64,000 bases of DNA from Alphaproteobacteria bacterium. GTDB taxonomy: Bacteria > Pseudomonadota > Alphaproteobacteria > UBA8366 > GCA-2717185. The position numbers were made by a program, and so were the translations under genes. Where the stretch lies: NCBI GenBank assembly GCA_040905865.1, contig JBBDQU010000061.1:1-64000 (forward strand), read 5' to 3'. Within the stretch, counting starts at the first letter, position 1; each line of letters starts with the position of its first letter. Below the pieces are notes generated by a model that searched no databases, was not told the DNA's origin, and saw only the letters and a list, made by a program, of their open reading frames with translations. Shown piece by piece: positions 1 to 64,000 of the stretch.

Positions 1-51
1 GAGAATTGAATCACGACCGCGCACCAGATGGAAGGGTTTTTCCGCAGCCTG

Positions 52-1392
52 TTAAAGGAGCGTGTCATGATCTTCCGCCGCATCGGCCAGGCGGCGCGCA
101 ATTCCGGCGAAGGCGAGATCGGCGCCCGGTGCGCCGGCGAGCAGGCAGCCGACTGGCAGGCCCGCCGCCACCCTGCCCGACGGCATGGTCACGACCGGCC
201 CGGCCAGCGCTGTCCACGGCGAGATATAGCTGGCGTCCCCGGTCCAGGCGAGGCCCTTCGGCGCCGGCTTCGGCGTGGCCGGCCACAGGAAGGCATCGGT
301 CGCGGGGAAGGCGGCAAAGAATTCGGCGCGCATCGCATCCATCGAACGGCGCGCCGCGAAATAGGCCTCGTCGGTAATCTTCAGCCCGTCCCGGATGGTT
401 TCCAGCAGCAGCGGGCCGATCATGCCCTGCGGTTCGTCCAGGAAGGCGCGGCGAATGCGCCCGATTTCGTATTCCATCGCCAGACGGTGCGCCCTGAACA
501 GCGCCTCAAAGGAAACCGGCGACGCCGTCACCGCGACCGCATGCCCGGCGTCGCGCATCCGGTCGGCCGCATTGGCGGTGGCGCGGTGGATTTCCGTATC
601 GGCAGCTTCGATGAACGGATCGGTCAGTACGGTGACGCTCAGCATCCGCTCCGTGTCTTCGGCCGCACCCGCGCCGCGCAATCCCGGCGGACAGACCGCC
701 TCGAACACCGTGCAGGCGTCCTCCACCCGGCCGCCATAGAAGCCGACAGTGTCGTAGAGCGAGGACAGCAGCGCGATTCCCGCGCCCGGCATCGCCCGGG
801 TCGTCGGCTTGAAGGCGCCAATCCCGCAATAGGCGGCCGGCCGGTTGACCGAGGCCATGGTCTGCGTCCCCAGCGCGACCGGCGCCATCCCGGACGCCAC
901 CGCCGCCGCCGAACCGCTGCTCGACCCGCCGGGCGTATGCGCCAGGTTATGCGGATTTCGCGCGGGGGACGGGTCGCGCAGAGCGAATTCGGTCGTATGC
1001 GTCTTGCCCAGAATGATGGCGCCGGCCGCCCGCAGCGCCGCGACGATTTCCGCATCGGCCGTCGCCGGCGCGGCATCGGCAAGGGAATTGCTGTTGCACC
1101 GCGTCGGTAGCCCGGCGACGTCGATGATATCCTTCACGCCCAGGGGTATGCCGTGCAGCGGCCCGCGGATGGTTCCCGCCTTTGCCTCCGCAGCTAGCGT
1201 TTCCGCAGTGACCAGCGCCGCTTCGCAATCGCGTTCGCGCCATGCCTCGACCGCGCCATTCACCGCCGCGATCCGGTCGACATAGCGCTGCACCAGATCG
1301 ACCGGCGACAATGCGCCATCGCGAATGTCCCGCGCCAGTTCGGCGACCCGGCCGGGATCGGCGATGAAACACGCCTTTTTGTCGTCATTCAT
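52..1392 (-). CDS. Amidase signature family hydrolase
   Basis: Full-length amidase-signature protein of 446 residues that should hydrolyse a C-N amide bond; the substrate is unknown. The Ser-cisSer-Lys machinery can be placed: Lys87 in GIPLGVKDII, the serine run 157-159 in the GGSSSG loop, and Ser181 as the likely nucleophile. The block around Ser181 reads GTQTMASVNRP where most members read close to GTDTGGSIRIP, so this is a divergent member. It begins 12 bases after the stop of the upstream UbiD-type gene on the same strand, so the two are probably co-transcribed. The family call is firm and the substrate is not. Confidence 0.88.
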   Translation of the reverse strand: MNDDKKACFIADPGRVAELARDIRDGALSPVDLVQRYVDRIAAVNGAVEAWRERDCEAALVTAETLAAEAKAGTIRGPLHGIPLGVKDIIDVAGLPTRCNSNSLADAAPATADAEIVAALRAAGAIILGKTHTTEFALRDPSPARNPHNLAHTPGGSSSGSAAAVASGMAPVALGTQTMASVNRPAAYCGIGAFKPTTRAMPGAGIALLSSLYDTVGFYGGRVEDACTVFEAVCPPGLRGAGAAEDTERMLSVTVLTDPFIEAADTEIHRATANAADRMRDAGHAVAVTASPVSFEALFRAHRLAMEYEIGRIRRAFLDEPQGMIGPLLLETIRDGLKITDEAYFAARRSMDAMRAEFFAAFPATDAFLWPATPKPAPKGLAWTGDASYISPWTALAGPVVTMPSGRVAAGLPVGCLLAGAPGADLAFAGIARRLADAAEDHDTLL

Positions 1393-1404
1393 TAATCGCG
1401 CTCC

Positions 1405-2919
1405 CTATTTCCAGATCGGTTTCCCGCTGCCGGGCAACCCAAGGTCGCTCCACATCGCGTCCACCTTCTCGACCACCGCATCGGTCATGCGCAGTTCGGC
1501 GCCCCATTCGCGTTTGGTTTCCGGCGGCCACTTGTTGGTCGCGTCCAGTCCGATTTTCGATCCCAGGCCCGATTCCGGGCTGGCGAAGTCCAGGTAATCG
1601 ATGGGGGTGTGCTCGACGATGGTGATGTCTCGCGCCGGGTCCATGCGGGTGGCGATCGCCCACATCACGTCCTTCCAGTCGCGCGCGTCGATGTCGTCAT
1701 CCACGACAATGACCCATTTCGTGTAGCTGAACTGGCGCAGGTAGGACCACACGCCCATCATCACCCGCTTGGCGTGGCCGGGATAGGCCTTGCGCATCGA
1801 CACCACCGCGATCCGGTACGAACAGCCTTCGGGCGGCAGCCAGAAATCGGCGATTTCGGGAAACTGCTGCTGCAGCAGCGGGATGAAGACCTCGTTCAGC
1901 GCCTCGCCCAGCACCGAGGGTTCGTCCGGCGGACGGCCCGTGAAGGTGGACAGGTAGATCGGATTGCGGCGCATGGTGATCGCCTTGATCCGGAATACCG
2001 GAAACTGTTCGACCGCGTTGTAATAGCCGGTATGGTCGCCATAGGGCCCTTCATCGCCGTATTCATCGAGCGACACTTCGCCTTCCAGCACGATTTCCGC
2101 TTCCGCCGGCACCTTCAGCGGGATGGTCAGGCAGTCGACCAGGTCCAGCTTCCGTCCGCGCAACAGCCCGGCGAACTGGTATTCGGACAGGGTATCCGGC
2201 ACCGGGGTTACGGCGGCGAGGATCGTGCCCGGATCGGCGCCGATGACCACGGCGGCCGGCAGGGGCTCGGGCTTTTCCGCCTTCCAGCGCGCATGATGCT
2301 GCGCCCCGCCGCGATGCCGCAGCCAGCGCATCAGCGTCGTATCGCGACCGGTCACCTGCATGCGGTAGATGCCGAGGTTGAAGCTGTCCTCGCGCCGGCC
2401 ATCCGGGTTCGGTCCCTGCGTCACCACCAGCGGCCAGGTGATCAGCGGCGCGGGTTCGCCGGGCCAGCAGGTCTGGATCGGCAGCCTGCCGAGGTCGATG
2501 TCGTCGCCCTGCCAGACGATTTCCTGGCAGGCGCCGGACCGGACCGTGCGCGGCTTCATCGACATCACGGTTTTCACCAGCGGCAGCATGCCCATCGCCT
2601 CGCGCCAGCCGCCCGGCGGTTCCGGCTGGCGCAGGAAAGCCAGCGTTTCGCCGATTTCACGCAGCTGACCCGGTTCGCGTTCCATGCCCCAGGCAACCCG
2701 CTCCACGGTGCCGAACAGGTTGACCAGCACCGGCATGTCGTAGCGCGTGCCGTCCCCGTTCACGACGTTCTCGAACAGCACCGCGGGGCCGCCCCCGGCC
2801 AGCAGCCGGGTCTGGATTTCAGTCATTTCCAGGTTCGGCGATACGGGCGCCGACACCCGCACCAGCCGGTTTTCCGCTTCCAGGCGGGCGATGAAATCGC
2901 GAAGGGATCCGTATGACAT
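1405..2919 (-). CDS. UbiD family decarboxylase
   Basis: A 504-residue UbiD-family protein. These enzymes use prenylated FMN for reversible non-oxidative decarboxylation of aromatic or alpha,beta-unsaturated acids. The family hallmark is the acidic region [17 protein letters not shown], which carries the Glu residues of the active site; conserved blocks such as RGGAQHH and [17 protein letters not shown] follow. In ubiquinone synthesis UbiD decarboxylates octaprenyl-4-hydroxybenzoate, and ubiA lies about 1.7 kb away, which supports that role. The tight pairing with an amidase gene would equally fit a catabolic decarboxylase, so ubiD itself is not asserted. The ATG at 2919 gives the N-terminus [14 protein letters not shown], normal for the family. 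Confidence 0.88.
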
Positions 2920-2981
2920 GGCGGTACAGTAGTCAACGCGAACCGAATGACAAGCGCCCGGATTCAGGTTATGGGATTGCC

Positions 2982-3707
2982 ATGAACGACAATGAACGGA
3001 TCGCGGCGCTGGCCCGCGCGCGGGACTACCCCTACCCGCTGCCGAACCGGTCCTATACCTGGCGCGGCGGCGCGGTGCACAGTTTCGATCCGGACCTGAC
3101 CCGGGGCCGCACGCCCGTGCTCGCCGTCGGCTCGAACCAGGCGCCGGCGCAACTGACCCGCAAGTTCGGGCCCGACCCCGACGCGGTGATTCCCGTGCAG
3201 CGCTGCGCGCTGAGGGATTTCGACGTGGTCTATTCCGCGCATGTCGCCGGTTATGGTTCGGTTCCGGCGATGCTTCAATCGGCCCCCGGCGTCACGGTGA
3301 CGCTGTTCGTGAACTGGCTTTCCGAAGACCAGCTTCCCGTCATGCACGCAACCGAACTGGGCGCGGAGAATTACCATTACGGGCGGCTGGACGATATCGA
3401 CCTGACGCTGGAGGAAGGCGGCGGCGCCCTCGATTCGGTTCATGGCTATATCAGCCGGCGCGGCCATGTCTTCCACGCGGAAAACGCTGTCGCGCTGGCC
3501 AGGGTGCCGGCAACGGGTCGGCAATGGGTGGCGATGACAACGGCGGAAATGCTGGAGAAAGTGCATGCGCGCCTGGCGCCCGACCACGCGCTGGAGGAAT
3601 TCATCCTGCGACTGATATCCGATACGCCCTATCGCCGCGCCTGCATTGAAGCGCTTTCAACCGACTCCGTCGCCTTCGGTCGGCACTACCATATTGTCGC
3701 GGGCTGA
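2982..3707 (+). CDS. Conserved hypothetical protein (possibly gamma-glutamylcyclotransferase-like)
   Basis: A 241-residue protein of unknown function. I chose the ATG at 2982 because it gives a compact N-terminus ([20 protein letters not shown]); an upstream in-frame ATG at 2913 lies inside the divergent promoter area. The segment [17 protein letters not shown] faintly recalls the YGSN glycine loop of gamma-glutamylcyclotransferase-fold proteins, and Glu in [10 protein letters not shown] could be an acid residue, but this is a weak resemblance. No signal peptide or membrane segment is seen. Its stop codon abuts the ATG of the next gene, so it is translated together with the EamA transporter. 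Confidence 0.6.
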
Positions 3708-4604
3708 ATGAACGCCAACGCCTCGCCGGGGCGCGGCATCCTGCTGTTTGTTGCGGCAATGGCGATTTTCGCCGTGCAGGACGGCATCACCAAGAACATC
3801 TCCAACCTGTATTCGCCGGCGCAGATCCTGATGGTCCGCTACGCGGTGTTTGTGCTTCTCGCGGCCCTGATCGCCACGCGAAAGGGGACGTTCAAGGCAA
3901 GCCTGCGCAGCAACCGGCCGGTGCTGCAGGTCGTTCGCTCGGTCGTCGTCATCACCGAATCCGCCTTCTTCGTGCTGGCGGTACAGACCATGCCGCTGGC
4001 CGATGCCCATGCGATCATCGCCTCGACGCCGCTGTTCGTCACCGCCATGGCGATGTTCTTCCTGCACGAACAGGTCGGCGTACGGCGCTGGACGGCAGTC
4101 ATCGTCGGCTTCGGCGGTATCCTCATCATCCTGCGTCCGGGAGCGGGGGTTGTGGAGCCATCGGCGCTGTTCGCGCTGGCCACCGCCGTGGGCTACGCGC
4201 TGTATATCGTGCTGACACGGCTGGTCGGGCAGACCGACACGGCGGAAACGTCCACCCTGTATATGGGTTTCACCGGGTTTCTGATTGCGGCGCTATTCGC
4301 CCCGTTCTTCTGGACCACGCCGGATCTGGCCGGCTGGGGGCAGATGGCCGCCATTTCAGTAATGGCGGCGACGGCGCATATCTTCCTCATCATGGCGCTG
4401 CAGCGCGCGCAGGCCTCGGTACTCCAGCCGTTCAGCTACATGCTGCTGGTCTGGGCGACGGTAGTCGGCTTTGTCTTCTTCGGCGACCTGCCCGATACCT
4501 ACACGATTATCGGCGCGGCCATTATCGTCGCCACCGGGCTGTATACGATCTATCGCGAACACACCCACAAGGCGAAAACCGTCCTTGTTCCGCCAGTCAA
4601 GTGA
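3708..4604 (+). CDS. EamA/DMT family transporter
   Basis: A 298-residue polytopic inner-membrane protein of the drug/metabolite transporter superfamily, with about ten hydrophobic segments in two EamA-type halves. Typical blocks are ILMVRYAVFVLLAAL in the first half, PLFVTAMAMFFLHEQVG at the end of it, and GAAIIVATGLYTIYREH at the C-terminus. The exported substrate cannot be told from sequence. The ATG directly follows the TGA of the preceding gene with no gap, which implies coupled translation. The ubiA gene converges from the other side only 6 bases downstream, with no obvious terminator between. Confidence 0.85.
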   Translation: MNANASPGRGILLFVAAMAIFAVQDGITKNISNLYSPAQILMVRYAVFVLLAALIATRKGTFKASLRSNRPVLQVVRSVVVITESAFFVLAVQTMPLADAHAIIASTPLFVTAMAMFFLHEQVGVRRWTAVIVGFGGILIILRPGAGVVEPSALFALATAVGYALYIVLTRLVGQTDTAETSTLYMGFTGFLIAALFAPFFWTTPDLAGWGQMAAISVMAATAHIFLIMALQRAQASVLQPFSYMLLVWATVVGFVFFGDLPDTYTIIGAAIIVATGLYTIYREHTHKAKTVLVPPVK

Positions 4605-4610
4605 AACGGC

Positions 4611-5531
4611 TTACCCGGCAATCATACCCGCCAGCAGGATCAGCCCGAAATAGCGGTTGGACCTGAACTTGGACAGGCAGTCGGGGGGCGAATCGATATC
4701 GATCTTCGCGGCCTGCCAGGCAAGCTGCGCCGCGCCCAGCGCCAGCGCGGCAAAATACGGCCAGTCGAGCCCGGCGTCCCAGCCCGCTGCGCCTAGCAGC
4801 GCTATCGTCGCGGTATAGAAACACCACAGCCAGGGCCGCGTGTTGTCGCCGAATTTCAGCGCCGTGGATTTCAGACCGATCAGCGCATCGTCTTCCTTGT
4901 CCTGATGGGCGTAGATCGTGTCGTAGCCAAGCGTCCAGGCAATTCCAGCGGCATACATCAACAGCGGGGGCGTGGACAGGCTGCCCGCCACCGCCGTCCA
5001 GCCGACCAGCACCCCCCAGTTGAAGGCCAGGCCGAGGAATATCTGCGGCCAATAGGTCACGCGCTTCATCAGCGGGTAGATGAAAACCAGCACCAGCGAG
5101 GCCATGGAAAGCCACACCGTGTAACCGTTGAAGGTCAGCAGCACGGCGAGGCCGATCAGCGCCAGGAAGCCCATGAAGGCGACGGCCTGCCTGACGGAAA
5201 TTTCGCCGGCGGGAATCGGGCGCAATGCGGTGCGCGCGACGCGGCCGTCGAAATCGCGGTCGGCGATATCGTTCCAGCAGCAGCCGGCCCCGCGCATTAC
5301 CAGCGCCCCGATGGCGAACAGGATGAAGAAGACCGGATCGGGCCAGCGCCATCCGGGCTCCGCCGATGTCGCCAGCGCCACGCCCCACCAGCAGGGCAGC
5401 AGCAGCAGCCAGGTGCCGATCGGCCGGTCGATCCGCGCGAGGCGTATATAGGGCCGCATCGGCGGCGCGGCCATCCGGATAGTCCAGTGATCGCGGACAA
5501 TGTCACTGGCGGAATTCGTGGAATCGGTCAT
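4611..5531 (-). CDS. ubiA: 4-hydroxybenzoate polyprenyltransferase
   Basis: A 306-residue membrane prenyltransferase that attaches the polyprenyl chain to 4-hydroxybenzoate in ubiquinone biosynthesis. Both Asp-rich prenyl-diphosphate/Mg sites are visible: NDIADRDFDGRVARTALRP and DTIYAHQDKEDDALIGLKST. Multiple hydrophobic helices follow the UbiA pattern, and the N-terminal RPYIRLARIDRPIGTWLLL is characteristic. The reading frame extends 33 codons upstream of 5531, but that extension overlaps nothing conserved; the ATG at 5531 (MTDSTNSAS) is preferred. A UbiD-type gene nearby is a possible partner in the same pathway. Confidence 0.93.
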   Translation of the reverse strand: MTDSTNSASDIVRDHWTIRMAAPPMRPYIRLARIDRPIGTWLLLLPCWWGVALATSAEPGWRWPDPVFFILFAIGALVMRGAGCCWNDIADRDFDGRVARTALRPIPAGEISVRQAVAFMGFLALIGLAVLLTFNGYTVWLSMASLVLVFIYPLMKRVTYWPQIFLGLAFNWGVLVGWTAVAGSLSTPPLLMYAAGIAWTLGYDTIYAHQDKEDDALIGLKSTALKFGDNTRPWLWCFYTATIALLGAAGWDAGLDWPYFAALALGAAQLAWQAAKIDIDSPPDCLSKFRSNRYFGLILLAGMIAG

Positions 5532-5556
5532 GGCGGGTTTATAGCCGGGAAATGTT

Positions 5557-6030
5557 TCAGCGGACCAGCCCCAGCCGTTCGTGCCATTCCGCAATGGATT
5601 CGCCGGGATAGCCGTCGAAGCATTTGTCACCCTCGCGGATATCGGGGTCGACCCAGGGCGCCTTCGAATCCAGCATCAGATGCGTCGTTTCCGGCGGTAC
5701 GGGAAGGTCGGAATCGACCGCGGAGGCGAAGGGATGCACCAGATCGGGCCAGCGCGGGTCCCAGACATAAAGCATCGACCCGCATTTGCCGCAGAAATGG
5801 CGCTCCAGCGGGCTTTTCCGGCCGCCGCCCTCATCGACCCGGTAGACGCGGATATGCCGCTTGCCGGTGACTTTCAGCGTCTCGTATCGCCCGCCGAGAT
5901 TGATCGCATACCCGCCGCCGCCCGCCGCCTTGCGGCAGATCGAGCAGTAACAGCGGTTGAAGGGATAGGGATGGGGCGATTCGACGCTGAACCTTGCGGC
6001 GCCGCAATGGCATGATCCTTCGAGTAACAT
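5557..6030 (-). CDS. GFA family (glutathione-dependent formaldehyde-activating/CENP-V-like) protein
   Basis: A 157-residue Zn-binding protein of the GFA/CENP-V family. The cysteine pattern is clear: CHCGAARF near residue 7, CYCSICRKA near 28-32, and HFCGKCGSMLYVW near 78-84, giving the expected Zn sites. Length is normal. Family members are often annotated as S-(hydroxymethyl)glutathione synthase, but most have no proven activity, so only the fold is claimed. It lies 25 bases upstream of ubiA on the same strand and divergent from rsmE, so the 81-base gap 6031-6111 should hold promoters for both directions. Confidence 0.87.
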   Translation of the reverse strand: MLLEGSCHCGAARFSVESPHPYPFNRCYCSICRKAAGGGGYAINLGGRYETLKVTGKRHIRVYRVDEGGGRKSPLERHFCGKCGSMLYVWDPRWPDLVHPFASAVDSDLPVPPETTHLMLDSKAPWVDPDIREGDKCFDGYPGESIAEWHERLGLVR

Positions 6031-6111
6031 TTCGCGATTCTCCTATCGAAAAGGTTTCGCTCGGAGCATTTCCGGTATAAAGCGGGCGAGTGACCCAATG
6101 TTCCGGACCGA

Positions 6112-6855
6112 ATGCGATTATACACCGAACATGACCTCGCGGTCGGGCAGGCCGTGCCGCTGACGGCGAATCAAGCGCATTACCTGCGTAATGTCATGCG
6201 GGCGCGGCCCGGCGACATTGTGGCGGCCTTTAACGGCCGGGACGGCGAATGGGAGACCCGGATTAACGCCCTGTCCAAAGGTAGCGGTACGCTGTCGCCG
6301 GATCGGCAGACGCACGAACAGCGGAGTGAACCCGGCCCGTGGCTGCTTTTCGCGCCGATCAAGCGCGGGCCGCTGGATTTCCTGGTACAGAAAGCGGTGG
6401 AGCTGGGCGCATCCGCCCTGTGGCCGGTGATGACCGATCGCACCAATGCCGGGCGCGTCAATATGGAACGGCTGGCCGCCAATATCGTCGAGGCTACGGA
6501 ACAATGCGAGCGCCTGACACTTCCCGATTTACGCGCCCCTGAAAAGTACAGTACAGTACTGGACAATTGGCCGCGGGATCGCCAATTGCTGGTCTGCGTC
6601 GAACGTGGCGCTGTACCGGCAATGGGTTCCGTCCTGCAAAACCAGGCCGCAATCGACGCCTGGGCTATCCTGACGGGACCTGAGGGGGGATTCTCGCCAT
6701 CCGAACTTGATCAGTTAACAAAGCTGCCATTTGTTTCGCCTGTCAGTCTGGGTCCCCGGATTCTCAGGGCGGAAACGGCCGCGCTCGCGGCTTTGGTGTG
6801 CTGGCAGACCGCCCTGGGAGACTGGAACCGTCCGTCGCCTCCCCGGACCCGATAA
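6112..6855 (+). CDS. rsmE: 16S rRNA (uracil(1498)-N(3))-methyltransferase
   Basis: A 247-residue SPOUT-class methyltransferase that methylates U1498 of 16S rRNA using S-adenosylmethionine. Diagnostic blocks are HYLRNVMRARPGD in the N-terminal PUA-like domain, QKAVELGAS in the middle, and the C-terminal trefoil-knot motifs ILTGPEGGFSPSEL and SLGPRILRAETAALAAL. Length matches RsmE. The ATG at 6112 gives MRLYTEHDL, the standard start. The gshA gene begins 24 bases downstream on the same strand, an rsmE-gshA arrangement that I believe recurs in alphaproteobacteria; the two are likely one operon. Confidence 0.95.
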   Translation: MRLYTEHDLAVGQAVPLTANQAHYLRNVMRARPGDIVAAFNGRDGEWETRINALSKGSGTLSPDRQTHEQRSEPGPWLLFAPIKRGPLDFLVQKAVELGASALWPVMTDRTNAGRVNMERLAANIVEATEQCERLTLPDLRAPEKYSTVLDNWPRDRQLLVCVERGAVPAMGSVLQNQAAIDAWAILTGPEGGFSPSELDQLTKLPFVSPVSLGPRILRAETAALAALVCWQTALGDWNRPSPPRTR

Positions 6856-6879
6856 ACTTCAGAAACGGAACGATACCGC

Positions 6880-8247
6880 ATGTCCGCACCGTCATCATCG
6901 GCCAGCAACCTGATTGCCGGAAAGGCAGAACTGGTCGCCGACCTCGAATCCGGCAACAAGCCGCCCGAAGCCTGGCGCATTGGCACCGAGCACGAGAAAT
7001 TCGTCTTCGACCTGAAGACGCTCCGCCCGCTGCCCTATGACGGCCGGCCCGGTATCGGCGCGCTGCTCAACGGTCTTGAACGCTACGGCTGGGATCCGGT
7101 CCGGGAAGGCGGCAATACCATCGCGCTGAAACGCAGCGACGGTTCCTCGATTTCGCTGGAGCCGGGCGGCCAGTTCGAACTGTCCGGCGCCCCGCTGGAA
7201 ACCCTGCACCAGACCTGCGCCGAAGTCGGCGAGCACCTGACCCAGGTCAAGGCCGTCTGCGCCGAAATGGACGCGGGCGTGATGGGGATCGGCTTCAATC
7301 CGAAATGGCGGCGCGAGGATGTTTCCTGGATGCCCAAGGGCCGTTACAAGATCATGCGCGATTACATGCCGAAAAAAGGCAGTCTCGGTCACGACATGAT
7401 GCTGCGCACCTGCACGGTACAGGTGAACCTGGACTACCGGTCCGAAGCCGACATGGTGAAAAAGATGCGTGTCGCCGTCGCGCTGCAGCCGGTGGCGACG
7501 GCGCTGTTCGCCGATTCACCCTTCACCGAAGGCAAGCCGAACGGGTTCCTGAGCTATCGCAGCCACATCTGGACCGACACGGACCCGGACCGATGCGGCA
7601 TGCTGCCGTTCATTTTCGAGGATGGCTTCGGGTTCGAACGCTGGGTCGACTACATCCTCGACGTGCCGATGTATTTCATTTATCGCAACGGCAGGTACAA
7701 CGATGTCAGCGGGCTGTCCTTCCGGGACTACATGGCCGGCAGACTGCCCGGGCACGAAGGCGAACTGCCGACCATGGGCGACTGGACCGACCATATGACA
7801 ACGGCCTTCCCCGAAGTGCGGCTGAAGAAATTTATCGAAATGCGCGGCGCCGATGCGGGCCCGTGGCGCAACCTTTGCGCCCTGCCGGCGCTGTGGGTCG
7901 GGCTGCTGTACGACAATGCGGCGCTGGATGCGGCATGGGATCTGTGCAAGGACTGGACGGCGGAAGAGCGCGAAAAACTGCGCGGCGGCGTTCCGAGGAT
8001 GGGTCTGAAAACGCCGTTCCGCGGCGGCACGTTGCAGGACATCGCCCTGCGGACCATCGAGATCGCGCGGCACGGGCTGACGGCGCGAAGTCAACTGAAC
8101 GGTCGCGGCGACGACGAAAGCGGATTCCTGGACGTGATCGCTGAAATCGCCGAAAGCGGCGTGACCGAAGCGGAAATGGAACTCGCCCTGTATCACGGCG
8201 AATGGGGCGGCAATATCGACCGGCTGTTCGAGATGCGGGCATATTAG
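6880..8247 (+). CDS. gshA: Glutamate-cysteine ligase
   Basis: A 455-residue ATP-dependent ligase making gamma-glutamylcysteine, the first step of glutathione synthesis, of the GCS2 class shared by alphaproteobacteria and plants. Characteristic blocks are [13 protein letters not shown] near the N-terminus, [48 protein letters not shown] and [28 protein letters not shown]. The protein is cytosolic, and the expected length and ends are intact. The stop codon TAG at 8245-8247 overlaps the first bases of a palindromic repeat element. It is notable that a glutathione S-transferase gene follows. Confidence 0.95.
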
Positions 8248-8316
8248 ATCAGATCATGGATTGTTGGATTCGCCTCTGGCGATCCAGCAGCCATGTGAAT
8301 CTGATCGATCTTCTTG
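8246..8316. repeat. Dispersed palindromic element, copy A
   Basis: A 71-base element that aligns without gaps to a second copy at 63892-63962, with about 10 differences. It begins AGATCAGATC, ends near CTGATCGATCTT, and has an inner inverted repeat (TGTTGGATTCGCC with GGCGATCCAGCA), so it folds into a long imperfect hairpin. It overlaps the gshA stop codon and lies between gshA and the GST gene. It has no coding capacity and is best described as a REP- or MITE-like repeat. The rest of the gap to 8451 shows only the GST ribosome-binding site. Confidence 0.75.
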
Positions 8317-8451
8317 CAGACGCTGTAGCGCGTGTCGGGACCGGCAAGTGTCAACACGCATGCTTTGACGCAATGGCGCGGAACGGTTACCGTTGGCGGC
8401 AGTAACTGGATATCAGTCCATCCCTGTCTCTAACCGGAGGAAATGCCGATT

Positions 8452-9147
8452 ATGGCGGATAAGTATCATCTGATCAGCTCCTACACCTGACCGTGGGTAC
8501 AGCGCGCCGTGATTGTTTTGCGTGCGAAAAAGGTCAAATTCGAAGTCACCTATATCAACCTGCAGCAACGCCCCGACTGGTTCATGGAAATCTCGCCGCG
8601 CGGCAAGGTTCCTGTCCTGAAGGTCAATGACGAGGTCCTGTTCGAATCGAACGCGATCGTCGAATACCTGGATGAGGTCGTGCCCCCTCGCCTCCATCCC
8701 GAAGACCCGATCAAGCGGGCGCGCAACCGGGCCTGGACGGATTACCTGCCGGATTTCACGCCGGCGCTGAGCGCCGTCTACTACACGAAATCGCGCAAGG
8801 TCACGGCGGAAGCCGTCAAGGCAGCCCCCGAGGCCCTCGCCAAGCTGGAAGTCGCCCTGAAGGAGCGCGGCAACAAGGGGCCCTATTTCAACGGCAAGAA
8901 GATATGTCTGGTCGATGCGGGCTATGCGCCGTTCTTCCAGCGATTCATGTATGTCGATACCAAACTGAAGACCGGACTGCTGGAACAGTTCCCGCTGGTC
9001 AAGGCCTGGGCCGATGCCCTGATGGCCAGCAGCGTCGTCAAGGGCTCCGTGGTCGATACCTTCTACGAGGAGTTCGAGAAGAACCTCAAGCGCCGGGGCT
9101 TCTGGGTTGCCGAACTGTTCGAGAAAAAGGCGGCGGCGGCGGAGTAG
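8452..9147 (+). CDS. Glutathione S-transferase-like protein with in-frame TGA (candidate selenocysteine) at codon 13
   Basis: Read from ATG 8452, which follows a strong ribosome-binding site (GGAGG at 8436-8440), the frame gives MADKYHLISSYT, then TGA at 8488-8490, then PWVQRAVIVLRAKK and a complete GST to 9147 (231 residues counting codon 13). In GSTs with a CPW catalytic motif the residue at this position is cysteine, so TGA falls exactly on the active-site residue. The thioredoxin-fold half contains ISPRGKVPVLKVNDEVLFESNAIVEYLDE with the usual cis-Pro and glutathione-contact Glu-Ser; an all-alpha C-terminal half follows. If TGA is read as selenocysteine this is a Sec-GST; if not, only a fragment from the GTG at 8509, lacking the catalytic segment, could be made. 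A point mutation or sequencing error cannot be excluded. Confidence 0.75.
8502..8525 (+). promoter_or_regulatory. Possible bacterial SECIS hairpin
   Basis: A six-base-pair stem starts 11 bases after the in-frame TGA: GCGCGC (8502-8507) pairs with GCGTGC (8520-8525) through one G-U pair, closing a 12-base loop (8508-8519) whose second base is G. Bacterial SECIS elements lie within the coding region just downstream of the UGA, in small stem-loops with a G near the start of the loop, so position and form agree. The stem is short and could occur by chance in GC-rich DNA. Confidence 0.4.
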
Positions 9148-9156
9148 CCGACCGTT

Positions 9157-9170
9157 CCACGATCTGATCT
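9157..9170 (-). repeat. Half copy of the palindromic element end
   Basis: The minus strand reads AGATCAGATCGTGG, identical to the first 14 bases of the element copy at 63892. It lies 10 bases after the GST stop codon in inverted orientation to copy A, so the GST gene is bracketed by element ends. Only one end is present here. The remainder of the gap to cysC contains a perfect 6-bp hairpin at 9201-9218 (GTCCCC with GGGGAC) of unknown role, without a T-run. Confidence 0.5.
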
Positions 9171-9284
9171 AGGCATTTGCCGCATTAAATATGCATGACT
9201 GTCCCCTGTTTGGGGGACTGGCTCCCGGGTCCGCGCGCGCTATCAAACGATCATCGGACCACGAACAAACCGGAGCCATGCCGC

Positions 9285-9977
9285 ATGACCCCCGCATCTA
9301 CCGCCCTTTACGCCGCTGTATCGCATGACTTTCGTGACATGGGGGGCAGTCAGGCGTCCGATATCGGGAAAACGGTCAGATCGACCGATATCACCGCCGT
9401 CGACAGCCGCATTTCCCCGCCGGACCGCGCCAGCCGCAACGGGCACAAGGGTGGCGTGCTGTGGCTGACGGGCCTTCCGGGTTCCGGTAAATCCACGCTG
9501 GCCGTCGAACTGGAGCGGCGGCTCTTCAAGGCCGGATACAATGCCTATATGCTGGACGGCGACAATATCCGCTACGGCCTGTCATCGGATCTGGGCTTTT
9601 CACCGGAAGACCGGGCCGAAAACATCCGCCGGGTCGGCGAAGTCGCGGCCCTGTTCGCCAATGCGGGTTTCATCGTGATCACCGCCTTTATCTCTCCCTA
9701 CAAGGAAGACCGCGACCAGGCGCGCAGGGCCGCCGGCGACAATTTCCATGAGATTTTCGTCAAGGCGGACCTGTCCGTCTGCGAATCGCGCGATCCCAAG
9801 GGGCTCTACGGCAAGGCGCGACGGGGCGAAATACCGGATTTCACCGGCATTTCGGCGCCATACGAAGAACCCGGGAATCCGGATTTCACCATCGACACCG
9901 CCGCCGCCGATATCGATGCGTCGGCGACGAGCCTGACGGAATTCGTCGCCGCGAAATTCACCCAGTGGATGACCTGA
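9285..9977 (+). CDS. cysC: Adenylylsulfate (APS) kinase
   Basis: A 230-residue ATP-dependent kinase converting APS to PAPS. The P-loop GLPGSGKST sits near residues 62-70, followed by MLDGDNIRYGLSSDLGFS, RRVGEVAALFANAG and FISPYKEDRDQAR, all diagnostic for CysC. The C-terminal half has KGLYGKARRGEIPDFTGI and the APYE segment that binds APS. An N-terminal extension of about 55 residues precedes the kinase core, a little longer than typical stand-alone CysC; no sulfurylase domain is fused. The ATG at 9285 with CGGAG at 9271-9275 is preferred over the longer frame from 9195. No cysDN genes are adjacent, so it may serve sulfation reactions rather than assimilation. Confidence 0.92.
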   Translation: MTPASTALYAAVSHDFRDMGGSQASDIGKTVRSTDITAVDSRISPPDRASRNGHKGGVLWLTGLPGSGKSTLAVELERRLFKAGYNAYMLDGDNIRYGLSSDLGFSPEDRAENIRRVGEVAALFANAGFIVITAFISPYKEDRDQARRAAGDNFHEIFVKADLSVCESRDPKGLYGKARRGEIPDFTGISAPYEEPGNPDFTIDTAAADIDASATSLTEFVAAKFTQWMT

Positions 9978-9993
9978 CCGTCCGGAAAACCGT

Positions 9994-10887
9994 CTATTTC
10001 GGCCGGAACGCCGCGATGTCCTGTTCGGTTTTCTTTCGCGCATCGCTATCCAGTTGACTGCGAACCTTGTCCAGCAACTGGCCGGCCTGTTTCTGCCCCT
10101 GGGCGACGGCGAGCGACAGCCAGTAATACGAACGCGCCGGATCCTTCTTCACCCCCTCGCCGAGCAGATGCATCCGACCCAGCAGGAACTGCGCATCCCC
10201 ATGCCCCTGCTTCGCGGCAACGAGGAAATGTTCCGCAGCTTTTTCCAGGTCCTTTTCGATTCCCTGCCCACGGTAGTAAAGGCGGCCGAGATCGTATTCC
10301 GCCGCCCCTAATCCGGCGGCGGCGGTTTCGGCAAACATCATGGCCGCCTTCGCATGATCCTGGCGCACCCCGGCGCCGAAATAATACATATAGGCAAGGT
10401 TCCGCTTCGCCTTCAGATTACCGCTTTCCGCCGCCTGACTGTAAAGATCGAACGCCGTATTGAGGTTCGCCCTCACGCCCAACCCGTCCTGATACAGCCC
10501 GCCGAGATTCCGCTGCGCCTTGTCGTTGCCCTGTTTGGCCGACCGGGCATACCACTCCACCGCGTCGGAAAAACTCTGCCGGACGACCTTGCCTTCCTCG
10601 TAATAGATGCCCACGACACGCTGTGCCTCGGCGTGCCCCTGTTCGGCCGCCTTGCGAAAAAGGTCCAGCGCCGTTTCCGGATCGGATTCCACACCGCTGC
10701 CACCGTCATACATGAGGCCGAGCCGGTATTGCGCTTCAACGTCGCCAGCCTCGGCGAGGGGCTGAAGTTCCGCCAGGGCCGTCGCAAAGTCGTCGCCCTC
10801 CAGCGCCTTGAGCGCCGACGCCAGGTCGGCATGGGCAGTCGTGACGGAGAAAAGGAACAGGAAAGCTGCAGAAAGTAAGCGTGGCAT
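9994..10887 (-). CDS. Sel1-like repeat (SLR/TPR) protein with signal peptide
   Basis: A 297-residue exported protein. Residues 1-20 (MPRLLSAAFLFLFSVTTAHA) form a Sec signal peptide with an AHA cleavage site. The rest is a run of about six Sel1-like helical repeats of roughly 36 residues, recognisable from blocks such as AQYRLGLMYDGGSGV, AQRVVGIYYEEGKV, AQRNLGGLYQDGLGV, AKRNLAYMYYFGAGV and AQFLLGRMHLLGEGV. Sel1 proteins act as protein-interaction scaffolds, often in envelope stress or signalling. It converges with cysC, 16 bases apart. The partner is unknown. Confidence 0.88.
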   Translation of the reverse strand: MPRLLSAAFLFLFSVTTAHADLASALKALEGDDFATALAELQPLAEAGDVEAQYRLGLMYDGGSGVESDPETALDLFRKAAEQGHAEAQRVVGIYYEEGKVVRQSFSDAVEWYARSAKQGNDKAQRNLGGLYQDGLGVRANLNTAFDLYSQAAESGNLKAKRNLAYMYYFGAGVRQDHAKAAMMFAETAAAGLGAAEYDLGRLYYRGQGIEKDLEKAAEHFLVAAKQGHGDAQFLLGRMHLLGEGVKKDPARSYYWLSLAVAQGQKQAGQLLDKVRSQLDSDARKKTEQDIAAFRPK

Positions 10888-11067
10888 TGAAACCCTCGCA
10901 ATAAGGCCGGCACTTTGATAACGCGATACGAGTATGCCGTACGCCAGGGTCCGGGCTCAACCGCATTCAATATCCTAAGGACGGTATGGCTAATGAACGG
11001 TTAAAGCTTTGCCATGGCGTCCGGAGGTCGCCCGCGCTATATCGGATTAAACCGGGGGAGAAACACC

Positions 11068-11919
11068 ATGTTACTGGACTGGACGGAAATCGATCAGCTC
11101 GTCACCAACGCGCTGAAAGAGGATATCGGGCGCGGCGACCTGACGACGGCCGTTGCCGTCCCCGCCGATACGCGTGGCACCTTTACGCTGCGGGCGCGCC
11201 ACCCGCTGGTCGTCGCCGGCATCGACATCGCCGCCCTTACCTTCCGAAAGCTGGCGCCGGATTGCGAAATCGAAATCTTTGCACGGGACGGCGCGCATGC
11301 GGAAACCGATGCGGCCATCGCGAAGGTCAGCGGCCCCGCCCCGGGCCTGCTGACGGCGGAACGCACGGCCCTGAACCTGTTACAGCTTCTGAGCGCCATC
11401 GCCACCCATGCCCGCGACTTCGTGCGCGAGGTCGAACACACAAAGGCGGTGATCGTCGACACCCGCAAGACCATTCCCGGATACCGCAACCTGTCGAAAT
11501 ACGCGGCGCAACTCGGCGGATTGCGGAATCACCGCATCCGCCTGGATGACGGCGTGCTGATCAAGGACAACCATATCGGCATGGCCGGCAGCGTCGCCAA
11601 AGCCCTGGACGGCGCCCGCCGCGGCGTGCCGCTGCTGACCAAGATCGAAGTCGAATGCGATACGCTGGATCAGGCGCGCGAAGCCATCGACGCCGGCGCC
11701 GACATGCTGCTGCTCGACAATATGAGCCTGGATCAGCTCCGCGAAGCCGTCGCCATGGCGGATGGCCGCGTCCCGCTGGAGGCATCCGGCGGCGTCACGC
11801 TTGCAAATGTCCGCGCCATCGCGGAAACCGGCGTCGATTTCATTTCCTCCGGCCGGATCACCCAGTCGCCGCCCGCCGTCGATATCGGGCTGGACGTTAT
11901 CCTGGAAAGCCGGATGTGA
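11068..11919 (+). CDS. nadC: Nicotinate-nucleotide pyrophosphorylase (carboxylating)
   Basis: A 283-residue quinolinate phosphoribosyltransferase making nicotinate mononucleotide in de novo NAD synthesis. Diagnostic blocks are LKEDIGRGDLTT at the N-terminus, TAERTALNLLQLLSAIAT, VDTRKTIPGYRNLSKYAAQLGG, NHRIRLDDGVLIKDNHI and IEVECDTLDQAREAIDAGAD, with the C-terminal ASGGVTLANVRAIAETGVDF. The ATG at 11068 follows GGGGGAG at 11054-11060; the frame continues upstream to 11014 but without a good ribosome site. nadA and nadB are not beside it. The 180-base gap upstream should hold its promoter and that of the divergent Sel1 gene. Confidence 0.95.
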   Translation: MLLDWTEIDQLVTNALKEDIGRGDLTTAVAVPADTRGTFTLRARHPLVVAGIDIAALTFRKLAPDCEIEIFARDGAHAETDAAIAKVSGPAPGLLTAERTALNLLQLLSAIATHARDFVREVEHTKAVIVDTRKTIPGYRNLSKYAAQLGGLRNHRIRLDDGVLIKDNHIGMAGSVAKALDGARRGVPLLTKIEVECDTLDQAREAIDAGADMLLLDNMSLDQLREAVAMADGRVPLEASGGVTLANVRAIAETGVDFISSGRITQSPPAVDIGLDVILESRM

Positions 11920-11956
11920 GCCGCCGCCAGGCTGGCGCCATCCGCCCCGACCGGCC

Positions 11957-13123
11957 TTACCGTTCGCCGCGCAGGGTGCGGCGGGCGATGGCCATGCGGT
12001 GCACCTCGCTCGGCCCTTCATACATCCGCATCAGCCGCATCTTCTGCGCCATCAGCTGCAGCGGCAGTTCCTTGGTCATGCCCATCGCGCCAAAGGCCTG
12101 CATGGCGTGGTCGATCACTTCGGTCGCCATTTCGGTGGCGAAGACCTTGATCATCGAGGCTTCGGTGCGCAGCTGTTCGCCGGCATCGAGCTTCACCGCC
12201 GCGTCATAGACCATCAGCCGGCAGGCATGGATTTTCGTCGCCGCGTCGGCGATCCACCATTGCACCGCCTGGCGGTCGGCGAGCAGCGTGCCGAAGGTCA
12301 CGCGCTGCGAGGCATGCTCGCACATCATGTCCAGCGCGCGGCGCGCCATGCCGACGCCCCAGGCGCCCATCTGCAGCCGCCGCACGGTCAGCCGCAGCTG
12401 CATCGGCGCGAAACCGTAACCCATCTTTCCCAGCACCTGGCTATTCGGAATCCGGCAGTCGTCGAAGACCAGTTCATAGGTGATATGCCCGGCGAGCATG
12501 GGGATCGCGCGTTCGATAATCATGCCGGGCGTGTCCTTTTCGACGACGAAGGCGGTGATGCCGCCGCGCGCGCCCTTGCCCTTCTCGGTCACCGCCATGA
12601 CGATGATGAAATCGGCGCGCGCCGCCCGGCTGATCCAGATCTTGCGACCGTTGATCACCCAGTCGTCGCCATCCCGTACCGCCGTGGTCGCCATCGCCTG
12701 CGGGTCGCCGCCGGCGCCGGGCTCGGAAATCGCGATGGCCGAATGCGCCGCGCCCTTGGCATAGGGGTCGAGATACAGTTTGCGCTGCCGCTCGTCGCAG
12801 GTCGCCATCAGCATGTGCAGGTTCGGCGAATCGGGCGGAAAATCGAACGGCACGATGGTGCGCGCCATTTCCTCGTTCACGCCCACCATGGCAACCGCCG
12901 GCAGGTCCGCGCCGCCGAATTCCTCGGGCACGTCAAGGCCCCATAATCCGAGTTCGCGGCATTTTTCCAGCAGCGGGGCTTCCTCCTCCGCCGTCAGGCG
13001 GCATTCCTCGCCCCTGATTTCACGCGCGAGAACACTGGATTCCAGCGGCATCAGCGCGTCATCGACGAATCGGGCCACCAGATCCTTGAGCATCTGGTGC
13101 TCTTCGGGAAGCGTGAAATCCAT
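11957..13123 (-). CDS. Acyl-CoA dehydrogenase family protein
   Basis: A 388-residue FAD flavoprotein of the acyl-CoA dehydrogenase family (alpha,beta-dehydrogenation of acyl-CoA, electrons to ETF). Family blocks include WGLDVPEEFGGADL, AIAISEPGAGGDP, VINGRKIWISRA, QRVTFGTLLADRQAVQWWIAD, QAFGAMGMTKELPL and the C-terminal YEGPSEVHRMAIARR. It most resembles the ACAD10/11-like subgroup. The ATG at 13123 is preceded by AGGAGA on the minus strand. The true substrate is not deducible. It converges on nadC across a 37-base gap. Confidence 0.9.
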   Translation of the reverse strand: MDFTLPEEHQMLKDLVARFVDDALMPLESSVLAREIRGEECRLTAEEEAPLLEKCRELGLWGLDVPEEFGGADLPAVAMVGVNEEMARTIVPFDFPPDSPNLHMLMATCDERQRKLYLDPYAKGAAHSAIAISEPGAGGDPQAMATTAVRDGDDWVINGRKIWISRAARADFIIVMAVTEKGKGARGGITAFVVEKDTPGMIIERAIPMLAGHITYELVFDDCRIPNSQVLGKMGYGFAPMQLRLTVRRLQMGAWGVGMARRALDMMCEHASQRVTFGTLLADRQAVQWWIADAATKIHACRLMVYDAAVKLDAGEQLRTEASMIKVFATEMATEVIDHAMQAFGAMGMTKELPLQLMAQKMRLMRMYEGPSEVHRMAIARRTLRGER

Positions 13124-13446
13124 TCGGTCTGTCTCCTGCACCGGTAATTCTGAACCGGTGCAGTGTCGCCGCCGCGCGACCTTTGTCAACGTGCGGCGAA
13201 TTTCGCCGCCGCTAAAAACGGGGGGCGTCGCATTAACGGTTTATTCTCGATCGTGATGGAAAAAGGATGCGCCGGGTCCCGTTCGGCGCGGCAAATGTCC
13301 TGCGGAAGGAGGACAATAGTTCTGGCGAAACGGCATCAATGGGATTAATTTGCCACGCTTTCGGCAAGGCCCGCCAATTCATTGGTGGAATTGGGAAAAT
13401 TCCGCTCGCCTGCTGGTTTTAATCGTGCGCTTCTGGGGAAACACCG
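13124..13446. other. Intergenic region between acyl-CoA dehydrogenase and flippase genes
   Basis: A stretch of 323 bases, presumably with divergent promoters. I see no RNA gene, strong terminator hairpin or conserved ORF in it. A short open frame (13163-13348) has no recognisable protein features. Base composition drops somewhat toward its right end, ahead of the AT-rich patch that follows the flippase gene. Confidence 0.5.
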
Positions 13447-14880
13447 TTGTCTGTTGGATCTGATGTATCACGCGCGCTTCGGTGGTCATTGCTCGGCAGG
13501 GTAATTTCACAGGCAGTGACATGGGGCACGACGCTCATCGTCATCCGGATCCTGACGCCGGAAGATTACGGACTGATTGCCCTTTCCGCCGCCTTTATCA
13601 GCTTTTTTACGCTCGTCAGCGAGAGCGGCCTGGGGCCCGCCCTGATTCAGGCGAAAACGCTGACAGACGACAAGATCCGGGAAATCCACGGTCTGGTCGT
13701 GATTTGCTGTGTCGCCATCATCGGTATCCTTCTGCTTCTCGCGCCGGCCATTTCGTCGGTTTTTTCCGAGCCCCGGCTGCAACTCATCCTGTCCGTTCTC
13801 GCCGTGGTATTCGTACTTGAGGCATTCCTGATCGTGCCGCGGAACCTGCTGATCCGGGATATGCGGTTCAAGCGCCTCGCAATTGTCGAGATGGTTGCGC
13901 AAATGTCGGCGGGGCTCGGGTCGCTGCTTTTTGCGCTGAACGGTTTCGGCGTCTGGTCGCTGGTCTTCGGAAATATCATCGCCGTCACGTGCCGCGTGAT
14001 CGGCGTGAACCTCGCGTCACGGTACAGGGGGTTGCCGCGGTTCCGCCTGCGCAATGTGCGAACGGAGATTCGCTTCGGCGGCGGCATTCTGGTCCTGCGT
14101 CTTCTGGCATGGCTTTTCGGCCATATGGACGTCTTCATCATCGGCAAACTTTTTTCCACCGCGACACTCGGGGCCTATTCCGTCGCCTTCAATCTCGCCT
14201 CCATGCCGCAGCAGAAGCTGAGCCAGATCATGAACCAGGTTTCCCTTTCGGGATTCTCCAAGGTTCAGGACGACCGGGAGAAGCTTCTGAAATACCTGCG
14301 GACCGCGATATCGTACCTGCTAATTCTCGTTGTGCCGGTCTTTTTCGGCATCTCCGCGATCGCGCCGGAAATCGTCCATCTGATACTGGGCGACAAATGG
14401 TCCGCAGCCCTGTTTCCGCTGACCATCCTGCCGATCATGCTGCCCTTGCGCATGGCGACGGGCCCCATTTTCGAATCCATCAACGCCACCGGAAGGCCGT
14501 TCCTCACATGCCGGCTGATCCTGAACAACATTGTCGTACTGGCGGTCGCGCTGATGGTGGGGTCGAACTGGGGCATTGACGGTGTTTGTGTAAGCTGGCT
14601 CGTCGCGACGCCAATTTCCCTGGTCATGAATCTTTTGCTGGTCCGTCCGGTAATCGGATTCGGCCTGCCGGACCTGCTGGCTGTCTTGTGGCGTCCGCTG
14701 CTTGCGGCAATCGCCATGTATGCGGCGGTCGTGGCGGCGCGCAGCTATTTTCCCGTGCCATTGGGTGATTTAGCCGCATGTGCGATGCTGGTCCTGACGG
14801 GTGCGGCCGTTTACAGCATCCTGATCCTGTTGCTCGCGAGGCAGAAATGCATGGAGCTGTTTCAGTTCGTGCGCGGATAG
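13447..14880 (+). CDS. Lipopolysaccharide/oligosaccharide flippase (MOP family, Wzx-like)
   Basis: A 477-residue polytopic membrane protein with about 12-14 hydrophobic segments, typical of the MOP exporter superfamily that flips lipid-linked glycans across the inner membrane. N-terminal blocks WSLLGRVISQAVTWGTTLIVIRILTPEDYGL (given here as two parts: WSLLGRVISQAVTW and IRILTPEDYGLIALS) are characteristic of oligosaccharide flippases. The start is a TTG at 13447 with GGGGAA upstream, chosen because the family motif begins soon after; no ATG lies nearby. No glycosyltransferase genes adjoin, so it may be an orphan or the remnant of a surface-polysaccharide patch. Confidence 0.85.
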   Translation: MSVGSDVSRALRWSLLGRVISQAVTWGTTLIVIRILTPEDYGLIALSAAFISFFTLVSESGLGPALIQAKTLTDDKIREIHGLVVICCVAIIGILLLLAPAISSVFSEPRLQLILSVLAVVFVLEAFLIVPRNLLIRDMRFKRLAIVEMVAQMSAGLGSLLFALNGFGVWSLVFGNIIAVTCRVIGVNLASRYRGLPRFRLRNVRTEIRFGGGILVLRLLAWLFGHMDVFIIGKLFSTATLGAYSVAFNLASMPQQKLSQIMNQVSLSGFSKVQDDREKLLKYLRTAISYLLILVVPVFFGISAIAPEIVHLILGDKWSAALFPLTILPIMLPLRMATGPIFESINATGRPFLTCRLILNNIVVLAVALMVGSNWGIDGVCVSWLVATPISLVMNLLLVRPVIGFGLPDLLAVLWRPLLAAIAMYAAVVAARSYFPVPLGDLAACAMLVLTGAAVYSILILLLARQKCMELFQFVRG

Positions 14881-15247
14881 TACATAGACGTTCCCCGCAT
14901 AGTTTAATCATGGTGCGAAGAACTAGTGCATTCGCATCATGGTTAAAACCCCCACAGCCTATGTACGCAATGCAATAAATTCGGTATGAACCATATTCGT
15001 TATTTCCATCACTTTCGCGACGAGACATAGGAATCAGGTACATAATAGACTTCGCTTGGTATCTTTTTTATTCGGTTGAATTTAAAGACTACTATTAAGT
15101 TTGTTGCATCAATTAAATTAAAACAATTATAAGTAAGTTATAGTATTTGGAAACTTCACTAGAAAAAATATTGAATTAGTTTTGCATTATAATTAGTATA
15201 ATGCTCTAAGTTGTCTTTATGACAAATTACATCGAATGAGATGACAA
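14881..15247. other. AT-rich intergenic region with a 17-bp palindrome
   Basis: A stretch of 367 bases in which composition shifts from GC-rich to strongly AT-rich. An imperfect inverted repeat has arms at 14903-14919 and 14931-14947 (17 bases each, two mismatches that would be G-U pairs in RNA) around an 11-base spacer, 22 bases after the flippase stop. It has no T-run. A TATAAT hexamer at 15197-15202 lies about 45 bases before the next gene and could be its -10 box; a convincing -35 box is not visible. No coding frame is recognised. Confidence 0.55.
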
Positions 15248-16822
15248 ATGGATTTTAAAGGTTCTTGGCGGCCGCTTGAGCGTGGCGAATCAGCGTTTGG
15301 CGTGATATTCTCTAATTTTGATCTGCAGTATGACAGTTGCGCGACAGTACTAGAAAATGGAAGATACAAAATTGTTTATGAGGGAGTAATATGGGATTTT
15401 TCTGATGGGGAAATACTGAGTGATCCGAGCATTCTTGACAGGGCGTTTGGTTACTACACTTATGTGCTATTTGATAAAGGTAAAAATGAAATTTTGATCG
15501 GGACAGACCGTTTTGGTTTCTGTGCACTTTATTATGCACAAGAGAATGGTAGTTTTTTATTCTCCTCTTCGCTAAATTTACTCAAGAATTGTTTGAAGTC
15601 CATCACGCCAAATTTTGACGCTTGGGATGAACTTTTAACTCTCGGAGATATTCTTGGAACGAAGACGGTCGTCACTCAAATTTCTCGTGCGCGATGGGGG
15701 CAAAAATTCTTATTAACATTTAACACTGTCAAAACAATTGATATATGGTCGCCCGAAACACCGTTATTTCTTGATAAGAAACAGTATATTAAGGAAAATA
15801 ACAATTTATTGATTGAATCGATGAATGTTACTAAAAACCACCAGAAGCAAAAAATTATTTTCTTGTCAGGTGGTCACGATTCTCGCCGGATTGCAGTCGC
15901 TGCAAATAGTATAGATATGTCGGTAACATACGCAACTCAAGTAGCTCTGAACAATAGCGGGATGGATGAGGATACGTTAATCGCAGAGGAAGTAGCACAT
16001 CGTCTCGGGCAGGAAATTTTCACTAACCCGTTACCGAACAGTGAAAGAATTTTGAAAGATACCGAATTAAAAGATGATTTAATCTCCTATGAATCTCAAT
16101 ATCATGGATGGGTTATGCATCTGTTGCGCAATATTCCTGAGGGAGCTATGATCTACGATGGGATCGTTGGTGATGTAACAATAAATGGACATTTCTTTGT
16201 TCATAACCCAAGTGCGATTTCTAATTACTCAAATACTGACTTTTTAGCACAGCTAATTTGCGGTGGGAAAAAAAGTTTCCTCGACTCTCGCCTTGTTACC
16301 TCGCCATTATTTGAACGAGTCCGTGCGGAACTTGCGCTTTATCCTAATTCACCTCACCGAATGACTTATTTTTTTCTTTTCAATCATACCCGGAGAAATA
16401 TAGGAAGTTGGTTCTTGCTTTTTAAGAAATTTGGTCATGTACCCTGTATGCCATATATATATTACCCCTTATTAATTCAATCCCTTTCACTCGACCCTAA
16501 ATACTACCTCGAAAATTGGATGCAGATGGAATGTCTAAAACATATGAATTCTGAAGTGGCGGCTATTCCATCGACTCGAGGAATAGTACCGGATGGATAT
16601 GTTCGGGATTTTCGTTCAAAAAAGCGGGCCGATATGGAGTTAATGATAAAAAATATTCGAATGCGGAAAGATGCAAAGGAAGTTTTCGTTACCTTAAAAC
16701 GTCAAATCATGTTTTATGATTTTTTCACTAAACTGGGGGTCCGGAAACATACCCATTCGTCAATATGGGCACCATTTCTTGTTTCTCGTTTCAGTAAATA
16801 TTTGGATTGGATGGATAGTTAA
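15248..16822 (+). CDS. Asparagine synthase-like protein, horizontally acquired
   Basis: A 524-residue protein related to class-B asparagine synthetases. The ATP-pyrophosphatase P-loop is clear (LSGGHDS, residues 206-212), so it should adenylate a carboxylate and form an amide bond. The N-terminal half has glutaminase-fold features (FGYYTYVLFDKGKNEILIGTD and LYYAQENGSFLFSSSL), but the protein begins MDFKGSW and lacks the N-terminal nucleophile Cys2, so it probably cannot use glutamine. Codon use is entirely unlike the neighbours: two 60-base lines I counted are 35% and 33% G+C, against 68% in a line just downstream. Such proteins occur in surface-glycan and peptide-natural-product clusters; the flippase next door favours a glycan role. 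Recent transfer is likely. Confidence 0.8.
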   Translation: MDFKGSWRPLERGESAFGVIFSNFDLQYDSCATVLENGRYKIVYEGVIWDFSDGEILSDPSILDRAFGYYTYVLFDKGKNEILIGTDRFGFCALYYAQENGSFLFSSSLNLLKNCLKSITPNFDAWDELLTLGDILGTKTVVTQISRARWGQKFLLTFNTVKTIDIWSPETPLFLDKKQYIKENNNLLIESMNVTKNHQKQKIIFLSGGHDSRRIAVAANSIDMSVTYATQVALNNSGMDEDTLIAEEVAHRLGQEIFTNPLPNSERILKDTELKDDLISYESQYHGWVMHLLRNIPEGAMIYDGIVGDVTINGHFFVHNPSAISNYSNTDFLAQLICGGKKSFLDSRLVTSPLFERVRAELALYPNSPHRMTYFFLFNHTRRNIGSWFLLFKKFGHVPCMPYIYYPLLIQSLSLDPKYYLENWMQMECLKHMNSEVAAIPSTRGIVPDGYVRDFRSKKRADMELMIKNIRMRKDAKEVFVTLKRQIMFYDFFTKLGVRKHTHSSIWAPFLVSRFSKYLDWMDS

Positions 16823-16953
16823 CCTGAGGTGGTCTCGGAAAATCGGACAGGTTGTACAGAGACAGTAATCGGCTGACAGTCACCGCTCCGGGGTCAAGAA
16901 GGTTAAGAGGACACCCCAGTCAGCGAACTTGTATCGTTTGCAACGCACTCACG

Positions 16954-17352
16954 TCAGTTCCTCGCTAAAAAATCGCCACCCGCAATCCGCCGTAGCCCGT
17001 TCACCGGCCGGTGATACACGTAGATCCACGCCGACAGGAAACCGCCATCCGGGCGGCGCACCGCGTGGCGTTCCCTGACAAATTCGGTCGGGACCGGAAA
17101 TCCGGGGCCGCAGTTCTCGAAACGGTCCAGCGGCGGCAGGGTCAGGCGCGGCGCGCGCAGCCGGTACACGTCGCCCCGTACGCCGTCCGTGGCGTTGTCC
17201 GAGGCCACGGCGCCGGGATACCAGCCGATCCGGTACAACCGGCCCTGCCAGACCGCCGGGCCCAGCGGCGTCGCGTGGCGCGCGAGTATCCGGTGAATCG
17301 GATGCCCGGCGCCCCGGCGCAGCGATCCGTATACAAACAGGTGTTCAGCCAT
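16954..17352 (-). CDS. Gamma-glutamylcyclotransferase-like (AIG2/GGCT) family protein
   Basis: A 132-residue protein with the GGCT fold signature: the N-terminal FVYGSLRRGAGHP contains the YGSL loop that binds the gamma-glutamyl moiety, and Glu in LDRFENCGPGF is the expected catalytic acid. Further family blocks are LYRIGWYPGAV and GDVYRL. Members release 5-oxoproline from gamma-glutamyl peptides or act on gamma-glutamylamines. The ATG at 17352 begins the family; the same frame stays open to 17868, but that extension is antisense to a real gene. The 187-base stretch 17353-17539 upstream shows no recognisable gene. Confidence 0.82.
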   Translation of the reverse strand: MAEHLFVYGSLRRGAGHPIHRILARHATPLGPAVWQGRLYRIGWYPGAVASDNATDGVRGDVYRLRAPRLTLPPLDRFENCGPGFPVPTEFVRERHAVRRPDGGFLSAWIYVYHRPVNGLRRIAGGDFLARN

Positions 17353-17539
17353 CGTTGCGGCCCCACGGCGAAATAGGGACGGCAGGCCAAGCTGCCCATA
17401 TCCTTTTTTATCCGCCGTCGGGCGGTGCAGTCCAGCATAACCCGGTCGCGATAATCCGGCGCCGGGCAGGACCAGTGCAGTTCTTCCTCGATCCGGTGGC
17501 GCAATACGTCGGACGCCGGTTCGCCATGGCTGACATGGA

Positions 17540-18355
17540 TCAGTTCGGAAACCGTTGCGCCATCCAGTCACGGCCGCGCAGCATCGCGTCCAGCGGGCCG
17601 AAGGCGCACATGTAATGTCCGGTAAAGCCGGTCGCCTCGACGCGGGCGAACATGTCGGTGAAATCGACGATGCCCTCGCCCGGCTGCATGTGCCGTTCGT
17701 ATTCGCCGTTGCTGTCGGCCACCCGTACCTCGCCCAGCCGGTCCACCGGCATGGCGTCGAGGAACCCGGCGATGCCCTCCGGCACCAGGGTTGCGTGATT
17801 GATGGTGAAGGACCAGCGCAGCGCCGGCGAATCGATGGCGTCGAAATAGTACAGGCATTCCTCGACATTATGGGCGAGGTAATGCACTTCCGCCCGGTCC
17901 GGCTCCCAATTGAGGTTTTCCAGCAGCAGTTGCACGCCTTTCTCCTCCGCGTAGCCGGTGGCCCGCTTCAGCCGTTCCAGCCCCGCCGCCATGCGCAGCG
18001 GCTTGTCGTCTGTGAAGTGATAGCCCGCATGCACCTCCACCCAGGCCGCGTTCAGCCGCGCCGCCGCATCGATATAGGCGCGCAGGTATTCGTCCGCGGC
18101 GTCGCGCAGGAAGGGCGAGACTTCGGCGATGTTGACCGCCGATAAGGTATGCAGGCCGAGGGTCACGCCGGTTTCGGCACAGCGTTCGCGGATCGCGGCG
18201 CAGGCGGGTTCGGTAAACCGCTCCAGCGCGTTGGGCGCGATGTCGATCCGCGTATCGATATAGCGCACGCCGTTCGCGATTGCCCATTCGACCGCGTCTT
18301 CCGTCGGCAGCTTGTTCCCGGTGTCGATGCCGATCCGGTCCCTGATGTCGCTCAT
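17540..18355 (-). CDS. Sugar phosphate isomerase/epimerase family protein (TIM barrel)
   Basis: A 271-residue protein of the xylose-isomerase-like TIM-barrel superfamily (AP endonuclease 2 group). Metal-ligand candidates sit in conserved places: Glu in WVEVHAGYH, Glu in LLLENLNWE, His and Asp in SFTINHATL and VRVADSNGEYERH, and the final strand GHYMCAF. Such enzymes isomerise or epimerise small sugars or keto-acids with a divalent metal. No operon partner reveals the substrate. It is divergent from the TauE/SafE gene across a 121-base gap. Confidence 0.75.
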   Translation of the reverse strand: MSDIRDRIGIDTGNKLPTEDAVEWAIANGVRYIDTRIDIAPNALERFTEPACAAIRERCAETGVTLGLHTLSAVNIAEVSPFLRDAADEYLRAYIDAAARLNAAWVEVHAGYHFTDDKPLRMAAGLERLKRATGYAEEKGVQLLLENLNWEPDRAEVHYLAHNVEECLYYFDAIDSPALRWSFTINHATLVPEGIAGFLDAMPVDRLGEVRVADSNGEYERHMQPGEGIVDFTDMFARVEATGFTGHYMCAFGPLDAMLRGRDWMAQRFPN

Positions 18356-18476
18356 TTTTCCGCCCCCCCTGTGCCGCGATGCATAGTACCGCTTCGCCCT
18401 TCGCGATCAATGGTCCCGTGACAATTCGGTCGGCAACGAAGTATCATTCGGGCGGATTGCCCTATATTCCGTGCCC

Positions 18477-19220
18477 ATGCTCACCATCGACACCTCCATC
18501 ATTATCGGACTGACCTTCCTGCTGGCCGGGCTGGTCAAGGGCGTTATCGGGCTGGGCGTGCCGACCGTGTCGCTGGCGATCCTGACCGCGACCCTGGGGC
18601 TGAAGCCGGCGATGGCGCTGCTGCTGTTTCCGTCCTTCGTCACCAATCTGTGGCAGGGGCTGGTCGGCGGCGCGCTGACGGAAATCCTGAAACGGCTCTG
18701 GCTGATGCTGGTCATGGTCTGTATCGGCACCTGGTTCGGCGTGTCGGTGCTGGCGGCGGCGGACGCGCGAATCATGTCGGCCGTGCTGGGCGGCGTTCTG
18801 GCGCTTTATGCCGGCGTCAACCTGCTGCGGTCGCAGGTGCCGGCGCCGGGAAAAGCGGAAATCGTCGTTTCTCCGCTGATCGGCGCGGTGAACGGCGTGC
18901 TGACGGGCATGACCGGATCCTTCGTGGTGCCCGGCGTACCCTATCTGCAGGCGCTGGGCCTGCCGCGCGATGTGCTGGTCCAGGCGATGGGCGTGCTGTT
19001 CACGGTTTCCACCGTGGCGCTGGCGCTGTGCCTCGGCGACCGGCAGCTTCTCACCCTGGAGCTGGGCGCAACCTCGCTTGCCGCCGTCATCCCGGCGCTG
19101 GTCGGCATGGCGGCCGGTCAGCGAATTCGGCGGCGCCTGTCCGAAGCAGTCTTCCGTAAAGTGTTCTTCTGCGCTTTACTGGCGCTCGGAATCTATATCG
19201 CCGGGCGGGCCCTGATCTGA
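18477..19220 (+). CDS. Sulfite exporter TauE/SafE family protein (first copy)
   Basis: A 247-residue inner-membrane protein with about eight hydrophobic segments. The two-fold repeat typical of the family is visible: GLVKGVIGLGVPTVSLAIL in the first half and GAVNGVLTGMTGSFVVPGVPY in the second. The family exports sulfur-containing or other organic anions. An in-frame GTG at 18471 precedes the ATG at 18477 by two codons. The enolase-superfamily gene starts 28 bases downstream on the same strand, so the two may be one transcription unit that exports or handles a related acid. Confidence 0.83.
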   Translation: MLTIDTSIIIGLTFLLAGLVKGVIGLGVPTVSLAILTATLGLKPAMALLLFPSFVTNLWQGLVGGALTEILKRLWLMLVMVCIGTWFGVSVLAAADARIMSAVLGGVLALYAGVNLLRSQVPAPGKAEIVVSPLIGAVNGVLTGMTGSFVVPGVPYLQALGLPRDVLVQAMGVLFTVSTVALALCLGDRQLLTLELGATSLAAVIPALVGMAAGQRIRRRLSEAVFRKVFFCALLALGIYIAGRALI

Positions 19221-19248
19221 GCCCCGCCTGTTTCAGGGGGAAAACACA

Positions 19249-20442
19249 ATGAAAATCACAGGGGTCGACATTCTTGTCGCCGGCGCCGGATGGCGTAATT
19301 TCAACTTTCTGAAGATCAGCACCGATGAAGGGCTGACCGGCTGGGCCGATTTTTCCGAAGGCAATGTCGGCGGAATCATCGCGCCGCTGATCCGCATGAT
19401 GGGGCAGCACCTGATCGGCCGCGACCCCCGGAATGTCGTGCCGCTGATGGAGGAGGTCCGCCGGCGCAATTACGGCGTCGCGATTGGCGCGGCGGCGCGG
19501 GCGCAGGGCCCCATCGAAAACGCGCTGGTGGATATCAAGGCCAGGGCGCTGGGCATTCCGGTATACGAGATGCTGGGCGGCGCGATCCGTAATCCGATCC
19601 GCGCCTACTGGTCGCATTGCGGAACGTATCACGCAAACAACTGGGAAGTGATCGGGCAGGAACCGCTCCGGTCGCTGGACGATGTCGTGAAGCTGGGCCG
19701 GAAGGTGAAGGAATCCGGTTTTCATGCGCTGAAGACCAATATCCTCATGTTCGACCGCGACATCCCCTATATGTACGGGCCGGGATGGGTCGGCGGCAAT
19801 GGCGACCGGGACCGCAATCCCACCCGCGCCGTGATCCGGGCCGCAATCGACCATATGTCCGCCTTCCGTGAAGGGGCCGGGCCCGGTGTCGGGCTGCATC
19901 TGGACACCAATTTCAATTTCCGCATGGAAGGCTTCCTGCGGCTGGCGCGGGCGCTGGAACCGCTGGACCTGGAATGGCTGGAGGTCGACAACTTCGATCC
20001 CACCGCGCTGGCCCAGGTGCGCCAGGGGACGCGAACGCCTATTGCCTCCTGCGAAACGCTGACCGGGATGAAGCAGCTTCGCCCCTTCCTGGACCACCAG
20101 TCGGTCGATGTGGTCATCACCGACATCATGTATAACGGCATCCTCGATTCGCTGCGCATGGCGGCGCTGAGCGATGCCTATGACATCAACGTGGCGAGCC
20201 ATAATTACGCCGGCCCCGTCGGTACGCTGATCAGCGCCCATTTCGGCGCGGTGGTGCCCAATTTCCGCGTCATGGAAATGGATTACATCCAAGTGCCCTG
20301 GGCGTATGACCTGCTGACCGAGAAACCGGTGGTCGAAAACGGGCACATGACGCTGCCGACCGGACCCGGCTGGGGGGCGGAAGTCAATGAGGACGCCATC
20401 AGGGAGCACCCGCCGATTGCGGCGAAGCCCGGTCCCGTGTAA
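19249..20442 (+). CDS. Mandelate racemase/muconate lactonizing enzyme family protein
   Basis: A 397-residue enolase-superfamily enzyme. The N-terminal capping domain starts MKITGVDILVAG. In the barrel, metal ligands can be placed at Asp in LHLDTNFNF, Glu in LEWLEVDNF and Glu in IASCETLTG; the second-strand lysine motif appears as ALKTNIL, and His in NVASHNYAGP is a likely general acid/base. These enzymes abstract the alpha-proton of a carboxylate and then dehydrate, racemise or cycloisomerise it, with Mg. Sugar-acid dehydration is a reasonable guess only. GGGGGAAA just upstream is a good ribosome site. Confidence 0.88.
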   Translation: MKITGVDILVAGAGWRNFNFLKISTDEGLTGWADFSEGNVGGIIAPLIRMMGQHLIGRDPRNVVPLMEEVRRRNYGVAIGAAARAQGPIENALVDIKARALGIPVYEMLGGAIRNPIRAYWSHCGTYHANNWEVIGQEPLRSLDDVVKLGRKVKESGFHALKTNILMFDRDIPYMYGPGWVGGNGDRDRNPTRAVIRAAIDHMSAFREGAGPGVGLHLDTNFNFRMEGFLRLARALEPLDLEWLEVDNFDPTALAQVRQGTRTPIASCETLTGMKQLRPFLDHQSVDVVITDIMYNGILDSLRMAALSDAYDINVASHNYAGPVGTLISAHFGAVVPNFRVMEMDYIQVPWAYDLLTEKPVVENGHMTLPTGPGWGAEVNEDAIREHPPIAAKPGPV

Positions 20443-20469
20443 CCCGGCAAGCTGTTGCCGCGACAACTG

Positions 20470-21240
20470 TCAGGCGGCGACGGTGATCCCGCCATCGACG
20501 ACGAACTGCCCGCCGGTCGCATAACGGGCGGCGTCCGAGGCCAGGAAGGCGATCATCGGCGCGATATCCTCCGGCGTGCCAAGCCGGCCGAGCGGGATCG
20601 CGCGTTCCATCGTCTCCCGGCGGCGGGCCGGGTTCGGATGATCGTCCCAGTCCGGCGTCTGTTCCAGCGCGCCGGGGCACACCGCGTTGCAGCGGATGCC
20701 GTGCCTGGCGTAATGCACCGCGATATGCCGGTTCAGCCCCAGCAACCCGCTTTTTGCGGTCATGTAGGACACATTCGCCGACCGGCCGCTCAGCGCGGTG
20801 ATCGAACTGACGATCACGATGGCTCCGCCGCCGCCCTGGCGCAGCATCTGCGCGAGGGCGTGCTTGCAGGTCCGCACGACGCCGCGCAGATTGACGTCCT
20901 GGGTCAGCTCCCATTCCGCCATGTCCAGTTCCGGCAGATTCACGTCGGTCCGGTGCCGCTGGATCCCCGCATTGGCGACGACGCAGTCCACCCGGCCGAA
21001 CGCCGCGGCGGTTTCTGCGATCGCCGCTTCGATGTCGCCTTCAATGGTGACATCCGTCGGAATCGCGATTGCCCTGCCGCCCGTACCCCCGATTTCCGCG
21101 GCCACCGCCGCAATGCCCGCCTCGGGGATGCCCGCCAGCGCGACCGAAGCGCCGCCTTTGGCCATGAGCCTCGCGGTGGCTGCCCCTATCCCGCTGCCGC
21201 CGCCGGTGATAAGAACTGACCGACCTTTGAATTCCGTCAT
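20470..21240 (-). CDS. SDR family NAD(P)-dependent oxidoreductase
   Basis: A 256-residue short-chain dehydrogenase/reductase. The cofactor glycine motif TGGGSGIG is at residues 12-19, the NAG motif is in VVANAGIQ, the catalytic Ser is in IVIVSSITALSG, and the YxxxK pair is in SYMTAKSGL. The C-terminus ATGGQFVVDGGITVA is standard. The ATG at 21240 follows GGGGA; the open frame extends to 21687, but this overlaps the divergent transporter. It converges on the enolase-superfamily gene, so both may act on hydroxy- and keto-acids; the substrate is unknown. Confidence 0.9.
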   Translation of the reverse strand: MTEFKGRSVLITGGGSGIGAATARLMAKGGASVALAGIPEAGIAAVAAEIGGTGGRAIAIPTDVTIEGDIEAAIAETAAAFGRVDCVVANAGIQRHRTDVNLPELDMAEWELTQDVNLRGVVRTCKHALAQMLRQGGGGAIVIVSSITALSGRSANVSYMTAKSGLLGLNRHIAVHYARHGIRCNAVCPGALEQTPDWDDHPNPARRRETMERAIPLGRLGTPEDIAPMIAFLASDAARYATGGQFVVDGGITVAA

Positions 21241-21309
21241 CCCCGATCCCCTGTTTCGTCCCGTGGACGTCTGAGCGTCCCAGCCGTTGCGACCGACTAT
21301 AGCCATCCC

Positions 21310-22050
21310 ATGCCCATGCTTCCCGGATTTTTCGACCTCACCCTGCTGGCCGCGCTGGCGACCGTCATCGCCGCCGGGCTGTTGCGCGGCTTTGCCGGCT
21401 TCGGTTCGGGCATGATGATGGCCCCGGTCTTCGCCCTGCTGTACGGCCCCGTCCAGACCGTCGCCATCGTCATCCTGCTGGATATTGTCGTGACCGCGCA
21501 GCTGCTGCCGGGTGTCCGGCGCGACGTGCAATGGCGTTTCGTCCTGCAGATGGGCTTCGTCGCGGCGCTTTTCATGCCGCTGGGAAGCTGGCTGCTGGTC
21601 ACGGTCGACGCGGCGTCCATGTCCCGCGCCATTTCGCTGGCGGTGCTCGCCTTCGTGGTCATATTGGCGACGGGGTGGCGCTATCACGGCGAACGGCGCG
21701 CGCCGGTAACCGCCCTTGTCGGGGCGATATCGGGCACGATGATGGCGGCGACCAGCCTGGGGATGCCGGCCGTGATGCTGTACATGCTGGCGGGAAAGGG
21801 CAGCGGCGCCGCCGCCCGCGCGAATGTCACCGGCTATTTTGCGGTCACACTGGCCGCGCTGGTCGTGATCATGCTGTTTTCCGGCCTGGTGAGCGCGAAT
21901 GCGCTGCTGACGGCCGCGATCCTGCTGCCCGCCTATATGCTGGCCGCCTGGACGGGATCGCGCCTGTTCCGCGGATCCAGCGAGGTGTGGTACCGAAGAG
22001 TCGCCCTGATCTGTCTGTGCTGCGCCGGGATCATCGGACTGATCGGATAG
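21310..22050 (+). CDS. Sulfite exporter TauE/SafE family protein (second copy)
   Basis: A 246-residue membrane protein of the TauE/SafE family, distinct in sequence from the copy at 18477. The family repeats are LLRGFAGFGSGMMMAPVF in the first half and GAISGTMMAATSLGMPAVML in the second, with about eight hydrophobic segments. Two in-frame ATGs (21310 and 21316) are possible. It is divergent from the SDR gene across 69 bases and converges with the LysE-type gene 19 bases further on. The export substrate is unknown. Confidence 0.83.
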   Translation: MPMLPGFFDLTLLAALATVIAAGLLRGFAGFGSGMMMAPVFALLYGPVQTVAIVILLDIVVTAQLLPGVRRDVQWRFVLQMGFVAALFMPLGSWLLVTVDAASMSRAISLAVLAFVVILATGWRYHGERRAPVTALVGAISGTMMAATSLGMPAVMLYMLAGKGSGAAARANVTGYFAVTLAALVVIMLFSGLVSANALLTAAILLPAYMLAAWTGSRLFRGSSEVWYRRVALICLCCAGIIGLIG

Positions 22051-22069
22051 GTGGATACGCGGACAGGCG

Positions 22070-22696
22070 CTACGGGTTCTGGATCGCCAGCCGGACGCCC
22101 AGCGCGATCAGGACGGTCCCGGCGGCTCGCTCCAGCCAGCGCCCGACGCCGCCCCCGCGGACCAGCAGGCGGCGGACCTGCCCGCCGGCCAGCCCCGCCG
22201 CGCCCATGACGACGAACGACACGGCCATGAAGATCAGCCCCAGCACGGCAAGCTGCAGGGCGACCGGCGCACCGTCCGGCGTCACGAATTGCGGCAGGAA
22301 GGCGAGGAAGAACAGCGCCACCTTCGGGTTCAGCAGGTTCATGACGATGGACTGGCGGTAGATTCCCGCGACCGGCTGGGCCGGGGCGTCGCCGCCGGGG
22401 TGGATACTGCCCCGCGAGCGCCACATCGCAACCCCGAGCCAGATCAGATAGGCCGCGCCGGCCATCTTGATGAGTGTAAAGGCCATGGCGGAACCGGCGA
22501 CGATCGCCGACAGCCCGGCGGCGCAGAGCGCGATATGGCCGATGATGCCGGTGCAGAGCCCCGCGGCGGCGGCCAGCCCGGCGCGGGGTCCCTGCGCCGC
22601 GCCGCGCATGACGACATAGACGATATCCGGCCCCGGCGTGACGCCCAGCAGGGCCGACGCCGCGATGAAGGCGAGGAGATTGGCTGTTTCCGGCAT
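22070..22696 (-). CDS. LysE/RhtB family amino-acid exporter
   Basis: A 208-residue membrane protein with about six hydrophobic segments. The N-terminal block LLGVTPGPDIVYVVMRG and the downstream MNLLNPKVALFFLAFLPQFV are signatures of the LysE/RhtB translocators, which export amino acids or their derivatives such as homoserine. Length is normal. The chrA remnant lies 53 bases upstream on the same strand. Substrate is not deducible. Confidence 0.9.
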   Translation of the reverse strand: MPETANLLAFIAASALLGVTPGPDIVYVVMRGAAQGPRAGLAAAAGLCTGIIGHIALCAAGLSAIVAGSAMAFTLIKMAGAAYLIWLGVAMWRSRGSIHPGGDAPAQPVAGIYRQSIVMNLLNPKVALFFLAFLPQFVTPDGAPVALQLAVLGLIFMAVSFVVMGAAGLAGGQVRRLLVRGGGVGRWLERAAGTVLIALGVRLAIQNP

Positions 22697-22749
22697 CTGT
22701 GGCCTTCTGAATTGCCGGTTCCGAAACGATGCTTGACCGGAACCTTACG

Positions 22750-23055
22750 CTACAGGGCGTGCAGGGCCCATCCCCCGGCCGCCGACAGCAGGACGACCAG
22801 CCAGGGCGGCAGTTTCCAGAACACCAGCAGGGTGAATGCCGCCATGCCGAGCGCGAAGTCGGCGGCGGACAGGATGCCGCTGGTCCAGACCGGGCTGTAC
22901 AGGGCGGCGAGCAGCAGCCCGACCACCGCCGCGTTCACCCCCAGATGCGCCACCGGCCCGCCGAAGGACGTGAAGCCGAGCCCCAGGAAGGTCAGGAAGA
23001 CCGTCGCGACGGACTGCCGCGCCGCGCCCGGGTTATCTTGATTCATTTCAGTCAT
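22750..23055 (-). pseudogene. Chromate transporter (chrA) remnant with large internal deletion
   Basis: A 101-residue open frame that joins the two ends of a ChrA-type chromate transporter. Residues 1-39 contain TVFLTFLGLGFTSFGGPVAHLG, given here in part as LGFTSFGGPVAHLG, the first conserved motif of ChrA. Residues 40-101 (NAAVVGLLLAALYSPVW, then DFALGMAAFTLLVFWKLPPW) match the extreme C-terminus of the roughly 400-residue family. About 300 internal residues are missing, yet the frame is preserved across the junction. It cannot be a normal transporter. Judgement is from remembered family motifs; an alignment would settle it. Confidence 0.7.
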
Positions 23056-23208
23056 ATTGTGCTATTTCCCCCCGCAAATTACGCCCGCGCCGCATGCGTA
23101 TGCGCCTTTTTGCAGACTATCATTTGGATACCGGCCTGAAATCGGAAAGATTATGGGCAATTCAGGGCCGCGAAAACAACATGGCCACATTTGATCCTTC
23201 GTCGTTGA

Positions 23209-24495
<1,287 letters not shown>

Positions 24496-24510
24496 GGGCG
24501 GGCGGGAACG

Positions 24511-25449
24511 ATGCGGATTGTTGCCTTTGGCGCCGGCGGGGTCGGTGGTTATTTCGGGGGAAGGCTGGCCCTTTCCGGTGAAGACGTCACCTTCGTGGCG
24601 CGCGGCGCGCACCGCGACGCCATTCGCGACAAGGGTCTGCGCATCGCCCGGCCGGAGGGCGACCTGCTGATCAAACCGGCCCGGGTGACGGACGATGTCG
24701 CCACGCTGGACCCGCCGGATTACCTGCTGTTCGCCGTGAAGCTGTACGACACGGAAACGGTCGCCGAAACCTGCCGTCCCCTCGTCGGCCCGAACACGAC
24801 GGTGGTGTCGCTGCAGAACGGCGTCGAGGCGGTGGACATCCTGAACGGCGTATTCGGCCGCGACCGGGTGCTGGCGGGCATGGTCGGCGTCGCCACCTAT
24901 ATCAGCGAACCCGGCGTCGTCACCCAGACCGGCGCTTTTCATTTCATGGCCATCGGCGAACAGGACGGCACGCGGTCGGATCGTGCCGTGGCGCTGGAGC
25001 AGGCCTGCAAAAAAGCCGGGTTGAACATCAAGCTGTCGGACGATATCGAGGTCGATATCTGGCTGAAGTTCATTTTCCTGTCGGCGCTGAGCAGCATGAC
25101 GGCGCTGACGCGGCTGCCGAACGGCCCGCTGCGCACCACCCCGGAAACCCGCGACATGTTCCGGGCCTGCATGGAGGAAGCCGCCGCCGTCGGTCGCGCC
25201 AGGGGCGTCAACCTGCCGGATGACGTGGTCGAGGACCGCATGAAACTGTGGGACGGCATGCCGGCGGAAATGGTCGCCTCCATGGCGCATGATCTGGAGA
25301 ACGGCAAGCGCATCGAGATGGCGCGGCTGGGCGGCGCCGTGGTGCGGCTGGGCTATGAAATGGGCATTCCGACGCCGACGCAATCCTTCCTGTGCGCCGC
25401 GCTGACGCCGTATCTGGACGGTCCGCCGAAACAGGTTTCTGACAGGTAA
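24511..25449 (+). CDS. 2-dehydropantoate 2-reductase family protein
   Basis: A 312-residue ketopantoate reductase (PanE/ApbA) family protein. The N-terminal MRIVAFGAGGVGGYFGGRLA is the NADPH-binding Rossmann motif; VVSLQNGVEAVD and KFIFLSALSSMTAL contain the conserved Asn and Lys/Ser positions of the family; the C-terminal domain has SMAHDLENGKRIEM. The enzyme would reduce ketopantoate to pantoate in coenzyme A synthesis, but many alphaproteobacteria carry paralogs of unknown substrate, so no gene symbol is given. It shares a short spacer with the aminotransferase gene and is likely in its operon. Confidence 0.88.
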   Translation: MRIVAFGAGGVGGYFGGRLALSGEDVTFVARGAHRDAIRDKGLRIARPEGDLLIKPARVTDDVATLDPPDYLLFAVKLYDTETVAETCRPLVGPNTTVVSLQNGVEAVDILNGVFGRDRVLAGMVGVATYISEPGVVTQTGAFHFMAIGEQDGTRSDRAVALEQACKKAGLNIKLSDDIEVDIWLKFIFLSALSSMTALTRLPNGPLRTTPETRDMFRACMEEAAAVGRARGVNLPDDVVEDRMKLWDGMPAEMVASMAHDLENGKRIEMARLGGAVVRLGYEMGIPTPTQSFLCAALTPYLDGPPKQVSDR

Positions 25450-25627
25450 TTCCGCGACTTCGCCCCGTTCCGGGCAGTTGCGCGGCGTCCGGCGGGGTAT
25501 ACCCCACAGTTTTTCCCTTGCCATGACCATGGCGACCCCTGACAATTATACCAGCACATTCAGGGAGCGACGCTTCGGGAGTGTCGGAGCGTCATAAAGG
25601 CCGAGACAAACCGCAAGGGAGTCAGTC

Positions 25628-27652
25628 ATGCCTGGAAAAACGCCATCCGCCCCGCGTTGCGCCGCCATCGTCGGGCCCTACCTCACCGGAAAAACCACCT
25701 TGATGGAAGCGCTGCTGCACACCTGCGGCGCGATTCACCGCCGAGGCTCGGTCAAGGACGGTAATACCGTCGGCGATGCGTCGCCGGAAGCGAAAAAACA
25801 CAGCATGAGCACCGAAATCTCGGCGGCGGCCGCCGAATTTCTGGGCGAACGCTGGAGCTTTCTCGACTGCCCCGGTTCCATCGAATTCATGCAGGATACC
25901 TACAGCGCATTGAAGGTTGCCGATGTCGCGGTGGTCGTCGTCGACCCGGAACCGGAACGGGCGCATGCGGTCCAGCCGCTGCTGCATTTCCTCGATGCGA
26001 ACGACATTCCGCACATGATCTTCATCAACAAGGTCGATCACGCCCATGTGCCGGTGCAGGCGGTGCTGGAATCGCTGCAGGGCGCCTCCAGCCGGCCGCT
26101 GATCCTGCGCCATGTGCCGATCCGCAAGGACGACCGGATCGAAGGCTATGTCGACCTGGTGTCCGAACGCGCCTATGCCTACAAGCCGGGCGAAAGCTCC
26201 GACCTGATCGAAATTCCCGAGGCCATGCAGGACGTCAATAACGAGGCGCGGCAGGAGATGCTGGAAGAGCTTGCGAATTTCGACGATCCGCTGCTGGAAG
26301 CCCTGCTGGAGGATTCGGTTCCGCCCAGGGACGAGATCTACGCCTATCTGACCAAGGACCTGCAGGAAAACACGGTGGTGCCGGTCTTCATCGGCGCGGC
26401 GGAGCAGAATGCCGGTGTGCTGCGGCTGATGAAGGCGCTGCGGCACGAAACCCCCGATCCGTCGGTAACCCTGGCGCGACTCGGCGACGCCGATGGCGAT
26501 CCGCTGGCGCAGGTATTCAAGACCTTTCACATGCCGCGCGCCGGAAAGCTGTCGCTGGCGCGGATCTGGCGGGGCACGGTCCGCGACGGCGCGCATTTCG
26601 GCGACAACCGGGTCGGCGGCCTGTGCCGCCTGATGGGCTACAGCCAGGAAAAGCTGAGCCAGGCGGAAGCCGGCGAGATTGTGGCGCTGGGCCGGATGGA
26701 AAACGTCCGGACCGGCGACGTGCTGACCCCGGACGGTATCGCGGCGGGCGCCATGGCCTGGATCGAGCCGTTGAAGCCGGTCTATGCGCTGGCCATTCAC
26801 CCCGAAAAGCGTGACGACGAAGTCAGGATGTCGGCGGCGATAACCCGGCTGGTCGAGGAAGACCCGTCGCTGGTTGTCGAACACGACCCCGAAACGCACC
26901 AGATGCTGCTGCGCAGCCAGGGCGATATCCACCTGCAGGTCGCGACGGAAAAACTGCGCGACCGCTACAATGTTTCGGTGACGACGGAAATTCCGAAGGT
27001 TCCCTACAAGGAAACCATCCGCAAGCCGGTAAAGCAGCATGCCCGGCACAAGAAACAGAGCGGCGGCCACGGCGAATTCGGCGATGTGCAGGTCGAAATC
27101 AAGCCGCTGCCGCGCGGCAACGGGTTCCGGTTCGACGAAGTCATCCATGGCGGCTCGGTGCCGAAGAACTATATTCCGGCGGTCGAGGCGGGGGTGAAGG
27201 AATATCTCACCGAAGGGCCGCTCGGCTTTCCCGTCGTCGATCTGTCCGTCACCCTGTTCGACGGTCAGGCCCATGCGGTCGACAGTTCCGACATGGCGTT
27301 CCGGCGCGCCGGCATCCTGGCGATGAAGGACGGCCTGCCGCAGTGTTCGCCGGTCCTGCTGGAGCCGGTCTGCAAGGTGACGGTGTCGATTCCGAACGAA
27401 TTCACCGCCAATGCGCAAAGCGTGATATCGCGCCGGCGCGGGCAGATTCTCGGATTTACGCCAAAAGAAGGCTGGACATCCTGGGACGAGATCGATGCCT
27501 ATATGCCACAATCCGAATTGCACGACCTGATCGTCGAGTTGCGGTCGCTGTCGCAGGGGATCGGGTCCTATGAATGGCAATTCGACCATTTGAACGAACT
27601 GGCCGGGCGCGAAGCCAGCCAGGTTCTGGAAGCAAGGAAGGAAACCGGATGA
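25628..27652 (+). CDS. Elongation factor G-like GTPase (EF-G paralog)
   Basis: A 674-residue translational-GTPase-like protein with the EF-G domain order: G domain, domain II, and domains III-V ending in YMPQSELHDLIVELRSLSQG. It differs from canonical EF-G at key points: G1 reads GPYLTGKTT (residues 16-24), the switch-I RGITI motif is replaced by HSMSTEIS, and G3 reads DCPGS (80-84) with Ser84 where EF-G has the catalytic His. NKVD (G4) is intact. This pattern matches the widespread uncharacterised EF-G-like family rather than FusA. GGGAG just before ATG 25628 is a good ribosome site. The stop overlaps the next gene's ATG by four bases. Confidence 0.9.
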   Translation: MPGKTPSAPRCAAIVGPYLTGKTTLMEALLHTCGAIHRRGSVKDGNTVGDASPEAKKHSMSTEISAAAAEFLGERWSFLDCPGSIEFMQDTYSALKVADVAVVVVDPEPERAHAVQPLLHFLDANDIPHMIFINKVDHAHVPVQAVLESLQGASSRPLILRHVPIRKDDRIEGYVDLVSERAYAYKPGESSDLIEIPEAMQDVNNEARQEMLEELANFDDPLLEALLEDSVPPRDEIYAYLTKDLQENTVVPVFIGAAEQNAGVLRLMKALRHETPDPSVTLARLGDADGDPLAQVFKTFHMPRAGKLSLARIWRGTVRDGAHFGDNRVGGLCRLMGYSQEKLSQAEAGEIVALGRMENVRTGDVLTPDGIAAGAMAWIEPLKPVYALAIHPEKRDDEVRMSAAITRLVEEDPSLVVEHDPETHQMLLRSQGDIHLQVATEKLRDRYNVSVTTEIPKVPYKETIRKPVKQHARHKKQSGGHGEFGDVQVEIKPLPRGNGFRFDEVIHGGSVPKNYIPAVEAGVKEYLTEGPLGFPVVDLSVTLFDGQAHAVDSSDMAFRRAGILAMKDGLPQCSPVLLEPVCKVTVSIPNEFTANAQSVISRRRGQILGFTPKEGWTSWDEIDAYMPQSELHDLIVELRSLSQGIGSYEWQFDHLNELAGREASQVLEARKETG

Positions 27653-28425
27653 TCGACATGGACAAGGCCGCCGCCGCCCTGATCGGCGCAAGACTGGGAA
27701 ACACGATTCTGGACAGTTTCCCGGGCGGCAGCTTTCCCGCCGATGTCGATGAAGCCTATGCGGTGCTGGACCGCATCGCCGCGAAAATGACCGCGCCGGT
27801 CGTCGGCTGGAAGGCGGCGCTGACCAATGACGAGATCATGAAGAAAATGAACGCGACCGCGCCGGCCTGCGGTCCGCTGTTCGAGCCCTATATCGCCAGT
27901 TCGCCGATGCGCGTCGCTCTGCCGGCTGAATCCGGTCGCGGCCTCGAATGCGAATTCGCCTTTCGCATGGCGAAGACGCTGGCGCCGCGCGCCGAACCCT
28001 ATACCGATGCGGAAGTCGCGGCGGCCGTCGCCACCATGCATCCGGCGATGGAAGTCGTCGATGTCCGGGTGAAGGACGGATTCGCCCATGGCGCACGCGG
28101 CATTATCGGCGATTTCTGCGCCAACGCAGCCCTGGCCCTGGGACCCGGCGTCGAAGACTGGCAGGGTATTGACCTGGCGGCCAGCGAGGTCGAACTGCGG
28201 GTCGATGGCGAGTACGCCGTCACCGGGGTCGGCAGCGCCGTACTCGGCAATCCGCGCAACTCGCTGACCTGGGTTGCGAATTTCCTGTCCGGGCGCGGCA
28301 TCGCGCTGGAGGCGGGCCATGTGGTCACGACCGGCAGCACGATGGGCATTTTCAACGCCCCCGCCGGCAGCACGGCAGTCGCGGATTTCGGGACGCTGGG
28401 ACAGGTGGAAATCACCTTCGCGTAA
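27649..28425 (+). CDS. 2-keto-4-pentenoate hydratase/fumarylacetoacetate hydrolase family protein
   Basis: A 258-residue protein of the MhpD-type hydratase group within the FAH superfamily. Blocks include VVGWKAALTN, metal ligands in GLECEFAFRMAKTL and MEVVDVRVKDG, and the C-terminal HVVTTGSTMGIFNAPAGS. These enzymes hydrate 2-hydroxypenta-2,4-dienoates from meta-cleavage of aromatics, or decarboxylate related acids. The ATG overlaps the TGA of the EF-G-like gene (ATGA), so the two are translationally coupled, an unexplained pairing. No other meta-cleavage gene is adjacent. Confidence 0.85.
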   Translation: MIDMDKAAAALIGARLGNTILDSFPGGSFPADVDEAYAVLDRIAAKMTAPVVGWKAALTNDEIMKKMNATAPACGPLFEPYIASSPMRVALPAESGRGLECEFAFRMAKTLAPRAEPYTDAEVAAAVATMHPAMEVVDVRVKDGFAHGARGIIGDFCANAALALGPGVEDWQGIDLAASEVELRVDGEYAVTGVGSAVLGNPRNSLTWVANFLSGRGIALEAGHVVTTGSTMGIFNAPAGSTAVADFGTLGQVEITFA

Positions 28426-28511
28426 TTCCCTCACCGCTCTTTGATTTGGTGCACGGCCGGACTGCCCCTAGATTAAGGTAACAGGGCAATCCGACGGAAA
28501 AGGAGAACGCT

Positions 28512-29480
28512 ATGCATGTGATCCGGAAAAAGGGATGGGAACTGCCGGAATCGGCGGCAACGGACGAATCCGTTTTCCTGCGGCGGCGTGAACTGGTGAA
28601 GGCGATGGGTCTGGCGCCGGCCTTTCTCGCGGCGTCCGGCCTGCCCGGGTTCGCCGCGGACGACCCCGCCGCCGATCCCACAGCGGATCTGTATCCGGTG
28701 ATGCAGAACCTGCGCTACCGGCTCGACCGCCCGGTGACGGAGGAAAAATGGGCGACGACCTATAACAATTTCTACGAATTCGGCTCCCACAAGCAGATTT
28801 CAGAAGCCGCGCAGGCGCTGAAAATCCGCCCCTGGACCGTGACATTCGACGGGCTGGTCGAAAAGGAAATGACCGTCGATTTCGACGAGCTGATCCGCAG
28901 GATGCCGCTGGAGGAGCGCCTGTACCGGCACCGCTGCGTCGAGGCCTGGTCGATGGCGGTGCCCTGGTCCGGCTTCCCGATGAAGGCGCTGGTCGATTTC
29001 GCCCGGCCGCTGAGCGGCGCCCGATACGTCGCGATGCAGACCCAGGCGGACAAGGAAACCATGCCGGGGTTGCAGGAATTCTGGTACCCTTGGCCCTATA
29101 CCGAAGGGCTGACGATCGAAGAGGCGACCAACGAGCTGGCGTTTATCGCCACCGGGCTGTACGGCAAGCCGATCCCCCGGCAGAACGGCGCGCCGCTGCG
29201 CCTCGTGACGCCCTGGAAATACGGCTTCAAATGCATAAAGTCGCTCGTCCGTGTCACCTTTACCGACGAACGGCCGGTCGGTTACTGGGAAAAGCTGCAG
29301 GGCGCCGAATACGGCTTCTGGGCGAATGTGAACCCGGAAGTGCCGCATCCCCGGTGGAGCCAGGCCGACGAGCGCGTGCTGGGCACCGACGAACGGGTGC
29401 CGACCCTGCTGTATAACGGCTATACGGAATTCGTCGCCGACCTGTACAAGGACATGAAGGGCGAAAAGCTGTACATGTAG
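28512..29480 (+). CDS. msrP: Protein-methionine-sulfoxide reductase catalytic subunit
   Basis: A 322-residue molybdopterin enzyme (formerly YedY) that repairs oxidised methionine in periplasmic proteins. A twin-arginine signal is visible (LRRRELVKAMG, residues 23-33, then a hydrophobic stretch), so the folded protein is exported by Tat. The sulfite-oxidase fold carries the Mo-ligating Cys142 in YRHRCVEAWSMAVPW and the block GAPLRLVTPWKYGFKCIKS. Length fits. The usual partner msrQ (heme b membrane subunit) is not adjacent. Upstream AAGGAGAACGCT gives a good ribosome site. Confidence 0.93.
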   Translation: MHVIRKKGWELPESAATDESVFLRRRELVKAMGLAPAFLAASGLPGFAADDPAADPTADLYPVMQNLRYRLDRPVTEEKWATTYNNFYEFGSHKQISEAAQALKIRPWTVTFDGLVEKEMTVDFDELIRRMPLEERLYRHRCVEAWSMAVPWSGFPMKALVDFARPLSGARYVAMQTQADKETMPGLQEFWYPWPYTEGLTIEEATNELAFIATGLYGKPIPRQNGAPLRLVTPWKYGFKCIKSLVRVTFTDERPVGYWEKLQGAEYGFWANVNPEVPHPRWSQADERVLGTDERVPTLLYNGYTEFVADLYKDMKGEKLYM

Positions 29481-29573
29481 GGCGGCTCCGCGTGACGCTT
29501 GATAAACTGGTCTTTAACGCATCGCCATGCATAATCCCCGTGGCGAAGACGACGGCGTGGGGGAATTTGGCCG

Positions 29574-31079
29574 GTGGAAGGCGAATTTTCGGTTCTGGTC
29601 GAAAAATCGGGCGCTATCTTTGAGGCGGATGGCGCGCCCGATGTCGTTCGCTCAATGCTGCCCCTGAATCTCGAGGCCGCCAACCTCCACCGCCTGTTTC
29701 CCAGGGATCAGCAGGAATTCGCCAGCGAAGTCCTCTCCCTGGGGGCCAGCAATACCGAAGGCCGGATCACCGGGATTACGCTTGTCAGCCTGCGGGGCCG
29801 GCGTTCGCAATGCCATCTCACCGTCCGGCCGGCCGAGCCGGGTCGCTGGTGGTTCCATTTCGTCCCGGCGATGACCGAAACGATCCGCCCGCCGTCGATG
29901 ATCTGGGTCGATTATTTCGATTCGGTCAGTTATCTCGTTGACCACGCACCAGAAAAGCCAATTGAACTGATGATGCTGAGCATCGCGGCGCTGGAAAATC
30001 CGGCGGTGACCGGGCGCCTGGGCAAGGACGGCATGGACGAGTTGCGTACCGCGATCGAGGCAAAACTGAGCGGCCACGCCATCGACGGCAATGTCGGCCG
30101 CCTGGGCAACAGCAGCTATGCCGTTGTCTACGACGCCGATAGCGATATGGATGACATCGTGGATGACGTCGCCGCCGCGACGGAGGCCATGGGCATCGGC
30201 GCCGACGAACTGGGGCTGCGGACAAGGACCCTCGCCCTGGATACGCCGGCGCAGGGAACCGAATCGGTGCGGACCGCCCTGGCGCATATCCGCAATTCCT
30301 TCCTGGGCGACGATGACGATGATGACGACTTCGGCGGCGGCGCGACAAGCCTGACCGGGGTCATGGATCAGATCGAGCTCAGCAAGACCCGGCTTCTGGC
30401 GGCGCTGGACGCCGGCGATATCGCGCTGGCGCATTATCCCGTCGTCGCCCTGGCCGATGGAGTCACCGCGTTGCACCTCATCCATGGCACGCTGATCGTG
30501 GATGGTAAGCCGGTGGCGGCCAGCCAGCGCCTCATTCTGGGCGACTATCCCGGCCTGACGCTGCGGCATGACCTGGCAATGGTGCGCGAGGCCGTGCTGG
30601 AGATCGCCGCGACCCGGAAAACCGGCCAGACCCCGGTTCCGGTGATTATCGATGTCAACGCCGCGGCGCTGTCGGACGACACCTTCGTTCCCAGCGTGAC
30701 GCAGATGCTGCAGGTCGCCGCCGTTACACCCGCGACAATCGGTTTCCGGGCGCTGTCGCTCGACCTCGCGAAACAGTCGCTGCCCGGTTTCCAGAACCTG
30801 CTGAAGCTGCTGCAACGCGGGCACAGCGTCTGGCTGACGCGGTTCGCCAACGCGGTAACGGATGCGCCGCTGGACGGCGCCTTTGTCGAAGTGACCGCCA
30901 CCTATCTGCAGCGGCTATGCGACAATCCGGAAGGCCGGGACCTGGTGTCGCAATTGCTGCAGGTCTGGCGCAACGCCGGGGTGCAACTGGTCGCGGTCGA
31001 CGTGCAGTCGCCCGACCAGCGCGCCTTCGTGAAGGATCTCGGGATCGGTTACGCCGTCGGCCCGGCCGCCGCCGGCTGA
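29574..31079 (+). CDS. Hypothetical protein with PAS-like and degenerate GGDEF/EAL-like regions
   Basis: A 501-residue soluble protein starting at GTG 29574. I do not recognise a named family. The first 110 residues look PAS-like (FSVLVEKSGAIFEADG, and a terminal WWFHFVPAMTE). The middle (about 115-220) has the length and spacing of a GGDEF fold without the GGDEF signature. After an acidic linker (GDDDDDDDFGGG) the C-terminal half resembles an EAL domain: ALAHYPVVALADGVTALHL is placed like QPIVDLxTG, and DLGIGYAVGPA like the terminal DxxQGYLFGxP. The catalytic EAL residues are not visible. It is therefore probably a non-catalytic signalling or scaffold protein. This is inference from pattern only. 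Confidence 0.55.
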   Translation: MEGEFSVLVEKSGAIFEADGAPDVVRSMLPLNLEAANLHRLFPRDQQEFASEVLSLGASNTEGRITGITLVSLRGRRSQCHLTVRPAEPGRWWFHFVPAMTETIRPPSMIWVDYFDSVSYLVDHAPEKPIELMMLSIAALENPAVTGRLGKDGMDELRTAIEAKLSGHAIDGNVGRLGNSSYAVVYDADSDMDDIVDDVAAATEAMGIGADELGLRTRTLALDTPAQGTESVRTALAHIRNSFLGDDDDDDDFGGGATSLTGVMDQIELSKTRLLAALDAGDIALAHYPVVALADGVTALHLIHGTLIVDGKPVAASQRLILGDYPGLTLRHDLAMVREAVLEIAATRKTGQTPVPVIIDVNAAALSDDTFVPSVTQMLQVAAVTPATIGFRALSLDLAKQSLPGFQNLLKLLQRGHSVWLTRFANAVTDAPLDGAFVEVTATYLQRLCDNPEGRDLVSQLLQVWRNAGVQLVAVDVQSPDQRAFVKDLGIGYAVGPAAAG

Positions 31080-31100
31080 AGCGTCGCCGCGCGATTCGCT

Positions 31101-32612
31101 TCAGTCGATCTCCATCGTGCCCTTCAGCCTGCGCGACCGCACGTATTTCTTGATCAGCGGGGTGCCGACCATGACCACGATGATCGCGATAATGATCAGC
31201 GAGACGGGCCGGGTGAAGAAGATCGTCGGATCGTTGCGCGATATCACCAGCGAAATCGTCAGGTTCTTTTCCAGCAGCGGGCCCAGAATCAGCGCCAGCG
31301 ACGCCGGCGCCAGCGGGATGCCCAGCTTTTCCATGACGTAACCCAGCAGGCCCATCGCAAACAGGACGCCGATATCGAAGGTGCTGTTGTTGATCGAATA
31401 GACGCCGGCCACCGTGAGCGCCATGATCAGCGGGGCGAGCATGTAGGGCGGGATCAGCAGCACCCGGGCAAATACCCGCGTCGCCAGCAGACCGCCCAGC
31501 GGGATGATCAGGAAGGCGGTAAACAGCATCTGGTACATCAGGCCGTAGACGATGACCGGCTGGTCGCGCAGCAGCTGCGGCCCCGGCACCATGCCGTGGA
31601 TCGTCAGCGCGCCGATAATCAGCGCCGCCACGGTCGACCCCGGTACGCCCAGCGTCAGCGCGGGAATCAGCGCCGCGCCGCAATCGGCATTGTTGGCGCT
31701 TTCCGCGGCGGCGACACCGTCGGGCTTGCCGGTGCCGTATTCCTCGGGATTTTTCGACCGTCGCTTGGTTTCGTTGTAGGAAATGATCGCCGCAAGGTTG
31801 CCGCCCGCGCCCGGCAGGATGCCCACGAGGATGCCGATAACCGATCCGGTCACCCAGACTTTCCAGAACTGACGCGCGGCGGAAAAGAAGCCGATTGCCC
31901 GGTTGATGACGGGGAGCGACCTGACGTCGGCGCTTTTTAGGCTAGCTTCGGCCATTTCCAGTGTCGGCGGAATCGCGAACATGCCGATCAGGACGACGGC
32001 AATATCCAGCCCGCCGACCAGTTCGACCGCGCCGAAGGCGTAGCGTTCCTGCCCGGTGGTCAGGTCCGTGCCGACGCAGGCGAGGAACAGGCCGATACCG
32101 GAACTGATCAGCCCCTTCAACGCATCGTCGCCCAGCAGCAGCGCCAGCGACAAGATGCCGGCGAAGGCGACCCAGAACATTTCCGGCGGGCCGAACGACA
32201 GCGCAATGCGGGACAGCGGCGGGCCGATCAGGATCAGCGCCAGGGCGCCGACCATTCCACCCACCGCGGAAGAGTAACAGGAGATTTCCAGCGCCTTGCC
32301 GGACTGGCCCTGCTGCGACATCGGGTAACCGTCGAACGTGGTCGCGATGGCCGCCGGCGTGCCCGGAATGCGCAGCAGGATCGCCGGAATGGCGCCGCCG
32401 TATATCGCACCGGCATAAATGCCGGCGATCATGCCGAGACCGGTGATGGGTTCCATTGCATATGTCAGCGGCAAAAGCATGGCGATCGCCATGGTCGCGC
32501 TGACGCCCGGCATCGCGCCCACGGCAACGCCGCCAAGGACGCCCAGGACCATTGCCGTCAGGCTGTAAAAGCCAAAGACATTGGACAGTATGTCAGGCAG
32601 ATGTTGGAACAT
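31101..32612 (-). CDS. tctA: Tripartite tricarboxylate transporter permease, large subunit
   Basis: A 503-residue membrane protein of the TctA family, the large permease of a binding-protein-dependent secondary transporter for di- and tricarboxylates. Typical blocks are GVLGGVAVGAMPGVSATMAI, GIYAGAIYGGAIPAILLRIPGTPAA (shown in part as GGAIPAILLRIPGTP), and GILPGAGGNLAAIISYNETKR, with ten or more hydrophobic segments. It is the last gene of a tctC-tctB-tctA operon on the minus strand. The substrate is not deducible from the permease. Confidence 0.93.
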   Translation of the reverse strand: MFQHLPDILSNVFGFYSLTAMVLGVLGGVAVGAMPGVSATMAIAMLLPLTYAMEPITGLGMIAGIYAGAIYGGAIPAILLRIPGTPAAIATTFDGYPMSQQGQSGKALEISCYSSAVGGMVGALALILIGPPLSRIALSFGPPEMFWVAFAGILSLALLLGDDALKGLISSGIGLFLACVGTDLTTGQERYAFGAVELVGGLDIAVVLIGMFAIPPTLEMAEASLKSADVRSLPVINRAIGFFSAARQFWKVWVTGSVIGILVGILPGAGGNLAAIISYNETKRRSKNPEEYGTGKPDGVAAAESANNADCGAALIPALTLGVPGSTVAALIIGALTIHGMVPGPQLLRDQPVIVYGLMYQMLFTAFLIIPLGGLLATRVFARVLLIPPYMLAPLIMALTVAGVYSINNSTFDIGVLFAMGLLGYVMEKLGIPLAPASLALILGPLLEKNLTISLVISRNDPTIFFTRPVSLIIIAIIVVMVGTPLIKKYVRSRRLKGTMEID

Positions 32613-32710
32613 CTCGGTCTAATTACCTCACCATTCGTGTTGAATACTGGCGCTGCATTCTAATCCGGCCCGTCCTGCGACATTATATCGGGACAGTATT
32701 TTTCGACGGA

Positions 32711-33145
32711 TCAGAAGGGCAGCGGCCGGTCGAATCCGTAGACAAGAAATGTGTAAAGCGCCAGCGGGAACAGTACGGCAATCGCGCCGATCAGTCCCCA
32801 GCGCCGCCCGCCGAGAAAATACGCCGCGACAGCCAGATAGATCACCGACGGCACGACATAGCCGAAGTAGACGACAAGCCCGCCATACAGCAGCGTACCG
32901 GCCAGCGCGGCATACCCGCCAATCGTCCCAAGCGCTGGTTCGCCGCTTCCGGTGCCACGCCCGGCGCGCAACCGCGCGATGGAGCGGAACAACCAGAGAG
33001 TGGCGACGACGCCGGTAAAGGCCAGGACGGCGTATGGATAGTTCTTTGCGGCGTCCTGTTCGAAGTCACCGGTAAGCATCCATGCATAGGCGACTCCCAC
33101 AAGCAATACGCCTGCACCGAAGATATTCGCTACTGCACGGTTCAT
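32711..33145 (-). CDS. tctB: Tripartite tricarboxylate transporter, small membrane subunit
   Basis: A 144-residue protein with four hydrophobic segments and little sequence conservation, as expected for TctB. It is identified mainly by its place between tctC and tctA and by its size; the C-terminal AVAAYFLGGRRWGLIGAIAVL is family-like. It assembles with TctA in the inner membrane. It is separated from tctA by 98 bases and from tctC by 55 bases, with no clear terminator, consistent with one transcript. Confidence 0.85.
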   Translation of the reverse strand: MNRAVANIFGAGVLLVGVAYAWMLTGDFEQDAAKNYPYAVLAFTGVVATLWLFRSIARLRAGRGTGSGEPALGTIGGYAALAGTLLYGGLVVYFGYVVPSVIYLAVAAYFLGGRRWGLIGAIAVLFPLALYTFLVYGFDRPLPF

Positions 33146-33200
33146 ACCGGTGACTCCCCCTCGTTGATGACTGCTGACGGTTCAGATGTTCCGAAGCCGC

Positions 33201-34166
33201 CTATTTCCAGGGTGTATTGGCCCAGATCTTGGCGATCTCGGCATTATAATCGTGCATCATCTTTGTGTATTCCTCGGTTCCCGCGTAGCTGAGCGGCAGA
33301 CCGATGTCCTTGGCCTTCTGGATCATTTCGGGATCGTTATTGGCCTTCTTGACCGCTTCCGCGATCATTTTCACCGCGTCCATCGGCATGCCTTTCGGAC
33401 CGACGAGGCCGCGCGCGGAGCCGCCGCGTACGTCATAGCCCTGCTCCTTGTAGGTCGGGACTTCCGGCAGGAGTTCGGACCGTTCCGCGCTCATGACGCC
33501 GAGCACGCGGATTTCGCCTGCCTCATGGAACCGCGCGGAATCGCCCAGCGCTGTCGCGAACAGTTCCGTGTGTCCGCCCAGCAGCGCATTCCGCGACTGT
33601 GCGCCACCATCGAAAGCGACGTGGTTCAGATCGATGCCGGCCGCATTCTCGAATGCAATCACGTCGAGATGCGTGTTCGATCCTGTTCCGGCGGAGGAAA
33701 CGGTGATTTCGCCGGGGCGCTTCTTGGCTTCCGCCACGACATCCGCCAGCGTCTTGTACTTGCTGTTCGGCAGCGTCGCCAGCGTCGCGATATCGTACAC
33801 CATGTTGGCGATCGGCTGATAACTGTCGACCGTGTAATGCGTCTTGCGCTCATGCGGCTTCATCATCATGTTCGGCAGGTTGAAGAAGCCGATGGTGTAG
33901 CCATCCGGTTCGGCCGTGGCGATCGCCGTGCCGCCGACTTCGCCGCCGGCGCCCGGCTTGTTGACGACAACGAACTTGGTGCCTTCCGGCATGTATTTTT
34001 CAAGAAACGGCACCGCCAGGCGCGCGCCGACATCGGTGCCGCCGCCTGCCCCATAGGCGACGATGATGGTAATCGGCTTTTCAGGATAGGCCGCCTGCGC
34101 CGGGGCAAGCCCGGATACGGCAAGCGCGGCACAGAACATGCCGATCAAGGCGATTGATCTTTTCAT
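33201..34166 (-). CDS. tctC: Tripartite tricarboxylate transporter substrate-binding protein
   Basis: A 321-residue periplasmic solute-binding protein of the TctC/Bug family. Residues 1-25 form a Sec signal peptide ending APAQAAYPEKP, and the first family motif, PITIIVAYGAGGGTDVGAR, follows. Blocks VVNKPGAGGEVGGTAIA and TVSSAGTGSNTHLD line the ligand cleft. The ATG at 34166 has GGAGGA on the minus strand; the frame is open to 34205 without a better start. It is the first gene of the tctCBA operon, so its promoter lies in the 240-base gap 34167-34406, where I recognise nothing else. Confidence 0.92.
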   Translation of the reverse strand: MKRSIALIGMFCAALAVSGLAPAQAAYPEKPITIIVAYGAGGGTDVGARLAVPFLEKYMPEGTKFVVVNKPGAGGEVGGTAIATAEPDGYTIGFFNLPNMMMKPHERKTHYTVDSYQPIANMVYDIATLATLPNSKYKTLADVVAEAKKRPGEITVSSAGTGSNTHLDVIAFENAAGIDLNHVAFDGGAQSRNALLGGHTELFATALGDSARFHEAGEIRVLGVMSAERSELLPEVPTYKEQGYDVRGGSARGLVGPKGMPMDAVKMIAEAVKKANNDPEMIQKAKDIGLPLSYAGTEEYTKMMHDYNAEIAKIWANTPWK

Positions 34167-34406
34167 GGTTTTCCTCCGTTGATGACCGGTCGTCGCACGG
34201 CTCATGAGCCGAGGCGACCATTTGAATTTTCGAATTCGACGCGACCGTAATGGTCGGCGTAATGCTTTGCAAGTAGCGGCTGACAGCCCGCGGATCTTGC
34301 TCCGCCGGGGCTTTTCGTCAATAGGCTCGCGGTCTTCCGCTTCTTCCCGCTATTGGCGAATTGCGCTGGAATCCGCCGGAATGCGCTGGCCCGGCGGGCG
34401 TTCCGG

Positions 34407-36623
34407 TCAGTCCGGCGTGTCCTTCGTTTCGCCATCGGGCGCCGACCCGGCCTTGTCCATCAGCCGGACCGGCGCGGGGGGCGCATTGCCGTCCTTGTCC
34501 TCGCCGAAATAGACCGTGTGATGCGGGAAGGGTATCTCGATGCCCATCTCGTCAAAGCGCCGCTTCATCATCAGGTTGAACCCGCGCTTGACCGTCCATT
34601 GCTGCAGGGGCCGGGTCTTGATCCGGGCGCGGACGATGACGGCGGAGTCGTCGAACCGGTCCAGCCCCAGGATCTCGATATCGTCCAGAATCTTGTCGCT
34701 GAACTGTGCGTCCTCGCGCATTTCGGCGCCGAGGGTCTTGATGACCTCGATCACCGCGTCGACATCCTCGCGATAGGCGATCCCGATATCCAGCAGCGCG
34801 AAGGCGAAATCGCGGGTCAGGTTCTTGATCGAGGTAACCTCGCTGAAAGGAACGACATGTACGGTGCCGGAAAGGTCGCGCAGCCGGATGGTGCGGATCG
34901 TCACCGCCTCGACAAGACCGGCATGCCCCGTGACCTCCACCACGTCGCCGACCGAGATTGTATCCTCGATCAGGATGAACAGGCCGGTGATTACGTCCTT
35001 GACCAGCGTCTGTGCGCCGAAACCGATGGCAAGGCCGACAACGCCGGCGCCGGCCAGCAGCGGCGCAATGTTCAGACCCAGTTCCGACAGGACCGTCATG
35101 GTGACGAGGACCACCAGTACGACCAGAAAAGCGTTGCGCAGCAGCGGCAGCAGGGTGAGCATGCGTTGGCTTCGGGCGACGGCGTTACCGGCGCTATCCG
35201 TCGCTGTCAGGCTGCGTTCGATCAGCGCGCTGACAAATTCCCATATGGCGAGGGCGGCCAGCACCACCAGCGCCACGGTAACTACCCGTCCGACAACCGT
35301 AAGGCCTGAAGGGGAGGCGATCCAGGAATAGACATCCAGTCCCCAGACCTGCAGGATCGCGAGAAAGCCGAACAGGTACAGGATCGTGCGCGCCGCGGTC
35401 TGCACCACGGGCAGATAGCGGTTGGCGCGGGCCTCCAGCCCCGGCAACATGATGTTCAGTTCGTGGCCGAGGGTAAAGGCCCGCTGCACCCCCTTTTGGA
35501 TCGCCAGTTCCAGGATTCTGCCGATCGCGACGATGACGACCGTGAGGACGGTTGCCCGCGCGACATATTCGAACCCGCCATAGATTTCCAGCGCCCAGAC
35601 TGCGTAGCTGCACACCAGGTACATGATGAACAGGACATGCCATATATCGGCGAGCCGCCGGCGCAGAATCGGGAGCGGCCCGCGACCTTCGCCGCGAATG
35701 CCGTCCGCGACGTCCCGGCGGTTCTGCAACACGACCATGATCAGCAGCAGGCTGACCGCGAGCCCCAGCAGTTTCAGCAGCACATTATAGGCGGGTTGCG
35801 GCAATCCCAGCAGCATGGCCGCCTGGATCGTGAAATAGCCATAGACCGACAGGATCGCCAGCCGCTTGATCCAGACGTAGATGTAATGGGCGGTTTCGTC
35901 TTGCAGCGGAAACAGCCGCAGCCCCGTATAGAAAGGCGCCAGGAACATACGCGCCAGCGCCAGCACCACACCGACGATCACATTGGCGTGGATCAGGGCG
36001 ACGGTTGCGATACGGCCGTTTCCGTCCGGCCCGAATACGGTCAGCGCGCCAAGTCCGGCTGCGGCGAATCCGGCAACCGGCAGCAGGTCCAGCAGCATCC
36101 GGGCCAGCAGCAGGACGACCGTCAGTCCGACCTTGTCATCCGCCTGGGCCTCGATGGCCATGCGGGGCCGTTGCACGGCCCGCCGCAGCACGAAGGCCAC
36201 GACGAAGCCCGCCAGCAGCACAAGGACAATCCGGACCAGCATCTCCAGCACGGGGCCGCGCCGTTCCGCATCGTTGAAAACGTTGACGATCCCGCCCGCC
36301 AGTTGCGGCAGGTCGACCACGAATGACGCCGCGGCGACGATCTGCCGGCTGACCGTGCCGACGCGCGCTGTCAGGGTGGCCAGCAGTTCCGCGCCGGCGC
36401 CGGGGTCGGTCGCCGCGGGTTCTGCTTGCCGCTTTGCCTCGAGCAGCGCACGGAGGTCGTCCAGCAGCGCATCGCGCCGCTCCGGACTTTCCAGTGTCTC
36501 GACCAGGTTTTCCAGGCTCTGCGCAGACACGTCGTTCTGTTCCGGGGCCGGTTCCGCGACCGGAATCGCCGGTGCGGCGAAAACGCCGAACAGGATCGTC
36601 AGGACGGTAAGAAATCGGGTCAT
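34407..36623 (-). CDS. Large mechanosensitive ion channel family protein (MscS/MscK-like)
   Basis: A 738-residue membrane protein. A signal-like N-terminus (MTRFLTVLTILFGVFAAPA) and an alpha-helical periplasmic stretch of about 110 residues precede roughly ten hydrophobic segments. The last transmembrane helix and beta domain are those of MscS: GVVGLAIGFGAQTLVKDVI lines the pore, followed by DTISVGDVVEVTGHAGLVE and RLRDLSGTVHVVPFSEV. It should open on membrane tension and relieve osmotic down-shock. MscL is also present at 52281, so two channel types are encoded in the window. Confidence 0.9.
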   Translation of the reverse strand: MTRFLTVLTILFGVFAAPAIPVAEPAPEQNDVSAQSLENLVETLESPERRDALLDDLRALLEAKRQAEPAATDPGAGAELLATLTARVGTVSRQIVAAASFVVDLPQLAGGIVNVFNDAERRGPVLEMLVRIVLVLLAGFVVAFVLRRAVQRPRMAIEAQADDKVGLTVVLLLARMLLDLLPVAGFAAAGLGALTVFGPDGNGRIATVALIHANVIVGVVLALARMFLAPFYTGLRLFPLQDETAHYIYVWIKRLAILSVYGYFTIQAAMLLGLPQPAYNVLLKLLGLAVSLLLIMVVLQNRRDVADGIRGEGRGPLPILRRRLADIWHVLFIMYLVCSYAVWALEIYGGFEYVARATVLTVVIVAIGRILELAIQKGVQRAFTLGHELNIMLPGLEARANRYLPVVQTAARTILYLFGFLAILQVWGLDVYSWIASPSGLTVVGRVVTVALVVLAALAIWEFVSALIERSLTATDSAGNAVARSQRMLTLLPLLRNAFLVVLVVLVTMTVLSELGLNIAPLLAGAGVVGLAIGFGAQTLVKDVITGLFILIEDTISVGDVVEVTGHAGLVEAVTIRTIRLRDLSGTVHVVPFSEVTSIKNLTRDFAFALLDIGIAYREDVDAVIEVIKTLGAEMREDAQFSDKILDDIEILGLDRFDDSAVIVRARIKTRPLQQWTVKRGFNLMMKRRFDEMGIEIPFPHHTVYFGEDKDGNAPPAPVRLMDKAGSAPDGETKDTPD

Positions 36624-36731
36624 CGTTCATCCCTGATGGCCGGACGCGCGTGGCGGCCGGATGAAGGGCCGGGTCCCAAGAGTATCTGCTACCGGAACAG
36701 GGTCACGTCAATTGTTCGTCCGGCACTTCAA

Positions 36732-38783
36732 TCAGGCGTTCGCCGCCGCGCGCCGGCGGATGCGGGCGATGCCCAGGATGATGGCGAACACGCCGACCAG
36801 GGCAGGCACCAGGACGATATTGGCGAAACGCAGCGTGGTGTCGAGCGCCTCGATATCCTCGCGCAGCTTGAGTTGTACATCCCGCAGTTCCTTGCGGATC
36901 GCCAGCAGATCGGTGCGCAGCGTTTCAAGTTCGGTTTCCAGCGCGGTCTTCTGTTCCGCCGTCAGGACAGGTGCGGCCGCGCCACCCTGCGATTCGGCGC
37001 TGGCTTTCTGCTGCGCCTCGTCGAATTTCTGCTGGGTCTCCTGCAGCCGCGTCGCGAGCGCCTGCTCGCGCGCGCGGTACTGTTCGTTGGCGGCGATCCG
37101 CAGGGCTTCGACCCGGGTAAAGGGGCGCTGCGCCGTGCCCCGGCTGCGCAGGGTGATCAGGTCCCCGGATCCGGTCAGGTTTTCCAGCGCGTTGATGACA
37201 AGGTCGCCGTTATTGGCGAAGGGCTCCAACACCCGCTGTCCGAAGAATTCCTGCTCGGTCGCCCAGAATCGGGTTTCCAGCATGTCCGCATCGGCGATCA
37301 GCACGATATTCAGCGGCTGCTGGGACCGGGCGACATGCGGGCGTTCCGGTTCGCCTTCCGCGGCTTCGGGTTCGGCGGGCGGCGTGGCCGGCGTTGCGGT
37401 TTCGGCCGGCGCGGCGCCATCCGGATTGGCTTCGTCCGGCTTCGCTTCGTCCGATGCGGCGTCGCCCGGCTGGCCTTCGTCAGGTGTCGCGGCTTCGGGT
37501 TCGGGTTCCGGTTTCGGTTTACCGTCGGGAAAGGCGGAGTCGACCTCGCCGGAAATCCGCACGGCGGTGGTGTACTTCTTGTCGTCCGCCTGAAATTTCT
37601 CGATGAACTCCAGGATATTCGGCTCGCGCGGATTGATCATCTCGCTGTCGAAGAGCTGGCTTCGTTCAGTCGTTTCCAGAAGGGTTTCGACCTTTACCGC
37701 GGCATCGTCGGCGACGGCGATGGAACCCGGCGTCCCCATGTTCACGGTGGTGATGTCGCGGGTCACCGCGTCGTCGGCGTTGATGTTGTCGGCCCTGAAG
37801 GACGGCCACAGCAGATAGGGCGCGGGCCGTATATTCTCCGCCGTTCCGGCATTGACCATCCGCGCCAGGGTAATGTCGGACACGACCATTTTTTCTTCGA
37901 TCGACACGCCCCATTTCTCCAGCAGGCGATTCAGCGTGGAGTCCCGCGCGATCGGGCGGCCCGAAAGCGTGTTCAGCGCCGCGATTTCGCTATAGGGGTC
38001 GACCATCAGAAGCGCCCGTCCCCCGCGCATCAGGAACTGGTCGATGGCATAAAGCTGCTCGTCCTTGAGCCGCGTCGCATGGGCCATGAACAGCACGTCG
38101 ATTTCCTCGTTCAGGTCAGCCTCGATGTCGAAGATATTGCGGACTTCGAAGCTTTCCTCGATGCCGTCGATCAGCATCCAGCGCTGCTCCTGGCTGCGCG
38201 GATCGAAGCCGCCGAACATCGGCAGATCGGTGACGATGCCGATGACCGGCTTGCGCTGCCTGGTCAGCCCCTCGATCAGTCGGGCGAGGTCGTATTCCAG
38301 GAACGCCTCGCGCGTGGGCTGGAAGAACGGAACGGTTTCGACCCGGTCGCCGGCGCGGGCGACCAGTCCGAAATAGACCCGTTCGCCCCCCGTATCGATC
38401 GGCACGCCCTGTACGCCGGCGCTGACGGCGGTGTCCTCGGTCTCGGAGAAGGGCGCCGGATCGTGTTCGGTAACGGTAACCATGCCGTCCGACACGGCGG
38501 CAAATTCGTTGACCATGTCGCGCACGCGGGTCGCATAGAGCCCGTACAGCGCCACTTCCTCGACCAGCCGCTGGGAAATATAGAGGTCCAGCGACACCGG
38601 TTCCTCGATGCGCTGCAGGATTTTTTCAGTGCCATCGGACAGCGTAAACAGCCGGTCCTGGGTCAGGTCCACGCGAAGGCCGGTCACGCCCGACAGCCCC
38701 ACATTCAGGGCGACAAATACGGCGATGGCGATGGCGATTCCGGCGATCCATCCGCCCTTGCGGTTCAGTAATGCATTTATCAT
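36732..38783 (-). CDS. GldG family protein of an ABC transport system
   Basis: A 683-residue protein with one N-terminal membrane helix (residues 12-32) and one C-terminal helix (FANIVLVPALVGVFAIILG), with the large middle part in the periplasm. The block RVDLTQDRLFTLSDGT and the following GldG/DUF4350-like sequence identify the family. A low-complexity Pro/Glu/Ala linker (residues about 425-485, for example KPEPEPEAATPDEG) and a coiled-coil region (about 570-650) are inserted before the last helix. Proteins of this type form part of GldAFG-like ABC systems known from gliding motility, but also found in non-gliding bacteria with an unknown role. Confidence 0.82.
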   Translation of the reverse strand: MINALLNRKGGWIAGIAIAIAVFVALNVGLSGVTGLRVDLTQDRLFTLSDGTEKILQRIEEPVSLDLYISQRLVEEVALYGLYATRVRDMVNEFAAVSDGMVTVTEHDPAPFSETEDTAVSAGVQGVPIDTGGERVYFGLVARAGDRVETVPFFQPTREAFLEYDLARLIEGLTRQRKPVIGIVTDLPMFGGFDPRSQEQRWMLIDGIEESFEVRNIFDIEADLNEEIDVLFMAHATRLKDEQLYAIDQFLMRGGRALLMVDPYSEIAALNTLSGRPIARDSTLNRLLEKWGVSIEEKMVVSDITLARMVNAGTAENIRPAPYLLWPSFRADNINADDAVTRDITTVNMGTPGSIAVADDAAVKVETLLETTERSQLFDSEMINPREPNILEFIEKFQADDKKYTTAVRISGEVDSAFPDGKPKPEPEPEAATPDEGQPGDAASDEAKPDEANPDGAAPAETATPATPPAEPEAAEGEPERPHVARSQQPLNIVLIADADMLETRFWATEQEFFGQRVLEPFANNGDLVINALENLTGSGDLITLRSRGTAQRPFTRVEALRIAANEQYRAREQALATRLQETQQKFDEAQQKASAESQGGAAAPVLTAEQKTALETELETLRTDLLAIRKELRDVQLKLREDIEALDTTLRFANIVLVPALVGVFAIILGIARIRRRAAANA

Positions 38784-38790
38784 CGTCGCC

Positions 38791-39534
38791 TCACTCCGCC
38801 TTCAGCCGTTCGACCGCCACGGCATTGGCGAACAGGAACACGCCGATCAGCGAGACGAAATAGACGACATCCCGGATGTCCAGCACGCCCTTGGAGATGG
38901 CGCTGAAATGCGCCAGGAAGCTGAGCGACGCGATGAAGTCGACAACCTCCCTGGGGGCCCAGTCGGAAAAGAAGCTGAGCACGATGGGCGCGCCGCTCGC
39001 GATCAGCACGAAACACACGGCCGCGGTCAGGACGAAGGCGATAACCTGGTTCTTGGTCAGCGCCGAAACGAACGTCCCGACGGCCAGGAAACCGGCGGAC
39101 ATCAGCAGGCTGCCCAGATAACCGGCAAGGATGACCCCGTTATCCGGCTCGCCGAGATAATTGACCGTGATCCAGATCGGGAAGGTCAGCGCCAGGGCAA
39201 TCGCCGCGAAGACCACGGCGGCGAGATACTTGCCCAGCACGACCTGCATCAGCGACAGCGGCAGCGTCATCAGCAGTTCGATCGTGCCCGATTTGCGCTC
39301 CTCGGCCCACATGCGCATCGATATCGCCGGGATCAGCAGCATGTAGACCCAGGCATGGAACTGGAAGAACGACGCCAGGTCGGCCTGTCCGCGTTCGAAG
39401 AAATGACCCATGAAAAAGGTCAGCGCATTCACCAGCAGCAGGAAAATGACGATGAAGACATAGGCGACGGGAGTTGCGAAATATCCCGCGAGTTCGCGCC
39501 GCATAACGAAGAATGTGTTTTTGATGGAGGACAC
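38791..39534 (-). CDS. ABC transporter permease (GldF-like)
   Basis: A 247-residue ABC-2 type permease with six hydrophobic segments. N-terminal MSSIKNTFFVMRRELAGYF and the block RMWAEERKSGTIELLMTLPL are family signatures. It sits between the ATPase gene (9 bases upstream) and the GldG-type gene (7 bases downstream), which fixes its role as the membrane channel of that system. The substrate is unknown. Confidence 0.88.
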   Translation of the reverse strand: MSSIKNTFFVMRRELAGYFATPVAYVFIVIFLLLVNALTFFMGHFFERGQADLASFFQFHAWVYMLLIPAISMRMWAEERKSGTIELLMTLPLSLMQVVLGKYLAAVVFAAIALALTFPIWITVNYLGEPDNGVILAGYLGSLLMSAGFLAVGTFVSALTKNQVIAFVLTAAVCFVLIASGAPIVLSFFSDWAPREVVDFIASLSFLAHFSAISKGVLDIRDVVYFVSLIGVFLFANAVAVERLKAE

Positions 39535-39543
39535 TGTTCCGGA

Positions 39544-40470
39544 CTATCTGTTTGTCGTGATGCTTCGGAAAACGTCATCGAGATGGCCCCGCGTGACGTG
39601 GATTTCTTCGACCGGGACCTTGTTCTTGCGCAGGGCCTCGCCGACTTCGTCGAGAATGGGCGATCCGCCCCTGGCGCGAACGAACAGCCTGTCGGCCTGC
39701 GCCAGTTCGACAGACGCAACGGCCGGCAGGTCGAGCAGGATGCTGCGCGCGGCATCGACATTTCCGCCGACGCGCAGCGATACCGCGTTGTGCCGGTCGG
39801 ACCGCGACAGCAACTCCGCCGGCGTTGCATCGGCTACGATCCTGCCATGTGCGATTATGATCGCCCGGGTACAGACCGCTTCGACCTCTTCGAGGATATG
39901 GGTTGAAATGACGATGGCCTTTTGCTTCGACATCGCCGAAATGAGAGAGCGAACCTCGAATTTCTGATTGGGGTCCAGCCCGTCCGTCGGTTCGTCCAGG
40001 ATCAGGACATCGGGGTCGTGCAGCAATGCCTGCGCCAGGCCGACGCGGCGCTTGAAGCCCTTGGACAGGGTATCGAGCGGCTGGTTCATGATCGACGAAA
40101 TCTGGGTTTTCGAGACGACATCGGCAATCCGGCTTTCCGCCTCGCCGCCGGAGAATCCGCGGACGCCGGCGATGAATTCGAGAAAGCCGCCGGCCGTCAT
40201 GTCCGGCCACAGCGGTGCGCCTTCCGGCAGATAGCCGATCCGCTGTTTCACCGCGATGGGGTCGCGGGCGACATCGAACCCGTCGACCGTCACCGAACCC
40301 GAGGACGGGGCCAGGAACCCGGTGATCATTTTCATGGTGGTGGACTTGCCGGCGCCGTTGGGGCCCAGAAAGCCCAGCACCTCGCCGCGGTCGACCGAAA
40401 AGGAAACATGATCCACAGCCGTAATCGTTCCGAACGACCGTGTCAGGTTTTCGATTTCTACCATGCTCAT
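39544..40470 (-). CDS. ABC transporter ATP-binding protein (GldA-like)
   Basis: A 308-residue ABC ATPase. Walker A is GPNGAGKST, the signature is in LSKGFKRRVGLAQAL (a variant of LSGGQ), and Walker B is DVLILDEPTDGLDPNQ. The C-terminal part after residue 210 is the extension common in GldA/NatA-type ATPases. The start is ATG 40470 (MSMVEIENL), with a second ATG two codons on; the longer frame to 40545 lacks support. It is the first gene of a three-gene operon with the permease and GldG-type protein. Confidence 0.9.
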   Translation of the reverse strand: MSMVEIENLTRSFGTITAVDHVSFSVDRGEVLGFLGPNGAGKSTTMKMITGFLAPSSGSVTVDGFDVARDPIAVKQRIGYLPEGAPLWPDMTAGGFLEFIAGVRGFSGGEAESRIADVVSKTQISSIMNQPLDTLSKGFKRRVGLAQALLHDPDVLILDEPTDGLDPNQKFEVRSLISAMSKQKAIVISTHILEEVEAVCTRAIIIAHGRIVADATPAELLSRSDRHNAVSLRVGGNVDAARSILLDLPAVASVELAQADRLFVRARGGSPILDEVGEALRKNKVPVEEIHVTRGHLDDVFRSITTNR

Positions 40471-40655
40471 AAGTGCACCGGTCCCCCCCTGTTTGCCTGC
40501 GCAATCCCGGTCCAATGTAGGAAGCCGTCGCGATTCTGCAAGCACATATAGTATGCGATCTCTTCTGCTGCAATCGTCATGGCGGCATGCTATTTTTCAC
40601 GAACGTACGATTTTTCCGGCAGGGCGCCTGTCGCCGCGACCGTGGAGTATCCCGA

Positions 40656-42314
40656 TTGATCAGGAAGCTACGCCTCGGTTCAGGGCTGATTCTGTTCAGT
40701 TACGTCACCCTGCACCTGATCAATCATGCCGCGGGACTCTGGTCGCTACAGGCGATGAATGTCGTCCGCGAACTGATCCACGCGCCCTGGTGGTCGCCAC
40801 CCGGAACCGTGCTGCTGTACGGCGCGATGCTCGTTCATGTCCTGCTGGCCTTCTATGCGATCTACCAGCGCCGCCGCTTCAGGATGTCCGCGACGGAAGG
40901 GGTCCAGCTGTTTCTCGGTCTGACGATCCCTCTGATGCTTGTCGGGCATATCCTCGGCACGCGCGTCGCCTTCAATTTCTTCGACGTCAAGGTCGACTAT
41001 ATGTCGGTTCTGCTGGTGCAGTGGTATGTGGACCCCTGGGTCGGGGTACGGCAGGTTGCGGTGACGCTCGCTGCCTGGGCGCATGGCTGTATCGGACTGT
41101 ATCACTGGCTGCACCTGAAAGCCTGGTACCGGCACTGGCAGCACCTGCTGAACGTCTTCGCGCTGCTGCTCCCGGCCCTGGCGCTGATCGGGGTCTGGCA
41201 GGGGGCGAAGCGCGCCCGCATGCTCGCGGCCGACCCGGCCTGGTTCGAGGCGTTCAAGGCCCGGATCCAATGGCCCGATGGCGCGGAACAGGCGGCGATG
41301 GCCTATATGGCGGATTATTTCGTCGTCAGCTTTCTGGCGCTGCTTGCCTGTACCATGGGCCTGCGGGCGATACGGACGAAATGGGAAAGCTGGCGCGGCA
41401 TTGTCAGGGTGACCTATGACGACGGCATGAGCATCCAGTTTCCGCCGGGGCGGACCATTCTGGAAGCCAGCCACGCCGCCGATATTCCCCATGCCAGCGT
41501 TTGCGGCGGGCGGGGGCGGTGTTCGACATGCCGGGTACGGATAACGCGGGGGGCTGAAAACCTGTCGCCGGCAAGCGCCGAGGAACGCAACCTGCTGGAG
41601 CGTGTGCGCGCCGGGGTGCAGGTGCGGCTGGCCTGCCAGACCCGTCCCACCGGCGGATCGGTCGATGTCATGCGGCTATTTCCGGTTTCCGCCGGGGCGG
41701 AGGAGGGCCATGACCGGCCCGGCTACCTGCAGGGCGAGGAGCTGGAAATCGCCATCCTGTTCGCCGATTTGCGGGCCTTTACGAAGCTGTCGGAAAAAAT
41801 GCTCCCCTATGACGTGGTCTTTCTGCTCAACCGGTATTTCGACTGCATGGGCGAGGCGGTCACGAAGAGCGGCGGGCATCTGGACAAGTTTATCGGCGAC
41901 GGCGTGATGGCGCTGTTCGGAATCGAAAGCGGTCCCGAAGCGGGCAGCCGCGCGGCGCTGGCGGCGGCGCGTCAGATGAGCCTGCGGATGGCGGAACTGA
42001 ACCGGGCGCTGGCCCATGACCTGGACGAACCCCTGCGGATCGGGATCGGTATCCATTGCGGTCCGACCATCGTCGGCAAGATGGGGTATGGCGCCGCCAC
42101 TTCGGTTACGGCCATCGGCGATACGGTCAACACCGCCAGCCGCCTGGAAACCCAGACCAAGGAATACGGCGCGGAGCTTGTCGTTTCGGACTGGACGGTC
42201 AGGCGTTCCGGGCTGGACCTTTCGGATTTCAGCAAGCGGGAGGTGACAATCCGCGGACGCAGCGAACCGATGACCGTCTATGTGGCGCCGTCGGCACGGG
42301 AATTGCCGGAATAG
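40656..42314 (+). CDS. Membrane heme-type anchor / [2Fe-2S] ferredoxin / class III adenylate cyclase fusion
   Basis: A 552-residue fusion if started at TTG 40656 (GGAG at 40643-40646); an in-frame ATG at 40587 would add 23 residues. Residues 1-245 form about six membrane helices with His at 20, 24, 61, 98, 143 and 150, like a succinate-dehydrogenase-type cytochrome b anchor. Residues about 248-345 are a plant-type ferredoxin: Cys283, 289, 292 and 327. Residues about 365-552 are a class III cyclase with both metal Asp residues (371 in ILFADLRAFT and 415 in KFIGDGVMALFG) and TSVTAIGDTVNTASRLE. The output is presumably cAMP made in the cytosol in response to the quinone/redox state. CyaC of Sinorhizobium is, as I recall, a related redox-linked cyclase. 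Confidence 0.87.
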   Translation: MIRKLRLGSGLILFSYVTLHLINHAAGLWSLQAMNVVRELIHAPWWSPPGTVLLYGAMLVHVLLAFYAIYQRRRFRMSATEGVQLFLGLTIPLMLVGHILGTRVAFNFFDVKVDYMSVLLVQWYVDPWVGVRQVAVTLAAWAHGCIGLYHWLHLKAWYRHWQHLLNVFALLLPALALIGVWQGAKRARMLAADPAWFEAFKARIQWPDGAEQAAMAYMADYFVVSFLALLACTMGLRAIRTKWESWRGIVRVTYDDGMSIQFPPGRTILEASHAADIPHASVCGGRGRCSTCRVRITRGAENLSPASAEERNLLERVRAGVQVRLACQTRPTGGSVDVMRLFPVSAGAEEGHDRPGYLQGEELEIAILFADLRAFTKLSEKMLPYDVVFLLNRYFDCMGEAVTKSGGHLDKFIGDGVMALFGIESGPEAGSRAALAAARQMSLRMAELNRALAHDLDEPLRIGIGIHCGPTIVGKMGYGAATSVTAIGDTVNTASRLETQTKEYGAELVVSDWTVRRSGLDLSDFSKREVTIRGRSEPMTVYVAPSARELPE

Positions 42315-42333
42315 GCCCCGGTCGCCGCACCTT

Positions 42334-42723
42334 CTATCCGTAATCCGCGTAGGATTTTTCCTCGACGATGTCGGAGCCCAGCCTGTCGTTGATCCGCCGC
42401 TTGATCGCGGCGCGGCGGTCATTGGTGATGTATACGGATCGCGCCAGTTCGATGAAGCCCGGCCCGAAATCCTTGCGCCGTTCATGGCCGCGAATGTCAT
42501 CCTCGATTTCCCACAAGGCCGTGTTGATGTCGCGCAGGTTTTCCGTTTCCGCCGCAATGTCGGCAGCGGCGGAAAGGGCGCCGTCGCGCGCCGCGACGAG
42601 CGCGGCAAGTTCGGTTTCCACATGGGCAAGCTGCCCCGGGTCGCGCAGTCGGTCGCGCTTGATTTCCAGGATCGTGATCTTGTCGATCAACTCGCCCCAG
42701 GATACGGCGACTTTTAGAGTCAT
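42334..42723 (-). CDS. DUF6165 family protein
   Basis: A 129-residue cytosolic protein, highly charged and helical. The opening VAVSWGELIDKITILEIKRDRL and the end YITNDRRAAIKRRINDRLGSD resemble the small family I know as DUF6165, often found near surface-polysaccharide genes; both strings are abbreviated here as WGELIDKITILEIKRDRL and RRAAIKRRINDRLGSD. Function unknown. ATG 42723 is used; ATG 42729 would add two residues. It converges on the cyclase gene, 19 bases away. Confidence 0.7.
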   Translation of the reverse strand: MTLKVAVSWGELIDKITILEIKRDRLRDPGQLAHVETELAALVAARDGALSAAADIAAETENLRDINTALWEIEDDIRGHERRKDFGPGFIELARSVYITNDRRAAIKRRINDRLGSDIVEEKSYADYG

Positions 42724-42856
42724 GTGCATGCATTCCGGTTGTGATAAACAGACGCGGCGGCAGCTTAGCGCCAAATGGGCGGAGACGGAATGTTTCTGAA
42801 GAATCTCTTGTATTTCGCAATGCCGGCCGCGAGATGAAGCGCGCCGCGCCTTCCGT

Positions 42857-43684
42857 TCAATGGGACATCAAAATCGGCACGGCCGCGTGTTGCAGCACGT
42901 GCCGCGTGACGCCGCCAAGGACCATCTCGCGCATGCGTGAATGCCCGTAAGCGCCCATCACGAGCAGGTCCGCGCCGGAATCCGCGACGAAATTGAGCAG
43001 CACGTCGCCTGTATCGACATTGTTCGCTACGGATTGCCTTGCGGTTGCCCGGACACCATGCCGGGCGAGATGATGGGTGATATCGGCCCCCGGCGCGTCG
43101 TCTGATCCTTCGGGCTGAATCGACAGGACGCACACCGTATCCGCGCGTTCCAGCAGCGACATCGCGTCGCCGACCGCGCGCGCCGCCTCGCGGCCGCCGT
43201 TCCAGGCGACGACGATATTCTTTCCGATCGGCGCGGTCGCGCCGAAAAACGGCATGACGAGCACGGGACGGCCGGATTGCAGCACCAGGTCATGCGCCAG
43301 GGACATTTCGCCATTGGGCGTATTGGGCGGGGGCGTCTGACCGACAATCGTCAGATCCGCATGGCGCGCGTGCAACGACAGGACATCGATCGGGTCGCCG
43401 TGTTCGGTCATCAGACTGCAGCGGTCGAACCATCCGGTGCGTTGCGCCGCGGTTTCGAAATTCGCACGCGCCTTTGCGGCCCGCGCCGCATGCTGCGCCT
43501 GGATTTCCCGAAGGACATCTTTCGGAATTTCCGGTGCCACGTAGGTCGACATGCGGACCGTCGGCTCGACGTCAATGCCCGTCAGGTGGGCGTCGTGCCG
43601 CATCGCCAGATCAATGGCCGCATCGACCCGGTGCTGCGACTGGGCCGAGTCGGAAATGTAGACCAGAATATTCTTCAACGCCAT
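42857..43684 (-). CDS. Universal stress protein, tandem UspA domains
   Basis: A 275-residue cytosolic protein with two UspA domains. Each half starts on a hydrophobic strand (KNILVYISDSAQSQ at the N-terminus, KNIVVAWNGGREAARAV at about residue 150). The second ends with the nucleotide-binding motif LLVMGAYGHSRMREMVLGG, matching G-2x-G-9x-G(S/T) type loops, so ATP binding is likely. Role: stress endurance. The ATG at 43684 has GGGGGA at the right distance. No neighbour suggests a specific stimulus. Confidence 0.88.
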   Translation of the reverse strand: MALKNILVYISDSAQSQHRVDAAIDLAMRHDAHLTGIDVEPTVRMSTYVAPEIPKDVLREIQAQHAARAAKARANFETAAQRTGWFDRCSLMTEHGDPIDVLSLHARHADLTIVGQTPPPNTPNGEMSLAHDLVLQSGRPVLVMPFFGATAPIGKNIVVAWNGGREAARAVGDAMSLLERADTVCVLSIQPEGSDDAPGADITHHLARHGVRATARQSVANNVDTGDVLLNFVADSGADLLVMGAYGHSRMREMVLGGVTRHVLQHAAVPILMSH

Positions 43685-43731
43685 GCCATCCCCCCGATGC
43701 AAGTGTTTCCAAGGGTATGATGCTAACGCGA

Positions 43732-44562
43732 TTAATAGGGTCGGGTTCCCGCTACCGTGACGCGATAGCCATGCCTTGTCTGCGGGAAATAATCCCAGAG
43801 CGCGCGGTGCTGCGCACAGCGATTGTCCCAGAAGGCGATGGATTTCGGCCGCCAGTGAAAGCGGCAGTGAAATTCCGGCGTTTCGGTGTGCCGGTACAGG
43901 AATTCCAGCAGCGCCCGGCTTTCCGCCGGTTTCAGTTCCTCGATACGGGTCGTGAAGTTTTCATTCACATAAAGCGCCTTGCGACCGGTTTCCGGGTGTG
44001 TCCGCACCACGGGGTGCACCGATTCCGGATAGGCGTCGGTGCCGTCGCGCATCCGCCCCTTGTTGCCCAGCCGGCCGAGATGGACATGGCGGGATTCATG
44101 CCGCGCATGCAGCCCGTCCAGCAGCGCCTTCATCGCATCCGACAGGGCGTCATAGGCCGCATACATATTGGCGAACATCGTGTCGCCGCCGGGGCTGGGC
44201 ACCTGGTGCAGGTGCAGGATACTGCCCATCGGCGGTTCCGCGTCGCAACTCACATCCGAATGCCAGTTTTCCCCGGCAATGGTCTTCGAATTCTCATCGG
44301 CATGGATGACGAGGATTTCCGGATGCCCTTCCGGGGCCGGCGCGGTCGGGTGGATATGCAGGGCGCCGAAGCGTCGGCCGAACGCCTTGTGCTGCTCCCA
44401 ATCGATATCCTGGTCGCGGAAAAAGATGACCAGATGATCCAGCAGCGCCTGGTGAATTTCGGCAAAGGCCTGGTTTCCCAACGGCTGTGTCAGGTCGACG
44501 CCGGATATTTCCGCGCCGATCACCGGGCTGATCGGCGTCACCGTGATCGTTTCGTATGCCAT
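43732..44562 (-). CDS. TauD/TfdA family dioxygenase (first)
   Basis: A 276-residue Fe(II)/2-oxoglutarate-dependent dioxygenase. The iron triad is visible as HSD in ENWHSDVSCD and the distal His in NRCAQHRALWDY; the Arg that binds 2-oxoglutarate is in TRHGYRVTVAGTRP. Length fits. Such enzymes hydroxylate taurine, sulfonates, phenoxy acids or alkyl sulfates to release sulfite or an aldehyde. The ATG at 44562 (MAYETITVTPI) is the normal start. It is divergent from a second, distinct member at 44699, a pair that presumably shares control from the 136-base gap. Confidence 0.9.
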   Translation of the reverse strand: MAYETITVTPISPVIGAEISGVDLTQPLGNQAFAEIHQALLDHLVIFFRDQDIDWEQHKAFGRRFGALHIHPTAPAPEGHPEILVIHADENSKTIAGENWHSDVSCDAEPPMGSILHLHQVPSPGGDTMFANMYAAYDALSDAMKALLDGLHARHESRHVHLGRLGNKGRMRDGTDAYPESVHPVVRTHPETGRKALYVNENFTTRIEELKPAESRALLEFLYRHTETPEFHCRFHWRPKSIAFWDNRCAQHRALWDYFPQTRHGYRVTVAGTRPY

Positions 44563-44698
44563 TTGTGTCTCCTGAATCGTCGTCTGCGGGCGACGGTAAC
44601 GCCAATTCGCGCCGCTGGCGACTCCGTAGGACCATTTGCGCGGTCTGCAATCTTTGGATAGCCTCTGCGGTACTGCATTCACGCCAGAGGGAAATGTC

Positions 44699-45598
44699 AT
44701 GGCACAGACCCAGACCGGAACATCTGTCCGCACGGCGCCTTCCGGCGCGCCGGGCGCGTTTTCCATCCGCCGGCTGTCGGAAACCGGCGGCGCGGAAATC
44801 ACCGGGATCGACCTGTCACGGCCGATGAGCCCGGCGGTGAAGGACACGATCTACGCGGCGTTTCTGGAACATTACATCCTTGTCTTCCCCGATCAGGACC
44901 TTGACCCGGCGGCGCAGGAAGCCTTCTCGCGGCAGTTCGGCGATCTGGAAGGCAATGTCCGGCGTCTGGCGCCCGGCGTGCTGGCGCCGCTGGTCAATCT
45001 GGTGACCAACCTGGACGATAACGGCAATCCCACCGAAACCCCGCCGACGCACGGCAATTATTTCTGGCATACGGACAAGTCCTACCGGCCGGTCCCGTCG
45101 CTCGCGACCATCCTGCATGCGAAGCTGGTGCCGTCCGCCGGGGGGGACACGCAGTTCGCCAACACGGGGCTGGCCTATGACGCGCTGCCCGAGGCGATGA
45201 AGCAGCGGATCGCGAATCTGCAGGTCGTGCACAGCTGGGAAGCGAGCCGGAAAAACACCGGTAACGTGCCCGCGACGGCGGAGGAAATTGCCGACAGTCC
45301 CCCCGTCACCCATCCGCTGGTCCGCACCCATCCCGATACCGGGCGCAAGACGCTGTATCTCGGCACCCATACCTCGCATGTCGAAGGCATGGATTACGAG
45401 GAAGGCCGGGCGCTGCTGAAGGACCTGCTGGCCCATGTGGAGCAGCCGCAATTCGTCTTCACCCATCAATGGCGGCCCGGCGATGTGGTGATGTGGGACA
45501 ACCGCACCCTGGTCCACCGCGCGGTCCGCAATTACGACATGAAACTGGAAAAGCGCCTGCTGCACCGCACCGTGGTGAAGGGAACGAAACCCTTCTGA
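44699..45598 (+). CDS. TauD/TfdA family dioxygenase (second)
   Basis: A 299-residue Fe(II)/2-oxoglutarate dioxygenase. The iron ligands are HTD in NYFWHTDKSYRP and His in DNRTLVHRAVRNYD; the 2-oxoglutarate Arg is in EKRLLHRTVVKG. It has an N-terminal extension of about 20 residues compared with its neighbour and clearly differs from it in sequence, so it is not a recent duplicate. The ATG at 44699 is followed by MAQTQTGTSVRT. The substrate is likely a sulfonate, aryloxy acid or similar. No ABC or TRAP importer is directly adjacent. Confidence 0.9.
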   Translation: MAQTQTGTSVRTAPSGAPGAFSIRRLSETGGAEITGIDLSRPMSPAVKDTIYAAFLEHYILVFPDQDLDPAAQEAFSRQFGDLEGNVRRLAPGVLAPLVNLVTNLDDNGNPTETPPTHGNYFWHTDKSYRPVPSLATILHAKLVPSAGGDTQFANTGLAYDALPEAMKQRIANLQVVHSWEASRKNTGNVPATAEEIADSPPVTHPLVRTHPDTGRKTLYLGTHTSHVEGMDYEEGRALLKDLLAHVEQPQFVFTHQWRPGDVVMWDNRTLVHRAVRNYDMKLEKRLLHRTVVKGTKPF

Positions 45599-45633
45599 GT
45601 TTTCCCGGTTTTGCGCCGGTTTCGGACCTGCAA

Positions 45634-45687
45634 ATATATTTTTTGGCTGGCCTCACAAGGTCTGGCAGGCGCGCCCATATATTTTTT
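45634..45687. repeat. Direct repeat of an 11-base A/T tract
   Basis: The sequence ATATATTTTTT occurs at 45634-45644 and again at 45677-45687, 43 bases apart (about four helical turns), between the dioxygenase stop and the small membrane-protein gene. In a GC-rich genome such phased A/T tracts could be UP elements or nucleoid-protein sites. No function is shown. Confidence 0.4.
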
Positions 45688-45758
45688 CGCAACCAGCGCC
45701 GAACCCCCCGTCAATGCGGCGGGCATGGCGGCAATCCGCTGGTTTCGGAGAACAAATC

Positions 45759-46070
45759 ATGATCGGTTCCGCGCTTGACCCTGCTGGCGGTATAACGTCC
45801 GGGATTGCGCAATCCGGCTGCGAACAACGGCTGCCCCGGCGCAGCCTGCTTGCGGCATCGCTGTTTGCGGCGACGCCGACGTCGCTGGTCCTCAGCGAGC
45901 TGCTGACGGTCGATGGCGCCCTGGTCTGGGCGCTGGGCCGGACCCTGGATCTCGGGATCGAAACCCAGATCCTGCTCGGCGGCCTGGGCGCCGCCGTGAG
46001 CCTCTGGCTGTCATTCCTGTTTTTCCGGTCCGCGCTCCGCTACGAATGCGATCCGGCACATCAGGGGTAG
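45759..46070 (+). CDS. Small hypothetical membrane protein
   Basis: A 103-residue protein I do not recognise. It has two hydrophobic segments (about residues 30-50, RSLLAASLFAATPTSLVLS, and 75-95, ILLGGLGAAVSLWLSFLFF) and a short charged tail RSALRYECDPAHQG. The start is ATG 45759, eight bases after a GGAG; an upstream in-frame ATG at 45714 is less likely. It stands alone, followed by two hairpins. Probably an inner-membrane protein of unknown role. Confidence 0.55.
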   Translation: MIGSALDPAGGITSGIAQSGCEQRLPRRSLLAASLFAATPTSLVLSELLTVDGALVWALGRTLDLGIETQILLGGLGAAVSLWLSFLFFRSALRYECDPAHQG

Positions 46071-46199
46071 AATTGCAACCGTAGATAACCCGCCCGGCCG
46101 CGCCTGCCGTAGCGCGTACCGGGCATGGCGCGCAGGGTCCTCGCCGCCGAAAGCCATGTTGATCGCCTGCTCGGGGAATCCGATGACGCCGATCCTTGT

Positions 46200-46226
46200 G
46201 CCGTCCGCTGAAGGTCAGCGGACGGC
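46200..46226. other. Perfect 12-bp hairpin
   Basis: Arms GCCGTCCGCTGA (46200-46211) and TCAGCGGACGGC (46215-46226) are perfectly complementary around AGG. It lies between the small membrane-protein gene and the end of the dehydrogenase gene, just before a terminator-like hairpin. No T-run follows, so it may be a transcript-stabilising structure or part of the convergent termination region. Confidence 0.5.
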
Positions 46227-46240
46227 ATCAAGGCACAGAA

Positions 46241-46274
46241 CGGCGGTTCCCCCGGGAGCCGCCGCTTTTGTTTG
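46241..46274 (+). terminator. Rho-independent terminator
   Basis: An 11-base stem (CGGCGGTTCCC at 46241-46251 with GGGAGCCGCCG at 46254-46264, one T-G pair) is followed by CTTTTGTTTG. It terminates plus-strand transcription from the membrane-protein gene before it reads into the convergent dehydrogenase gene, which ends at 46285. Confidence 0.6.
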
Positions 46275-46284
46275 CCCGCCCCTG

Positions 46285-47334
46285 TTACAGGTCCAGTTCT
46301 TTGGCGCAGCCGAAATTCTCCGCCAGGTCGCCCAGCTTCTTCCAGGTCGCGTCCTCGACATCGATACCGTCGACGCTGCGCTTCTGTTCGGTGAGGTATT
46401 CCATCTCGCCGGGGTAATAGACCTTGTCGAATCCCTTCTGGGTCGGGGTTTCGTTCAGGTACCGGGCGAATTCGGTGACTTCCTGCTTGAAGGTGTCCAG
46501 CGGGCGGAAGGCCTCGACCTTGAACACGGCCATGAAGCAGCCGTCATTGTGCCGTCCGGTCGGTTCCACGCCGAAGCCCAGCCCGGTCAGCAGCCCGGAG
46601 AAGATTTCGACCATCGCGGCCAGCCCCGTGCCCTTGTAGCCGACCAGCCCGCCCAGCGGCAGCAGCACGCCGCCCTTGCTGAGGTCGCCCGGGTCGGTCG
46701 TCTGTTCGCCGTCCTTGGTCAGCACCCAGCCTTCGGGAATCGACTGGCCGCGCGCCTCGGCGAGCTTGATCTTGCCGTTCGCGGCGGCCGAGGTCGCCAT
46801 GTCGATGAAGACCGGCCCCGGCAAGTTGGAGGGCATGGCGATGGCGATCGGGTTGGTGCCCAGCCGCGCCTCGCGCCCGCCGAACGGCGCCACGGCCTTG
46901 GGTGAACGCCCGGAATCCGCCGTCATCATGGCGATGAAGCCTTCCTCCGCCGCCATGATCGGGTAGGAGGCGGCGCGGCCCACATGGCCCTGGCGGAACA
47001 CGGTGGTCGCGGCGACGTTCTGTTTGCGGCCCTTCTCGATGGTCTTCTTCATTGCGAATTCGTTGACCACATAGCCGAAGCCCCAATGGCCGTCGATCAC
47101 GGTCGTGGTGTCGCTTTCCTGGATGATGTCGATGGGCGCGCCGGGGATGATGTGCTTCACCTCGACCCGGTTGATATAGGACGGGATCTGGATGATGCCG
47201 TGCGAATCATGGCCGACCAGGTTGGCGTTGATGACATGGCGGGCCACCGTGGCGGCTTCGCTCGCCGGGGCGCCGGCCCCTTCCAGCAGTCTGGCGGCGA
47301 TGGTCCTCAGTCGGTCGGCTTGAATTAACGGCAT
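46285..47334 (-). CDS. Malate/L-lactate dehydrogenase family protein (Ldh2 family)
   Basis: A 349-residue NAD(P)-dependent dehydrogenase of the Ldh2/MDG2 superfamily (malate, L-lactate, sulfolactate, ureidoglycolate and similar 2-hydroxyacids). Characteristic blocks are VINANLVGHDSHGIIQIPSY (catalytic His), GRAASYPIMAAEEGFIAMM, GTNPIAIAMPSN, and VGYKGTGLAAMVEIFSGLLTG (shown in part as GYKGTGLAAMVEIFSG). The ATG at 47334 follows GGGGGAAAG; the frame runs on to 47502, but that overlaps the divergent Rieske gene. The exact 2-hydroxyacid is not deducible. Confidence 0.9.
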   Translation of the reverse strand: MPLIQADRLRTIAARLLEGAGAPASEAATVARHVINANLVGHDSHGIIQIPSYINRVEVKHIIPGAPIDIIQESDTTTVIDGHWGFGYVVNEFAMKKTIEKGRKQNVAATTVFRQGHVGRAASYPIMAAEEGFIAMMTADSGRSPKAVAPFGGREARLGTNPIAIAMPSNLPGPVFIDMATSAAANGKIKLAEARGQSIPEGWVLTKDGEQTTDPGDLSKGGVLLPLGGLVGYKGTGLAAMVEIFSGLLTGLGFGVEPTGRHNDGCFMAVFKVEAFRPLDTFKQEVTEFARYLNETPTQKGFDKVYYPGEMEYLTEQKRSVDGIDVEDATWKKLGDLAENFGCAKELDL

Positions 47335-47492
47335 GGTCTTTCCCCCTATGGCTGGTTTCCGGGCGCGGTTCCGGGCGCCGGTGCGGTTGCTTTTCGTCTC
47401 TGCCGCCATGATAAGCACGCCGCGCGGAATATGAAAATCACCTTGGCGGATGCGCGGCCACGCGGCAGGATGGCGGGCAGGGAGACAACGCC

Positions 47493-48827
47493 ATGACAGC
47501 ACAGCAGGACAGCGAGGATCTGACGCGCGTCGGCGCGGGCACGGTGATGGGCGATTTCATGCGCCAGTACTGGATACCGGCGGCGAAATCGGACGAGCTG
47601 GCGGCCGATGGCGACCCCATGCGGCTGATGCTGCTGGGCGAGAAGCTGATCGCCTTCCGCGACACGAACGGCCGGGTCGGGGTGATGGATCACCGCTGCC
47701 CGCATCGCTGCGCCTCGCTGTTCCTCGGGCGGAACGAGGAAGGCGGCATCCGCTGCGTCTACCATGGCTGGAAATTCGATGCGGCGGGCAATTGCATCGA
47801 CATGCCGAACCTGCGGCCGGAACAGGATTTCAGGCACAAGGTGCACGCGAAGGCCTACCGCGTGGCGGAGCGCAACGGGCTGGTCTGGGTCTATATGGGC
47901 GCGCGCGAACAGGCCCCGCCGCTGCCGGCGATGGAATCCACGCTGGTGCCGGAAGGCGAAGTCGGGATCAATTTCGTGATGCGCGACTGCAACTGGATGC
48001 AGGCGCTGGAAGGCGATATCGACACCTCGCATTTCGGCTTCCTGCATGTCGGTCATGTCGGGCCCGACGACGTGCCCGAAGACCACCCCTTCAACCAGAC
48101 GGTCAACGACCGCGCGCCGCGTTTCGACGTGGCGGATACGCCCTGGGGCGCCAGCTACGGCGCCTGGCGGCAATGCGCGCCGGGGCGGAACTACTGGCGG
48201 ATATCCAATTTCATCTTTCCGTTCTGGACGCAGACGCCGCAGGGCGCCTTCGACAGCCATGTGCATGTCCGCGCCTGGGTGCCGCTGGACGATACCCATA
48301 CAATGTTCATCTATGTCTACTGGAAGGCGGGCAGTTCCGGCGGCAACCGGGAGCGGCCGCCGCTGCGCAACGGCAAGCTGGGCGCGCCGCGCGCGCAGCA
48401 TGAATACCTGCCCAACACCACCGACTGGCTGGGCCGCTGGCGCATCACCGGCAATGAATCCAACGACTGGCAGATCGACCGCGCCTTGCAGCGCAGCGGC
48501 GCCCTGTTCACCGGCATCGCCAATATCCACCAGCAGGACCAGGCGGTGACCGAAAGCATGGGGCCGCTCACCGATCATGCCTTCGAGCACCTCGCCCCCT
48601 CCGACCTGATGATCACCCGCACGCGGCGGCGCTGCCTGCTGGCGGCGCGCGCCTTCCGTGCGACCGGCGAAGCCCCGCCGGGCGTCGACGATCCCGAATC
48701 CTTCTTTGCCGTGCGCAGCGGTTATTTCGAGGAAGACGAATCGGTCAAATTCGCGCAGGCCTATGCCAGCCACCTTGAAACCGTATGCCGCGCCGTGAAC
48801 CCGCCCTCCGCCGAAGCGGCCGACTGA
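47493..48827 (+). CDS. Rieske [2Fe-2S] aromatic ring-hydroxylating oxygenase, alpha subunit
   Basis: A 444-residue oxygenase of the phthalate 4,5-dioxygenase-like group. The Rieske centre is CPHRC and CVYHGWKFD (residues about 69-94). The mononuclear iron site is in GDIDTSHFGFLHVGH, with Asp bridging to the Rieske centre of a neighbouring subunit and the two His ligands. Such enzymes hydroxylate or demethylate aromatics using electrons from a separate reductase, which is not found here. The MFS gene starts two bases after the stop, which suggests an uptake-plus-degradation unit for an aromatic compound. Confidence 0.92.
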   Translation: MTAQQDSEDLTRVGAGTVMGDFMRQYWIPAAKSDELAADGDPMRLMLLGEKLIAFRDTNGRVGVMDHRCPHRCASLFLGRNEEGGIRCVYHGWKFDAAGNCIDMPNLRPEQDFRHKVHAKAYRVAERNGLVWVYMGAREQAPPLPAMESTLVPEGEVGINFVMRDCNWMQALEGDIDTSHFGFLHVGHVGPDDVPEDHPFNQTVNDRAPRFDVADTPWGASYGAWRQCAPGRNYWRISNFIFPFWTQTPQGAFDSHVHVRAWVPLDDTHTMFIYVYWKAGSSGGNRERPPLRNGKLGAPRAQHEYLPNTTDWLGRWRITGNESNDWQIDRALQRSGALFTGIANIHQQDQAVTESMGPLTDHAFEHLAPSDLMITRTRRRCLLAARAFRATGEAPPGVDDPESFFAVRSGYFEEDESVKFAQAYASHLETVCRAVNPPSAEAAD

Positions 48828-48828
48828 C

Positions 48829-49977
48829 TTGCGCCGCGCCATCATCGTGCTCGGCATCGGGCAGACGCTGACCTGGGCCTCCAGCTATTACCTCGTCGCC
48901 ATCCTCGCCGTGCCGATCGCGCGGGATATCGGCTTCGCCAGCAACTGGATCTTCGGGGCTTTTTCCGCCGCGCTGCTGATTTCCGCCGTGCTCGGCCCCC
49001 GCATCGGGCGGACCATCGACAGTTTCGGCGGCCGCGGCGTGCTGTCATCCGCCAATCTGGTCATCGCCGCGGGGCTGGTCGTGCTGGCCATGGCGCAGTC
49101 GGTGGCGACGGTCTGGGCCGCCTGGCTGATCCTCGGGGTCGGCATGGGGCTGGGCCTGTACGATGCCGCCTTCGCGGCGCTGGGCCGGATCTATGGCGAC
49201 CAGGCGCGCCGGGCGATCACCGGCATCACCCTGATCGCCGGTTTCGCCAGCACGGTCGGCTGGCCGCTGACCGGTTGGGGGCTGGCGGAAATCGGCTGGC
49301 GCGATACCTGCCTCGCCTGGGCGGCGGCGAATGTGCTGATCGGCTTCCCGTTGAGCCGCTTTCTGATCCCGAAAACCGAACCGCCCGCCGCGTCCGCCGA
49401 TGGCGTGAAACTGCCGAAGCCGCATATCCCGATGGACCGGTCGATGTGGCTGCTGGGCTTCGCCTTTGCCTCGGCCTGGATCGTGACGGCGGCGATGGCG
49501 GTGCACCTGCCGCGCATCCTGGAAACAGCGGGGGCGACCACGGCGCAGGCCATCGCCGCCGGCGCCATGATCGGCCCGGCGCAGGTCGCGGCGCGGCTGC
49601 TCGAAGCGGGCTTTCTCAGCAGGTTCCATGCGCTGGTCACCGCGCGGCTGGCGGCGGCGGCGCATCCGGTGGGCGTAGGACTGCTGTTTCTGCTCGGCGG
49701 CGCGTTTCCCTATGGCTTCGCCGTGCTGCACGGGGCCGGCAACGGCATCCTGACCATCGCGCGCGGCACGGTGCCGCTTGCGGTCTTCGGTCCGGAAAAC
49801 TACGGCTACCGGCTGGGATTGCTCGGCGCCCCGGCGCGGATCGGCCAGGCGGGCGCGCCGCTGCTGTTCGGCTTCCTGATCGACGAAATCGGTACCGGCG
49901 CGCTGTATGTCTCGTCAGGCCTCAGCCTCGCGGCGCTGGCGGCGTTCTGCATGCTGCGGGCGGGGAAGGGTGCGTGA
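48829..49977 (+). CDS. MFS transporter
   Basis: A 382-residue major-facilitator protein with about 12 hydrophobic helices. The block GVGMGLGLYDAAFAALGRIYG, shown in part as GLGLYDAAFAALGRIYG, resembles a subfamily often annotated as arsenite or aromatic transporters. The start is TTG 48829, one base past the Rieske-gene stop, with AGCGGCC rather than a strong ribosome site upstream; translational coupling is likely. It probably imports or exports the substrate of the neighbouring oxygenase. This assignment is by context only. Confidence 0.85.
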   Translation: MRRAIIVLGIGQTLTWASSYYLVAILAVPIARDIGFASNWIFGAFSAALLISAVLGPRIGRTIDSFGGRGVLSSANLVIAAGLVVLAMAQSVATVWAAWLILGVGMGLGLYDAAFAALGRIYGDQARRAITGITLIAGFASTVGWPLTGWGLAEIGWRDTCLAWAAANVLIGFPLSRFLIPKTEPPAASADGVKLPKPHIPMDRSMWLLGFAFASAWIVTAAMAVHLPRILETAGATTAQAIAAGAMIGPAQVAARLLEAGFLSRFHALVTARLAAAAHPVGVGLLFLLGGAFPYGFAVLHGAGNGILTIARGTVPLAVFGPENYGYRLGLLGAPARIGQAGAPLLFGFLIDEIGTGALYVSSGLSLAALAAFCMLRAGKGA

Positions 49978-49997
49978 GCAAGGCGCCGCATCGGCCC

Positions 49998-50417
49998 TCA
50001 CGAAACCGGCAGGCGATTCAGTATTGTCGCTGCGGCGAAGTGGGCGTACCAGGCGTATATCGCACAGAATACCGACAGGCAGAGTGACGGCAGCCATACG
50101 TCCCGATTTCTGAAAAACGCGAGGCCGATGACGGCGATCTGCAGGCTGGCAAACACGAGGCCCAGCCAGACGCCGCCCGCCGGAAACGCGACCTGCAGCA
50201 GCCCCGCGCCCAGCACGAATCCCTGGCTCGCCAATACCGGAAACAGAAACAGCAGCAGGCGCCGTCGCGGTCGGGCGAGACCCAGCATGGCGCCGACCAT
50301 CAGGCAGACCATGCCGCCCAGCGCCAGCAACGAAAACGCGCCCTGCCCGTAGGGGTTGGTCAGGGTCGCGGCGAACCAGAGATGCAGGTCGAGGAACAGG
50401 CGTATGCCGTCGCTCAC
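49998..50417 (-). CDS. Small integral membrane protein of unknown function
   Basis: A 139-residue protein with four hydrophobic segments. The start is a GTG at 50417 that overlaps the TGA of the upstream glycosyltransferase-like gene by four bases (GTGA), which both fixes the start and implies coupled translation. Segments include FSLLALGGMVCLMVGAML, LLLFLFPVLASQGFVLGAG and WLPSLCLSVFCAIYAWYAHF. No family is recognised. It converges on the MFS gene, 20 bases away. Confidence 0.65.
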   Translation of the reverse strand: MSDGIRLFLDLHLWFAATLTNPYGQGAFSLLALGGMVCLMVGAMLGLARPRRRLLLFLFPVLASQGFVLGAGLLQVAFPAGGVWLGLVFASLQIAVIGLAFFRNRDVWLPSLCLSVFCAIYAWYAHFAAATILNRLPVS

Positions 50418-51373
50418 GGTTCGCCGGTGCTCTTCCGCCAGATGCGGTGGCGCTGCGCCGCCTTCGCGGCGGTGCCGTAGCGCAGGGTGGAGGGGACGGT
50501 GTCGCCGTGCGAGGTCGGCACGTTGAACTCGTCGGTCCGTGTATTGCCCGGCATGCCCATGATGCTGACCGGCATATGCGGCTGATGGGGTTCCACATAC
50601 AGCCCGCGTTCCATGTCGATCAGCGGCAGGGCCATATTGCAGACCCAGTGGCACCAGGAGGGCAGGAAATGGGTCTTCAGCGTGCCGAGATGCACGGCCA
50701 CGTTCAGCGCCGACTGCTCCGCCTCGCGGTAGACGGCGCGCCGGATCGCGATCTCCGCGTAGTCCTGCCAGATTTTCCAGTGCGGCGCGTCGGGCGCGCC
50801 GCAAATCGCGCCGGCGGAAACGATCGGGTGCCGGTAGAGCCGCGCCGCCATGTCTTCGCCGAAGCCTTTTTCAAGGCAGGATTTCTGCCAGTCGAGGAAC
50901 CAGTGCCCGCCGCGATAGGTGGGTTTATAGGCGCGGTCGACCGCCGGGACGACGCAGAATCCGTCCCGCGCCGCGCCCGCGACGAAGAGCTTCAGCGCGT
51001 CGGCGTTCTGGAACCAGCTGTCCGCGTCGAGCCAGAAGACGTAGTCCCAGCCGGGGAAAATTTCCGGCAGGAAAGGCCGGCAGACCATCGCCTTGAACCA
51101 TTCCGGCGTCTTGCCCGCCAGTCCGTCGAACGGCCAGTCCGGGGTTGTGACGACGACGTTGCGCGCCTCCAGCCAGGCGCGCTGGCCCGCCTCCAGGCCG
51201 AGATCCATGACGGCGAAATCGGTCAGGTCCCCGGCGCCACAGGAATCCCAGGAAATCCACAGGTCGCGGAGCCATGTGAAATAGGGGGCGTTGGCGCCCG
51301 AAACGATCAGCGACGGCTTGCGGGTCACTCGGGATGGTTCCTGCGGGTGGGGCATGCGGTCAACGTAACGCAT
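50414..51373 (-). CDS. Glycosyltransferase-like protein
   Basis: A 319-residue protein with a glycosyltransferase A-fold look. The nucleotide-sugar/metal motif is likely DAD in WDYVFWLDADSWFQNADAL (residues about 110-125), preceded by an extended N-terminal strand region (SLIVSGANAPYFTWLRDLW). HWVCNMALPLIDMERG and other His/Trp-rich parts lie in the C-terminal half. It resembles GT8/GT24-like hypothetical proteins, but no substrate can be given. It is divergent from the TylF-type methyltransferase and coupled to the small membrane protein, so the three may modify a common glycan. Confidence 0.65.
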   Translation of the reverse strand: MRYVDRMPHPQEPSRVTRKPSLIVSGANAPYFTWLRDLWISWDSCGAGDLTDFAVMDLGLEAGQRAWLEARNVVVTTPDWPFDGLAGKTPEWFKAMVCRPFLPEIFPGWDYVFWLDADSWFQNADALKLFVAGAARDGFCVVPAVDRAYKPTYRGGHWFLDWQKSCLEKGFGEDMAARLYRHPIVSAGAICGAPDAPHWKIWQDYAEIAIRRAVYREAEQSALNVAVHLGTLKTHFLPSWCHWVCNMALPLIDMERGLYVEPHQPHMPVSIMGMPGNTRTDEFNVPTSHGDTVPSTLRYGTAAKAAQRHRIWRKSTGEP

Positions 51374-51456
51374 ATCGCCATGCGGGGGAATCGCCGCCGG
51401 TTGCCGGGATTCGCCCGCTGCGGCATATTCCTGTTACAGCATCGGAAGGGCGCGGC

Positions 51457-52203
51457 ATGGTCAAGGTCAGCATCAAAAAGCAGGTCGAGCTCGATTACCG
51501 GGACATCCGCGCCGACGACCCGGACGACGCCTTCTTCATGCAGCTCTTCCCGAAGATCGCCCCCTTCACCATGACGGTGGAGCGCGGGATCGAGGCGCCC
51601 TACCAGCTGTTCAAGGCGATCCAGTATATCGTGCAGAACGGCATCCCCGGCGACATCGTCGAATGCGGCGTCTGGCGCGGCGGCTCGGTGATGCTGGCGG
51701 CGATGGCGCTGCGGCGCTTCGGCGACACGAGCCGAAAGATCTACCTGTATGACACGTTCGAGGGCATGACCCGCCCGGGCGACCGCGACACGGACTGGGA
51801 CGGCAAGAACTACCAGCAGCTCTGGGACCAGGCGAAGCAGCAGAACAGGACCATGGGGTTTGGCGGGACGGTCGATGACGTGCGCGCCAATGTGCTGAAC
51901 ACCGGCTATCCGGAAGAAAACCTGGTCTTCGTGAAAGGGCCGGTGGAGGACACCATCCCCGGCGCCATGCCGGAAATTGCCGCGCTGCTGCGGCTGGATA
52001 CGGACTGGTACAACTCCACCTGGCACGAACTGGTGCATCTGTATCCGGTGCTCAGCACCGGCGGCATCCTGATCATCGACGACTACGGCTGGTGCGAGGG
52101 CGCGCGCGAGGCGACCGACAGGTATATCCGGGAAAACAGGGTCCGGATTTTCCTCTCCCGTGTCGAGGAATCGGTGCGGCTGGGGGTGAAAACCGAAAGT
52201 TAG
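51457..52203 (+). CDS. TylF/MycF family methyltransferase
   Basis: A 248-residue S-adenosylmethionine-dependent O-methyltransferase of the macrocin-O-methyltransferase family. Family blocks are GIPGDIVECGVWRGGSVMLA (SAM-binding loop), IYLYDTFEGMTRPG (acidic residue binding the ribose), and the metal-binding LRLDTDWYNSTWHELVHLYP and GGILIIDDYGWCEGAR. In macrolide producers the family methylates deoxysugar hydroxyls; here it more likely methylates a surface sugar, in keeping with the divergent glycosyltransferase-like gene. The ATG at 51457 follows GGAAGGG. Confidence 0.88.
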   Translation: MVKVSIKKQVELDYRDIRADDPDDAFFMQLFPKIAPFTMTVERGIEAPYQLFKAIQYIVQNGIPGDIVECGVWRGGSVMLAAMALRRFGDTSRKIYLYDTFEGMTRPGDRDTDWDGKNYQQLWDQAKQQNRTMGFGGTVDDVRANVLNTGYPEENLVFVKGPVEDTIPGAMPEIAALLRLDTDWYNSTWHELVHLYPVLSTGGILIIDDYGWCEGAREATDRYIRENRVRIFLSRVEESVRLGVKTES

Positions 52204-52280
52204 GCCGCGGGCCGGGATGCGGGCGTCCGGCTTCCCGGCGCGGCGTCAAATACCTGAGGCGCCATCGCCCCCCGCTGTGC

Positions 52281-52682
52281 TCAGCGCCTGGCAAGAAGGT
52301 CGCGGATTTCCTCCAGCAGGATTTCCTGCCTGGGCGGGGCGGCCGGCGCCGCGGGGGCGGCTTCTTCTTTCCTTTTCAGCGAATTCATGGCCCTGATAAT
52401 TATGAACAGGGCCCAGGCGACGATCATGAAGCTGATGACGCTGTTGATGAACAGCCCGTAATTGATCGCGACCTCGGGAACATTCGCCACCGCGTCGCCG
52501 TCTTTCAGGACGATCTTCAGGTCGGAAAAATCGACGCCGCCCAGCAGCAGTCCAATCGGCGGCATGATGATATCGTTCACCAGCGACTTGACGATTGTGC
52601 CGAACGCGCCGCCAAGTACGAAGCCGACGGCCAGATCCACCACATTGCCACGCATGGCAAATTTCTTGAATTCGTTAAGCAT
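52281..52682 (-). CDS. mscL: Large-conductance mechanosensitive channel
   Basis: A 133-residue channel subunit with the full MscL pattern: the amphipathic N-terminus [20 protein letters not shown], the first pore helix [21 protein letters not shown], shown in part as [20 protein letters not shown], a periplasmic loop, the second helix [20 protein letters not shown], and the C-terminal helix bundle [11 protein letters not shown] after an Ala/Pro-rich linker. The homopentamer opens at extreme membrane tension. The start ATG at 52682 is standard. Confidence 0.97.
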
Positions 52683-52783
52683 CTTCTGGTCCCCAGTTAA
52701 ATCGCCTGACCCCGGACGGCGCCTGCCGCCTGGGCAATACGGTGACGGCGACGCCGCCGCTTGCGGCGCAGTCTAGAGTAGAT

Positions 52784-52864
52784 CGCCTTTTATCTGACGC
52801 AATAATTGCGTCAGATAAAAGGCGTGAATCTGCTCTATCACTTTAAATTAAAAGCAGATTCACG
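52784..52864. repeat. Tandem AT-rich hairpins related to the palindromic element
   Basis: A perfect 19-bp inverted repeat (arms 52784-52802 and 52806-52824, loop TAA) is flanked by GAGTAGATC on the left and GTGAATCTGCTC on the right, ends that resemble those of the 71-base elements at 8246 and 63892. A second hairpin overlaps it: CGTGAATCTGCT (52823-52834) pairs perfectly with AGCAGATTCACG (52853-52864). Further ATTCACG copies follow at 52898-52904. It occupies most of the 254-base gap between mscL and the receiver gene. Confidence 0.65.
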
Positions 52865-52936
52865 TGTTAATCGGAATCACGATTTTCTTTAAGGCGGATT
52901 CACGGTACCCTGCCCACCAGAGAGGAAATCCGCCGT

Positions 52937-53431
52937 ATGCCAAACGACCTGACGCAGCTTTTGGTCCTCGTCGTGGACCCGGACCGGGCCATGTCCGCGC
53001 TGACGCGGGATGTTCTGAAATCGATCGGTATCGCCAAGGTCGATACGGTCGGTGACGCCGAGCGGGCGTTTGGCGAACTTCGCGCGAACGCCTATGACAT
53101 CGTAATTACCGAACGGGACATGGCGCCGACGGACGGTATTGCGCTGACGAAGACGATCCGGACATCCGGGAAAAGCGGGAATTCCCATGTCGCGATTCTG
53201 ATGATGACCGCGATGCCGACCAGGGAAATGGTGACAGAGGCCCGCGACGCCGGCGTGACCGAGTTTCTCATCAAGCCGTTTTCGATGGCGGATTTGCGGG
53301 CGCGGATCATCGCGATTCTGCGCCATCCGCGCAGTTTTATCGAAGAGTCGGATTACTTCGGTCCGGACCGGCGGCGCGCCGACCGGGACTATTACGGCGA
53401 GGACCAGCGCGGGGACGACCCGGACCGCTGA
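52937..53431 (+). CDS. CheY-like receiver domain protein with Glu at the phosphoacceptor position
   Basis: A 164-residue single-domain response regulator. The receiver fold is clear: LVLVVDPDRAM at the N-terminus, ILMMTAMPTREM with the conserved Thr, and FLIKPFSMADLRARI with the conserved Lys. The phosphoacceptor block reads IVITERDMAPTDGIAL, where relatives read TDWNMPPMDG, so Glu59 replaces the Asp; the acidic pair near residue 14 is also DP instead of DD. The tail FGPDRRRADRDYYGED is a charged extension seen in related alphaproteobacterial proteins. It may act in a phosphorylation-independent, always-on way. Confidence 0.85.
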   Translation: MPNDLTQLLVLVVDPDRAMSALTRDVLKSIGIAKVDTVGDAERAFGELRANAYDIVITERDMAPTDGIALTKTIRTSGKSGNSHVAILMMTAMPTREMVTEARDAGVTEFLIKPFSMADLRARIIAILRHPRSFIEESDYFGPDRRRADRDYYGEDQRGDDPDR

Positions 53432-53471
53432 ACGGTCCGGCTCCCCGGCCGGTCATTGCCGCGTCCTCCGG

Positions 53472-54569
53472 TCAGGCGACGGCGCGCATGCCGCGCCGCT
53501 GCGCGACGGCCGCCGCCAGGCCTTCCAGCACCGCGACGGAGGTGTCCCAGTCGATGCAGCCGTCGGTGATGCTCTGCCCGTAGGTCAGCGGCCTGCCGGG
53601 CACGAGGTCCTGCCGTCCGCCGACCAGGTGGCTTTCGATCATGACGCCGGTAATGCGGTCGTCGCCGGCGGCGATCCGGGCGGCGACATCGGCCATGACG
53701 GCCGGCTGGTTTTCCGGGTTCTTGGCGCTGTTCGCATGGCTGGCGTCGATCACCACGGATGCTGCCAGGCCCGATTTCCGCGCCACGGCGCAGGCGGCGT
53801 CCACGCTGGCCGCGTCGTAATTGGGCGCCTTGCCGCCGCGCAGGATGATGTGGCAGTCCTCATTACCGGTGGTCGTGGCGATGGCGGAACGGCCGTCCTT
53901 CGTCACCGCGAGGAAGTGATGCGGCTGGGCGGCGGCGCTTGCGGCATCGACGGCGATCTTCACGTCGCCGCCGGTGCCGTTCTTGAATCCGACCGGGCAG
54001 GACAGGCCGGAGGCCAGTTCGCGGTGCACCTGGCTTTCCGTCGTGCGCGCGCCGATGGCGGCCCAGGACACCAGGTCGGCGATGTATTGCGGGATCGTCA
54101 TGTCGAGGAACTCGCAGCCGGCCGGCAGGCCCAGGTTGTTGATGTCCAGCAGCAGCCGCCGCGCCAGGCGCAGCCCCCGTTCGATCTCGAAACTGCCGTC
54201 AAGGTTCGGGTCGTTGATCAGCCCCTTCCAGCCCACGGTGGTGCGCGGTTTGGAGAAATAGACCCGCATGACGAGCTCCAGCGTATCGCCGAACCGGCCG
54301 CGCAGGGCGGCCAGGCGGGTGGCGTATTCCATCGCGGCGGCCGGGTCGTGGATCGAGCAGGGGCCGATGACGACCGCCAGCCGGTCGTCGCGCCGGTGCA
54401 GGATCTGCTGCAGCGCGCGCCGCGCCCCGGTCACCGTTCCGGTCGCCCGGGGGGTGCGCGGGTATTGGGCGATGATCTGGGCGGGCGTGTTCAGTTCGGT
54501 GATATCGCGGATGCGGATATCGTCCGTGGTGTCGATTGTGGCGGCGATGGCGCCGGTATGGTCCAACAT
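53472..54569 (-). CDS. aroF: 3-deoxy-7-phosphoheptulonate (DAHP) synthase, class I AroG family
   Basis: A 365-residue class I DAHP synthase joining phosphoenolpyruvate and erythrose 4-phosphate, the first step of the shikimate pathway. Blocks VVIGPCSIHDPAAAMEYA, RVYFSKPRTTVGWKGLINDP, GLPAGCEFLD, WAAIGARTTESQVHRELASG, GFKNGTGG, ILRGGKAPNYD and VVIDASHANSAKN contain the metal and phosphate ligands. It is of the E. coli AroF/G/H type and therefore probably inhibited by an aromatic amino acid through its N-terminal region. The upstream leader peptide and terminator show control by transcription attenuation. Confidence 0.95.
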   Translation of the reverse strand: MLDHTGAIAATIDTTDDIRIRDITELNTPAQIIAQYPRTPRATGTVTGARRALQQILHRRDDRLAVVIGPCSIHDPAAAMEYATRLAALRGRFGDTLELVMRVYFSKPRTTVGWKGLINDPNLDGSFEIERGLRLARRLLLDINNLGLPAGCEFLDMTIPQYIADLVSWAAIGARTTESQVHRELASGLSCPVGFKNGTGGDVKIAVDAASAAAQPHHFLAVTKDGRSAIATTTGNEDCHIILRGGKAPNYDAASVDAACAVARKSGLAASVVIDASHANSAKNPENQPAVMADVAARIAAGDDRITGVMIESHLVGGRQDLVPGRPLTYGQSITDGCIDWDTSVAVLEGLAAAVAQRRGMRAVA

Positions 54570-54607
54570 GTGCCGGATCTCCCTGGTTCTGGCCAGGCCG
54601 GCGGCAT

Positions 54608-54636
54608 AAAAAAACCGCCAGCATCGTGGCGGTTTT
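54608..54636 (-). terminator. Attenuator terminator of the DAHP synthase leader
   Basis: On the minus strand AAAACCGCCA pairs perfectly with TGGCGGTTTT (plus coordinates 54611-54620 and 54627-54636) around a six-base loop and is followed by seven T (54608-54614). It lies between the leader-peptide stop and the DAHP synthase start, as an attenuator must. A competing GGCGGCGG segment (54678-54685) could pair with the CCGCC of the terminator arm, or with an ACCGCC inside the leader-peptide coding region (54721-54732), giving the usual 1:2, 2:3, 3:4 choice. Confidence 0.85.
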
Positions 54637-54657
54637 GAGACTGTCCCTGATCGAAAT

Positions 54658-54741
54658 TCAGATCGAACGAACCCCTGCCGCCGCCGATGGCATCGGATAG
54701 CTGAAGTACCAGAAGGTAAACGTGGCGGTTACGGTGTTCAT
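54658..54741 (-). CDS. Aromatic leader peptide of the DAHP synthase attenuator
   Basis: A 27-residue ORF starting ATG at 54741 and ending TGA at 54658-54660, too short for usual gene calling. Residues 8-15 read FTFWYFSY: six of eight are Phe, Trp or Tyr, the end products of the pathway whose first enzyme follows. The ribosome would stall here when any aromatic tRNA is uncharged and so relieve termination at 54608-54636. The ATG is seven bases after the proposed -10 box, so the transcript probably begins at or next to it (leaderless), as known for trpL of Sinorhizobium meliloti. Confidence 0.85.
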   Translation of the reverse strand: MNTVTATFTFWYFSYPMPSAAAGVRSI

Positions 54742-54748
54742 GATGATG

Positions 54749-54777
54749 GATATAGGACAGCCGAACCGGTTTGTCAC
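54749..54777 (-). promoter_or_regulatory. Promoter of the attenuator/DAHP synthase transcript
   Basis: On the minus strand GTGACA (54772-54777) and TATATC (54749-54754) are separated by exactly 17 bases. Expected transcription start is 54740-54743, coinciding with the leader-peptide ATG at 54741. Hexamers match the sigma-70 consensus at five and four of six positions. Confidence 0.6.
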
Positions 54778-54847
54778 GCAACGATTTCACCCCGGACAAT
54801 GCGCAACGCGGCAGGTCCCGTTCATTTCCGGAATCCGGACAGGAATC

Positions 54848-54966
54848 AAAAAGAGACGGGCCGGAGCCCGCCTCATATTTGGTGCTCATGCCGCCCTGAA
54901 GCGGATGAACTTGTTAACGGAAAGACCACGTTTCCCCATCGGCTAAATGGTTGCGCGAAATCCGTT
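54848..54966 (-). ncRNA. tracrRNA of the type II-C CRISPR system
   Basis: The minus strand from about 54966 carries an anti-repeat at 54917-54946: TTTAGCCGATGGGGAAACG is identical to the plus-strand repeat, then GGTC, a 3-base mismatch (TTT against AAA) that makes the expected bulge, and CCGTTAAC that pairs with the repeat end. A small CCGC/GCGG hairpin follows (nexus-like), then a terminator, CGGGC-TCCG-GCCCG (54857-54870) with CTCTTTTT. Total length is about 118 bases. Because the anti-repeat is on the minus strand, crRNA must carry the opposite strand of the repeat, GTTGCGG...TAAACT, fixing the array orientation as minus. Confidence 0.85.
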
Positions 54967-54972
54967 AAAAAC

Positions 54973-55001
54973 ATTAAATAGTGACAACAACTGATTGTCA
55001 A
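54973..55001 (-). promoter_or_regulatory. tracrRNA promoter overlapping the cas9 start region
   Basis: The minus strand shows a perfect TTGACA (54996-55001) and TTTAAT (54973-54978) with 17-base spacing, pointing into the tracrRNA; expected start near 54966. The -35 box lies on the first candidate cas9 ATG (55001). An inverted repeat TGACAA (54982-54987) and TTGTCA (54995-55000) sits in the same place and could bind a regulator affecting both directions. Confidence 0.7.
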
Positions 55002-55015
55002 TGAAAGATCCAGTC

Positions 55016-58000
55016 ATGTCACAGGAATTCAGGTTGGGCCTCGATATCGGGGCGAATTCGATTGGGTGGGCGATTGTTGATCTGGAAACGGGCGGCAAAC
55101 CTGCTTCAATTCGCGATGCCGGCGTCAGGATATTTTCCGACGGACGCAATCCCAAGGACCGGACTTCACTGGCTGTGGCCCGCAGGCAGGCACGCCAGAT
55201 GCGTCGGCAGCGGGACCGGTATCTGCAAAGACGCGACAAATTCATGAACGCGCTGATACGCGCCGGGCTCATGCCGGAGGACGAAGCCGCGAGAAAAACG
55301 CTTGAGCGGCTTGACCCCTATATGCTGCGCCTGCGGTGCCTTGACGAGCGGGTGGCGTTGTTCGAACTGGGGCGGGCGCTGTTTCATTTAAACCAGCGGC
55401 GGGGATTTCGAAGCAATCTCCGAATCGACAAGACGGATGACGCGGAGTCGGGGAAGGTCCGTACCGGTGGCGACAGGCTGCGCGATCTTCTGCAGGATAC
55501 CGGCGCCCGCACCTTGGGCGAGTTTCTTGCGATGCGCCATGAATTGCATGACCCGGTCCGGGTGCGGATGAGCGGCGCCGGCGCGCAGGCTGTTTACGAA
55601 TTTTATCCGCAAAGGGACATGGTTGAAGCTGAATTCGACGCATTGTGGGAAAGTCAGGCGCAATATCATCCGGAAGAGCTTTCGCCGCAATGGCGTGACG
55701 AACTCAAGGGCATCCTGCTGTTCCAGCGCCCCCTGAAACCGGTGCGACCGGGAAAATGCACCCTGATTCCGACGGAGGAACGCGCGCCTGCGGCCCTGCC
55801 GCTGGCGCAACGTCGGCGCATTCTTGAAGAAGTGAACCATCTGCGTGTCTCGTTCGGCCCTGGTGAAATGACGCGGCCGCTGTGCCGGGAAGAAAGGGAC
55901 AAGGTCGTTCTTGCGCTACTGCAAAAACAGAAAGTCACGTTCACGGGAATCCGGCGATTGCTCGGGTTTGCCGGCGACACGGTTTTCAACACGGAGTCCG
56001 GCAAGCGCCAACACCTCGACGGTGACCTTACGTCCTGTGTCCTGTCCCGAAAGAACCTGTTCGGTCCCTACTGGCGTGCCCGGGATCTGGAAACGCAAAC
56101 CGAAATTGTCGAGCGGCTCCTGGTCGAAGAGGACGAGACGCGGCTGATCGCATGGCTGTGCGAAAGAACAGGCGTGGATGCGCAGACCGCCGAAAGGATT
56201 GCCGGTGCGCGACTGCCGGACGGACATTCGCGGCTGGGGCGTTCGGCGTTGGCGCGTGTGGTGCCCGCGCTCGAACGGGATGTGGTTGTCTACAGCGATG
56301 CAGTGCGCGATGCGGGGTTCGATCATCATTCCGATTTCCGCGACGGCGAAAGACACGACCGCCTGTCGTATTATGGCGAACGGCTCGAAAGGCATGTCGC
56401 GTTCGGCACGGGAGAGCCGGGCGACATGCCGGAAAAGCGCATCGGCAGGATTGCCAATCCCACTGTCCACATCGGGCTGAACCAGATTCGGCGCCTGGTA
56501 AATGCGATCATCGACGTGTACGGCCATCCGACGGAGATTCATATCGAACTGGCGCGCGACCTCAAGAACAGCATTGAGAAACAGCGCGATATCGAACGGG
56601 AACAGGCGGAAAACCAGCGCCGGAACGATGAGCGCCGCCTCCGGCTGGCGGAATGCGGGCAGCCGGATACCGGCGAGAATAGATTGAAACTGCGCCTGTG
56701 GGAGGAACTCGGCCCGCCACAGGATCGGCGCTGCGTATATACGGGTGAACAGATTTCAATTCGACGCCTGCTTAGCGACGATGTGGAAATCGAGCATATC
56801 CTGCCGTTTTCGAAAACCCTCGATAACAGCGCCGCCAACAAGACCGTTTGCCTGCGCCGGGCCAATCGGGACAAGGGCAATAAAGCGCCTTTCGCCGCGT
56901 TCGGCCACAGTCCCGACGGCTACGACTGGAGCGGCGTTGCCGCGAGGGCGTGGGAATTGCCAAAGAACAAGCGGTGGCGATTTGCGCCGGACGCAATGGA
57001 AAACCTCGACGCGGGGTTTCTGGATCGCCACCTGACCGATACCCAATACATTTCACGGATCGCCCGCGAATACCTGACGGCTGTTTGCGACCCGGACAGG
57101 GTTGTCGCAATTCCCGGCAGAATGACGGCGATGCTGCGCGGAAAATGGGGGCTGAACAGCCTGTTATCGGACCATAACCGCAAGAACCGGACCGATCACC
57201 GGCACCACGCCATCGATGCGGCGGTGGTCGCCATGACCGATCGCGGTATGCTCAATCGTATCGCCCGCGCGGCGGCACGGGCGGAAGAATCGGGTGTTTC
57301 GCGTATCCTCGAAGATATGCCCGATCCCTGGGACGGGTTCCGCGCGCAGCTTGGTTCGGTGCTGGACCGGCTCGTCGTCTCGCACCGACCGGATCACGGC
57401 AAACAGGGGCGATTGCACAACGATACCGCCTACGGCCTTGTATCGGAACCCGATACCCGTGGCGCGCGGACAGTCGTTCACCGCAAGCCGCTGGGCAGTT
57501 TCAAATCCGTCAAGGAATTGTCCGCGATCCGCGACAACGCGCTGCGCGACCGGATAGAAGCGACCGTCGCGGCGGATGCGGCGGCAGGCATTTCCCTGGG
57601 TGACAGCCTCGCCCGATTTTCCGAACGGGAGGGCGTTCGCCGGGTTCGTATCTGTGAAAAGCTGTCCGTTATCCCGATTTGCGACAGGGAGGGCAAACCC
57701 TACAAGGCGTACAAGGGAGACAGCAATTACTGTTACGACATTTTTGCCGTTTCCGGCGGCGGCTGGCGGGGCGACGTGCTCAGCACGTTCGATGCCAATA
57801 CGAAAGGGCGCACGCCGCTGCCGGATGGCGCTTCGCGAATCATGCGATTGCGCAAGGACGACCTCGTGGGGATCGACGGTGACGACGGCCGCCGGGTCAT
57901 GCGGGTCGTCAAGTTCAGTCCGGGTCAGATCGTCCTTGCGGAACACCAGGAAGGCGGCCCACTGAAACAGCGCGATGCCGCGCCGGTGGACGAGGATCCC

Positions 58001-58105
58001 TTCCAGTACCTGACCCGCTCACCCGAAGGGTTGCGTAAACTGAACGCCAGCCCCCTGGCGGTCGATATACTCGGCCGGGTGTACGATCCCGGAAACCGGC
58101 AATGA
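55016..58105 (+). CDS. cas9: CRISPR-associated endonuclease Cas9, type II-C
   Basis: A 1029-residue RNA-guided DNA nuclease, short like other II-C enzymes. With the ATG at 55016 (GAAAGA upstream), RuvC-I Asp is residue 10 in RLGLDIGANSIGWAIVDL; in-frame ATG 55001 and TTG 54995 would add 5 or 7 residues. The Arg-rich bridge helix is at 56-73 (RRQARQMRRQRDRYLQRR). RuvC-II Glu511 is in IHIELARDLKN; HNH has Glu593-His594 (VEIEHILPFSKTLDN) and Asn617 (RRANRDKGNK); RuvC-III has His730, His731 and Asp734 (HRHHAIDAAVVAM). All catalytic positions are present, with Glu in place of the usual HNH Asp. The C-terminal region (about 800-1029) would recognise the PAM. The stop overlaps cas1 by four bases. 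Confidence 0.97.
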   Translation: MSQEFRLGLDIGANSIGWAIVDLETGGKPASIRDAGVRIFSDGRNPKDRTSLAVARRQARQMRRQRDRYLQRRDKFMNALIRAGLMPEDEAARKTLERLDPYMLRLRCLDERVALFELGRALFHLNQRRGFRSNLRIDKTDDAESGKVRTGGDRLRDLLQDTGARTLGEFLAMRHELHDPVRVRMSGAGAQAVYEFYPQRDMVEAEFDALWESQAQYHPEELSPQWRDELKGILLFQRPLKPVRPGKCTLIPTEERAPAALPLAQRRRILEEVNHLRVSFGPGEMTRPLCREERDKVVLALLQKQKVTFTGIRRLLGFAGDTVFNTESGKRQHLDGDLTSCVLSRKNLFGPYWRARDLETQTEIVERLLVEEDETRLIAWLCERTGVDAQTAERIAGARLPDGHSRLGRSALARVVPALERDVVVYSDAVRDAGFDHHSDFRDGERHDRLSYYGERLERHVAFGTGEPGDMPEKRIGRIANPTVHIGLNQIRRLVNAIIDVYGHPTEIHIELARDLKNSIEKQRDIEREQAENQRRNDERRLRLAECGQPDTGENRLKLRLWEELGPPQDRRCVYTGEQISIRRLLSDDVEIEHILPFSKTLDNSAANKTVCLRRANRDKGNKAPFAAFGHSPDGYDWSGVAARAWELPKNKRWRFAPDAMENLDAGFLDRHLTDTQYISRIAREYLTAVCDPDRVVAIPGRMTAMLRGKWGLNSLLSDHNRKNRTDHRHHAIDAAVVAMTDRGMLNRIARAAARAEESGVSRILEDMPDPWDGFRAQLGSVLDRLVVSHRPDHGKQGRLHNDTAYGLVSEPDTRGARTVVHRKPLGSFKSVKELSAIRDNALRDRIEATVAADAAAGISLGDSLARFSEREGVRRVRICEKLSVIPICDREGKPYKAYKGDSNYCYDIFAVSGGGWRGDVLSTFDANTKGRTPLPDGASRIMRLRKDDLVGIDGDDGRRVMRVVKFSPGQIVLAEHQEGGPLKQRDAAPVDEDPFQYLTRSPEGLRKLNASPLAVDILGRVYDPGNRQ

Positions 58106-59022
58106 TCGGGCGGGTGGTGGAAATAGCCGGCGACGACCGGCACCTTTCGCTCTTGCGCGGCTTCATGCTGGTCCGGTCGGAAGGCAGCGAAATCGCCCGT
58201 ATTCCGCTGGACGATATCGGCGTACTCGTAGCGAACGGGCATGGGTTATCCTATTCGCATAACCTGCTGCTCGCGCTCGCCGACCGTGGCGTCGCGATGG
58301 TGCTGTGCGGGACAAACCAGTCGCCCGCCGCATGGTTATGGCCGGTCGCCGGACACCACGCGCAAACGGCAAACATGCTGGCGCAATCTGTAATCGGCAA
58401 ACCGCTGGCGAAGCGGCTGTGGCAGGGACTCGTGGTCGCCAAGGTTGCGCAACAGGCGGCGGTTCTGGACATCGCCGGAAAACCGTCAGGCGGCATTGCC
58501 GCGCTGGGACGAAAGGTTCGCTCCGGCGATCCGGAAAACATCGAAGCCCAGGCGGCCCGGCGCTATTGGCCGTTGCTGATGGGACCGGATTTCAGACGGG
58601 ACCGTAGCGCGCCAGGCGCCAATGCATTGCTGAATTACGGCTATACAATCCTGCGGTCGATGACCGCGCGATCCGTGGCCGCGGCGGGACTGCATCCGTC
58701 TCTCGGGTTGCATCATCGGACCCGGACCGACCCGCTCTGCCTCGCTTCGGACCTGATGGAACCGTTTCGCCCGCTGATCGATCTGGCGGTATTCCGCCTG
58801 ATTGCCGACGGCAACGACGAACTGACCCCGGAGGTGAAGGCTGTTCTTGCTGCAGTGACGTCCGTGGACATGCGGTCACCGCGCGGCACGACGCCGCTGG
58901 CGACCTGTATCGAGCGTCTGGCCACGTCCGTGGCGAGGGCCTGCGTCGATGGGACCGGCAGCCTGGACCTGCCGCTATCGCCGCAACCGCTGGACGCGGC
59001 ATGGCTGGGGCGGGTGCGATAA
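58102..59022 (+). CDS. cas1: CRISPR-associated endonuclease Cas1
   Basis: A 306-residue integrase that with Cas2 inserts new spacers. The metal-binding triad is Glu148 in ENIEAQAARRYWP, His204/205 in SLGLHHRTRTDPLC and Asp217 in LASDLMEPFRPLID. The N-terminal beta domain GRVVEIAGDDRHLSLLRGF and the block ALADRGVAMVLCG are typical of type II Cas1. Its ATG overlaps the cas9 stop (ATGA). No csn2 or cas4 is present, which places the locus in subtype II-C. Confidence 0.96.
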   Translation: MIGRVVEIAGDDRHLSLLRGFMLVRSEGSEIARIPLDDIGVLVANGHGLSYSHNLLLALADRGVAMVLCGTNQSPAAWLWPVAGHHAQTANMLAQSVIGKPLAKRLWQGLVVAKVAQQAAVLDIAGKPSGGIAALGRKVRSGDPENIEAQAARRYWPLLMGPDFRRDRSAPGANALLNYGYTILRSMTARSVAAAGLHPSLGLHHRTRTDPLCLASDLMEPFRPLIDLAVFRLIADGNDELTPEVKAVLAAVTSVDMRSPRGTTPLATCIERLATSVARACVDGTGSLDLPLSPQPLDAAWLGRVR

Positions 59023-59352
59023 ATGGCGCTGAGCGGGTACCGGCTGATGTGGATGATGGTACTTTTCGATCTGCCGGTTCTGACCAAACCCGAACGCAAG
59101 GCGGCGTCGGGTTTCCGCAATTTCCTGTTGGATCAGGGATTCGAGATGGCCCAGTTTTCCGTTTATCTGCGATTCTGTTCCGGCAAGGAACAGGTGGAAG
59201 CCCATACCAAACGGATTCGCAGGAATCTGCCCCGGACCGGCAAGGTCACGATTCTCGGTTTTACCGACCGGCAATACGAAAACATCGTGAACTTCGATGG
59301 ACGAAAACAGGAACCCGAACGCAAAAATCCCGGTCAGTACCTTTTGCTGTAA
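59023..59352 (+). CDS. cas2: CRISPR-associated endoribonuclease/adaptation protein Cas2
   Basis: A 109-residue protein with the ferredoxin-like Cas2 fold; Asp16 in MVLFDLPVLTKPERK is the conserved acidic residue at the end of the first strand, followed by FRNFLLDQGFEMAQFSVYLR. It bridges two Cas1 dimers in the adaptation complex. Its ATG follows the cas1 stop with no gap. The cas9-cas1-cas2 genes thus form one tight operon. Confidence 0.95.
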   Translation: MALSGYRLMWMMVLFDLPVLTKPERKAASGFRNFLLDQGFEMAQFSVYLRFCSGKEQVEAHTKRIRRNLPRTGKVTILGFTDRQYENIVNFDGRKQEPERKNPGQYLLL

Positions 59353-59384
59353 TCCTTCGGTCGGATTTACCGAAATGCAGCCGC

Positions 59385-59410
59385 AAAAAAATGCCCTGAA
59401 AACAGGGCAT
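59385..59410 (-). terminator. Rho-independent terminator for minus-strand CRISPR transcripts
   Basis: ATGCCCTG (59391-59398) pairs perfectly with CAGGGCAT (59403-59410) around AAAA. On the minus strand the hairpin is followed by seven T (59385-59391). On the plus strand no T-run follows, so it serves transcription coming from the array leftward, not the cas operon. It lies 13 bases from the first array repeat. Confidence 0.8.
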
Positions 59411-59423
59411 TAGAAGGGTTTGT

Positions 59424-61103
59424 AGTTTAGCCGATGGGGAAACGAGGTCAAACCGCAACGTATGACCCGGTTTCGACGATCAGGGCAGGAGTTTAGCCGA
59501 TGGGGAAACGAGGTCAAACCGCAACGCGGCTGGATGATGAGCGTCACCGTGATATAGTTTAGCCGATGGGGAAACGAGGTCAAACCGCAACTCGCAGTTC
59601 GTCGCTAAGGTTGCGACGGTGAGTTTAGCCGATGGGGAAACGAGGTCAAACCGCAACGGGCTACCCGGCTAAGCATCACCCGATGCGAGTTTAGCCGATG
59701 GGGAAACGAGGTCAAACCGCAACCCAGGCTGGATGGATAGTCTTTTGGTTACAGTTTAGCCGATGGGGAAACGAGGTCAAACCGCAACGACAATTGTCAT
59801 GCGCGCCCTGATCGATGGAGTTTAGCCGATGGGGAAACGAGGTCAAACCGCAACGAACAGGCAAGACGACGCTGGCGCGGCACCAGTTTAGCCGATGGGG
59901 AAACGAGGTCAAACCGCAACCAATGCGCGCGCGCCTGTTCGAGACGGAAAAGTTTAGCCGATGGGGAAACGAGGTCAAACCGCAACTGGTTGTCTTGTTG
60001 AACGTGTCCAGGTGTTAGTTTAGCCGATGGGGAAACGAGGTCAAACCGCAACGCGGCGGCACACGATACACAGAAATCGTAGTTTAGCCGATGGGGAAAC
60101 GAGGTCAAACCGCAACGCGAGCGGGCCTGTTGCGATCCGAACGCGAGTTTAGCCGATGGGGAAACGAGGTCAAACCGCAACCATTTGCGGCGGAAGCCAT
60201 GCTTTCATATCAGTTTAGCCGATGGGGAAACGAGGTCAAACCGCAACAAGGACAAGGTCGAAACAAAGGAATTTCGAAGTTTAGCCGATGGGGAAACGAG
60301 GTCAAACCGCAACCCAACCGCCTTCATTGTGCCGTTGGTCTTAGTTTAGCCGATGGGGAAACGAGGTCAAACCGCAACAGGGCAGGCATTCGATCGTCAC
60401 ACTGGCCAAGTTTAGCCGATGGGGAAACGAGGTCAAACCGCAACTGATCGGGTCGCGGCCATGCCGCATGAATTAGTTTAGCCGATGGGGAAACGAGGTC
60501 AAACCGCAACGCGATCAATCGTCTTGTGGCGCAGGCGGCAGTTTAGCCGATGGGGAAACGAGGTCAAACCGCAACTCACATGGGCGCTTGCGCAAGATGT
60601 GAAGCAGTTTAGCCGATGGGGAAACGAGGTCAAACCGCAACGGAATTGCCGACGCGTTGCGGTGACGCTTCAGTTTAGCCGATGGGGAAACGAGGTCAAA
60701 CCGCAACTCCAGAGGGTACACATCCGTCGCTGTTTGAAGTTTAGCCGATGGGGAAACGAGGTCAAACCGCAACCCTTCGGTGCGCAACCTGATGGCATAG
60801 GTCAGTTTAGCCGATGGGGAAACGAGGTCAAACCGCAACGGTGTCACGTCAATCGAGACGGGCGCGAGAAGTTTAGCCGATGGGGAAACGAGGTCAAACC
60901 GCAACGGCTGGGCTGGATTCTCTTTAGATAATAGAAGTTTAGCCGATGGGGAAACGAGGTCAAACCGCAACTGATCGCCGCTGGCGGTGGCCGCGCCCTG
61001 AAGTTTAGCCGATGGGGAAACGAGGTCAAACCGCAACCATATCTTCGGCAAGGCGCTGCCGGAACGGAGTTTAGCCGATGGGGAAACGAGGTCAAACCGC
61101 AAA
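59424..61103 (-). CRISPR. Type II-C CRISPR array, 26 repeats and 25 spacers
   Basis: I counted 26 copies of a 36-base repeat (plus strand begins AGTTTAGCCGATGGGG, ends GTCAAACCGCAAC) with 25 different spacers of 28-30 bases (mostly 30). First repeat 59424-59459, last 61068-61103. All are identical as far as I can see except the last, whose final base is A instead of C. The strand is set to minus because the tracrRNA anti-repeat and the terminator at 59385 both imply that crRNAs carry GTTGCGG...TAAACT. The repeat's minus-strand 3' end, GGCTAAACT, looks like an extended -10, as in II-C arrays where each repeat carries a promoter. Open frames through the array are artefacts of the repeat. Confidence 0.98.
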
Positions 61104-61107
61104 CCAT

Positions 61108-61118
61108 GGGGGGGGGGG
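61108..61118. repeat. G11 homopolymer between the array and the tetR promoter
   Basis: Eleven consecutive G on the plus strand, four bases after the last repeat and ten bases before the -35 box of the tetR promoter. Such tracts are prone to slippage in vivo and to sequencing error. Where a CRISPR leader would be expected (upstream of the array on the minus strand) there is only this tract and the tetR control region. Confidence 0.6.
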
Positions 61119-61128
61119 AGAATCGGAA

Positions 61129-61157
61129 TTGACAACATACCGACCGGTTGGTATGTT
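61129..61157 (+). promoter_or_regulatory. tetR promoter with embedded palindromic operator
   Basis: A consensus TTGACA (61129-61134) and TATGTT (61152-61157) with 17-base spacing. A 24-base palindrome (61134-61157; arms AACATACC and GGTATGTT around an ACCGGT-type centre, one mismatched pair) covers the spacer and both boxes' inner edges. The sequence style is that of TetR-family operators, so the repressor very likely shuts off its own operon here. Confidence 0.8.
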
Positions 61158-61179
61158 TCCGGCGAAAGAGGGAAGGGCG

Positions 61180-61803
61180 ATGGCCGGGCGACAGGGCGAT
61201 GCGAAAACCAGAATTCTCGATGCGGCGCTTTGCGTGATCCGCGCGAAGGGCTATGCCGCGACGACGGTGGATGACCTCTGTGCCGCCGCCGGGGTGACGA
61301 AGGGCGCGTTCTTTCACCATTTCGCCAGCAAGGAAGCGCTGGGCGTGGCGGCGGCGGATCACTGGTCGGCGGTTACCGGCGCCTTCTTCGCCGCGGCGCC
61401 GTATCACGACCATGCCGATCCGCTGGACCGGGTGCTCGGCTATATCGATTTCCGCCGGGCGATCCTGCAGGGGGCGGTGCCGGAATTCACCTGCCTTGTG
61501 GGCACGTTGCTGCAGGAAACCCATGACAGCCACCCCGCGATCCGCGACGCCTGCGACCGCTGCATCAGCGCCCATGCGAAAACCCTGGAGGCGGATATCG
61601 CCGCGGCCATGGCGGCGCGCGGCGTCAAGGCGGACTGGACGGCGGCCAGCCTGGCGCTGCACACGCAGGCGGTGCTGCAGGGCGCCTTCATCCTCGCCAA
61701 GGCGCGAAGCGGCCCCGCCGTCGCCGCCGAAAGCGTCGATCACCTGCGCCGCTATGTCGAAATGCTTTTCACCAACCCTGGCGACAAGGAGCAAGTGTCA
61801 TGA
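61180..61803 (+). CDS. TetR/AcrR family transcriptional regulator
   Basis: A 207-residue repressor with an N-terminal helix-turn-helix (AAAGVTKGAFFHHFASKEAL, residues about 36-55) and an all-helical ligand-binding domain. The start is ATG 61180, just after GAGGGAAGGG; longer frames run back into the CRISPR array and are not real. It heads a four-gene operon and overlaps the AHSA1 gene by four bases. The ligand is unknown; the operator is at 61134-61157. Confidence 0.92.
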   Translation: MAGRQGDAKTRILDAALCVIRAKGYAATTVDDLCAAAGVTKGAFFHHFASKEALGVAAADHWSAVTGAFFAAAPYHDHADPLDRVLGYIDFRRAILQGAVPEFTCLVGTLLQETHDSHPAIRDACDRCISAHAKTLEADIAAAMAARGVKADWTAASLALHTQAVLQGAFILAKARSGPAVAAESVDHLRRYVEMLFTNPGDKEQVS

Positions 61804-62282
61804 CCGCCGAATCCGACGGCAATACCGATACGAACCGCGACCTGGTGCTGACCCGCATCATTCCCGTTCCCCGGCCGGCGCTGTGGCGCTGCTGGACCGA
61901 ACCGGCGCTGCTGACCCGGTGGTTCACGCCGCATCCCTGGACGACGGTCCGGGCGGAACTGGATGTCCGGCCCGGCGGCGCCTGCTGCGTCACCATGCGC
62001 AGCCCGGAAGGGGAGGAATTCCCCAATCCCGGCGTCTATCTGGAAGTGGCGCCGTGCGAGAAGCTTGTGATGACCGATGCCTATATTTCCGCCTGGGAGC
62101 CGTCTGAAAAGCCGTTCATGACGTCGATCGTCACCTTCGCGGACGAAGCCGGCGGCACGCGCTATACCGCGCGCGCCCGCCACTGGACGGTCGCCGACCG
62201 CGAGGCGCATGAAAAAATGGGCTTCCATGAAGGCTGGGGCAAGGCCGCCGACCAGTTGCAACAGATCGCCGCTACGCTCTGA
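61800..62282 (+). CDS. SRPBCC/AHSA1 family protein
   Basis: A 160-residue helix-grip protein. The opening LVLTRIIPVPRPALWRCWTEPALLTRWF and the block LDVRPGGACCVTMRSPEG are AHSA1 (activator of Hsp90 ATPase homolog 1-like) signatures, here given in part as PVPRPALWRCWTEPALLTRW; the last helix has EGWGKAADQLQQIA. The fold encloses a hydrophobic cavity and probably binds a small ligand. The ATG overlaps the tetR stop. AHSA1, VOC and DUF1428 genes commonly travel together under a small regulator. Confidence 0.88.
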   Translation: MTAESDGNTDTNRDLVLTRIIPVPRPALWRCWTEPALLTRWFTPHPWTTVRAELDVRPGGACCVTMRSPEGEEFPNPGVYLEVAPCEKLVMTDAYISAWEPSEKPFMTSIVTFADEAGGTRYTARARHWTVADREAHEKMGFHEGWGKAADQLQQIAATL

Positions 62283-62313
62283 CGACGATAAACGAAGGAA
62301 AGGACACACGATC

Positions 62314-62787
62314 ATGACCGAACCGATCCGACCCGACCCGCCGCATGGCATGAGCGCCCTGTCGCCGCATCTCGTCTGCGCCGGCGCGGCGGCCGCTATC
62401 GATTTCTACAAACAGGCCTTCGGCGCCGTGGAAATGGCCCGCGTGCCGGCGCCGGACGGTACGCTGCTGCATGCCAGCGTGACGATCTGCGGCTGCTCCG
62501 TCATGCTGATGGATGAAATGCGGGGCTGCGGCGCCATCGGCCCGAAGGCGCTCAACGGAACGCCGGTGACCATCCACCTGTTCGTCGAGGATGTGGACGC
62601 GGTCTTTGCGCGGGCGGTCGCCGCCGGCGCGACCGTGGTGATGCCGGTCGAGGACATGTTCTGGGGCGACCGCTACGGCGTGGTCGAGGACCCGTTCGGC
62701 CACCGCTGGTCCGTCGCCACCCATGTGCGCGATGTGAGCGCGGCGGAGATTCAGGACGCCGTCGCCCGGTTCGTCCCGCAGGGCTGA
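62314..62787 (+). CDS. VOC family protein (PhnB/glyoxalase-like)
   Basis: A 157-residue protein of the vicinal-oxygen-chelate superfamily. SPHLVCAGAAAAIDFYKQAF and HLFVEDVDAVFARAVAAGA are the two half-repeats, and WGDRYGVVEDPFGHRWSVAT holds the Glu metal-ligand position of PhnB-like members. Its substrate is unknown; despite the name, PhnB-like proteins of this type have no proven phosphonate role. It is the third gene of the TetR operon, 31 bases after the AHSA1 gene. Confidence 0.9.
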   Translation: MTEPIRPDPPHGMSALSPHLVCAGAAAAIDFYKQAFGAVEMARVPAPDGTLLHASVTICGCSVMLMDEMRGCGAIGPKALNGTPVTIHLFVEDVDAVFARAVAAGATVVMPVEDMFWGDRYGVVEDPFGHRWSVATHVRDVSAAEIQDAVARFVPQG

Positions 62788-62851
62788 CATGGCGACGCCG
62801 GCTGTCGCAAGACCTTTGGCCGCTTGTCGCGGCGCATGAAGGAGAATGAAA

Positions 62852-63205
62852 ATGACGTATATCGACGGGTTCGTGCTTCCCGTGCCCCGGAAAAACAGGG
62901 AAGCGTACCGGGCGCTGGCGGAAATGGCGATGGCGATTTTCCGCGAACACGGGGCGCTGAATGTCGTGGAATGCTGGGGCGACGATGTTCCCGATGGCGA
63001 GGTCACGTCCTTTCCCATGGCGGTGAAGTGCCATGCGGACGAAACCGTCGTCTTCTCCTGGGTTGTCTGGCCGTCACGGGAGGCCCGCGACGCCGGCAAT
63101 GCGAAGATCATGGCCGATCCGCGCCTGGAGCACATGATGGAATCCATGCCGTTCGACGGCAAACGGATGATCTTCGGCGGGTTCGAGGTCATGCTCGACG
63201 GGTGA
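62852..63205 (+). CDS. DUF1428 domain-containing protein
   Basis: A 117-residue protein opening MTYIDGFVLPVPRKNREAYR, the hallmark of DUF1428, with VECWGDDVPDGEVTSFP in the middle and the terminal MPFDGKRMIFGGFEVMLDG. It has a dimeric alpha/beta-barrel (NIPSNAP/ABM-like) look. Function unknown. ATG 62852, seven bases after GGAG, is preferred over ATG 62846. Last gene of the TetR operon. Confidence 0.92.
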   Translation: MTYIDGFVLPVPRKNREAYRALAEMAMAIFREHGALNVVECWGDDVPDGEVTSFPMAVKCHADETVVFSWVVWPSREARDAGNAKIMADPRLEHMMESMPFDGKRMIFGGFEVMLDG

Positions 63206-63287
63206 CGGCGCGTTCACGAAGCTGTTCTTGCCGCCGCGGATTGGTGATATGGAGGGGCCTGTTGTCACCCAACCGGAGAATCCCGCA

Positions 63288-63461
63288 ATGAAAAGACCCG
63301 TGCTGAAAGCCCTTGTCGCACTGCTCGCCCTGTCGGCCGCCAGCGCCTGTTCGCCCGAAGTGGGCAGCGCCGCCTGGTGCGAGAAGATGAAGGAAAAGGA
63401 CAGGATGGACTGGACCGCCCGGGAAGCCACCGATTTCGCCCAGCACTGCGTATTGCCCTAA
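63288..63461 (+). CDS. Small lipoprotein, DUF3012 family
   Basis: A 57-residue protein. The N-terminal MKRPVLKALVALLALSAASAC is a signal peptide ending in a lipobox (SAAC-like, ASAC), shown in part as LLALSAASAC, so Cys21 would be lipid-modified. The rest, SPEVGSAAWCEKMKEKDRMD then WTAREATDFAQHCVLP, matches the small DUF3012 family, with two cysteines that could pair. The ATG 63288 follows CGGAG. Role unknown. Confidence 0.8.
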   Translation: MKRPVLKALVALLALSAASACSPEVGSAAWCEKMKEKDRMDWTAREATDFAQHCVLP

Positions 63462-63492
63462 GGGGACAACGCTTGCCGTGCTTCGGCGCGGT

Positions 63493-63693
63493 TTACGCCA
63501 GCATGGCGGAAAGATGCTGGTCGAACCGGGCCAGCAGCGCGACCGATTGCCCGTCATAGGCGACAATCCGGTCGTCCGTATAGGTCTTGATCCGCAGGTA
63601 GACGCCGGCGCTGCACAGCGAATCGAAAATCAGCGGATCCGCCGGAAACAGCCCCGGCCCGATCGGGCCCCGCCAGGTCAGGGTGACGCTCAT
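63493..63693 (-). CDS. Short hypothetical protein, possibly a GIY-YIG-like N-terminal fragment
   Basis: A 66-residue open frame with GC-rich codon use like its neighbours. CSAGVYLRIKTYTDDRIVAYDGQS, shown in part as AGVYLRIKTYTDDRIVAYDG, is spaced like the PGVYxx...YVGxT start of GIY-YIG nuclease-like proteins, and LLARFDQHL could follow as in RFxEH. If so, the remaining domain is absent and this is a fragment. It may also be an unrelated small protein. Confidence 0.45.
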   Translation of the reverse strand: MSVTLTWRGPIGPGLFPADPLIFDSLCSAGVYLRIKTYTDDRIVAYDGQSVALLARFDQHLSAMLA

Positions 63694-63747
63694 GGGAATA
63701 CCGCGCCGTCTTGGTGAATCGCCGCGGTTATTTTTAGCGGTCGCCCC

Positions 63748-63775
63748 TTGATACGGAAATAAATAGTATTATATT
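63748..63775 (+). promoter_or_regulatory. Possible promoter in the terminal intergenic region
   Basis: TTGATA (63748-63753) and TATATT (63770-63775) with 16-base spacing lie in an AT-rich pocket of the last 307 bases. No gene is seen downstream before the window ends, so the target would be beyond 64000. Confidence 0.35.
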
Positions 63776-63831
63776 CCTTGTTTCCGCGCCGACACCCCGC
63801 GCTGCCGGCTGGATAGGGGCCATGTATAGGA

Positions 63832-63861
63832 ATGTTAATCGATGTTAACCGATGTTAATCG
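63832..63861. repeat. Three tandem 10-bp repeats
   Basis: ATGTTAATCG, ATGTTAACCG and ATGTTAATCG follow each other without gaps. The 10-base period puts each copy on the same face of the helix, as in arrays of protein-binding sites. It lies between the possible promoter at 63748 and the palindromic element at 63892. Confidence 0.6.
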
Positions 63862-63891
63862 GCACGTAAAATTTCCGGCGCTGCCCGTGCC

Positions 63892-63962
63892 AGATCAGAT
63901 CGTGGTTTGTTGGAATCGCCTATGGCGACCCAACAATCACGTGAATCTGATCGATCTTGTTG
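63892..63962. repeat. Dispersed palindromic element, copy B
   Basis: A 71-base element aligned without gaps to copy A at 8246-8316 (about 10 substitutions). Inner arms TTGTTGGAATCGCC and GGCGACCCAACAA are better matched than in copy A, as if paired changes keep the hairpin; outer ends are AGATCAGAT and ATCTGATCGATCT. No coding content. It lies about 200 bases from the nearest gene. Confidence 0.75.
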
Positions 63963-64000
63963 AAAGCCCACATTTAATGATGATGGCTGTCAGACCGTCC

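Follow-up and report, generated by a model that had tools for sequence, protein, structure and literature searches.

A glutathione S-transferase-like gene of an alphaproteobacterium with an in-frame TGA that very probably encodes selenocysteine

The 64,000-nucleotide stretch of alphaproteobacterial DNA analysed here (the window) carries on its forward strand a gene for a glutathione S-transferase (GST)-like protein of 231 amino acids (positions 8452–9147, stop codon TAG at 9145–9147), recognised from its reading frame, its Pfam matches and its homologues. The frame is open throughout apart from one in-frame TGA, which forms codon 13 (8488–8490). The best explanation is that the gene encodes a GST-like bacterial selenoprotein, in which UGA at codon 13 is read as selenocysteine (Sec13) under the direction of a selenocysteine insertion sequence (SECIS) element, and whose most likely role is that of a redox enzyme that depends on glutathione. 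We give this reading a probability of about 95%.

A GGAGG ribosome-binding site at 8436–8440, on the same strand, lies 11 nt before ATG 8452, and a purine-rich stretch precedes the start in most homologues as well. An alternative in-frame ATG at 8443 is spaced just 2 nt from the GGAGG. An earlier sequence-only reading of this DNA had proposed the ribosome site, a frame running through one TGA into an otherwise intact GST, and a gene that ordinary calling would begin at GTG 8509; all three points are borne out. The mechanical list of open reading frames does begin the gene at GTG 8509, and ordinary calling thus cuts it short and removes the active site.

Every one of the 26 close homologues has TGA at codon 13. 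Each comes from a different alphaproteobacterial genome, and together the 26 genomes span seven families. Eighteen of the homologues (at least 60% identity, the window's own copy included) were found among 144 related genomes; each has a single TGA at codon 13, and a second TGA counted in one genome (G137) is the normal stop. A class-wide sample of 385 genomes supplied the other eight, while a 398-genome phylum sample searched at 1e-45 held no further TGA homologue and a plasmid search at 1e-40 gave no match to the gene. The 26 proteins diverge by as much as about 45% from that of the window, and the frame is otherwise unbroken in each; because all of them have TGA at the same codon, its position is beyond chance. 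On either side of the TGA the amino acid sequence is conserved although the choice of codons varies (Thr12, for example, is ACC, ACT or ACG); codons 7–12, immediately 5′ of the TGA, combine conservation at the protein level with free synonymous change. Homologues lacking this upstream segment had been named beforehand as a finding that would speak against read-through; the segment is kept. The TGA could instead reflect a pseudogene or a sequencing error that damaged TGC or TGT at 8488–8490. One base change would be enough for this, and no result of the analysis favours it; the recurrence of TGA at codon 13 in 26 separate assemblies, with the frame otherwise intact, refutes it and leaves it a negligible probability.

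The relatives that lack the TGA indicate what the codon stands for. The seven nearest of them have cysteine in a CPW context at this site (a TGC codon in some, read from the translation in the rest), and CPY or CPF is found in relatives further removed; cysteine is the only replacement residue found at the Sec13 site among the relatives examined. In a maximum-likelihood tree of 48 proteins, the 26 Sec proteins form one clade (100/98), the seven Cys proteins are its sister group, and the others fall outside. Because Sec was entered as C when the tree was built, the separation of the Sec from the Cys proteins owes nothing to codon 13. The exchange of Cys and Sec at codon 13, which the sequence-only reading had suggested looking for, is present and clean on the tree. 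A single change of state suffices to explain it, most simply one Cys-to-Sec event.

The nearest Cys forms (L037–L039 and L068–L071) all come from SelB-bearing genomes, and Cys and Sec versions thus persist side by side among Sec-decoding alphaproteobacteria. Loss of the decoding machinery is accordingly not what made these sister forms Cys proteins.

Examination of the nucleotides 3′ of the TGA highlights a putative bacterial SECIS hairpin on the forward strand at 8502–8525, in which 8502–8507 would pair with 8520–8525 around a loop at 8508–8519. The 6-bp stem begins 11 nt after the TGA; it is complete in 20 of the 26 sequences and has at least one broken pair in the other six, and in L031, L034, L035, L036 and L064 alternative pairings enclose nearly the same loop. 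The stem top and apical loop contain the segment GCCGTGAT (8506–8513, forward strand), which is identical in 26 of 26 sequences and was defined as a motif before eight of them were found. The apical loop contains a G and its motif is conserved. The published definition of bacterial SECIS elements is loose and asks for a small, G-containing apical loop (PMC1088965); atypical elements have also been described (PMC9312934). The synonymous sites of codons 19 and 20 show no variation across the 26 sequences. Across the 26 sequences, 39 columns hold an invariant amino acid with a choice of four or six codons. The four that vary least are codons 19, 20, 24 and 18, and all of them lie within the hairpin, a placement with p of about 2e-4. 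Arg24 is CGT in 24 of the 26, while conserved Arg columns outside the hairpin favour CGG or CGC. At position 20, all seven Cys sister proteins have Ala rather than Val. The codon-level conservation within the hairpin, together with Ala at 20 in the Cys sisters, argues for selection on the RNA.

The earlier proposal of a SECIS-like hairpin 11 bases after the TGA is upheld in part. The stem at 8502 and the nucleotide conservation support it, but the folding energy is unremarkable: compared with synonymous recodings (codon shuffle, 18 sequences), the hairpin shows no excess stability (mean z 0.04). No Rfam model matches the hairpin, RNAalifold on 18 sequences gives no convincing common stem, and a search of the 26 sequences for compensatory changes on both sides of the stem found none. 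We consider a SECIS element within the coding sequence just 3′ of the TGA likely on the sequence evidence, and its boundaries may be those of the 8502–8525 stem.

The same nucleotides bear on a second alternative, in which translation really ends at the TGA and a truncated GST starts at the internal GTG 8509 (codon 20). This GTG is invariant in 26 of 26 sequences, and the mechanical list begins there. However, no ribosome site precedes 8509, and the product would be without its first strand and catalytic residue. Codons 7–12 show the protein-level conservation described above. The codon before the GTG (GCC) likewise does not vary, an observation that an RNA element explains better than a start codon does, and the gene is almost wholly confined to SelB-bearing genomes. 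We therefore regard an internal start as very unlikely and prefer decoding of the TGA as selenocysteine.

The window genome encodes the machinery that such decoding would use. In this 4.37 Mb genome (G000, estimated to be 100% complete), a search for selA, selB, selC (tRNA-Sec) and selD, the first check suggested by the sequence-only reading, found all four. The tRNA-Sec has the anticodon TCA (68 bits), SelB (461 bits) and SelA (563 bits) are neighbours on contig C32, and contig C48 encodes SelD (300 bits). None of the three findings that the sequence-only reading had listed as speaking against it (TGC or TGT at 8488–8490, a genome lacking the selenocysteine machinery, homologues lacking the upstream segment) was thus borne out. 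Of the 26 Sec-GST genomes, 23 likewise have SelB; the remaining three are 88, 64 and 77% complete, and tRNA-Sec is still present in one of them. Within the class sample, SelB occurs in 11 of 12 Sec-GST genomes versus 44 of 373 others (p about 2e-9 by Fisher's test, with phylogeny left uncorrected), and restricting the comparison to near-complete genomes gives 11 of 11 versus 38 of 304, relatedness again ignored. These observations also weigh on the idea that the TGA is read through as another residue, such as Trp or Cys, by near-cognate suppression. Sec in this protein is deduced from sequence, which leaves room for such an idea, but the full Sec machinery, the strong co-occurrence of the gene with SelB, the use of Cys as the sole replacement in the relatives examined, and the RNA-level constraint 3′ of the TGA all point away from it, and we consider it extremely unlikely. 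Selenocysteine remains the preferred reading of codon 13.

Two further features of this genome concern its use of selenocysteine. Its tRNA-Sec gene (L009, 1501–1596) lies on contig C25 and selB (L049) on C32. The two are therefore not nested, unlike the placement of selC within selB that is reported for many alphaproteobacteria, according to the passages that cite Mukai 2021 in two reviews (PMC13188914, PMC9312934). Its two best formate dehydrogenase alpha subunits (L078, C84:33239-35290; L079, C24:38766-40274) contain no in-frame TGA and have Cys in the CHASSV or CHSTTV active-site motif, despite the full Sec machinery. Since both of these genes are Cys forms, other proteins such as Sec-GST would have to justify the use of selenocysteine here. 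It is tempting to speculate that members of the Sec-GST clade are a selenoenzyme of their own and contribute to the retention of the Sec machinery by these alphaproteobacteria, although we hold this to be rather unlikely.

The protein is clearly GST-like. The Pfam models GST_N_2, GST_N_3, GST_N, GST_C_2 and GST_C all match far above cut-off, with PF13409 the best match, and none of the NCBIfam GST equivalogs reaches its cut-off. KVP and FES motifs are invariant in the 26 sequences; they represent the glutathione-site motifs cis-Pro (VP) and Glu-Ser, whose role is established for the GST family. The best relatives of solved structure are Leishmania thiol-dependent reductase 1 (TDR1), pyrimidodiazepine synthase and omega-class GSTs. 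In the phmmer alignment, codon 13 falls on the CPF cysteine of human GSTO1 (residue 32 of chain 1eem_A), the known catalytic cysteine of that enzyme, in agreement with the earlier suggestion that the TGA stands at the catalytic Cys position. An AlphaFold2 model from four sequences reached a pLDDT of 41 and was discarded.

Taken together, these features suggest the following scheme. SelB and tRNA-Sec would decode UGA at codon 13 as selenocysteine, directed by the SECIS element just downstream within the coding sequence. In the N-terminal, thioredoxin-like GST domain, Sec would stand where the first helix begins, in place of the catalytic cysteine. The selenolate of Sec13 may then attack a disulfide (including a mixed disulfide with glutathione), a glutathione adduct, an electrophile or some other oxidised substrate, and glutathione would regenerate it. 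The most likely activity would thus be that of a thioltransferase, deglutathionylase or reductase, a redox enzyme of the Cys/omega type that depends on glutathione; its substrate and chemistry are predictions.

The neighbouring gene upstream on the same strand, at 6880–8247, is gshA, encoding glutamate-cysteine ligase (TIGR01436, 695 bits, over cut-off). Glutamate-cysteine ligase is the first enzyme of glutathione synthesis. The order rsmE, gshA, Sec-GST recurs in L016–L018, and gshA also adjoins the Sec-GST gene in L020, L021 and L029; in other families no gshA was found within flanks of up to 1.5 kb, which places the adjacency within the genus. The two genes may plausibly share a role in glutathione metabolism, but the case for this comes mainly from the protein family. 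Immediately 3′ of the Sec-GST gene, at 9279–9977, is a match to adenylyl-sulfate kinase (TIGR00455, above cut-off), which is seen in the window genome and in none of the relatives' loci examined.

GST-like selenoproteins have been recorded before, as the sequence-only reading had noted. GST was among 15 new selenoprotein families, with four sequences, in the Sargasso Sea survey of 2005 (PMC1088965), and the Global Ocean Sampling survey of 2008 contained 12 Sec-GST sequences (PMC2398784). Reviews of 2022 and 2026 list Sec-GST with the representatives PPR62222.1 and MEK9676863.1 and the domain PF13409 (PMC9312934, PMC13188914), and the later one describes the functions of nearly all such families as largely uncharacterised (PMC13188914). 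Our literature search for an experimentally tested function of Sec-GST returned nothing relevant. The alphaproteobacterial gene thus belongs, on good support, to a protein family first listed in 2005 and is not a new kind. One homologue (L018) comes from MarineAlpha10_Bin3, and the PPR accession prefix is used for proteins of marine metagenome-assembled genomes; the two would fit membership of PPR62222.1 in the same clade. What is added here to a family listed for twenty years is a set of whole-genome lineages, the Cys sister group, the SECIS footprint and the genus-level gshA neighbourhood. With whole genomes that carry the gene and the full machinery, a Cys sister clade and, in one genus, a gshA neighbour, an organism or a Sec/Cys enzyme pair can be chosen, and such a pair would let one ask what selenium adds to glutathione chemistry.

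Three known systems invite comparison. Human GSTO1 (omega class) and Leishmania TDR1 are among the best PDB matches, and GSTO1 has its CPF-motif Cys at the Sec13 position; both are eukaryotic and have Cys rather than Sec, with a CPF motif in contrast to UPW in Sec-GST. Closer are the GSTs of other alphaproteobacteria with Cys in a CPWV(Q/H)R motif, which form the sister clade at 48–52% full-length identity but differ in having Cys at 13 and Ala at 20, where Sec-GST has Val. The published Sec-GST-like family, compared here by Pfam and COG assignment, shares the GST fold (COG0625; PF13409), Sec in place of Cys, the lack of a UxxC motif, the bacterial position of the putative SECIS element and widespread Cys homologues. 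Its published entries are metagenomic sequences or single accessions, whereas here the gene is placed in whole genomes, together with its clade, its Cys sister group and the selenocysteine machinery.
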